28,815 bases of DNA from IMG/VR virus record IMGVR_UViG_3300008952_000228, positions 1 to 28,815 of that record, one strand, 5' to 3'. Both the position numbers and the translations under genes were made by a program. This document shows positions 1 through 28,815 of the stretch, one piece after another. The first letter of the stretch is position 1. Every line of letters begins with the position of its first letter. The notes beneath the pieces are model-generated. The model ran no database searches. It saw nothing but the letters and a program-made list of their open reading frames with translations, and was not told where the DNA came from. This DNA is from a virus.

Positions 1-811
1 TGCCGTTTTGAAGAACAACAAACCCCAAGTCCGTCTGGCTACCAGCGACTAGGCCATTGACAGAGCAATAACAATCGACGTGATATAAGCCAGACTGGAT
101 GCCGATCTTTGTGACGACCGAACTCGAAGACAGCAGTTCAGCCCCCGACGGGTTCAGGTGCTGATTCGAGTATTTGCCGCTGCCGGGGTAGGCTGGCGAA
201 GCGTCCGACCAGATAAAGAACGGCGAGAACCCGCCGACCTCGGCGCCGATCATCTGGATTGTCGCCTCCGCAAACGACCCAGCCGCCGTCGACAGCGTCC
301 AGCCGAACCAGATTACGCCCGACGCTCGGGACCGCCCCTCATGAATCCAGACAACATCGGCATCGTCTAAAATCGTTCGGGCCGTGTTGCCCATCAGCGT
401 GAAAGCGTCACCAGTTCCTAAGTAGAATTGGCCGTCGACAGGCCCGACCCGCTGGCCGTTCTGTCGCGTCGCTCCGGGGGTGGCGCCGAACAACGCCCGA
501 CAAGGCATGTCCATTGTCGCCGAACCATAGCCACCCGGCTCGATGGCTAACGGGCCATTGAGCAACAGTTGCGACGGGTCTTGAGCCGTTGCCGCCGACG
601 CGTCTGGCCGCCAAACCTCGAACGCGTCAACGCCGTCGACTGTCTTCTCGGCGACAGAATACTGAGTCGACCCGACCGCATCCGGGTCCGTCTCGGGCAC
701 GTAGACACAGCCGAACGCTGGCACCCAATACTTTGACTTGTTGCGAACGGGGAGCCAACGCGTTGTATCAGTGGCGGAACGGGTCGGGTCGTTGAACGGC
801 TGGCTTGGCAT
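1..811 (-). CDS. Virion/tail-region protein, 3' end beyond the window
   Basis: An open frame starts at ATG 811 and has no stop down to base 1, giving 270 residues inside the window; the C-terminus lies outside. It begins MPSQPFNDPT and continues with YWVPAFGCVYVPETDPD near residue 30, then LLLNGPLAIEPGGYGSATM near residue 90. Composition is rich in G, A, S, T and aromatic residues with no charged helical stretch, as in beta-rich virion proteins. It starts seven bases after the stop of the 92-residue gene at 818, with the same orientation and GC bias, so it belongs to the same tail transcript. No strong Shine-Dalgarno is visible, and coupling to the gene before it is likely. I recall similar proteins at the distal end of planctomycete phage tail clusters but cannot assign a function. 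Candidates are a tail fibre or a baseplate-associated protein. Confidence 0.8.
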   Translation of the reverse strand, partial: MPSQPFNDPTRSATDTTRWLPVRNKSKYWVPAFGCVYVPETDPDAVGSTQYSVAEKTVDGVDAFEVWRPDASAATAQDPSQLLLNGPLAIEPGGYGSATMDMPCRALFGATPGATRQNGQRVGPVDGQFYLGTGDAFTLMGNTARTILDDADVVWIHEGRSRASGVIWFGWTLSTAAGSFAEATIQMIGAEVGGFSPFFIWSDASPAYPGSGKYSNQHLNPSGAELLSSSSVVTKIGIQSGLYHVDCYCSVNGLVAGSQTDLGFVVLQNG

Positions 812-817
812 GATGGC

Positions 818-1096
818 TTATTCCGCAAATGCTCTATCCATGACTTCGGCAACGACCTCGGGGGCTTCCATTCGATGGCGGGCCTCGGTGAGGAGTTCCG
901 CCTTGTTTTCCCGCCAGTACCGCTTGCCGTAAATATCCCGAGCAGCTTGGCGCGTCGCCTTCCGCACGACGCGCCAGGGAATCTCACCGGCACTCGCCGC
1001 GAGGTTCATCAGGTCGGTCTTATCGTATTTGTCGCGGCACTTCTTCTTGATGTACTCGACGACCAGAGTCACGATAATTGGGGCTAGGATTTCCAT
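818..1096 (-). CDS. Small hypothetical tail-cluster protein (92 aa)
   Basis: This 92-residue protein begins MEILAPIIVTLVVEYIKKKC: a short hydrophobic stretch (residues 3-16) followed by a very basic region (residues 17-30) and a helical, charged C-terminus. The start at 1096 is well supported by GGAGCGAACCAAATG, the start box shared with other genes here. It lies 23 bases after the 568-residue gene and seven bases before the next gene. The hydrophobic N-terminus could be a membrane anchor, or a buried helix in a small virion or assembly protein. I recognise no family, so function is unknown. Confidence 0.7.
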   Translation of the reverse strand: MEILAPIIVTLVVEYIKKKCRDKYDKTDLMNLAASAGEIPWRVVRKATRQAARDIYGKRYWRENKAELLTEARHRMEAPEVVAEVMDRAFAE

Positions 1097-1108
1097 TTGG
1101 TTCGCTCC
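1094..1108 (-). promoter_or_regulatory. AGCGAACCA start box (copy at gene 818-1096)
   Basis: Minus strand GGAGCGAACCAAATG, ending in the start codon of the 92-residue gene. GGAG is a reasonable Shine-Dalgarno eight bases from ATG. The full 15 bases are identical before the genes starting at 22738 and 25073. Confidence 0.7.
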
Positions 1109-1119
1109 GCTGGTACGGT

Positions 1120-2826
1120 TTATCGTCCTCGGGCTTTCCGCGCCTCGCGTCTCTTGCTTCGCCCCGTCGCCTTCGCGTTCTCGTCAATCACCTTCCGCAG
1201 CGATTCCATGAACCGCCGCTCATCGTAACCGCTTCCGAGCATCAAGTCCTCCTGGGCTCGGCTCGCGCGGGTGATCGCGAAGCCTTGGGAGGTCAGCGAC
1301 CACGTCACCTGACGGATGGCGCCATCAACTGGAATCGGCAGAAAACCCGGATAGGTGAACGTCCCGCCGTTTGTTGCCTGATACTCAAGCGCCGCTTTGG
1401 CGAGGTAAACTTTCGATTCTTTGAGCAGTCCTTTGTAGTTGTCGATCAGCTTCCGGGGCTTCGATTGCTTGATATAGATTTCGCGGGCCAGCTCGGGAAC
1501 GCTGATATAACGCTTCCGTTTGGGGTGCTTGCTCTTTTTCTGTTTCTCCGCGAAGACTTGGCGGAACCAGTTGCTGGCATCCTTCTCGCGTATCGTAATC
1601 GCGATTCGTAAATAGAGTTCAGGGTCGACGACCTGCTTGCTAGAGCCTGGACCGACCCAAGGAAGTTCCTCGTACTTTGCGACCATATCGGCAAACTTGA
1701 CGATGCCGTTTTCCGCGTCAATTTCAAATCCTTTGGAATATATCCCCTCTGGCTGTTTGTCCAAATCCGCGTTCCGCTTTGCCACGTTGGTCGTCGTGTC
1801 GTCGTACCCTCGCGCGAACACGCCCCAGACCCAAGGCGGACGCGGTGCGGGGTCGGGTTCCTTCTCGCCCTTCTTCGCCTTCGTCGGCTTGCCCAGTTCA
1901 ATCTGTGCGTCTTCGAGAGGCAGAATTCGAGGCCGGTTGATCCAGCCAACACCCGGAACCCAGAACTTGTCCTTGATCCGAAACCAGCGATAAACCGTAG
2001 ACCTCGCCAGATGGCCGATTTCTTTGTCCGTCGCTGCGTGAAAGTGTGGAAAATCCGCCAACGCCCAACTCTTTCGTCCGACGGGCCGCGAAATCCGGGG
2101 CGTGTAGCTGAGCTTGTTGATTGGTTTGACGCTCCCGTCCTTCTCAAGCCCGACGGGTTCGAGCGGCAGGTCGACTTGCCAACGCACCTTGTCGCCGACT
2201 ATCACGATTTCTCCGGGCGGGTCTGGCGGGTCGATTGAAATTCCGCCCTCAAGCGAGCCGTGCGACGGCAATTGGCGGCCCATGTTTTTAGGCCAGAGTT
2301 CGACTTGGCTGTTCGCGCCGAGAACTACCACGAAGTTGAGCGAATCGCACAATGCGGCCAACGCTTCGGCCGGGTTGTCGTAGTCCCACTCGACCTCGGG
2401 ATAGACAGCCGTTGGCATCAACTTCGCGACGCCTTTTTCTTGCATCGCAGCAAAGCAGAGTTCGGCCAACTCGCGGGCGTTCTTCTGGGTGCCCTCAATG
2501 ATCCCGCCGCCAGCCTTGCGGGTGTTGTACTGGCCCGAAATCTGACCCGTCTCTCGCCACATCCAGCGGCGGTCCATTACGCGCAAACGCCACTTGGTCG
2601 CGCCCTGAGAGTCTTGGGCAATATCGACCGTGTCGACACGGCACATCGGAAACCGGACAGTCGAGTTGCCGTAACGCCACGTCATCGTGGACGTCAGAAG
2701 GTGCGCGCCCGGCGTCGGTGGAATAACCAGGGTCGCCACGCTCGGGCTGATGCCCTGGGTGAGCGTGAAGTCGGCCGACAGAATCTTCGAGATTCTCCCA
2801 AACTGGACCGTACCAAATAACGCCAT
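1120..2826 (-). CDS. Putative tail hub / baseplate protein (568 aa)
   Basis: A 568-residue protein beginning MALFGTVQFGRISKILSADF. The first 120 residues look beta-rich with repeated aromatic and Arg positions (DRRWMW near residue 85). Residues 150-180 (YDNPAEALAALCDSLNFVVV) resemble the segment before the core of many tail hub proteins. The C-terminus is strongly basic (SKRREARKARGR). The start ATG follows GAGGGTTCC. It sits downstream of the tape measure and of the 1070-residue protein, where hub or tail-associated proteins usually lie. The hub assignment is an inference from order, size and general look; no catalytic motif for a tail lysozyme or peptidase was recognised. A large adhesin-like accessory protein is the alternative. 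Confidence 0.6.
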   Translation of the reverse strand: MALFGTVQFGRISKILSADFTLTQGISPSVATLVIPPTPGAHLLTSTMTWRYGNSTVRFPMCRVDTVDIAQDSQGATKWRLRVMDRRWMWRETGQISGQYNTRKAGGGIIEGTQKNARELAELCFAAMQEKGVAKLMPTAVYPEVEWDYDNPAEALAALCDSLNFVVVLGANSQVELWPKNMGRQLPSHGSLEGGISIDPPDPPGEIVIVGDKVRWQVDLPLEPVGLEKDGSVKPINKLSYTPRISRPVGRKSWALADFPHFHAATDKEIGHLARSTVYRWFRIKDKFWVPGVGWINRPRILPLEDAQIELGKPTKAKKGEKEPDPAPRPPWVWGVFARGYDDTTTNVAKRNADLDKQPEGIYSKGFEIDAENGIVKFADMVAKYEELPWVGPGSSKQVVDPELYLRIAITIREKDASNWFRQVFAEKQKKSKHPKRKRYISVPELAREIYIKQSKPRKLIDNYKGLLKESKVYLAKAALEYQATNGGTFTYPGFLPIPVDGAIRQVTWSLTSQGFAITRASRAQEDLMLGSGYDERRFMESLRKVIDENAKATGRSKRREARKARGR

Positions 2827-2844
2827 TGGAACCCTCGGGGTTGT

Positions 2845-5800
2845 CTACGCGTCGCTGACGGCGACGACGATGTCCGTGCCAAGGTCCAGTTCGACTTCGG
2901 TTAGCGACGCCTTGAGCGTAATATCGTTAGTCCAAGTCACTGTTCTATGCGAGTCGATCAACGCCGAACCGCCGTATAGCGTCGTAGTTGTGACGGTTTT
3001 GTCTTCCATGTTTCCGTTGAACTCGACACGTCCGCCGTCTTGGACTTCGAGTGTCGTGATAGTGCCCGTCGATTCGTAAAGGACAGTCCCCTCCCATACA
3101 TCGAGGAGCGTGACCGCGCCCGTTCCTTCAATTCTCAGCGTGCCGCCCTCTTGGCGAACGGTTCCAGCAGCAGAACGGACCACCAAGTCGCCGCCGAGTT
3201 TTAGGACGTTCGTCAGCGTCGAGACGCCAGTGCCAAGCTCGACAATAGCGTCGGTGTCTTGCTCGGTCCTGAATCCGACCATCAGCGTCGCCAGTGCTAG
3301 GTCGTCGCCGGGCTCGACAGCGCCACCGACCGATCCGCGATAGACCCGCAGGACATTAGCCGTGTTCGTCCCTTCAAGCAACAACGCGGGCAAGTCCGAA
3401 TCACTGACGCCCGTGCCGTGGACGTCGACGGTTGACGCGACCGCCTCAAGGTCCAATGCAATCATCGGCGACCCAGCCCCTTCGCCGCGTCCGACGAAGA
3501 CTTTGGTCGCGCCAAGTTGAATCTGCGTGCCGCGATATTCGTAATAGTCATCACCGTGGCGGGACAGTCCCGCCTTGCCCGTGTAGCTTGCCGGGAAATG
3601 AACCTCAGCAAACGTCACGCCCGTGAACGCGGCCAAGTCCCATTTGATGTCGACGTCTGTGTTTTCAACGAAGATGATATCGGCCGCCACAGGGGCCGTG
3701 CCGCCCGACCAGTTCTCGGCTTCGCCCCAGTGGTTCGGGCTGATCGCCGCTTGCGTGACTTCGTCCGTCGACGTGTCGATTGTGTATGTTTGCGAACCCG
3801 TAACCGTCAGACTTCCGCCGTTTCCGGTTGCCGCGTTTTGATCCGTCGCACCCGCCGAGCCGACCCATTCGACCTGCCAGCGCGGTGTTCCTGCCGTGCT
3901 TGTGTCGGTGACGGAAACCTCGCCGACCGCGATATTGCTGAGCGATTCGAGTGCTCCCGAGAGTATGGACGCGGAAGCGTTGTACGTGATCGCCGACGTT
4001 GTTTGGCCGTCCCAAGTCAGCGTGAACGTCCCGCCAGTGGGTGAGCCCGTCAGCTTCACCTCTTGAATTTCGTTAACCGGGTCGGTCGCTGTTTGGGTGG
4101 TCGCAACGATGATGCCAGCCCCAGAAAGCGAGGTTGCGGTGCCAGTCATCTCGGGCACATTGCCGCCGGGGTCCGCGAACTCAACGCGCCAAGGCCCCTC
4201 GGTCGTGTTTTCGCTTGTCACCGTGACGGCGGTCACGTTGCTAAGCGCTTCGACCGCTGATTCCACGTCACTCGCGAGCGCATCGAACGCGATGGCCGCC
4301 GTGGTTTGCCCGTCGAAGGACAGGGTAAAAGTTCCGCCCTCGGGACAACCCGAAAGCGACACGGTTTGAACCTCGTCTGTTGCCGCGACCGCGTCTTGGT
4401 CAACTTCGACGTTGATGTTTCCGCCCGTCAAGCTCGCCGCTGATCCCGTCATCAGTTCTAAGTCGGTGTCGCCAGGATCAACGAAGGTGATGGCCCACGC
4501 GGAACCGCTCGAACCGCTGGCCGCGACGGTCACATCGGTCACATTGCTCAGGGCCTCGACGGCGGTTGTCACGGCGGACGCGGCGGCGTTGTATGCTATC
4601 GCGGCGGTTGTCTGTCCCGCATAGGTCAGCGTAAAGGTTCCGCCGGTTGGCGTAGGCGTCAATCGAACTGTCTGGACTTCGTCAACCGGGTCTGAGCTTC
4701 CCTTTGTCGTTTCGGTCACGGTGACCGTAAGGCTTGGGCTTGCCGTATACGTTAACGCTGCGACGTCCTGATTTCCCCAGTCGTTGCGGAACGTGATAAC
4801 CCAATCTCGCGTCCGATTCGTTCCGCCGGTGTTGGTCGGGTCAGTAACGGTGACGCCGACGTTGTTGGCACCAAACACCCGCTCCAAGGCCCGTTTGACA
4901 GTTCCGGCCGATGCCCCCGCAATATCAAGCCACCCCGTATCTTGGCCGTGATGCTTGAGGATAACCGCATGACCAAAAGAAGAATCATATGCAAACGTAA
5001 TTGTTTGCACCTCGTCCGTTCCTGCACCGCCCTTGGTCGTTTCCTCGACATCGACCGACGAGACGCCCGTCAAGGCTATTCCGCTCCCCGTCAGTTCCGC
5101 CACGTTGGTCGCGGCAAGGGTGCCGGTGAACTCGACCAGATACGGCCCGCCATCGTCGCCCGTAACTGAGACGTCGCCGCCCGCGATATTCGACAGGGCG
5201 GCAAGCGCCAACTCGACAGCCGCCGCCGTCGCGTTGTACGCGAGCGATGATGTGGTTTGGCCGACATAGGTTAGCGTGAACGTCCCCCCGGTTGGGCTCG
5301 GTAAGCTGACTTCTTGAATTTCGTTCGTCCCGTCGTCGCCTTGCAGGTTGGTCTTCACTACGACGGCATAGCCCGACGTCGCTTTCGTCACGCTCGAACC
5401 GTCGCCCGTGATCAGTGGCACGTCAACATTGGCGTAGGTCTGCAAGAACTCCACGGTCCACGGTCCGCCAGCCGATCCAGTGACCGAAACGTCGCCCGCG
5501 TCGATGTTACTCAACGCTTCCAGCGCGGTATCGACCGTCGAGGCGGACGCGTTGTAGGCAATTGCTCCGGTGGTCTGACCGTCAAACGTCAGGGTGAAAG
5601 TTCCACCCGTCGCCGTGCCGCAAATCTCGACCTGTTGTTTCTCGTTGTCGCCCGCGTCGCCGTCTTGTAACGTCGTGATCGTGACGCCCGCCGAGCCATC
5701 CTTGTTCGTCGTCGAGGCGGTCACGGTGAATGGCGTGCCGTCCGTCTTGCCGGTCAAGAGAATAGCCGTAGCGGGTTTGCTCGTCCCGTTGCCATAATGG

Positions 5801-6057
5801 AGCGACGCCGACACCTCCGCGAACTCCGCGATGGTGTTGTCGTACTGACCGACCGCCGTGACAATCAGCGGCAGAAGCTCGGCCAACAAGTCCTCTTGAG
5901 TCCCGCCGACCAGTGCTTCGGCGACGTCCGACTCGACCGTCACATCCTTGAGGTTGATCGTTAGCGTGAACTTATCGCCCGACTCAATGTTTGCCGGAGT
6001 CGCCAGCGTCTTCTGGACTTGCGGTTGGGCGTCGCCACGAAATATCTTGATAGCCAT
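2845..6057 (-). CDS. Giant repeat-containing tail protein (1070 aa)
   Basis: The largest gene in the window. Residues 1-135 are a unique N-terminus beginning MAIKIFRGDAQPQ. Residues 138-764 hold six units of about 100 residues, each typically opening with NEIQEV or DEVQTV, then GGTFTLT, GQTT, an A-Y-N-A-x-A stretch, EALSN, a V-T pair and a closing MTG or LTG. Unit 3 (347-457) keeps the opening and end but has lost GGTFTL and carries a longer insert. Residues 770-1070 change to NHWGEAENWSGG followed by G-, T- and V-rich repeats that look like a beta-solenoid. The start ATG lies behind GGAGCATAACACCAG. No cysteine-rich, enzymatic or signal motif was seen. The repeat is one I recall from planctomycete phage and large surface proteins. 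A long fibre, adhesin or receptor-binding protein of the tail tip is my inference. Confidence 0.8.
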   Translation of the reverse strand: MAIKIFRGDAQPQVQKTLATPANIESGDKFTLTINLKDVTVESDVAEALVGGTQEDLLAELLPLIVTAVGQYDNTIAEFAEVSASLHYGNGTSKPATAILLTGKTDGTPFTVTASTTNKDGSAGVTITTLQDGDAGDNEKQQVEICGTATGGTFTLTFDGQTTGAIAYNASASTVDTALEALSNIDAGDVSVTGSAGGPWTVEFLQTYANVDVPLITGDGSSVTKATSGYAVVVKTNLQGDDGTNEIQEVSLPSPTGGTFTLTYVGQTTSSLAYNATAAAVELALAALSNIAGGDVSVTGDDGGPYLVEFTGTLAATNVAELTGSGIALTGVSSVDVEETTKGGAGTDEVQTITFAYDSSFGHAVILKHHGQDTGWLDIAGASAGTVKRALERVFGANNVGVTVTDPTNTGGTNRTRDWVITFRNDWGNQDVAALTYTASPSLTVTVTETTKGSSDPVDEVQTVRLTPTPTGGTFTLTYAGQTTAAIAYNAAASAVTTAVEALSNVTDVTVAASGSSGSAWAITFVDPGDTDLELMTGSAASLTGGNINVEVDQDAVAATDEVQTVSLSGCPEGGTFTLSFDGQTTAAIAFDALASDVESAVEALSNVTAVTVTSENTTEGPWRVEFADPGGNVPEMTGTATSLSGAGIIVATTQTATDPVNEIQEVKLTGSPTGGTFTLTWDGQTTSAITYNASASILSGALESLSNIAVGEVSVTDTSTAGTPRWQVEWVGSAGATDQNAATGNGGSLTVTGSQTYTIDTSTDEVTQAAISPNHWGEAENWSGGTAPVAADIIFVENTDVDIKWDLAAFTGVTFAEVHFPASYTGKAGLSRHGDDYYEYRGTQIQLGATKVFVGRGEGAGSPMIALDLEAVASTVDVHGTGVSDSDLPALLLEGTNTANVLRVYRGSVGGAVEPGDDLALATLMVGFRTEQDTDAIVELGTGVSTLTNVLKLGGDLVVRSAAGTVRQEGGTLRIEGTGAVTLLDVWEGTVLYESTGTITTLEVQDGGRVEFNGNMEDKTVTTTTLYGGSALIDSHRTVTWTNDITLKASLTEVELDLGTDIVVAVSDA
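3766..5646 (-). repeat. Six tandem ~100-residue coding repeats
   Basis: Unit limits in protein residues are about 138-243, 245-346, 347-457, 458-559, 560-660 and 661-764. Shared anchors are GGTFTL, GQTT, the Y-N-A stretch and LSN. Five units are close in protein sequence but differ at many codon positions, so the array is old rather than freshly duplicated. Unit 3 is the divergent one. Confidence 0.85.
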
Positions 6058-6063
6058 CTGGTG

Positions 6064-6810
6064 TTATGCTCCCCACGCGTGCGGGTTTCCAAAGAACGGG
6101 AACGGCGAGAGGAACTCATATTTCCACTGGACGCCGTAGTGTTTGAATATCAAGTTCGACCCACTGCCGAATCGCTGAGGCGCCGTCTTATTGATGCTCG
6201 GTTTCTTCCGAAGCGACGAAGGCCAAAGCGGGGCTGGGACGGTCGGGTAGCTGTAGACCCCGACCGCTTGGCCTTGCTGGGTCGCGATAAAGGTCGTACT
6301 TTGCTTTAGTCGCTGAATAACGGGCCGCCCGATGTTGGGCTCTAGTGAACCGAACTCAGGCCCGCCGCCTTCGAAGGCTAACGACTCCTCGAATCGATCC
6401 AAGGCGGTCTTCGGATTGGCAACCGGGATAGTGGCCGAAAGCGAGAAACTGTAGACCAGATAGTTGGCATAAGCGCCGTTGGCATTGCTTGGAAAGCTCG
6501 GCGTTGTGTCGATGAGGATGCCGCCGTCTGTGTCCTTCGATGCGAGCGAATGTTGGCTATTGAGAAGTCCGCCGCCCGCGTCAATGACGACCCGCCAGTC
6601 GCGGCCCGGCAACGAATAGGCCGCGACCAATAATTTGACCTTGTCGTCAATTGAACGCGACCCGTCGCCGAGCAACATGCCCGTTGCGTCGAGGGTCCAA
6701 CGCTCTTCTTTGGGCGTCTGGGCGTCCGAATAGACACCCTCGCGACGTATCGAATACTCGACCTCGCCGACCTCGTGCTTGTAGTCGCCATACTGGCAAT
6801 ACATGGTCAT
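6064..6810 (-). CDS. Putative distal tail protein (248 aa)
   Basis: A 248-residue protein beginning MTMYCQYGDYKHEVGEVEYS. It has short beta-like segments throughout, no membrane helix and no known enzyme motif. It follows the tape measure and the 39-residue gene, the place where siphophages usually encode the distal tail protein or an early baseplate component; the role is inferred from that position only. The start is uncertain: ATG 6810 and a second in-frame ATG two codons later both lack a clear Shine-Dalgarno, and the stop of the preceding short gene lies three bases upstream, so coupled initiation is plausible. Five bases separate its stop from the start of the 1070-residue gene. Confidence 0.65.
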   Translation of the reverse strand: MTMYCQYGDYKHEVGEVEYSIRREGVYSDAQTPKEERWTLDATGMLLGDGSRSIDDKVKLLVAAYSLPGRDWRVVIDAGGGLLNSQHSLASKDTDGGILIDTTPSFPSNANGAYANYLVYSFSLSATIPVANPKTALDRFEESLAFEGGGPEFGSLEPNIGRPVIQRLKQSTTFIATQQGQAVGVYSYPTVPAPLWPSSLRKKPSINKTAPQRFGSGSNLIFKHYGVQWKYEFLSPFPFFGNPHAWGA

Positions 6811-6813
6811 GAC

Positions 6814-6933
6814 TTATTTGTCCAATGCGATAGTTGCGGCGGCCTCTTTGACGCCGGGCACGTTCATCGCGTCTTCGTTTGCGTCGGGTCCAGTCGATTC
6901 GGTGCGAATCTTGCCGCTCGGTTGTCCGTCCAT
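6814..6933 (-). CDS. Short protein between tape measure and distal tail gene (39 aa)
   Basis: An open frame of 39 residues (MDGQPSGKIRTESTGPDANE then DAMNVPGVKEAAATIALDK) fills the gap between the tape measure stop and the next gene. The ATG at 6933 is three bases after the tape measure TAG and is preceded by AGAGG at good spacing. Its stop is three bases before the next start. Exact fit into the gap, the ribosome site and the hydrophilic composition support a real gene. No family is recognised. The alternative is a chance frame in a 126-base spacer. Confidence 0.5.
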   Translation of the reverse strand: MDGQPSGKIRTESTGPDANEDAMNVPGVKEAAATIALDK

Positions 6934-6936
6934 TGT

Positions 6937-8877
6937 CTAGCCTCTGCGGTTCGGGAATTGGGCGCGTTGCTGGTCGGCGTGCTGTTGCGCCCGCCGGTCA
7001 AGGTCTTCGAGTCGTCGGTCAAACTCCAATTGTATCTTGCGTTCGAGCAATGCTTCGCGTTCTTTGAGTCTCGCGGCGACAATCTCGGCGACCTGCTTGG
7101 CGATTCGGTCTTCGTCGCGTTCGAGGTTGACTTGGATTTCGCGCTGGTCCCGAATTGCCACATCGAGTTTGCGTTCCTCCCGCTCCATTCCCGCGATGCG
7201 ACGACGGCCCGCGCCTTCCATTTCGGCGAAGCCCGCACGCTCGGCCGCCCGGATGTCGCCAGCCCTCGCCGCTTGTTCGGTTTCTTGCGTGCCGACTCCC
7301 GCAAGCGTCCGCCGCTCTTCGCGGGTCAGAGAACCGATACCGCCCGCCTTTTGCTTCCTGAAAACTCTCAGCGTCTCTTGCTGCTCTTCCGCCGACAGTT
7401 GGCCGAACCGTTCCTTGGCCGAAAGGAGTCGATCTTTCTCCGCTTTTATTCGGTCGCGGACGATGTCGCGTTCCGACTTGGCCGCGTTTATTGCCTTGGT
7501 CGCCGCGTCCCTTTTGACCTGCGACGCTTCTTTTTCGAGCGAGAGCCTGTCACTTGCCAACGTGGTCATTCGCTGATTGAGCGACAGAAGACGCTCGACG
7601 GCTTGTTGTTGGCGTTTGGGGTCGGTGGTCGTGGCGAGTTCTTCGCGTTCCGCACCTATGGCCGCGCCACCAAGTTGGGCTTCTCGGTGCAATAGCTTCC
7701 GACGCTCTTCAGGCGTTCTGGCCTTTTCCCTCGCCCTCGCAGCCGCACCGAACTGGGCGTCGAATCGGGAACGCTCGGCGGCTCGACCGGCTTCAGCGGT
7801 TTCTCGCTGCTTGAACTCCTCGACATCTCGACGGGATCGCCTCGCCTCGGCTTGCTCTTTCTCTATCTCGGCGATTTCGGCTTGAGCGGCACCCGCCCGA
7901 AACCTGCCGATATAGCCCGACTCACCCATCGCGGCACGGGCCCGAAGTTCTGGCGTTATAACACGGTGACCGACTGGCCCGGTTTTGCCCGCGTTTCCCA
8001 ACGCACGCTCGGCCGCGCTAACCAAACTGAACTCGGTCTGTATAATCTTGTTTGACAGAGAGTTCACATTATTTGCCGCGCCGGTCATCTGCTCGACCAC
8101 GACCCACGTTGCCGCCCCGAGTGCCGTGATTGCTGCCGTCGCCGCGAGTGCCACCCCGCCGCCGCCAACCGCTCCGCCAGCGCCAACCCTCGCAGTCGCC
8201 GACGCCTTGGCCGCCGCTGCCGACGTTCCGCGTGCGGCTGCGAGTTTCCCTTCGGCGACAGTCTCGGCGTTGACTTGAGCGATACTGGCCGCCCGTGCGG
8301 TCGATTCTACGGCCGATGCGGCTTGAACCGCCGACCGATACGCCAGGACGGCTTCGCGGATGTTCTTGTAGGACTCGGTCGCACCGACCGCCAAGTCCAT
8401 CACAGCCTTGACCTTGATCAGCGAGCGCACCAGCTTCTCAGTGTTCTTTTCGCCCATCAGGCCGAGCATGACGAAGCCGCCCGTCAACTGCGAAATCGAA
8501 CCAGCCGACGCGGCAAAGCCAGAATGGAGGCGGCCACGCGCCCCCTCCAGCTTATCCATTGCCCGTTCGCTGTCGGCGGTCATCTTCTCAAGATGACGCT
8601 TTGCGTCGACCCGCTCCTTCGCCCTCCGACGGGCGGCAGTCTTCTCGGCCGCCGCTTGCGACTGCTCTTTCTTCTTCTGGTGTGCGTCAAACGCTTTGAG
8701 CTGATCGTCGTAGCCCTTTTTGACGGTCTTGACTTCCGCGTCCGTCTTCTTGCGCGAACTCTTGAGCAGCGATTCGTGGGACTTCTTGACCTTATCCTCG
8801 AAGTCCTTGGACTTGGCCGCGTTGTCCTTCGACGGCTCGACCTTCAGGGTCCAGATAATATGCCGTTCGTTAGCCAC
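6937..8877 (-). CDS. Tail tape measure protein (646 aa)
   Basis: A long helical protein: residues 15-110 are Lys-rich and coiled-coil-like, residues 185-230 are Ala-rich, residues about 232-262 form a hydrophobic glycine/alanine segment (GGAVGGGGVALAATAAITAL), and residues 330-640 are an extended charged coiled coil rich in E, R, K and A. This architecture and the position just after the two-frame tail chaperone identify the tape measure, which sets tail length and is ejected with the DNA. The start is GTG at 8877, overlapping the upstream stop by eight bases. With the usual rule of about 0.15 nm per residue, the tail would be near 97 nm, short for a siphophage. No peptidase or lysozyme domain was noticed inside it. 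Confidence 0.85.
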   Translation of the reverse strand: MANERHIIWTLKVEPSKDNAAKSKDFEDKVKKSHESLLKSSRKKTDAEVKTVKKGYDDQLKAFDAHQKKKEQSQAAAEKTAARRRAKERVDAKRHLEKMTADSERAMDKLEGARGRLHSGFAASAGSISQLTGGFVMLGLMGEKNTEKLVRSLIKVKAVMDLAVGATESYKNIREAVLAYRSAVQAASAVESTARAASIAQVNAETVAEGKLAAARGTSAAAAKASATARVGAGGAVGGGGVALAATAAITALGAATWVVVEQMTGAANNVNSLSNKIIQTEFSLVSAAERALGNAGKTGPVGHRVITPELRARAAMGESGYIGRFRAGAAQAEIAEIEKEQAEARRSRRDVEEFKQRETAEAGRAAERSRFDAQFGAAARAREKARTPEERRKLLHREAQLGGAAIGAEREELATTTDPKRQQQAVERLLSLNQRMTTLASDRLSLEKEASQVKRDAATKAINAAKSERDIVRDRIKAEKDRLLSAKERFGQLSAEEQQETLRVFRKQKAGGIGSLTREERRTLAGVGTQETEQAARAGDIRAAERAGFAEMEGAGRRRIAGMEREERKLDVAIRDQREIQVNLERDEDRIAKQVAEIVAARLKEREALLERKIQLEFDRRLEDLDRRAQQHADQQRAQFPNRRG

Positions 8878-9702
8878 GGTTTATCTTGCTTTCTATCGCG
8901 CGCGACACCGCGTTGGCGGCTCGCTTGCTTTCGTGCTGGCGGAACGTCGTGTCAATAACGGCGAAGTTTGAACGGACAATCGGGTCAGAAGCGATATAGT
9001 CAGGGAGCCCGGCCCCCTTCATGGCGCGATGCTGCAAATACAACCGGACGGTTGCCCAGTTCTTCCGGCTTAGTTCGTATTGCTTCGCCTTCGCGGGCGA
9101 TTCTTTCGGGCACTCGTGGCAAGGTGTGGGCTGACCTTTCGCGCGACGCTGACGGACGCCTCGACGCTCTGCAAACGTCCCGGTTTTCGGGTCGAAGATA
9201 AAGGTTTTGCATGTCTTGCAGTCCGTGTTCGCGACCTGCGGATGCTCAAGCAGCAACCGAAGGCCGCTGATTAGTTTTTTTCGTCGGCGTCCGTCGTGCT
9301 AACGGGCTCGCCACCTGCTTCGGCGATTATCGCGTCCGCATAATTCTTGCCCTCTTTGTCGGTCGCGCCGGGTCGAAGGTCTGTCGCTTGTTGGCCGGAT
9401 ATTATCATGTAGAGCCGATTAAAGGGGACATAGCCCAGGCGTCGCACGTTCTCGAACGTGATGGGAACGGCGGTTCCTTTGTCGTCGACCTCCGACCAAT
9501 CGACCAAATGACGCTGAACTTGAGCGACAAACAAATGGACGGTTTTTTTGGAATCCGTCCGCCGGTTGACTTCCGCGTCCGTCGCCTCGACGTCCTCGGG
9601 AAGCATCGGCCGGTAACGGAATGACAATTCGTCGTGGAGCCCTTCCGCCGCCTCAATGTAGCCCTCGGTCGTGTAGCCGTCGTTGATGATGTTTCTCGAC
9701 AT
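8870..9702 (-). CDS. Tail assembly chaperone, G-T fusion made by -1 frameshift
   Basis: Long product of the chaperone locus, about 277 residues: 143 residues from the ATG at 9702, a -1 slip on A AAA AAC at 9274-9280, then LISGLR and the 128 residues of the downstream frame. That downstream frame has no ATG; its first possible start is TTG 9256, and no Shine-Dalgarno was seen, so fusion is the likely route of expression. The T part carries two CxxC pairs, CKTC and CHEC, about 30 residues apart, suggesting zinc binding, then a Lys/Arg-rich helical end. In siphophages the G and GT proteins coat the tape measure while the tail tube polymerises and are absent from the virion. Position between tail tube and tape measure fits that role. 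Confidence 0.8.
9251..9280 (-). promoter_or_regulatory. -1 ribosomal frameshift signal: slippery heptamer plus hairpin
   Basis: Minus strand reads GAA AAA AAC TAA in the zero frame, which contains the canonical heptamer A AAA AAC (9280-9274) directly before the stop. Four bases later, CAGCGGCCTTCGGTTGCTG (9269-9251) folds into a stem of seven to eight pairs including two G-U pairs, at a spacing just under the usual 5-9 bases. A slip of -1 leads straight into the Cys-rich frame with no stop. Confidence 0.85.
9271..9702 (-). CDS. Tail assembly chaperone, short (G) product
   Basis: In-frame product of 143 residues, MSRNIINDGYTTEGYIEAAE onward, ending DADEKN at TAA 9273-9271. The longer frame to 9798 would add Arg/Ser-rich residues that look like spacer translation. 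ATG 9702 is chosen because AAGG and the recurrent GCGAACCA box lie directly before it. Residues 30-110 look mixed alpha/beta and contain VHLFVAQVQRHLVDW. The acidic tail (TTDADEKN) spans the slip site. It should be the abundant form, with the fusion made in a minority of translation rounds, as in lambda G/GT. Confidence 0.8.
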   Translation of the reverse strand: MSRNIINDGYTTEGYIEAAEGLHDELSFRYRPMLPEDVEATDAEVNRRTDSKKTVHLFVAQVQRHLVDWSEVDDKGTAVPITFENVRRLGYVPFNRLYMIISGQQATDLRPGATDKEGKNYADAIIAEAGGEPVSTTDADEKN

Positions 9703-9703
9703 G

Positions 9704-9745
9704 TGGTTCGCCTTCTGGTTCGCTGGTTCGCTGGATTGGTTCGCT
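9704..9745 (-). repeat. Four GCGAACCA boxes upstream of the tail chaperone gene
   Basis: Plus-strand copies at 9704-9711 (TGGTTCGC), 9716-9724, 9724-9732 and 9737-9745 (TGGTTCGCT). The last copy reached by transcription is two bases from the chaperone ATG at 9702. The surrounding spacer, 9703-9823, holds no gene that I can support. A small hairpin (ACAGC/GCTGT, 9800-9813) lies near the tail tube stop, without a T-tract. Confidence 0.75.
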
Positions 9746-9823
9746 CGTCGTGTCGCCGGGGTTGCCTCGGACTCACGACGCGAACCGAACGCGAGCAAGA
9801 CAGCCCCGGCTGTGTCATGCGGT

Positions 9824-10705
9824 CTAGGTTTTCGTGACCTTGCACTCGCTGTTGGTGCCGTTGTCGAAGCAGTTTACCGTGATCGGCAGGTCTATTTCGC
9901 TCTTGCCGTCGACCGTGGCGCCATCTTTAGGGATCTTGCAATTCCCGAAATCGACGGTGTACGTCGTCGACCCGTCGTTGATGACCAGCGAGCCAGCCGC
10001 GCCCGCTATTGCCGCGTCGTACAGATCGGAATTGTCCGATGTGAACGGCGTGCCGACTGTCAGCGTGACCTCGCGATCCTGGGCCGGAATCTCGGAACGG
10101 GTCGTCGAGTTGTTGTATCGGTCGGCGTCCAGCATGTTGTCGATCACTAACTGGAACGACTTGAACTTGCGAGCAGTCGACAATAGAGTCAGCGTGCAGT
10201 CGCCCATGATGAACATGTTGTCGGTCACGAATGTCATGGCGGGGAACGTGCCCGCGTTCGCTTCCGATTCGCTTTCCGCCTCAAGGTCTAGCGACAGTTC
10301 AATCGGCTGACCGGCCGTCCCGCTGAATGTCGCTCGGGACACCCTTATGGCTGTGTACGTGTAGACCTTCGTGACCTTGTCGACACTCATAACGAACTCG
10401 CCGAGCGTGTCGGCAACGTCAGTTACTCCCGCCGCCGTGGCCCCGCCGAGAATATAGGGCAAGAAAAAGTCAATCTCACTGGCGGTCGGATGCAAGAGCA
10501 TTGGGCCTGATACGGCCTCTTGCGTTGCCCGGACGCGATAACTCAACCGGCTTCGAGTGCCGCGAAGTCCGGGACTGTGAACGTGCGTTTCGGTCGATTT
10601 AAGACCACACGACAACACCTCAATCCCGGTGCTCGAAACGTCAATCGGGGCGACGGTGTCAACGCCAACCTGTGCGGCATAGCCTTGGGCGGGAACGTCT
10701 GTCAT
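9824..10705 (-). CDS. Major tail tube protein (293 aa)
   Basis: A 293-residue beta-rich protein beginning MTDVPAQGYAAQVGVDTVAP. It has a threonine/serine-rich body, a central run LSLDLEAESESEANAG near residue 150, and an EVTLTVGTPF segment near residue 220 followed by an Ig-like C-terminal stretch. The start has an excellent Shine-Dalgarno, CAGGAG eight bases before ATG, fitting high expression. Position between a tail terminator candidate and the frameshifted chaperone is the standard place for the tube protein. The N-terminal 'V-G-V-D-T-V-A-P-I-D' pattern resembles tube proteins of the phage-tail-tube superfamily. Absence of a sheath gene makes a flexible, non-contractile tail the likely form. 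Confidence 0.75.
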   Translation of the reverse strand: MTDVPAQGYAAQVGVDTVAPIDVSSTGIEVLSCGLKSTETHVHSPGLRGTRSRLSYRVRATQEAVSGPMLLHPTASEIDFFLPYILGGATAAGVTDVADTLGEFVMSVDKVTKVYTYTAIRVSRATFSGTAGQPIELSLDLEAESESEANAGTFPAMTFVTDNMFIMGDCTLTLLSTARKFKSFQLVIDNMLDADRYNNSTTRSEIPAQDREVTLTVGTPFTSDNSDLYDAAIAGAAGSLVINDGSTTYTVDFGNCKIPKDGATVDGKSEIDLPITVNCFDNGTNSECKVTKT

Positions 10706-10720
10706 CTGGAAGGCTCCTGG

Positions 10721-11278
10721 TTAGGTTGCTTGCGTTGGTCTTGTTTTTCGGTGCCAAGCGCGGACCACAAACGCCGTTGCGTCATAACCCGCGTTGAAGG
10801 CGACCGGCTCAATGATTGGTTGGATTTCAATGTCGCATTTGTGGTAGTCGGCCAGTCCTCCAACCCGCTGATTGAGGAACTCGCCGATAGCTCTTTCGCG
10901 AAGATAGTGCAGTCTGTCGTGGCCTGATTCTAAATCTCGGTTCGTAGCGTTTGTCAATACCGTCAGCACGCCAAGGCCCCAGTCATCGCGGCCCGCCTCG
11001 ATGTTTTCGAGTTTCTCCGGGACCGGAACCATGAAGCAGCCGGGGTTGTCGACTCCGTCCGTCCAAGGAAACTTGCGGACGTAAAAGTTGGCGTCTGGAA
11101 TCGTGAACACGGCCGAACTCGACGCGCCGAAGCTCGACAGGTAAATCGCGGAAACCCGCTCGGCGAGGGTGACCCAGTTTGAAGATGCCACTAGGCTCGC
11201 TCCGTATCCCAAAGTAACCAGCTTGTAGATGTCCGAGAACGTACCGAATCCGAGCGATACGAGCGGTGATATAGCCAC
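10721..11278 (-). CDS. Putative tail terminator / neck protein (185 aa)
   Basis: A 185-residue protein starting at GTG 11278, directly after the TAA of the fibre-like gene, with GAGG nine bases upstream. Residues 75-110 (DNPGCFMVPVPEKLENIEAG) and the following LGVLTVLTNATNRDL look like an alpha/beta fold. A helix (RLHYLRERAIGEFLNQR) follows near residue 125. The gene directly before the tail tube gene normally encodes the tail terminator or completion protein that caps the tube at the head end, so that role is inferred. No diagnostic motif was recognised. Fifteen bases separate it from the tail tube start. Confidence 0.55.
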   Translation of the reverse strand: MAISPLVSLGFGTFSDIYKLVTLGYGASLVASSNWVTLAERVSAIYLSSFGASSSAVFTIPDANFYVRKFPWTDGVDNPGCFMVPVPEKLENIEAGRDDWGLGVLTVLTNATNRDLESGHDRLHYLRERAIGEFLNQRVGGLADYHKCDIEIQPIIEPVAFNAGYDATAFVVRAWHRKTRPTQAT

Positions 11279-12550
11279 TTATGTCGCCCTCGTTATCGAG
11301 GTCGGCGTCGTGGCATCGTCTAGTGTATACGTCGCCGCCGTTGTCGATCCGTCGCGCTTGTACACCGATTTGGTCGTGGATACGATAGCGAACTCGCTCA
11401 CGCTTTGGCAAATCTCGTACAGAGCCTGCGCGACGGTAAACGTCGCACCGTCAGCGGCATAGGACTCGGTCATTGCCGTCGTGAGTACACCATTTGAAAT
11501 CTGCGACACCGGATGAACGTGCGTTGACAAGATGACAAACTCATCATTATCTGCTGGTATCGACGTTAGTGCCTCGTCCAGCGTAATCGTTCCGTTTGCG
11601 TTGGCGAAATCTGCGATAGGCTTAGCCTGTCCAGCAAGCGATCCTGAAGTGAACACCAGGACGCAATCGTTCCAGAAGTCGTCAGCCTCTGTCAGGTCGG
11701 TATTGAATACCGTCGTTGTCGCCGCCGCACCTGGGTCATTAATCGCACTCTCGGACACGCTGACCGACTGCTTGACTTGTCGCATGTACTTGGCGGCACT
11801 ATTGGCGACGTTGTGTGCTGCTTTGGTGAGCACCTCGTCCCAGATGTCATCCACCAGCTGGGCGCTCGATGTGAAGAACGCAACAAGCCCGTCGTTCACT
11901 TCGCTTTGAACTTCTGCATCCCAGGCCGCATTCCAAGGCATCGTACAACCCGTGAATCCGTATCCTGAGCCGCCGTCGAAGGCAAGCTCGGCATTGTTGG
12001 CCGCCGTCGCGTCATCGCTGATTGAGACAACGTCTACCTCTGGCTTGGTCGTGGTTGCTGAAAGCGTGACCGCCGTGCCAAGCCAAGATCCGACATCGAC
12101 ACGAGCATTCGCATCACCAGTAGGCAGCCCGCCGTTTGCCCCTGCCGCCGCATTGGGCAACGCCGACAAGCCAAACCGAGTAGCATCCTGATAATCCACG
12201 GCATCTAATTCGTACTCAATTCGCACCGGCACCATGTTCGCCGCACCGTAAAGCACGACGACCGCATTTGCCACGCCACTTGCGATCACGGCATCAGGGA
12301 CGTGGAACTCGTATTCGCCACCAGCACCGCTCGACGACTCGATAAACCCGCCGCTCGTCCATGTTCCGGCGGTCGCTGTGGCAAGCGTAATCGTCGTCCA
12401 TGTCGATGAACCGGCCCGCTTGTATTTGGCTGCGAGGGATGCGGTATTGAACAGGATGCCGGTGAGCCCGGCACCCGTTGCAGAAGATGAATCGTCTAGC
12501 ACGATCTGCTCGATATGCGATGTCGTTCCGACTTTGATCTTGCGTTTCAT
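11279..12550 (-). CDS. Fibre-like / receptor-binding protein (423 aa)
   Basis: The start is taken at ATG 12550 (MKRKIKVGTTSHIEQ), one base after the beta-helix gene; the longer frame runs back into that gene. The N-terminal 110 residues (HIEQIVLDDSSSATGAGLTG, then YKRAG, WTTITLATATAGTW, GGEYEFHVPDAVI) resemble the Ig-like N-terminal domain of BppU-type upper baseplate proteins and other tail fibre proteins. The middle contains helices around WNAAWDAEVQSEVNDGLVAF and VLTKAAHNVANSAAKY; the end is beta-rich with a TTAATYTLDDATTPTSITRA close. A tail fibre or adsorption role is inferred. It lies with the beta-helix gene in a block of visibly lower GC, and its placement before the tail tube gene is unusual for a fibre. 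Confidence 0.65.
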   Translation of the reverse strand: MKRKIKVGTTSHIEQIVLDDSSSATGAGLTGILFNTASLAAKYKRAGSSTWTTITLATATAGTWTSGGFIESSSGAGGEYEFHVPDAVIASGVANAVVVLYGAANMVPVRIEYELDAVDYQDATRFGLSALPNAAAGANGGLPTGDANARVDVGSWLGTAVTLSATTTKPEVDVVSISDDATAANNAELAFDGGSGYGFTGCTMPWNAAWDAEVQSEVNDGLVAFFTSSAQLVDDIWDEVLTKAAHNVANSAAKYMRQVKQSVSVSESAINDPGAAATTTVFNTDLTEADDFWNDCVLVFTSGSLAGQAKPIADFANANGTITLDEALTSIPADNDEFVILSTHVHPVSQISNGVLTTAMTESYAADGATFTVAQALYEICQSVSEFAIVSTTKSVYKRDGSTTAATYTLDDATTPTSITRAT

Positions 12551-12551
12551 C

Positions 12552-13667
12552 TTAGTACCCGCCTCGCATGTTGGATCGCCGGAGCATAGATGCGGCACCA
12601 CCCGCCGGATCGGCTTGCAGACCGCCGATATTATCATTCAGGGCACCAGCCTTGGCGTCGATTGAAAGCGCCCCTGAGACGAGCGAGAAGTCCCCTGACG
12701 CGGCGTCTGTATATGGGTCCGAAGTCTCGTCCACGTCTGACGCCCGCAAATCCAATCCGATAGAGAATATGCTGTAGTCAGACGTGTTGCTGTAGAATCC
12801 GTTGCTTCCGATAGCTTTGATTGACGCCCCCGAAACTGTTTTGACACCAACGCAACTCGTGCCGCCAAAGTTGGTGACCAGATTGTCGGTGATGATCAAA
12901 TTGTCATAGGACAAGTGATTCGTCTCGACTCCGTGTGTATTCGTTGGCTGGGACGCCCCCTTACCGTTGATAGTGTTATTTGTCACCCGCACATTAGACG
13001 TGACGAGGAAAACATGCGTTTCACTGTTTCCCTCGATGACATTTCCGTCGATAACAGAACCGGAGCTAGACGTGTAGACCCCTTTGCCTGTGCAATTCTC
13101 GATTCGGCTGCCAGTTAAAAAGCAACCTACGCCCGACAGATTGACGCCGTCCACGCCACTCCCGCCCGAATCTCGGAAGTAGCAATTCGTAATCGTCGAA
13201 TACTGACCGACGCGGATCATGTCTGTTCCGGGGTTGCTGTAAACCTCACAATCCCGAAGCATCCATGACGAGCCCGTTATACCCATCGACCCCGTCGATC
13301 CGTGGAAAACGCCACCCTTTATCGTCACGTATCCGGGCAGGCTGGTCACTGACCAAAATGTCGAGACCGCAGAGTTTCCGTCCCACTCGAAACCAGTAGC
13401 CGTAGTCAGGTCAGGTAGCGTCACGGTTATTGATCCGCCGTTATCCCAAGACTCGATCACAAGGTGCGAGGTTGCATTAGTTCCGCCAAATCCGGTATTC
13501 CACGTTATCGCTGCGGCAAAAACCTCGGCCGCCGTATTGGCAACCTTGATTACATCGCCGCCCGTCGAATTGTCGATTGCCTTCTGTATCGTCTTCCAGG
13601 GGTTACCGCTAGATCCGGCCCCCGTAGAGTCGTCGCCCGTGCTGTAGTCGATATAGTAAGTCGCCAC
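12552..13667 (-). CDS. Right-handed beta-helix tailspike-like protein (371 aa)
   Basis: The start is GTG 13667, sharing a base with the upstream TAG (TAGTG), with GGAGG seven bases away. The protein begins MATYYIDYSTGDDSTGAGSS followed by GNPWKTIQKAID, the usual N-terminal cap of pectate-lyase-like beta-helix proteins. Residues 70-300 contain successive rungs: VTIKGGVFHGS, SWMLRDCEVYSNPG, STITNCYFRDSGG, CFLTGSRIENCTGKG, SVIDGNVIEGN, VRVTNNTINGKG and LIITDNLVTNFGG. The Asn ladder and turn pattern are clear. Phage beta-helix proteins of this kind act as tailspikes that bind or cut surface polysaccharides. No catalytic residues could be assigned, so binding alone is possible. The short C-terminus is Arg/Gly-rich. 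Confidence 0.75.
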   Translation of the reverse strand: MATYYIDYSTGDDSTGAGSSGNPWKTIQKAIDNSTGGDVIKVANTAAEVFAAAITWNTGFGGTNATSHLVIESWDNGGSITVTLPDLTTATGFEWDGNSAVSTFWSVTSLPGYVTIKGGVFHGSTGSMGITGSSWMLRDCEVYSNPGTDMIRVGQYSTITNCYFRDSGGSGVDGVNLSGVGCFLTGSRIENCTGKGVYTSSSGSVIDGNVIEGNSETHVFLVTSNVRVTNNTINGKGASQPTNTHGVETNHLSYDNLIITDNLVTNFGGTSCVGVKTVSGASIKAIGSNGFYSNTSDYSIFSIGLDLRASDVDETSDPYTDAASGDFSLVSGALSIDAKAGALNDNIGGLQADPAGGAASMLRRSNMRGGY

Positions 13668-14221
13668 TATCCTGCCTCCAACGTCGTCGCACTCGCTCGC
13701 AGTGCCGCCACTAGTGCCGTCCGATCACCCGCCGCGACTGCCGCGTTGATGCCGCTGTTTTGCTCAGCCGCCCATTGCTGCTCTAGCGTCTGCTGATCTT
13801 GCACTGTTCTAGCTGCTGTCATATCCGCCAGTGTTACAGCCCGCTCTATCGCGTCCTGAGCAGGAGACACCGTCGAGCGACCGACACCGAGAAGAACAGC
13901 CCTGACCGTCGCGTCTGGATACTGGGTCAGGATGCTCTGATTGCCGTCAGTCGAGAAGTCCGCACCTTGCCCTTCGAGGACTCGCAGGAACGACTTGAGC
14001 AATTCATTCGCGCCTGACTGCACGGTCGTGATAACCGAACTTGGATCGATGGACGCCGCCTCCAACACGGCCATAACCTCGCCCGCCTGTTTGCGACCAG
14101 TGTGCATTTGCGTGACCGTCGCGGCATTCAGGGCGTCGATAGCCCCTTGGTCGTTTCCGGCGTCGAATGCGGCCTTGGCAGCCGCGTCTGAGTTGATCAA
14201 GTCTAGTAGTTGCTGGCTCAT
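13667..14221 (-). CDS. Hypothetical protein of the neck/tailspike block (184 aa)
   Basis: A 184-residue, mostly helical, Ala-rich acidic protein beginning MSQQLLDLINSDAAAKAAFD. A recurring style A-x-x-A-x-D-A-L-N-A is seen at residues 20-35, and AAVAAGDRTALVAALRASAT near the end. The start follows AGGA at seven bases. It lies two bases after the gpG-like gene and overlaps the beta-helix gene by one base, so it is coupled to both. No membrane segment or enzyme motif. I recall related small proteins in planctomycete phage neck regions but know no function; a structural or chaperone role for the tailspike is a guess. Confidence 0.65.
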   Translation of the reverse strand: MSQQLLDLINSDAAAKAAFDAGNDQGAIDALNAATVTQMHTGRKQAGEVMAVLEAASIDPSSVITTVQSGANELLKSFLRVLEGQGADFSTDGNQSILTQYPDATVRAVLLGVGRSTVSPAQDAIERAVTLADMTAARTVQDQQTLEQQWAAEQNSGINAAVAAGDRTALVAALRASATTLEAG

Positions 14222-14222
14222 T

Positions 14223-14666
14223 TCATATTCCTAATTGGCCCGAAACGGCGTCGGCGATGATCTGTTCGCAGACGTCCAGCGCCCCTTCGGTCGGGGCCAG
14301 ATATTCGCGCTGCGGGATGTTGAACGGCGGATAGCCGAAGTTGTGGACTGCGGCGCCAGGGATGCCGCCAAGTTGGACGTTCTTGTCTATTCCGATTGAG
14401 AACTCCAGCGGGTGCCAAAACGTCACATGGCCCGGACCACGGCCCGTCGCTGCTATCCTGAGTGATCCTGTCTCAATCAATAGCGGGTGCCCGTCGCCAG
14501 CGTGTGCCCTCGGCGGCCACGTCGCACCGTCAGGGCCCGAAGCCGTCAGAAAGTTCTGATCGATAGAATCGAGCACGACTTGGCGACAATCTCGGAACGC
14601 TTCGGCCAAGTCCGGGTTCTGTGTCGTTTCCAGAACAAAGTCGATGTTGAGATTCAATCGAGACAT
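14223..14666 (-). CDS. Tail completion / gpG-like virion morphogenesis protein (147 aa)
   Basis: The start is set at ATG 14666 (MSRLNLNIDFVLET), which overlaps the preceding TGA by one base; a longer frame starts seven codons earlier inside that gene. The layout matches the Mu gpG / P2 gpS family: an N-terminal helix, a W-P-P turn (ATWPPRAHAGDGHPLL), then the diagnostic LIETGSLRIAATG near residue 70, a beta segment, and the C-terminal FGYPPFNIPQREYL near residue 115. Members act in head-tail joining or tail completion. The position after the head closure candidate agrees. The 147-residue length is normal for the family. Which connector step it performs cannot be told from sequence alone. Confidence 0.7.
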   Translation of the reverse strand: MSRLNLNIDFVLETTQNPDLAEAFRDCRQVVLDSIDQNFLTASGPDGATWPPRAHAGDGHPLLIETGSLRIAATGRGPGHVTFWHPLEFSIGIDKNVQLGGIPGAAVHNFGYPPFNIPQREYLAPTEGALDVCEQIIADAVSGQLGI

Positions 14667-14980
14667 CACGAAACCTGCTTCCGGCAAATCAGCCGATGCT
14701 GGGCGTCGTCGCCTCGGTGGGCCGCGCCAATAATCGAATAAGTGACCGAGTCAAAAAGAAGCGTATCACCTTGCGGGGACGCTTGGCCCGTCGTGATCCC
14801 CCAGACGACGAACACGCGGTCGGAAGGCGAGACGCCCGGCGTGCCAGTCAGGTCGGACCTGTTGATTTCGGCCGGGAAGCAGTTTACGGCTTGGCCCGCG
14901 CCACCCTTCGGCGTGTACGTGCCAGCCCCGACGCCGTCAACATATTGATGGTCGCCCGAGTAGTCGACGGTCCAGGCCAT
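14666..14980 (-). CDS. Putative head closure / head-tail adaptor protein (104 aa)
   Basis: The start is ATG 14980 (MAWTVDYSGDHQYVDG), which overlaps the previous stop by one base (TAATG); the longer frame contains a Lys/Arg-rich prefix read from the upstream gene. The protein is beta-rich, with DRVFVVWG near residue 58, then GDTLLFDSVTYSIIGAAHRG and a C-terminal RLICRKQV. A small beta-barrel with the pattern 'P-x-G-D-x-L-x-x-D-x-V-x-Y-x-I' is typical of head closure proteins of HK97/SPP1-type phages, where it stops DNA leakage at the connector. The call rests on this pattern and on gene order between the capsid and gpG-like genes. Confidence 0.55.
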   Translation of the reverse strand: MAWTVDYSGDHQYVDGVGAGTYTPKGGAGQAVNCFPAEINRSDLTGTPGVSPSDRVFVVWGITTGQASPQGDTLLFDSVTYSIIGAAHRGDDAQHRLICRKQVS

Positions 14981-15213
14981 TATCGAACCTCGCTGATAAT
15001 GACTCCGGGGCTGATTCGATTGAGCGCATCGTCTATCTGTTTTAGTTCCGCGTACAGAGAATCCTTGTAGCCTTGGTGGTCGATATGCACGCCCGGCCCC
15101 GTGGAGTTCGGCAAGCCGCCAGCCGTCGAAGACGACAGCGCCGCCACTTCCGTCAGGATGGCATCGCGCCGAGACAACAGGTCTGCCTTTGACTGGGTCG
15201 TGCTTTTCGCCAT
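14980..15213 (-). CDS. Small coiled-coil neck-region protein (77 aa)
   Basis: The start is chosen at ATG 15213 (MAKSTTQSKADLLSRRDAIL), with GTGGAG eight bases upstream that overlaps the stop of the previous gene. Two helical stretches (residues 8-28 and 48-68, YKDSLYAELKQIDDALNRI) flank a Gly/Ser/Pro loop with SSSTAGGLPNSTGPGV. The C-terminus ends PGVIISEVR. It is coupled to the head closure candidate. Similar 70-90 residue helical proteins are frequent next to phage connectors; none of the named families (such as gpW) fits well enough to assert. Confidence 0.65.
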   Translation of the reverse strand: MAKSTTQSKADLLSRRDAILTEVAALSSSTAGGLPNSTGPGVHIDHQGYKDSLYAELKQIDDALNRISPGVIISEVR

Positions 15214-15218
15214 TGGAT

Positions 15219-15722
15219 CTACTCCACGATGACAACGGGCGTCCAGTTGTATCTGTGCCGCAATGCCCGCTTGATGTTCAGCTCGTCGCACGCCTTGCGA
15301 ATCGCGTCCGGGGCGCTGGGGGCTTCGACTTCTAGAGGGCCGATTTCGCTGGACTTCCCGCCGATGCCTGTCTTTGCAGTCATGCGAAAGCGTCGCAGAG
15401 GTGTCGGGATGCCGTTTTCCTTTCGGAATCGGTAGCGATCCACGGTTGCGGCTTGGGCGTCGTTTGGATACGCCTTGCCGACCATCGCCTCAACATCCGA
15501 CGGACGGATGATTTGATCCTCGATAATCGGCTCCGGGGCGGCGGGTGCTGGCGGGTCGATCAGTTCGAACTCATGCCGCTCGATGAATTGCGCCTCTTCG
15601 GTTTCGTCGACGTTATTCAATTCGGCCGCTTTGTTTTTGGCCTCAATCTCGGCTTTGCGAGCGTCGGCGCGTGCCTGGGCACGCTTGGCCTTCTCTTCTT
15701 GGGTCAGTCGTTTGGTTGCCAT
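15219..15722 (-). CDS. Putative head-tail connector or accessory head protein (167 aa)
   Basis: Start ATG 15722 (MATKRLTQEEKAKRAQAR) is favoured because the AGCGAACCA box lies directly upstream and the longer frame would read through the spacer and the capsid gene's end. Residues 2-38 are a highly charged helix (K, R, E, A), residues 40-75 an acidic/Pro linker, and residues 85-167 a compact alpha/beta domain with TVDRYRFRKENGIPTPLRRF and PDAIRKACDELNIKRALRHR. It is the first gene after the capsid gene, separated by a spacer with a terminator-like hairpin. Position suggests a connector or neck protein; no family was recognised. Confidence 0.65.
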   Translation of the reverse strand: MATKRLTQEEKAKRAQARADARKAEIEAKNKAAELNNVDETEEAQFIERHEFELIDPPAPAAPEPIIEDQIIRPSDVEAMVGKAYPNDAQAATVDRYRFRKENGIPTPLRRFRMTAKTGIGGKSSEIGPLEVEAPSAPDAIRKACDELNIKRALRHRYNWTPVVIVE

Positions 15723-15731
15723 TGGTTCGCT
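15720..15731 (-). promoter_or_regulatory. AGCGAACCA start box (copy at gene 15219-15722)
   Basis: Minus strand AGCGAACCAATG. The GGAG of other copies is replaced by GAA, so no strong Shine-Dalgarno is present and the box itself is the conserved part. Confidence 0.65.
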
Positions 15732-15740
15732 TTCGTTGGT

Positions 15741-15770
15741 GAAAATAGCCGAGGCACGTCGGGGCCTCGG
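15741..15770 (-). terminator. Terminator-like hairpin after the capsid gene
   Basis: On the minus strand CCGAGGC and GCCTCGG (seven perfect pairs, loop of eight bases) are followed by CTATTTTC. The T-tract is short, so termination is probably partial. A second small hairpin, TAGCGG/CCGCTA, overlaps the capsid stop codon. The 100-base spacer (15723-15822) holds no supported gene. Confidence 0.55.
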
Positions 15771-15822
15771 TGTATGTCGTCGCCCGACTCGACAGCCGCC
15801 CGTGAGATAGCGGCAAACACCG

Positions 15823-17025
15823 CTAGGCGGTGCATTGGACCATTTTGCGAGGCTCGAACGCATGACAGGCGCCACGCTCCGATACCTTGTATCGACCGAT
15901 GATGTCGTTGCTGAACTCCATCTCTGAGTTCGTCGGGGCTTCGCCCGTCTGAATCGGCCAATTCTCCATGTAGTAAAATGCGCTCATCGGGTCGCCGATG
16001 TGCCACGTCGTCGAGTCACCTTGTCGGCTCGAAACGTACTGATTTGACAACACGTTGAACTGAGCAGCCTGCGACCCGCCGGGACGAGCGCCACCGAGCG
16101 GGTTCGGCGACAGCGACGTCGTGTTGCTGTTCGTGACTTCTCTGATTTCCGTCGCTCCAACGATGCGTTGCGCCGTGAAGGACAGAGCCGTCGGAATGAT
16201 CAGCGTGTTGGGGTTAATCAGGACGGGCTCGGCCGTGTTCGGGTCCGTGATGCCGTCGAACAACAGCAGAGCATTCTCAACGTCGGTCCAATCTTGCAGC
16301 GCGTTCGACGCGGCGAGGTTGTCCCAATTGTGGGTGCCTGAGTCGTTGCCGTAGGTGGCAATCGAAGCCGAGCCGTTGCGGTTGTAGGTCGACGTAACGC
16401 CGAGAACCACGTCGAGGACGCGTTTCTCTTTGTTGATCGCCAACCAAGTCGCCGTTTCCGATGCGCGATTCAGGACCAATCCGGTGCGATCAAAGAACAC
16501 CGCTTCCTTGGTCACCGGGACGATGAAGCCGCGCTTCGTCGTCTCGGGGGTTTCGGTCCATTCTTCCGACACGCCAGCCATCGGATACGCTTCGCCTTCG
16601 CCAATCGCTTCGGCCTCATCACCAAGTCGACCAATCCCGGCAATCTTCTCGCCGTTGAACTGGGTCGGAACAGTCTTCGCCAATTGCGACGCCAGAAAGA
16701 TCGGATCGTTGAAGGCTTCGAGGACTTCGGAGTAGACAATCTGGCCCGTGACGTTCGAGAAGGCCGCCGTGTCGACGCCCGCTTCTTGTAGGTTGATGCC
16801 GGATTTCGTCCCGCCCGAACGCGGCGACCACGAATTGGCAATCTCCCGCCCGTCTTCGACGAACGACTCGAACAAGTCGCGGATCGAGAACTTGGTCGCG
16901 CCTAGGGTGCGAATCTCCCCGAGCAAATGCTTGTTGAACTTGCTCTCCTTGAGAGACGAACCGCTGCGGCGGTCGTCTCGCTGGGCCTTCTTGAGCGCCG
17001 TCGCCCATTTCTGTGCTTTGAACAT
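15823..17025 (-). CDS. Major capsid protein, HK97-like (400 aa)
   Basis: The start is ATG 17025 (MFKAQKWATALKKAQRDD), preceded by a near-perfect AGGAG eight bases away. The first 60 residues are a charged helical arm. Residues 75-140 contain VTGQIVYSEVLEAFNDPIFL and LAKTVPTQFNGEKIAGIG, and later parts TKRGFIVPVTKEAVFFDRTG, EKRVLDVVLGVTSTYNRNG and PNTLIIPTALSFTAQRIVG, a succession typical of HK97-fold capsid proteins of this class. The end (RYKVSERGACHAFEPRKMVQ) matches the last strand of the A-domain in related planctomycete phage capsids I recall. Position after protease and a smaller virion protein, strong ribosome site and hairpin after the stop all fit the most abundant virion protein. 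Confidence 0.85.
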   Translation of the reverse strand: MFKAQKWATALKKAQRDDRRSGSSLKESKFNKHLLGEIRTLGATKFSIRDLFESFVEDGREIANSWSPRSGGTKSGINLQEAGVDTAAFSNVTGQIVYSEVLEAFNDPIFLASQLAKTVPTQFNGEKIAGIGRLGDEAEAIGEGEAYPMAGVSEEWTETPETTKRGFIVPVTKEAVFFDRTGLVLNRASETATWLAINKEKRVLDVVLGVTSTYNRNGSASIATYGNDSGTHNWDNLAASNALQDWTDVENALLLFDGITDPNTAEPVLINPNTLIIPTALSFTAQRIVGATEIREVTNSNTTSLSPNPLGGARPGGSQAAQFNVLSNQYVSSRQGDSTTWHIGDPMSAFYYMENWPIQTGEAPTNSEMEFSNDIIGRYKVSERGACHAFEPRKMVQCTA

Positions 17026-17093
17026 GCCGTAAACTCCTGCGAATTTTATTGGAATTGCCAGTGGTCGGAGGCAGTCCCGCAAAGTCGCGGAGT

Positions 17094-17831
17094 CTATGCG
17101 TTTGTTCGTCGCTGATAGGCGAAGATGTAATCGGCCGTGATCGACTCGGCGTTGGCCGACCCGTTTTTCCCCGCCAGAACGACGTTCATCTCGGTTGCGG
17201 ACGAGTACGATTGGTCGACGTGCTTGGCGACGACTTCGTCATCCTTCGTGAAGATGAAATCGGCCAGCGTCGATGACTTGGGCCGAATCTCAATGGTGAG
17301 TTTCTCCCAAGCGCCTCCGGCCGTTTGGGCGTCGCCCTGCTTGCCGCCGACGTACTGGGTGCCGTCCAGGTTGGTCGTCTTCTGGGTCGTGCCGTTCGAG
17401 TTCTCGGCGCTCCAGGTTGTCCCGCCGTCGACCTTGAAAAACACCGCGCCAGAATAGTCGGCTTCGGGGCCGCCCGCGTCATCCAATAGCGAATTTGCCG
17501 CCACGGCGTCCATTAAGCCGAACAGGACGTTGGCGTCGTCCGTGTTGGCCTCGGTGAAGTTCAGCAGAACCTCGACGATGACTGGGGCATCAGCCGCAAT
17601 CTTGAAAATCTCTTTCGTCGTCTTGAGATAGGCTTCGTCGTTGTCTGCGACGGTCCCGTCAGATGGGGCGAGCGTGATGACGCCGCCAACCGTGTCGCCC
17701 AGTGTTGCCGTGCCGGAGTCGCTGGCAACAAGTGTCCAACGGTCCGCGCTGACATACTCGTTGAAGTCATCGAAAAAGCCGTGATACAACCGGCCGACGT
17801 GTACCGCGTTCGGAAGTTCGAGCGCTTTCAT
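17094..17831 (-). CDS. Virion protein before the capsid gene, possible decoration protein (245 aa)
   Basis: A 245-residue beta-rich protein beginning MKALELPNAVHVGRLYHGFF. Residues 18-150 (FFDDFNEYVSADRWTLVASD, then LFGLMDA and AVFFKVDGGTTWSAENSNG) look like a concanavalin-type jelly roll. The second half alternates short strands ending SITADYIFAYQRRT. No enzyme motif is visible. The Shine-Dalgarno GAGGA is good but lies inside the 3' arm of a stem-loop that ends one base before ATG. It sits between the protease/scaffold and capsid genes, where decoration (head-stabilising) proteins are common, as lambda D is. Decoration is inferred from position. Confidence 0.7.
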   Translation of the reverse strand: MKALELPNAVHVGRLYHGFFDDFNEYVSADRWTLVASDSGTATLGDTVGGVITLAPSDGTVADNDEAYLKTTKEIFKIAADAPVIVEVLLNFTEANTDDANVLFGLMDAVAANSLLDDAGGPEADYSGAVFFKVDGGTTWSAENSNGTTQKTTNLDGTQYVGGKQGDAQTAGGAWEKLTIEIRPKSSTLADFIFTKDDEVVAKHVDQSYSSATEMNVVLAGKNGSANAESITADYIFAYQRRTNA

Positions 17832-17832
17832 G

Positions 17833-17886
17833 GTTCTTTGTCCTCAAATTGGGAATAGGTCAATTGTTGGTCGGAGGTCAAAGAAC
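17833..17886 (-). promoter_or_regulatory. Stem-loop burying the ribosome site of the 245-aa gene
   Basis: Minus-strand arms GTTCTTTGACCTC (17886-17874) and GAGGACAAAGAAC (17845-17833) pair at 12 of 13 positions around a 28-base loop. The 3' arm contains the Shine-Dalgarno and ends one base before ATG 17831. The loop holds a smaller AATTG/CAATT pairing. No T-tract follows, so a translational or processing role is likelier than termination. Confidence 0.65.
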
Positions 17887-17903
17887 GGTCGGGGTCGGTT
17901 GTG

Positions 17904-18527
17904 CTAGCTCTTCGCGTCGGCAAGCAGGTCGTCGAATGACAAGTCATCGAGGCTGCCCGACTCTTGAAACGCCGAGCGGGCCTGCGGTTTCTTGCGGGCT
18001 GGCGTTAGTTCCTTGAACGACTCGACCAGTTCTGCCGCTTCGTTCTCGCTGATCGTCGCATCAAGAAGTCGCCTTTCGACCTTCGACAATCTGGAGTAGG
18101 CCAAGCCTACCGATTCGAGCAAGTCGCGGTTCCTGTCGCGCCGTTTCAAGCGTGCGACGCTTTCCTTGACTTCGTCTTCGCCCTCTTCGCTTTCTTCGCC
18201 CTCTTCGTCTTCGCCCTCTTCGTCTTCCATTTCCGCGACGATTTCAGGCGCGGCGGCGTCTGCTAGTTTCTCCTGAACGCCGAGAACTTCCTTGATTTTG
18301 CCGAGCTTCGCTTTCGCGTCGCCTTCGCCGTCAAGGATGGCAATCACCATCGCCTTGATTGAGGCGTCGACGTCCTCGGCGGCGGACGAGTCCGACGCCT
18401 CCGGTTCGACTTCGGCGGGCTCTTCGGCCATTGCCGAGAATTCGTCCAATTCGAGCAGCGACTTGAGTCTCTTGGCCGCTTTCGTCTTCCGTCGTGCAAC
18501 GGCTTCCGCCACGGTGACTTTTGGCAT
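17904..18527 (-). CDS. Nested scaffold protein from internal in-frame start (207 aa)
   Basis: ATG 18527 within the protease gene opens MPKVTVAEAVARRKTKAAKR and is preceded by GAGGAAGAAA, a strong Shine-Dalgarno with AGGA five bases from the ATG, inside coding sequence. The product would contain only the helical and acidic part: KRLKSLLELDEF, a long acidic stretch, then a basic C-terminus. In-frame nesting of a scaffold in a protease gene is known for lambda C/Nu3 and others. Whether the second start is used here is an inference from the ribosome site and domain boundary. Confidence 0.55.
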   Translation of the reverse strand: MPKVTVAEAVARRKTKAAKRLKSLLELDEFSAMAEEPAEVEPEASDSSAAEDVDASIKAMVIAILDGEGDAKAKLGKIKEVLGVQEKLADAAAPEIVAEMEDEEGEDEEGEESEEGEDEVKESVARLKRRDRNRDLLESVGLAYSRLSKVERRLLDATISENEAAELVESFKELTPARKKPQARSAFQESGSLDDLSFDDLLADAKS

Positions 18528-19034
18528 TTTCTTCCTCGTCTGGGATTCGAACAAGCCACTGTTCGTGGCGGGTTTGGATACAAGATCCACGCTTTCTGCG
18601 TGATCAAGACTTTCGACCATATCGGGCTGACCGTCGAGTCCTTCGGTAACTTGGCCCGACGCGTCGTGCGACAGCCCGAAGTTATTGGGGAACCGCTCGG
18701 CCCGCTCGATCAGTGATTCCGTCATCGGGTGTGCTTTGATGTAGTGCAGATCGGCGAAGACGCCATCACGTCCGATCTTGACGTTGCGAAGAACGCCCCA
18801 CTGTTCGCTGATCTGGCGGACGCTGTCGTCGTCTGGGTCGCGGTGGTCAATGTTGACACTTATGCCCTCGTACAACTTCGCGGCGTCGTTCATCGCCTCC
18901 TGGGTGTATACCCGCCCGTTTTTGCTGTCGCGGCCGAGGACTTTCACGTCGTGAATGATTCCCTTGTCTCGGTCGATCCGCAAACCAGCCTCAGCGAATG
19001 CCTCTTCTCGGATTCGCTGTACCGTGGCAATCAT
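17904..19034 (-). CDS. Prohead maturation protease with C-terminal scaffold domain (376 aa)
   Basis: The start is ATG 19034, overlapping the TGA of the MuF-like gene (ATGA), with GAGG eight bases upstream. Residues 20-165 form the protease part: GVFADLHYIK near 92, then RAERFPNNFGLSHDASGQV at 111-129 and SLDHAESVDLVSKPATNSG at 142-160. This succession matches phage head maturation proteases. H64 in NIDHRDP, H123 in LSHD and S148 in ESVDLV are candidate catalytic residues, not proven. Residues 170-300 are helical and very acidic (a run of E and D near 269-288), as in scaffold domains, and the end is basic. It would process capsid arms and scaffold during head assembly. A nested start at residue 170 likely makes the scaffold alone. 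Confidence 0.7.
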   Translation of the reverse strand: MIATVQRIREEAFAEAGLRIDRDKGIIHDVKVLGRDSKNGRVYTQEAMNDAAKLYEGISVNIDHRDPDDDSVRQISEQWGVLRNVKIGRDGVFADLHYIKAHPMTESLIERAERFPNNFGLSHDASGQVTEGLDGQPDMVESLDHAESVDLVSKPATNSGLFESQTRKKMPKVTVAEAVARRKTKAAKRLKSLLELDEFSAMAEEPAEVEPEASDSSAAEDVDASIKAMVIAILDGEGDAKAKLGKIKEVLGVQEKLADAAAPEIVAEMEDEEGEDEEGEESEEGEDEVKESVARLKRRDRNRDLLESVGLAYSRLSKVERRLLDATISENEAAELVESFKELTPARKKPQARSAFQESGSLDDLSFDDLLADAKS

Positions 19035-19825
19035 GGGGTTGGCCTCGTTCGGTTTCTGACTTCGGTCGGGAAATACTCTAAATGGCATCGGCAGTTGGGG
19101 TGAGCGGGCGGGCCATATGCGAAGGTGTCGCGCCAATCGTCCTCCCACTGTTTGTGTAGCGGCTCGCATATCGGACAGACGCGGTCATCCCTGGTCGTGA
19201 TCCACATGGCCGACATTCCGTCAGTAATCTCGGCGAGTCCGTCGTCGTTGGGCGGCGGAACCTCGGGCGGCTCGGGCGGCTCGGGCTCTTCAATGTCTTG
19301 AGGTTCGACGGCATCGGGTGTTGGTTTTTCTGGAGGCTTGCCGGGTTGCCCGGCTGGCTCTGCGGCTTCGCGTTCGGCTTCGGCTTCATTTTCTCGATGG
19401 ATGGCGTTGGCTTGCCGTGCCGCCATTTCTCCCCGACTCGTTGCGGCTGTAATCTCGGTTGCGGCCATGGTGACCGCTCGCCCTTCGCCGAATATTTTGG
19501 TTGGGTCGATTCCACTCTTGACCTCCGCACGCATCTTGTCGGTCAGACTCCGCGTCAACTCGCGAGCGTGCCCGGTTGCCCACGCTTCCGCACTAGCCTG
19601 AGCAAGTAGCGAACTGTTTGTCAAGCGACTGTCGCCCATAATCAGAAACGCTACAGCGTAGGCTGTGGCGAGCCGGGTGCTAAGTTCGGCGCGGATCGTC
19701 TTTGCAATTCCGGGCCACGGGATTCGCTGGTCGCGGTCCATCGCGGCCCGAGCAAGAGCGAATTGCGCCGAGATTTCGGACACAAGAAGAGCCTCGGCGG
19801 CGAGGCGGTCGGGCTGTGCTGGCAT
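19031..19825 (-). CDS. MuF-like minor head protein (264 aa)
   Basis: The start is ATG 19825 (MPAQPDRLAAEALLVSEISA), five bases after the nuclease stop; 84 further codons upstream in frame are translation of the previous gene. Residues 1-150 are helical and include RIPWPGIAKTIRAEL and SSLLAQASAEAWATGHAREL. Residues 155-200 form a Pro/Glu/Ala linker (PEPPEPPEVPPP). The C-terminal 50 residues hold the MuF signature: MWITTRDDRVCPICEPLHKQ, then GPPAHPNCRCHLEYFP. The Cys-x2-Cys and H-P-N-C-R-C positions could bind metal. MuF proteins (SPP1 gp7, Mu gpF) bind the portal and aid DNA passage or ejection. The position between portal and protease agrees. Confidence 0.8.
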   Translation of the reverse strand: MPAQPDRLAAEALLVSEISAQFALARAAMDRDQRIPWPGIAKTIRAELSTRLATAYAVAFLIMGDSRLTNSSLLAQASAEAWATGHARELTRSLTDKMRAEVKSGIDPTKIFGEGRAVTMAATEITAATSRGEMAARQANAIHRENEAEAEREAAEPAGQPGKPPEKPTPDAVEPQDIEEPEPPEPPEVPPPNDDGLAEITDGMSAMWITTRDDRVCPICEPLHKQWEDDWRDTFAYGPPAHPNCRCHLEYFPTEVRNRTRPTP

Positions 19826-19830
19826 TGCGG

Positions 19831-20259
19831 CTACTTGGTTTTGGTGGCGTGCCCGCCCGTGACCATTCGGTCGCTGACGTTGGCCTCGGGATGGTCCGAT
19901 GTCCACGCGTGACCGAGCACGCGACCGAACGAAAACGAGTCCTTGAGTTCCCCCGACGGACTGCCGGGGATCAATAGCGTGATTTTCCCGCCACCGTCTT
20001 GGATCATCTTGCGAAGAGCGTCTCGGGATCGGATGCCAGCGGCCTTGTCCTCGCCTCGCACTTCCGGTGCCCAGCAATCAATCATGCGCACGCGCACCCG
20101 AATTTCCACCGTCGCGGTGAACGTGTCGCCGTCATATATGTCCTCGGGGGCGACAGTCGCCCGAGTAACCCAGCCTATCGGTGGGGCTGGTGTCGGTTGC
20201 GGCGGACGCTGGAGTATCAGCACGGCAGCCATCACGAGGAGCGTTGAAAAAGTTCTCAT
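19831..20259 (-). CDS. Exported staphylococcal-nuclease-like protein (142 aa)
   Basis: ATG 20259 overlaps the preceding TGA (ATGA). Residues 1-17 (MRTFSTLLVMAAVLILQ) are a basic start and hydrophobic core, followed by a Pro-rich stretch: a signal peptide or membrane anchor. The rest matches the SNase/TNase fold: IYDGDTFTATVEI at 41-53 with D43 and D45, then RVRMIDCWAPEVRG at 56-69 giving R56, D61 and E66 in place of the R-x5-D-x-x-E of nuclease, and FGRVLGHAW at 111-119 giving R113 for the second catalytic Arg. The D-to-E distance is two residues longer than in staphylococcal nuclease. Calcium-dependent phosphodiester cleavage outside the cytoplasm is the predicted activity. It follows the holin-like genes, and its role in infection is unknown. 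Confidence 0.75.
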   Translation of the reverse strand: MRTFSTLLVMAAVLILQRPPQPTPAPPIGWVTRATVAPEDIYDGDTFTATVEIRVRVRMIDCWAPEVRGEDKAAGIRSRDALRKMIQDGGGKITLLIPGSPSGELKDSFSFGRVLGHAWTSDHPEANVSDRMVTGGHATKTK

Positions 20260-20531
20260 TGCCCGCCCTTCTGTCGATGAAGTAAAATGTCCATCTTCGC
20301 TTCGATGCCCGCTAACGTCGTCTCAATCTTGCGCACTCGTGATGGCTCAATGATCGACTCTTGAAGTCTAATAATCTGCTCTGAGTGTGCTATATGCGAT
20401 TGGGCGAACCATGCGCCGACAGGTAGCCCGATAATGATTACCAGCTTCATCACGTAATCTAAGACAAGCCCAGGTACGCTATCAGCGAATCGCTTGAGTT
20501 GCTCTTTCACCATGTCTCTGCCCGATCTCAT
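20256..20531 (-). CDS. Single-helix membrane protein with coiled coil, spanin-like (91 aa)
   Basis: Residues 21-43 (GLVLDYVMKLVIIIGLPVGA then WFA) form a membrane helix; residues 47-85 (SEQIIRLQESIIEPSRVRKI, then ETTLAGIEAKMDILL) form an amphipathic coiled coil, ending in a basic QKGGQ. One N-terminal helix plus an outer coiled coil is the topology of inner-membrane spanins such as Rz, but XhlA-like membrane proteins look similar. ATG 20531 is six bases after the holin stop; an in-frame ATG at 20513 (MVKEQLKRF) is an alternative start. The gene overlaps the nuclease gene. Spanin is an inference, since no outer-membrane partner gene was recognised. Confidence 0.6.
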   Translation of the reverse strand: MRSGRDMVKEQLKRFADSVPGLVLDYVMKLVIIIGLPVGAWFAQSHIAHSEQIIRLQESIIEPSRVRKIETTLAGIEAKMDILLHRQKGGQ

Positions 20532-20537
20532 TAGCCG

Positions 20538-20729
20538 TTAGTGCTTTCGTCGTATCTTCCAGATTCGGTAAATCGTCACCACAGCCCCGACGCAAGCGAT
20601 GCCGACGCCCGACTTGACGACCTCATCCATATCGGACCAGTCGCCCGCCATCAGCCACATCGGAGCGACAGCGAAGATGAACACCAGCACGAGTTCTCTA
20701 AGGTCATTCTTTGCGGGCGCGTCCGTCAT
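20538..20729 (-). CDS. Two-helix membrane protein, holin candidate (63 aa)
   Basis: A 63-residue protein with two hydrophobic segments: residues 12-28 (ELVLVFIFAVAPMWLMA) and residues 40-55 (SGVGIACVGAVVTIYR). The loop between has GDWSDMDEVVK and the C-terminus is basic (RIWKIRRKH). Small size, two membrane spans and the charged tail fit class II holins, which open the inner membrane at lysis. Holins share almost no sequence, so this is a topology call. ATG overlaps the stop of the peptidase gene (ATGA), with GGGGG upstream. The peptidase would be the natural partner endolysin. Confidence 0.6.
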   Translation of the reverse strand: MTDAPAKNDLRELVLVFIFAVAPMWLMAGDWSDMDEVVKSGVGIACVGAVVTIYRIWKIRRKH

Positions 20730-21724
20730 GTCGAAACCCCCGGAAGTTGCGAATATAACAATGCGAACAATTGGTCGTCGACCTGCGGGAACGCTCGGCG
20801 AAGGGTCGCGCGGTCTACTTGCTTACCGTCCGCACCGAATGGGGCGAGCGGGTTGTCTGGTAGTTCGACGTCGACCAGCGCGAACGTGTTATGTTTGGAA
20901 TCGTTCCACATCCGTCGCGAGTCCTTCAGTCGGCCGTTGACGCCTCGGTCTTTATCGTATGAGTCCAGATATTCGGCGTATGGCGTTTTGCCGTCGAAAA
21001 CCAAATCGCTGTATTGGATCGAATGACCGGCACGACCCGTGAGAATCGGCAAACGGTGAAGCATGGCCGAGGCGATTTCCTCGTCCGAGTCAAGGGCGAT
21101 CCATTCCCGCGTTCGGATGTGGGCCGCCGTGATTTCCCATCCGTTGGGCAAGTCACGAGGCCCGGCGTGCGGGCTGTTCTGATGGAAATGATGGCGGGCG
21201 AGAAGCAAGGTTCGGTTGTGGCATTCCGTCAGCCCTGGGGCGGTCGACTTGTCTGATGACGACTCCGGCAATTGGCCCACGTCCATTGAATGCTGCATGA
21301 CCTTCGCCATGTAGTCGCCTGCCCGAAATCCGCGCCCTCGGGCTGCGTAGCTCGACATTGGCGAAGCCTTGATCAGGAACCCACGACCAAACTCTCGGCA
21401 ATAGTGATAACGGCGGCACGCTTCGACGGCATTATGGACGCACGACGATTGCGGGGCTTGGTCGTTCCACGGGTCGGCGTACAGCCAGCCGGGACGGTCT
21501 GGCGGCAGTCCATACGATTCGAGCATCGGGCCGAGCATCTTCTCTTGCTCGCGCTTGGCGTCTCGCCATTCGGACGACTCAAACAGTTTGAGCGTTGACG
21601 GCCAGCCACGCGACGCGCCAAATGCTCGGTCCTCGTCCGTCTCGATGAAGCCGACGGTTCCGTCCGTGTAGGTCAGGTCCACGTCGATGAATCGCGGGTC
21701 AAAGTCGTTCGGAATCGTGGTCAT
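20726..21724 (-). CDS. Papain-like cysteine peptidase, endolysin candidate (332 aa)
   Basis: A 332-residue protein starting at ATG 21724, overlapping the upstream TGA. Residues 86-99 (WNDQAPQSSCVHNA) give a Gln (Q89 or Q92) and Cys95 at the head of a helix; residues 228-236 (LTGRAGHSI) give His234; residues 273-276 (WNDS) give a possible Asn274. This Gln-Cys-His-Asn order, with GHS-hydrophobic before the His strand, is the papain (C1) pattern. No signal peptide. Next to a holin candidate, an endolysin cutting peptide bonds of a cell wall is possible. Planctomycete walls contain little or unusual peptidoglycan, so a protein-directed envelope protease, or a capsid-maturation enzyme, are alternatives. 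Catalytic residues are predicted from pattern only. Confidence 0.6.
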   Translation of the reverse strand: MTTIPNDFDPRFIDVDLTYTDGTVGFIETDEDRAFGASRGWPSTLKLFESSEWRDAKREQEKMLGPMLESYGLPPDRPGWLYADPWNDQAPQSSCVHNAVEACRRYHYCREFGRGFLIKASPMSSYAARGRGFRAGDYMAKVMQHSMDVGQLPESSSDKSTAPGLTECHNRTLLLARHHFHQNSPHAGPRDLPNGWEITAAHIRTREWIALDSDEEIASAMLHRLPILTGRAGHSIQYSDLVFDGKTPYAEYLDSYDKDRGVNGRLKDSRRMWNDSKHNTFALVDVELPDNPLAPFGADGKQVDRATLRRAFPQVDDQLFALLYSQLPGVST

Positions 21725-22437
21725 GGCTTGCGGACCTCCGCGACGATTGCGTCGGACGTGGAAGGCATCGGGAGTACACGAGCGACGCTAGTGCCGTCCA
21801 GAAGGACCAACGCGGGCAAGCCTATTTCTGCGGCCCTCTCAATAGCCAGATCAAGAAAGGCCGGCGGCGTTGACCCTTCGCCGGCGGCCATGAAAAAAAC
21901 ACTCTCACCGTCCTTCCGAAGTTGGCCGGTTGCGGCCTCGCCAGCAAGCGGCGGCCCGCTTGCCTTGTCGTACACAATGACAGCCGTCTTGACGCCCGGT
22001 GCGGGCTTCTCTGGATCTTTGACCGGGTCGACGGGAACGGTCCCAGTAACGGTCAATTGGGTGACGCTGGTCTTCTTGTCGAACACAACCTTGCTGTCTT
22101 CGGCCTTGGCCAGGAAGACTTCGAGTTCGATTTCATAGGTGCCGGGAGGCGCCCAGACGTGGAGCGTTCGGCCGTTATTGACCTCCCGACCCTTGGCCGG
22201 TCGCTCGACGTCCCAGTCAAACAGGGCGGACCATCCGTCTGGGATTTCGACGTCGGCTTCGATCACGATGGGCTCGAACGTCTTGGCCTCGATTCGGCCA
22301 GCTAACGCGGCGGACTTGAGCGGTTGCGGGCCTTGGGCCCTCGGTGGCGGACCATCGAACGCGCCGCCAGCAACAACGCAAACGCAAAGGGTGACAATCG
22401 CGAGGATCGACCCGGCAGTTCTTGGGCGCCTGCTCAT
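21721..22437 (-). CDS. Exported Ig-like plus thioredoxin-like protein (238 aa)
   Basis: ATG 22437 (MSRRPRTAGSILAIVTLCV) is preferred over the earlier frame start, as it gives a basic start and hydrophobic core (residues 10-25) typical of a signal peptide. Residues 45-130 (IVIEADVEIPDGWSALFDWD, then THEIELEV-like EIELEVFLAK) look like a PKD/Ig-like beta domain. A Pro-rich hinge (VPVDPVKDPEKPAPG) precedes residues 155-238, which end LPALVLLDGTSVARVLPMPS then DAIVAEVRK, a thioredoxin-fold ending with the cis-Pro position but no CxxC. No lipobox is present. An envelope or virion-surface role is possible. No enzyme activity is asserted. Confidence 0.6.
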   Translation of the reverse strand: MSRRPRTAGSILAIVTLCVCVVAGGAFDGPPPRAQGPQPLKSAALAGRIEAKTFEPIVIEADVEIPDGWSALFDWDVERPAKGREVNNGRTLHVWAPPGTYEIELEVFLAKAEDSKVVFDKKTSVTQLTVTGTVPVDPVKDPEKPAPGVKTAVIVYDKASGPPLAGEAATGQLRKDGESVFFMAAGEGSTPPAFLDLAIERAAEIGLPALVLLDGTSVARVLPMPSTSDAIVAEVRKP

Positions 22438-22441
22438 CGGC

Positions 22442-22738
22442 TTATTCCCCCGCCAGTTCTTCTTGATCGAAGAACGCATCAATAGCGTCGTGGATAGCGG
22501 CTAGCGCTTGCTTCTCCAGTCGCTTTTCGATGAACTCGGGAATCCAAGGGATGTCGTAAGGCACAACCGTTGATTCCCAGACCGAGTCGACACATTGAGT
22601 CACGAGGTCGGCGTCAACGCCCTCTCGCAACGCTTCGAGAACGGTTTGCAGCATGTTCGACGCCTTCGCCATCGGGTCGCTTGTCGTTCGATCCTCGATA
22701 GATGCCGCCATTGCGGCTTGTAGTTTCTCGCGTGTCAT
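22442..22738 (-). CDS. Small hypothetical protein after the portal (98 aa)
   Basis: ATG 22738 (MTREKLQAAMAASIEDRTTS) is chosen because GGAGCGAACCAA lies directly before it; the longer frame begins in the spacer. The protein is helical and acidic, with LEALREGVDADLVTQCVDSV and a C-terminus rich in Asp/Glu (DAIDAFFDQEELAGE). There are no membrane or enzyme motifs. The spacer before it (22739-22824) has only a short GC hairpin. It starts the run of envelope-type genes and may be coupled to the exported protein four bases downstream. Function unknown. Confidence 0.65.
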   Translation of the reverse strand: MTREKLQAAMAASIEDRTTSDPMAKASNMLQTVLEALREGVDADLVTQCVDSVWESTVVPYDIPWIPEFIEKRLEKQALAAIHDAIDAFFDQEELAGE

Positions 22739-22750
22739 TTGGTTCGCTCC
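22736..22750 (-). promoter_or_regulatory. AGCGAACCA start box (copy at gene 22442-22738)
   Basis: Minus strand GGAGCGAACCAAATG, identical over 15 bases to the copies at 1094-1108 and 25071-25085. Confidence 0.7.
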
Positions 22751-22824
22751 GATAGTGGGCCGGAAGGGTCGGGGCCCGTGCACGACTGGCCTGCGGTCGC
22801 GTGGGCTGCCGCGTGTGCGGCGTG

Positions 22825-24459
22825 TTATGGATAGCCGAGCCAGCTTTCGCGGACTGACGGCGGGGCGGACGGAGGCGGCGTGGTGGCGACCGGGTTGGGG
22901 TTAGCGGTCGGCTTCGCGCCCTTCCGTTGCTCTTCGGCCAGCTCGCGGCCAACCTCGGCGGCCCATGTATCAAGCGACAAGATCCCAGCGGCGTGCTCGC
23001 CGACCTTAATCGTGTGATCTTCGACGCGATTCCTGACGGCTACTTCCGGCGTGTCGACGGTGAGCTGAACGCGACGCTTGATCTTGGCCAACGACACGTT
23101 GCCAAACAGTCCTGTCCGCTTGGCGACGATGCCAACGGCCTTCCATTTTATTTCGCGGTATTTGCGAGAGTACACAGACTGCCGGGCTTCGGTCGCCTTC
23201 GTGAACGGCGCCTCGGCAACCAGCGTGGAGGCGAAGTTGCCATTTGACGCATCGCCGCTGATCATGTATTCGGGCATCGCCCAACGGATGCCAACCATTC
23301 GCATGGCGGCTTGGACGACCTCGACGAATCGCGGACCGTTAGGCGAACCCATCGGGCCCGCCTGATACTTGGTTCCGGCGGTCACGTCGTGGATTTCGCC
23401 GGGTTTGGCGTTGCGGATGTTCCGGGTGTTCTGGCCGCCTCGGTCGGTCGTCTCGGTGATGGTCTTGGTTGCTGCTCCGACGACCATGTCCGAGATGGCG
23501 TCGGAGGTCGTCCCCATTGCATGCTCGCGGATGTATGCGATAGCGGCTTGGCCTGCGGCTCCCTCAAGCGTGTTGCCCAATAGCTTCTCGCCACGGGTTA
23601 GGTTGCCGTGGACGGCGTAATAGTCCGACAATCCGCGTTTCACTTCGGGCGAGACGTTGAGCTTCAGGTGGACCATTGATTCGGGCGGTATGACATCCCA
23701 GTCGTTCGCGTCGCCGTTCCATTCTGCGAAGTAGGCGTGGACGCGGGTTGGGTCGCCTTGGTCCGCCGCTACGCCGTACTTCCATTCGAGCCCGGTTGGC
23801 AATCCGGCGTATTCCTCGACGCCTTGCCGGTTGTCGGGCTCGGTGATGAAGCAGGGATCGACTTGGCGCAAGCTGACATTGGAGCCGCCGCGATGAGTCA
23901 GGCAGGCGAAGAACTCGCCATCCTGGCGCGACCGTTCGAATAACGACCGCTCGCCGTCTTCCGTGAATCCGTTAGCCTCGTCGAAGTTGTCGCTGATCCG
24001 CTGGCAGAGTTCGGCCCACTTGCGGGCCTCGGTGTCGTCCTCATCCTTGGCCGCGAACGAATAGCCGAACCCGTCGCCAATCGTGTAGTTGGTCAGATTC
24101 TCAAGGGCGGCGAGCGCGACTTCGGACCGCGACGCGACGAGTCGGGCTTGACCGATGATCGTTCTGTGCTCGGCCTCGGATTGCCAAAACGGGAAGTTGT
24201 CGCCGAAGCGTCGGTCGGTCGGGCGGGCGATCCCAGTGGCGACTGAGTCACCAAAGTAACTCATGCCCGCGCCGTCTCGGAATGGTTCGTCGATTGGGAC
24301 TTCATCGCCCCAGCCTTCGCGAACGCGCCGACCACCAACGAACGACTCAGCCATTTTCATCGCGTGCGTTTGGGCCTTGAGCGTCGCGAGGTCGCTTTCC
24401 AGTTTCGCAGCCTCGACAAGTTCGCGGAGTCGGTCCAGATCAAGGGCGGCGGTTGTCAT
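22825..24459 (-). CDS. Portal protein (544 aa)
   Basis: A 544-residue protein beginning MTTAALDLDRLRELVEAAKL. Its N-terminal 60 residues are helical. Residues 85-130 (SEAEHRTIIGQARLVASRSE, then ALENLTNYTIGDGFGYSF) precede the clip region, and ISDNFDEANGF and LFERSRQDGEFFACL follow. Residues about 390-420 (AMPEYMISGDASNGNFAST then LVAEAPFTKATEARQ) are a recurrent segment of planctomycete phage portals that I recall. The C-terminus (LSLDTWAAEVGRELAEEQR) matches the helix of lambda/SPP1-type portals, ending in a Pro-rich tail. The portal is the dodecamer through which DNA is packaged and ejected. The length is normal. Start ATG 24459 has GGAG nine bases upstream. It follows a terminator-like hairpin, so it may be transcribed separately from the terminase genes. 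Confidence 0.85.
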   Translation of the reverse strand: MTTAALDLDRLRELVEAAKLESDLATLKAQTHAMKMAESFVGGRRVREGWGDEVPIDEPFRDGAGMSYFGDSVATGIARPTDRRFGDNFPFWQSEAEHRTIIGQARLVASRSEVALAALENLTNYTIGDGFGYSFAAKDEDDTEARKWAELCQRISDNFDEANGFTEDGERSLFERSRQDGEFFACLTHRGGSNVSLRQVDPCFITEPDNRQGVEEYAGLPTGLEWKYGVAADQGDPTRVHAYFAEWNGDANDWDVIPPESMVHLKLNVSPEVKRGLSDYYAVHGNLTRGEKLLGNTLEGAAGQAAIAYIREHAMGTTSDAISDMVVGAATKTITETTDRGGQNTRNIRNAKPGEIHDVTAGTKYQAGPMGSPNGPRFVEVVQAAMRMVGIRWAMPEYMISGDASNGNFASTLVAEAPFTKATEARQSVYSRKYREIKWKAVGIVAKRTGLFGNVSLAKIKRRVQLTVDTPEVAVRNRVEDHTIKVGEHAAGILSLDTWAAEVGRELAEEQRKGAKPTANPNPVATTPPPSAPPSVRESWLGYP

Positions 24460-24475
24460 TTAAGCGCGCTCCGAA

Positions 24476-24518
24476 GACAAAATGGAAGCGGCCCCAGCTA
24501 TGGGACCAGGGCCGCTTC
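24476..24518 (-). terminator. Terminator-like hairpin between the packaging block and portal
   Basis: Minus-strand GAAGCGGCCC and GGGCCGCTTC (ten perfect pairs, 14-base loop) are followed by CATTTTGTC. The stem is strong and the T-tract short. The 106-base gap (24460-24565) holds this hairpin, one diverged AGCGAACC copy and no supported gene. Confidence 0.6.
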
Positions 24519-24565
24519 GGAAACCTCCGACCAGCACAAAGGGTGGTTCGTCGGTTCGCTGTTTG

Positions 24566-24730
24566 TCAAGCGTCGCCGTCTTTTGGCGGAATCGAGATTC
24601 TCACATACTTAACGACTGACCAGCGAGAGACGCCCGTTAGCCGGGCTATTTCACTGAGCGATTTTCCCTGAGCTTTCAGCCTCCGAATCGTCTTGACGAG
24701 GTGTTCCGGTATCGGTCGGCCTGACGTCAT
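24566..24730 (-). CDS. Stand-alone resolvase-type helix-turn-helix protein (54 aa)
   Basis: A frame of 54 residues starts at ATG 24730 and ends at TGA 24568-24566. It opens MTSGRPIPEHLVKTIRRLKA and continues QGKSLSEIARLTGVSRWSVV, then KYVRISIPPKDGDA. GRP followed by a helix, G-x-S-x-x-E-I-A-x-x-x-G-V-S and W-S-V-V-K-Y-V is the DNA-binding helix-turn-helix of Hin/Tn3 serine recombinases, here without any catalytic domain. AAAGGGGG lies about five bases before the ATG. The frame overlaps the 140-residue gene by 80 bases and precedes the terminator-like hairpin. A DNA-binding regulator is likely; target unknown. It is short, so chance cannot be excluded, but the motif match is strong. Confidence 0.65.
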   Translation of the reverse strand: MTSGRPIPEHLVKTIRRLKAQGKSLSEIARLTGVSRWSVVKYVRISIPPKDGDA

Positions 24731-25073
24731 CGTCGCCCCCTTTGTTGAGTTGCGGATTCTGGGCCGCGTGAAGTTTGTTCTGTAGGTCCATTGCTAACTC
24801 GACCGCAAGGTCAACAGGGCCAGCGTCGTCCAAGTCGGTCGACCATCCCGAGCGAATCAGCGCGACGAGTATTTGCCGCGCCGACCGTTCGACCCTCGAT
24901 TCGCCTCCTAAGCAAATGGGCTTGATGGCGCCGGGCGACTGATGAACGATCCAGTGCGGGTCGGCAATCGGCCCGGACAGGTACGTCGGCGATTCGAGTT
25001 GCATCGAGTTCGGGTTGATTATCGAGGACGCGCCGCCTTGCAATCCGTTGTAGCCTTTGGGGTTTCCGCCCAT
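24651..25073 (-). CDS. Hypothetical protein (140 aa)
   Basis: A 140-residue protein beginning MGGNPKGYNGLQGGASSIIN, then PADPHWIVHQ-like DPHWIVHQSPGAIKPICLGG, a helix RSARQILVALIRSG near residue 70, and an acidic, unordered C-terminus (GGDDDVRPTDTGT). The start has the identical GGAGCGAACCAAATG box. The last 26 codons overlap the 54-residue helix-turn-helix frame. No motif was recognised. It lies between the zinc-ribbon miniprotein and the helix-turn-helix gene in the packaging block. Function unknown. Confidence 0.65.
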   Translation of the reverse strand: MGGNPKGYNGLQGGASSIINPNSMQLESPTYLSGPIADPHWIVHQSPGAIKPICLGGESRVERSARQILVALIRSGWSTDLDDAGPVDLAVELAMDLQNKLHAAQNPQLNKGGDDDVRPTDTGTPRQDDSEAESSGKIAQ

Positions 25074-25085
25074 TTGGTTCGCTCC
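25071..25085 (-). promoter_or_regulatory. AGCGAACCA start box (copy at gene 24651-25073)
   Basis: Minus strand GGAGCGAACCAAATG. It is the first copy reached on the transcript and is identical to two later copies. Confidence 0.7.
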
Positions 25086-25306
25086 TAATCGGGTTTTGCG
25101 TACTTAGTCGGGGCGTGCTTGTGCCCTTTCGGTTTATCGAGCTGTTCCGACGAGGCCAGCCCGCTCAGTCGTTCGTAGCACCTGTCGCACCAAGCGACGG
25201 CAGACGTAGCGCGGCCTGTCAGCGGCGACCTTGAGTAACCGGGGTTGGTTCTGCCGCATTCATGGCACGACTTGGGCGTCGGGTGTTCGGTGGGGTTCCA
25301 TCCCAT
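25085..25306 (-). CDS. Cys4 zinc-ribbon miniprotein (73 aa)
   Basis: A 73-residue protein with CHEC at residues 14-17 and CDRC at 40-43, spaced as in zinc ribbons, then a basic tail (DKPKGHKHAPTKYAKPD). The sequence between the pairs is Gly/Ser/Arg-rich. ATG 25306 starts 13 bases after the large terminase stop with GAGG ten bases upstream. Small zinc-binding proteins beside terminase are common in phages and may bind DNA or aid packaging; no HNH nuclease residues (such as a clear H-N-H set) were seen. Function is open. Confidence 0.65.
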   Translation of the reverse strand: MGWNPTEHPTPKSCHECGRTNPGYSRSPLTGRATSAVAWCDRCYERLSGLASSEQLDKPKGHKHAPTKYAKPD

Positions 25307-25318
25307 CGTGGTCGGGCC

Positions 25319-26686
25319 TCATTGGTGTTGAGCCAAGTGATTGAGGAGTCTATGGGCCATTTCTAGCGCGTCCGGCCCATCGTCGTGGTCGGCCTGGGGA
25401 AATCCTTTCAGTTGCTTGACTAGCAAGTGAGTCGACGCGTTAGACCTGAATCGGAAAGCATGCCGCCCAAGATACGGGCCAAGTCGGGCAATACGCAAGC
25501 CTTTGTTGATGTTATTGTTGAGCAACGCCAGAGGCAACGGGGCCCCGCCTCGGGTGCGGATCTTGTTTTCGATGATCGGGGCGAGCAGGTCTTGAAACGC
25601 GTTCGACTCGATGCCGACGCGGTCGGACGGGTGCGTGTCACAGAACCCGATCAGGTTGTCGCACAGCTGATCCGCGGGCCATCGGCCTAGCAGCGAGTCG
25701 ACCCAGAGCAGTCCCCGCGCGAGGCCGAGAAACGCGATGGCCGCGTAGTCGCTCCGGGTGTTGGCGCCCTTGGACGGGTCCAGCGCGATGGCCGAGAACT
25801 CGAACCGGTCGGGCCATTCGTGTTCGTCGCACCAGAACGGGTCGGCGAAATAGTCCTCGGGCCATTCGCTCCTGCCGTACTGGGTCGGGCGGCCTTGATA
25901 CAGGGCGTTCCACCAGTAGTCTTCGGTCAACGATTTCTTCTGAAGCAGCGATTCGAGCGGCCAGCGTTCGGGCCAAAGGGCCTCGCCGGGCTTCCGTCCC
26001 AGGACGTCGTCCGCCTCCGCGATGGCCGGGAAGCTGATCCGCTTGACCTTCATGCCGTCGAGTTCGTTGGCTTCGGCCGCCTGGACGACACGCCCGATTA
26101 AGTCCTCTTCGTGCCATCGGGTCATCATCAGCACGCAGACGCCACCGGGCTCGAGGCGGGAGAACGCGGTCGACTGGAACCACTCCCACTGCTTCTCCCG
26201 CTGGGCCTCGCTGACCGCCATCTCGGCGTTCTTGATTGGGTCGTCGATGATTAGCAGGTTGGCCCCGCGACCGGTCAGTGGGCCGCCGACGCCGGCAGTC
26301 ACCATCCCGCCGCCGTGTTCGGCGATCTCCCAGTCCGACGCCGCCGACACGTTCGGATTGACGCCTGGGACGTCGAACCAGTTGGCCCGCTCAATCAGCA
26401 GGTCGCGACACTTGCGGCCGAACTGGGACGCCAGGGCGTCGGCGTAGGACGTGAGAATCACCCGCCGCGTCGGCCAGTGCCCGAGGTACCACGTCGGCAG
26501 GTACTTGGAAATCAACTCGGACTTGCCATGTCGGGGCGGGGCCTCGATGACCAGGATGTTGTGATCCGTCTCGCCCATTATCAACGTCGTCAACTCGTCG
26601 TCGATTACAAGCAGATGCGGGGCCGCGTGCCACTCGGGCAGCCTCTCCGGTTCACCCGGTCGGCTTATCGGAATCGACGCTTCCAT
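25319..26686 (-). CDS. terL: Terminase large subunit (455 aa)
   Basis: ATP-driven DNA translocase and headful/cos nuclease. Start ATG 26686 (MEASIPISRPGEPERLPEWH) is preferred; 50 extra in-frame codons upstream are Lys/Ser-rich translation of the overlapping small subunit gene. The Walker A variant APPRHGKSE is at 49-57, Walker B LLIIDDP at 144-150, and the coupling motif LMMTRWHEED at 186-195. The RNase-H-like nuclease carboxylates are D303 in ALDPSKG, E360 in GIESN, and D435/D436/D439 in HDDGPDA. All are intact. The 455-residue length is typical. The start overlaps the small subunit stop by 35 bases and lacks a strong Shine-Dalgarno, so translation is probably coupled. Confidence 0.95.
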   Translation of the reverse strand: MEASIPISRPGEPERLPEWHAAPHLLVIDDELTTLIMGETDHNILVIEAPPRHGKSELISKYLPTWYLGHWPTRRVILTSYADALASQFGRKCRDLLIERANWFDVPGVNPNVSAASDWEIAEHGGGMVTAGVGGPLTGRGANLLIIDDPIKNAEMAVSEAQREKQWEWFQSTAFSRLEPGGVCVLMMTRWHEEDLIGRVVQAAEANELDGMKVKRISFPAIAEADDVLGRKPGEALWPERWPLESLLQKKSLTEDYWWNALYQGRPTQYGRSEWPEDYFADPFWCDEHEWPDRFEFSAIALDPSKGANTRSDYAAIAFLGLARGLLWVDSLLGRWPADQLCDNLIGFCDTHPSDRVGIESNAFQDLLAPIIENKIRTRGGAPLPLALLNNNINKGLRIARLGPYLGRHAFRFRSNASTHLLVKQLKGFPQADHDDGPDALEMAHRLLNHLAQHQ

Positions 26687-27191
26687 CGCGAAGGCGGCGG
26701 GCGTTCCGACTCGCAGCTTCAGATCGAACGAATCGAGCCCACCGGGGGTCCTGCTCGAGGATGGCGAGTTCGTCGCGGATGCCGACGGTGCCGCTGACTT
26801 CGACTTGCGCGTTGACCGCGATCTCTTGGCGTTCAATGTAGCCTCGGTCCTTCGCTTGGCACTTGAGGTAGAAACAGACAGCCCACGCGTCGCCGCGCCC
26901 GATTGCCTTCATCAAGGCCGCCTCGGCGAAGTCCTTGGTGGACTCGCGTTCGTCGGCCAACGCTTGCCGAATCGCCTCGGTCTTCTCCATTCGTTGATAG
27001 ATCGCACGGCCCGACATCCCCAACGCTCGGGCGGCCGCGCTGACAAGCCCCCGCGACTGTTGCAGGGCGGCGATGATCTCTGCATCCGTCGCCTTCTGGC
27101 GGATCGGCGTGCCGTCCGCGTAGTAGCCGGGCGTGTCGCGGGGCTGGGTCCGCTTCGGCGGCAGCTTGGCCTTACGTTTCTTCTTCGCCAT
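26652..27191 (-). CDS. terS: Terminase small subunit (179 aa)
   Basis: Recognises phage DNA for packaging. ATG 27191 (MAKKKRKAKLPPKRTQPRDT) is used, since it overlaps the methyltransferase TGA by one base (TGATG); the extra 30 upstream codons would lie inside that gene. Residues 1-20 are very basic. Residues 35-80 (DAEIIAALQQSRGLVSAAAR, then ALGMSGRAIYQRMEKTEAI) are the helix-turn-helix typical of small terminases. FAEAALMKAIGRGDAWAVCF follows, with the oligomerisation-type helices and the D-R-G-Y-I-E-R-Q motif seen in this class. The C-terminus is charged. Position directly before the large subunit fixes the call. Confidence 0.85.
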   Translation of the reverse strand: MAKKKRKAKLPPKRTQPRDTPGYYADGTPIRQKATDAEIIAALQQSRGLVSAAARALGMSGRAIYQRMEKTEAIRQALADERESTKDFAEAALMKAIGRGDAWAVCFYLKCQAKDRGYIERQEIAVNAQVEVSGTVGIRDELAILEQDPRWARFVRSEAASRNARRLRDGSVDSDKPTG

Positions 27192-27985
27192 CACTCGCGC
27201 CTCGCTGTCTCGCCGGTCAGGTTCTCCCACCGCTTGACCACAACATCGCAGTAAGCCGGGCTGATTTCCATTCCGAAGCAACGGCGGCCGAGCTGTTCGG
27301 CGGCAATCAAGGTTGAACCACTACCCAGAAACGGGTCTACCACTTTTTCGCGGCCAAACGCTTTGAGATAGGCAACAGGGAACGAAACCGGGAACTTGGC
27401 GGGGTGGTCCGAATTCGCCGACACTGGCGCCGACTCAAACACTGACCCCAATTCCCGAAAGCGGCGGGTCTTCTGTTTCTTCATTTCGCCAATTTGGCCC
27501 GCCGCGTCGCGGTTGGTCGATTGAACAACAGTTCCGCCGTGCACGTTTTCAACGGTTGGGATTAGTTTCACCTTGCCCGACGAAAACACGAAAATCCACT
27601 CGTGCTGAATTGGAAACGTCGCCGTAATCTGGCCGACGCTAAAACCACCTTGGCGATACCAGACATTCCAAGAGACCAACCCAAGGCCGCACGAATTCGC
27701 CGCGCCGATGTATTCGTCCCAATAGCGAACGATGACGCCATCGCTTCGCGCAATTCCCAGATTGACGGCCAATAAGTCTACTCCGGCGGCCTGTGCGTTT
27801 TTAACGAATTCGGCCAAGTGAGTCGGCGACAGGTCAACCGAGTCCCTGTACGTCCGCTGGAGCACGTAAGGCGGCGAAGTAAAGCAAACCGCCTCGGCCA
27901 ACTCGCCCAATTTAGCCCAGTCGTCCGCGTTGGTCGCGTCCCCGCACAACAGCCGATGCCTGGATTTTTGGATTAGCCTTCCCAT
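27191..27985 (-). CDS. Beta-class DNA methyltransferase (264 aa)
   Basis: S-adenosylmethionine-dependent amino-methyltransferase. ATG 27985 (MGRLIQKSRHRLLCGDATNA) overlaps the end of the upstream methyltransferase by 13 bases. Motif IV is TSPPY at 36-40 and motif I (SAM binding) is DPFLGSGST at about 217-225; the IV-before-I order is class beta, and the SPPY form is most common in N4-cytosine enzymes, with N6-adenine possible. The end runs GRRCFGMEISPAYCDVVV. The middle (40-210) is probably the target recognition region. There is no linked restriction gene in view, so protection of phage DNA or epigenetic marking is likelier than a full restriction system. It is a paralogue of its neighbour. 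Confidence 0.9.
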   Translation of the reverse strand: MGRLIQKSRHRLLCGDATNADDWAKLGELAEAVCFTSPPYVLQRTYRDSVDLSPTHLAEFVKNAQAAGVDLLAVNLGIARSDGVIVRYWDEYIGAANSCGLGLVSWNVWYRQGGFSVGQITATFPIQHEWIFVFSSGKVKLIPTVENVHGGTVVQSTNRDAAGQIGEMKKQKTRRFRELGSVFESAPVSANSDHPAKFPVSFPVAYLKAFGREKVVDPFLGSGSTLIAAEQLGRRCFGMEISPAYCDVVVKRWENLTGETARRE

Positions 27986-28815
27986 TTAACTGCCGCCTCC
28001 CCTGTGGCGTTCGCGAATCGCGTCACGATTACGTCACAATACGCGGGCGAAAGTTCCATGCCGAAGCAACGTCGGCCGGTCTTGTCCGCCGCGATCAGCG
28101 TCGAGCCCGACCCCATGAATGGATCATAGATCGCGTCGCCTCGGTCGGAATATGCGCGGATGAAGAAGTCGGGCAAGGCGACGGGGAACGCGGCGGAATG
28201 GCCGACGGCTTCGCGGTTAAACCCAACCGACAGCACGTTCGACGGGTAGGACAATGGGGCGTTCGTGGCTCGATCCGCCCCGTTCTCGCCAAGAACAGAA
28301 CCGCCGCCGCCTTGCCGAGAAATCATATCGCCACCTGCTCCATTGTTGCTTGACCCCTCGCGGCCTGTTGGCGTTCTGACTTGATTGGGGGTGAACTTGT
28401 GCCGCCCCTTCGCAAACATCAGTACGGGTTCCCATCCATTTTTGAACCGCTGTCGCGGCCCTTTTGGCGTCCCGCCATGCGCCCAGCAAAACTCGTCCAC
28501 AAACCGCCAGCCCCATCGGCGAACGTGGGCGAGCGTCAAATCCTTGACGTAAAGCACCCGCTGTCCGTCCTCGCAGTGTTCCTTGATGTTGACGAACCAA
28601 GACCCATCGTCGGCCAAGTGCTCGCAGACGGTCGACTGGACGTTGTCGAACCATTCAACGTACTCGTCTGGCGGAATCGGCTTGAACCCGCTGGACTCGT
28701 CGTACTTCCGCTGCGACGCGTACGGCGGGGACGTGATGGCGACATTGATTTCCGATCCGCCCATCAACTGAGCCACTGCGACGGGCTCGCGGCAGTCCCC
28801 GCATAGAATCCGGTG
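27973..28815 (-). CDS. Beta-class DNA methyltransferase, 5' end beyond the window (280+ aa)
   Basis: The frame is open to the right edge and starts there with HRILCGDCREPVAVAQLMGG, so the true start lies outside; GTG 28776 is only an internal codon. HR-I-L-C-G-D is the usual sequence joining a ParB-like nuclease domain to a phage methyltransferase, so an N-terminal ParB domain outside the window is possible but unseen. Motif IV TSPPY is at visible residues 28-32 and motif I DPFMGSGST is near residue 235, class beta. The C-terminus, GRRCFGMELSPAYCDVIV, is nearly the same as in the next gene, while the middle differs strongly, suggesting different target sites. Confidence 0.85.
   Translation of the reverse strand, partial: HRILCGDCREPVAVAQLMGGSEINVAITSPPYASQRKYDESSGFKPIPPDEYVEWFDNVQSTVCEHLADDGSWFVNIKEHCEDGQRVLYVKDLTLAHVRRWGWRFVDEFCWAHGGTPKGPRQRFKNGWEPVLMFAKGRHKFTPNQVRTPTGREGSSNNGAGGDMISRQGGGGSVLGENGADRATNAPLSYPSNVLSVGFNREAVGHSAAFPVALPDFFIRAYSDRGDAIYDPFMGSGSTLIAADKTGRRCFGMELSPAYCDVIVTRFANATGEAAVKWEG

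Follow-up and report, generated by a model that had tools for sequence, protein, structure and literature searches.

The window analysed here is a stretch of 28,815 nucleotides of viral DNA (IMG/VR record IMGVR_UViG_3300008952_000228, positions 1 to 28,815). Between a neck-type gene and a tube gene it has a block of three genes, which the initial annotation read as a mobile host-range module acquired from another phage. Is this block foreign to the genome and exchanged among phages, and what would it encode?

The block and its neighbours

As had been claimed, three genes fill positions 11279-14221, all on the minus strand: a helical, a beta-helix-like and a fibre gene (Table 1). The fibre gene starts at the ATG at 12550, after the stop of the beta-helix gene; a longer fibre ORF, to 12637, would overlap that gene. 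The neck gene adjoining the block also matches PF05069 (E=1.7e-4), under the curated cut-off of this family. On the other side a single gene, 10721-11278, separates the block from the tube gene. The proposed order of neck genes holds in that a gpG-like gene comes before the block and the tube gene after it, but the "tail terminator" between them was named by position only, because the protein of 10721-11278 matches no Pfam or PHROG model.

Table 1. Features of the block and of its surroundings in the window
Feature	Position	Strand	Detail
Putative helical accessory protein, cassette gene 1	13667..14221	-	184 aa
Putative beta-helix-like adhesin, cassette gene 2	12552..13667	-	371 aa
Putative fibre, cassette gene 3	11279..12550	-	423 aa
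Neck gene (gpG-like), adjoins block	14223..14666	-	phrog_26 "tail completion or Neck1", E=1.2e-11
Tube gene, other side of block	9824-10705		Phage_tube_2, 7.2e-20
Exchange border: last bases common with L016, helical gene codons 1-5	14206..14221	.	Alignment end, junction sequences, identity by bins
C-terminus RSNMRGGY of beta-helix-like protein, weak variant of relatives' tag	12555..12578	-	
Ig-like N-terminal anchor domain of fibre, residues 1-118	12197..12550	-	Structure model; conservation across viral loci
Predicted long helix of fibre, residues 208-267, low to moderate confidence	11750..11929	-	pLDDT 43-78
Fibre C-terminal part retained in G001 and G002	11279..11667	-	

The fibre has no Pfam family at E<=0.1. 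Its N-terminal Ig-like domain (the anchor) is modelled confidently, with ten-residue blocks at pLDDT 87-98; the helix is predicted from a single-chain model, and the C-terminal part is poorly modelled. Shark antibody-type domains are the best structural matches of the anchor (up to Z 7.0). Below them rank the baseplate chains 6v8i_AN of 80alpha (Z 6.4, rmsd 3.1, 95 aligned) and 4v96_AQ of TP901-1 (Z 5.7, rmsd 22.9, 153 aligned). Foldseek finds no PDB match of the anchor at E<=0.001 and four matches in a viral library, all uncharacterised or unnamed proteins. None of the 17 sequences found at E<=1 in a PDB profile search is from a phage. The helical protein has an all-helical model (mean pLDDT 65.6) and no significant Pfam or PHROG family. 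The beta-helix-like protein scores 24.4 bits against DUF1565 (cut-off 20.3), but over residues 10-44 only (35 residues); matches to DUF5123 and NosD are under cut-off, and its repeats resemble a beta-helix by eye.

Recurrence and placement in distant phages

A search with the fibre N-terminal domain gave 280 stretches, of which 231 were confirmed and the best 80 kept. These best 80 of 231 viral loci and four genome contigs make a set of 84 loci with 62 representatives. In 46 of the 62, a same-strand ORF of at least 60 aa ends at most 60 bases from the fibre start. Homologues of the helical protein are found in nine of the 84 loci (L054 and L055 are near-copies, as are L074 and L081), and in each a single gene separates the homologue from the fibre that follows. 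This fixed slot in 9/9 carriers indicates that the block recurs as a cassette of three genes. The body of the middle gene shows little conservation (mean column identity 9%); the beta-helix-like protein does match the protein before the fibre of L065 (4.1e-31), which itself has no Pfam match at E<=0.1. For two loci, L019 and L020, the relationship lies in the middle or C-terminal region of the fibre and not in the anchor.

Loci in which phmmer finds no match at E<=0.1 to the window's capsid, portal and tube proteins or to that of 10721-11278 nevertheless have the anchor, and nine of the loci have the complete gene order; the missing matches are weak evidence, because the loci were cut about 7 kb either side. 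In the phage collection, blastn of positions 10000-15300 gives no useful match and the beta-helix, helical and capsid proteins give none. As for an isolate with the cassette, that collection yields only two records, neither of which names a host. A search of viral contigs with the helical protein confirmed no relative.

Where would such proteins sit on the virion? The cassette follows a head-tail adaptor in L063, and in L102 and L020 such fibres lie directly before neck genes. The placing in the window is therefore not exceptional, contrary to the view that the block breaks the usual neck order; lactococcal neck passage structure (NPS) genes are placed similarly. Neck, terminase, portal and head families are the commonest of those listed (25 of 167 matched families) for 141 proteins encoded downstream of such fibres. 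This tally covers 141 of the 159 proteins of 46 loci; the 18 dropped were some long ones and every protein of L053, L066, L067 and L113. Matches to PF04883 occur in seven of 50 records, three of them over the cut-off; by our own placing they lie directly after the fibre in L020, L100, L102, L103 and L106, while in L051 and L105 match and fibre are far apart.

These placings on the neck side speak against a conventional set of tail-tip fibres whose genes lie near neck genes by chance, with nothing mounted at the neck. That reading is nevertheless a real possibility, although we lean against it. The position of a protein in the virion need not follow gene order, and in L021 a fibre-related gene comes, by eye, after tape-measure-like and beta-helix-like genes. 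We rejected phrog_26 as a landmark: it matched five of 50 records, and in each of the five its distance to the fibre was at least about 8 kb (placed from locus ranges), which implies that placement by the neck is not general. Fibres just before the terminase may simply be the end of a tail module.

Codon usage and probable exchange

GC content was one sign of foreign origin in the initial annotation. Its counts on single lines are correct (50.0, 43.3 and 66.7%) but exaggerate the difference: the whole block has 56.4% GC, a mild drop from flanks at 59.5 and 60.2%, and 4.8% of all 2,943-base windows are as low or lower. The helical gene alone has 60.2%. A strong GC anomaly was accordingly rejected as main evidence.

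Codon usage is the better test and gives a strong signal of the block. Of 31 genes taken singly, the beta-helix and fibre genes deviate most (z 5.5 and 5.1), while the helical gene alone has z 0.8. As a run, the three genes reach z=17.6 against a median of 2.7 for 38 contiguous gene runs, which overlap one another. The highest z, 18.0, is that of the block plus 10721-11278; runs that contain no block gene reach z 5.0 at most. A codon score trained on the fibre and beta-helix genes, each left out in turn, is above zero for all three block genes (t 2.3, 2.3 and 2.1) and below zero in both neighbours (neck gene t -1.7; 10721-11278 weakly, t -0.9). Codon use thus shifts at the borders of the block. 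Elsewhere 14980-15213 scores zero, but the score of the small gene 20256-20531 is above zero as well (t 1.1).

Near relatives suggest how the block is replaced. Contig L016 has 98% identity to the window over 20260-14206 (6,070 aligned bases), including an intact neck gene whose protein is 100% identical. It leaves the window sequence at 14206, past the first five codons of the helical gene, and enters 1,041 bases of unrelated DNA. Past this junction it runs on into an ORF of 293 aa, whose protein has no relative except itself, and then into an ORF of 45 aa up to the contig end, which is beta-helix-like by eye only. Phage matches of the latter are insignificant (gp14 neck protein, E 0.04; structural protein, E 0.08), as is its best local match (E 0.15). 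At one site, then, otherwise near-identical genomes differ in content, in L016 against the window. L016 is not the relative that lacks the block, with 14223 and 11278 adjacent, that had been looked for, but one with other genes in its place. The codon score of its 293-aa gene is about zero, which counts against the explanation that we prefer. This replacement evidence comes from a single contig. Two further contigs, G001 and G002, both stop at 11667, within the fibre gene; their C-terminal part of the fibre has 95% protein identity to that of the window, with DNA identity of 87-93% in three of four bins and 99% in the fourth.

As judged from sequence, the codon borders, the replacement in L016 and the recurrence in distant loci support a foreign origin and exchange of the block. 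This much of the proposed mobile module stands; since no recombinase gene is recognised in the block, mobile here means exchanged. Could ordinary tail-fibre genes with unusual codons have evolved fast in place, without transfer, the L016 junction being an assembly error? Adhesin genes commonly deviate in composition, GC is merely 3-4 points lower and replacement is visible in one contig only. This is unlikely, however, given the codon z of the three-gene run, the whole neck gene followed by the 293-aa ORF in L016, the two further contigs that stop within the same block, and the gene order found again in distant phages.

A putative tagged adhesin and its known counterparts

The protein encoded before the fibre often ends in a short shared peptide. 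Forty-three of the 62 representatives gave a pair of genes (both ORFs >100 aa), and 18 of these 43 fibre-upstream proteins end in GMxGG, against one of 200 other tight gene pairs. Among 3,152 ORFs, GMxGG is found in 19, of which 18 adjoin a fibre and one (in L037) adjoins another tagged gene. Note that the denominators of 200 and 3,152 include spurious ORFs, because ORFs were called mechanically. In the nine loci with a helical gene, the gene between it and the fibre is tagged in 8/8 listed (L055 is not listed). In the window the protein ends in NMRGGY, a weaker form of the tag; a GG close to the C-terminus is missing from 10 or 11 of the 43 listed proteins. On the tree of fibre anchors, tag type changes 13 times against a shuffled mean of 17.1 (as low in 2 of 200 shuffles), with types assigned by eye and related rows inflating the result. 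Among the papers listed in a literature search, none deals with phage tags by its title, and a search for a conserved C-terminal docking peptide found no paper, which is weak evidence of absence.

It is improbable that the peptide merely reflects a ribosome-binding site for the fibre gene, written into the final codons of the preceding gene. GGAGG-type codons do lie shortly before the fibre start in many loci. In the 18 GMxGG proteins, however, GG keeps a constant distance of 2-3 residues to the C-terminus, whereas the distance of its codons to the fibre start is 4, 5, 8 or 13 nt; a ribosome-binding site by itself is therefore not a sufficient explanation. Moreover, GG is encoded in various ways (GGCGGC, GGTGGA and others), conservation reaches upstream of GG (HPGM), and other tight pairs almost lack the motif.

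We consider it probable (about 70%) that the block is an exchangeable host-adhesion cassette, made of an accessory protein that is helical, an adhesin with beta structure whose body can be replaced, and an Ig-anchored fibre. The Ig-like domain would attach the fibre to the virion, where it may form a collar at the neck. The C-terminal tag would hold the adhesin on the fibre or its ring, leaving the adhesin body free for binding or cutting surface sugars, and the helical protein would aid assembly. Recombination in conserved flanks could then swap the cargo and thereby the hosts bound.

Such a cassette resembles known host-recognition systems. Lactococcal nps genes lie upstream of the major tail protein gene (PMC4759559), and the NPS gene of 936 and TP901-1 phages is described as lying in a hotspot for gene rearrangements, with a protein of an N-terminal beta-sandwich and then a helical shaft, and with exchangeable distal parts in seven groups, some of which match pectin or alginate enzymes (PMC4759559, PMC6669499, PMC10747895). 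The cassette likewise lies between a head-completion gene (Neck1-like, 14223-14666) and a tube gene, and the fibre N-domain is modelled as an Ig-like sandwich with a predicted helix after it, although a BppU-type fold is not secure. Unlike in the NPS, adhesin and fibre in the window are separate proteins with a helical partner. By this analogy the cassette is perhaps mounted at the neck.

In phages K1-5 and G7C and in Klebsiella phages, receptor-binding proteins that are otherwise diverse carry a short conserved peptide, thought to dock them on an adapter or anchor protein; in these branched systems the peptide stands at the N-terminus and the adapter includes a T4gp10-like domain (PMC6872550). 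The cassette shares a short conserved peptide on diverse proteins (in its relatives; weak in the window), but here it is C-terminal and the candidate partner has an Ig-like N-domain. No shared N-terminal peptide is seen by eye among the N-termini listed.

Tentatively, and at somewhat less than even odds, these loci may represent a plug-and-play adhesion system, widespread but undescribed, in uncultured phages, in which adhesins of unrelated folds share a C-terminal docking peptide (GMxGG/NxRGG), an Ig-anchor fibre and a helical partner, in some of the carriers on the head-neck side of the virion. If so, a helical gene, a tagged adhesin and an anchor fibre would together be a sequence signature for host-binding proteins of uncultured phages; it would be of value since such proteins have little sequence in common and are mostly unannotated. 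On this view a docking peptide that is short and C-terminal, not N-terminal, would ease exchange of adhesins, which is a testable claim.

Papers on metaviromic islands and on modules shared between phage families describe host-recognition genes that differ among otherwise alike phages or are common to distant ones (PMC3909814, PMC10579305). The difference between L016 and the window at one site is of this kind; unlike those islands, the cassette recurs as a fixed order of three genes with a tagged middle gene.

Composition of the block and its probable exchange in near relatives

The genes for a helical protein, a beta-helix-like protein and a fibre form a block of three minus-strand genes in the window, which comprises an entire virus record of 28,815 b.

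Genes of the block and its neighbours, in order of transcription
Gene	Position	Strand	Place or best matches
Neck-type gene	14223-14666	-	phrog_26 (1.2e-11); PF05069 (1.7e-4, below cut-off)
Helical protein	13667-14221	-	directly after neck-type gene
Beta-helix-like protein	12552-13667	-	between helical gene and fibre
Fibre	11279-12550	-	third gene of block
Gene without assigned function	10721-11278	-	after fibre, before tube gene
Tube gene	9824-10705	-	Phage_tube_2 (7.2e-20)

The initial annotation described the block as low in GC from counts on single lines. Those counts are correct (50.0, 43.3, and 66.7%), but the whole block has 56.4% GC compared with 59.5 and 60.2% on its two flanks. The deviation is borne out in codon usage. 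Conditional on amino acids, the strongest outliers among 31 genes are the beta-helix gene (z 5.5) and the fibre gene (z 5.1), followed by the gene at 20256-20531 (z 4.1); the helical gene alone reaches 0.8. Among 38 contiguous, overlapping runs of 780-1200 codons each (median z 2.7), the run from fibre to helical gene has z=17.6. Adding 10721-11278 to the block gives the highest run of all (18.0); among runs without block genes the maximum is 5.0. A codon score trained on the fibre and beta-helix genes, leaving each out in turn, is positive in the fibre (t 2.3), beta-helix (t 2.3), and helical (t 2.1) genes and negative in both neighbours of the block (t -0.9 and -1.7). It is also above zero outside the block, at 20256-20531 (t 1.1).

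Two near-relative contigs, G001 (34,689 b) and G002 (27,738 b), align to window 11667-1 with 98.0% identity, each of them terminating at 11667, within the fibre. A third, L016 (7,464 b), is 98.0% identical over window 20260-14206. Past 14206 it carries 1,041 b without window match, which code for a protein of 293 aa and the beginning of a further ORF. In 100-b bins, its identity to the window is 0.94-1.00 over 14200-16000 and ~0.5 past the border. Because the first 351 b of L016 equal the G001 end in reverse (100%), the two may represent one population. On the G001/G002 side, protein identity over the C-terminal 128 residues of the fibre is 95%, with 87-93% in three of four DNA bins and 99% in the fourth, compared with 97-100% over 9800-11299. 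Replacement is seen in a single contig, L016, and the contigs leave a gap between the L016 and G001 ends.

The gene at 20256-20531 has the lowest GC of the 31 genes compared (49.3%; GC3 0.55). The G001 match starts only at 20537, the L016 match stops at 20260, and both contigs have the common 351-b sequence, different from the window, at this site. By these alignments it is a second variable site. G001 runs from the fibre to window position 1, through ~15 kb without window match, and into window 27191-20537; from this return the genome is judged circular or circularly permuted, the window holding about two thirds. The G001 and G002 matches stop at 27191, and window 27191-28815 contains two adjacent genes with DNA methyltransferase-like motifs (by eye). 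Repeat units in the 1,070-aa protein of 2845-6057 match two PHROG tail families, phrog_10909 and phrog_2839, in five stretches each, and the protein is perhaps a further surface-exposed one.

Recurrence of the three-gene order and the C-terminal tag

A search with the fibre N-terminal domain found 231 viral loci, of which the best 80 were used, and 4 bacterial genome contigs. Among 10,028 ORFs from the fetched loci, the helical-protein profile accepted 9 homologues (L054, L055, L056, L062, L063, L071, L074, L075, and L081; L054/L055 and L074/L081 are near-copies). In 9 of 9 loci the homologue precedes the fibre and a single gene separates the two. This family has no significant match in Pfam or PHROG. 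The gene before the fibre is diverse (9% mean column identity, 47 proteins), and its few Pfam matches include beta-helix, GDSL lipase, NosD, laminin-G, SPRY, and others. In L065, a homologue of the window beta-helix protein (4.1e-31) is paired with a homologous fibre. In the fetched loci, at most ~7-10 kb in extent, the window capsid, portal, tube, and 10721-11278 proteins have no match at E<=0.1, and the neck protein reaches E 0.08 at best. Because the loci are so short, this is limited evidence that carriers of the cassette are distant from the window phage.

The relatives' fibre-preceding protein often ends like HPGMSGGMRG. Terminal GMxGG is found in 18 of 43 fibre-upstream proteins, compared with 1 of 200 among other tight pairs; the corresponding counts are 32/43 vs 12/200 for GG near the C-terminus and 4/43 vs 0/200 for the NxRGG type. 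Depending on the cut, 10 or 11 of the 43 lack GG close to the end. Terminal GMxGG occurs in 19 of 3,152 ORFs, of which 18 adjoin a fibre and the remaining one (L037) adjoins another tagged gene. The window ending, NMRGGY, is similar to NxRGG of L054, L056, L057, and L063, a likeness weak on its own. The shared ending could be a mere ribosome-binding site of the fibre gene. However, in the 18 GMxGG proteins the distance between GG and the C-terminus stays at 2-3 residues, whereas the GG codons vary and stand 4, 5, 8, or 13 nt before the fibre start, which opposes such an origin. Tandem pairs of tagged genes precede the fibre in L037, L041, L043, L048, and L049.

Genomic position, predicted structures, and a proposed mechanism

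Terminase is encoded directly after the fibre in L074, third in L071, and eighth in L056. L063 has a head-tail adaptor (E 3.3e-4) directly before the helical gene and a tail sheath sixth after the fibre. A neck gene is second after the fibre in L102 and directly after it in L020, which is related via the middle part of the fibre. Among the families listed for 141 proteins downstream of fibres, neck1 is the largest (5), then terminase, head, and portal, and most have one to three members. This packaging-side placement may be just the end of the tail module; phrog_26 lies ~8 kb or more from the fibre, by approximate placing, in all five records having it, which opposes a general neck position.

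Residues 1-118 of the fibre model form a confident Ig-like sandwich (pLDDT 87-98 in ten-residue blocks), followed by a helix at 208-267 (pLDDT 43-78); the remainder is poorly predicted. A PDB structure search with this model gave no match at E<=0.001. In a second-look structural alignment, the 50 matches listed are mostly Ig domains (Z up to 7.0); the phage entries among them are one chain from the 80alpha baseplate (6v8i_AN; Z 6.4, rmsd 3.1) and one from the TP901-1 baseplate (4v96_AQ; Z 5.7, rmsd 22.9). The predicted N-domain fits, but does not establish, a BppU-type anchor. The helical protein model is all-helical (mean pLDDT 65.6).

Most likely, the fibre would be fixed to the virion via its Ig-like domain, the adhesin would be held through its C-terminal tag, the helical protein would aid assembly, and recombination in conserved flanks would swap the cargo. 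The comparisons show only the sequence steps; docking, virion position, assembly role, and host range we infer.

Similar systems have been described. In lactococcal 936 phages, the nps genes, for the neck passage structure (NPS), precede the major tail protein and occupy a hotspot for gene rearrangements; by immunogold labelling, an NPS was located between capsid and tail (PMC4759559). NPS proteins carry a BppU-like N-domain, while their distal parts fall into seven groups and in some cases match pectin or alginate enzymes (PMC6669499); in a TP901-1 model, the N-domains of the NPS surround the adaptor (PMC10747895). Branched receptor-binding systems rely on short peptides at the N-terminus that presumably dock on T4gp10-like domains (PMC6872550). 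Host-recognition gene variation forms metaviromic islands in environmental phages (PMC3909814), and host-recognition modules are common to distant phages (PMC10579305). The papers listed by the literature search included nothing on the three-gene order with the helical family and C-terminal tag, which is weak evidence of absence; this combination, with a helical family that Pfam and PHROGs lack, appears to be new.

In the phage collection, the anchor domain matches only two records, MW202621 and MW202627, which come from Manatee Spring. In the former (L029, MW202621.1, around 10001), an un-annotated ORF before the anchor domain ends in MQGGMRSLTGGMQ.
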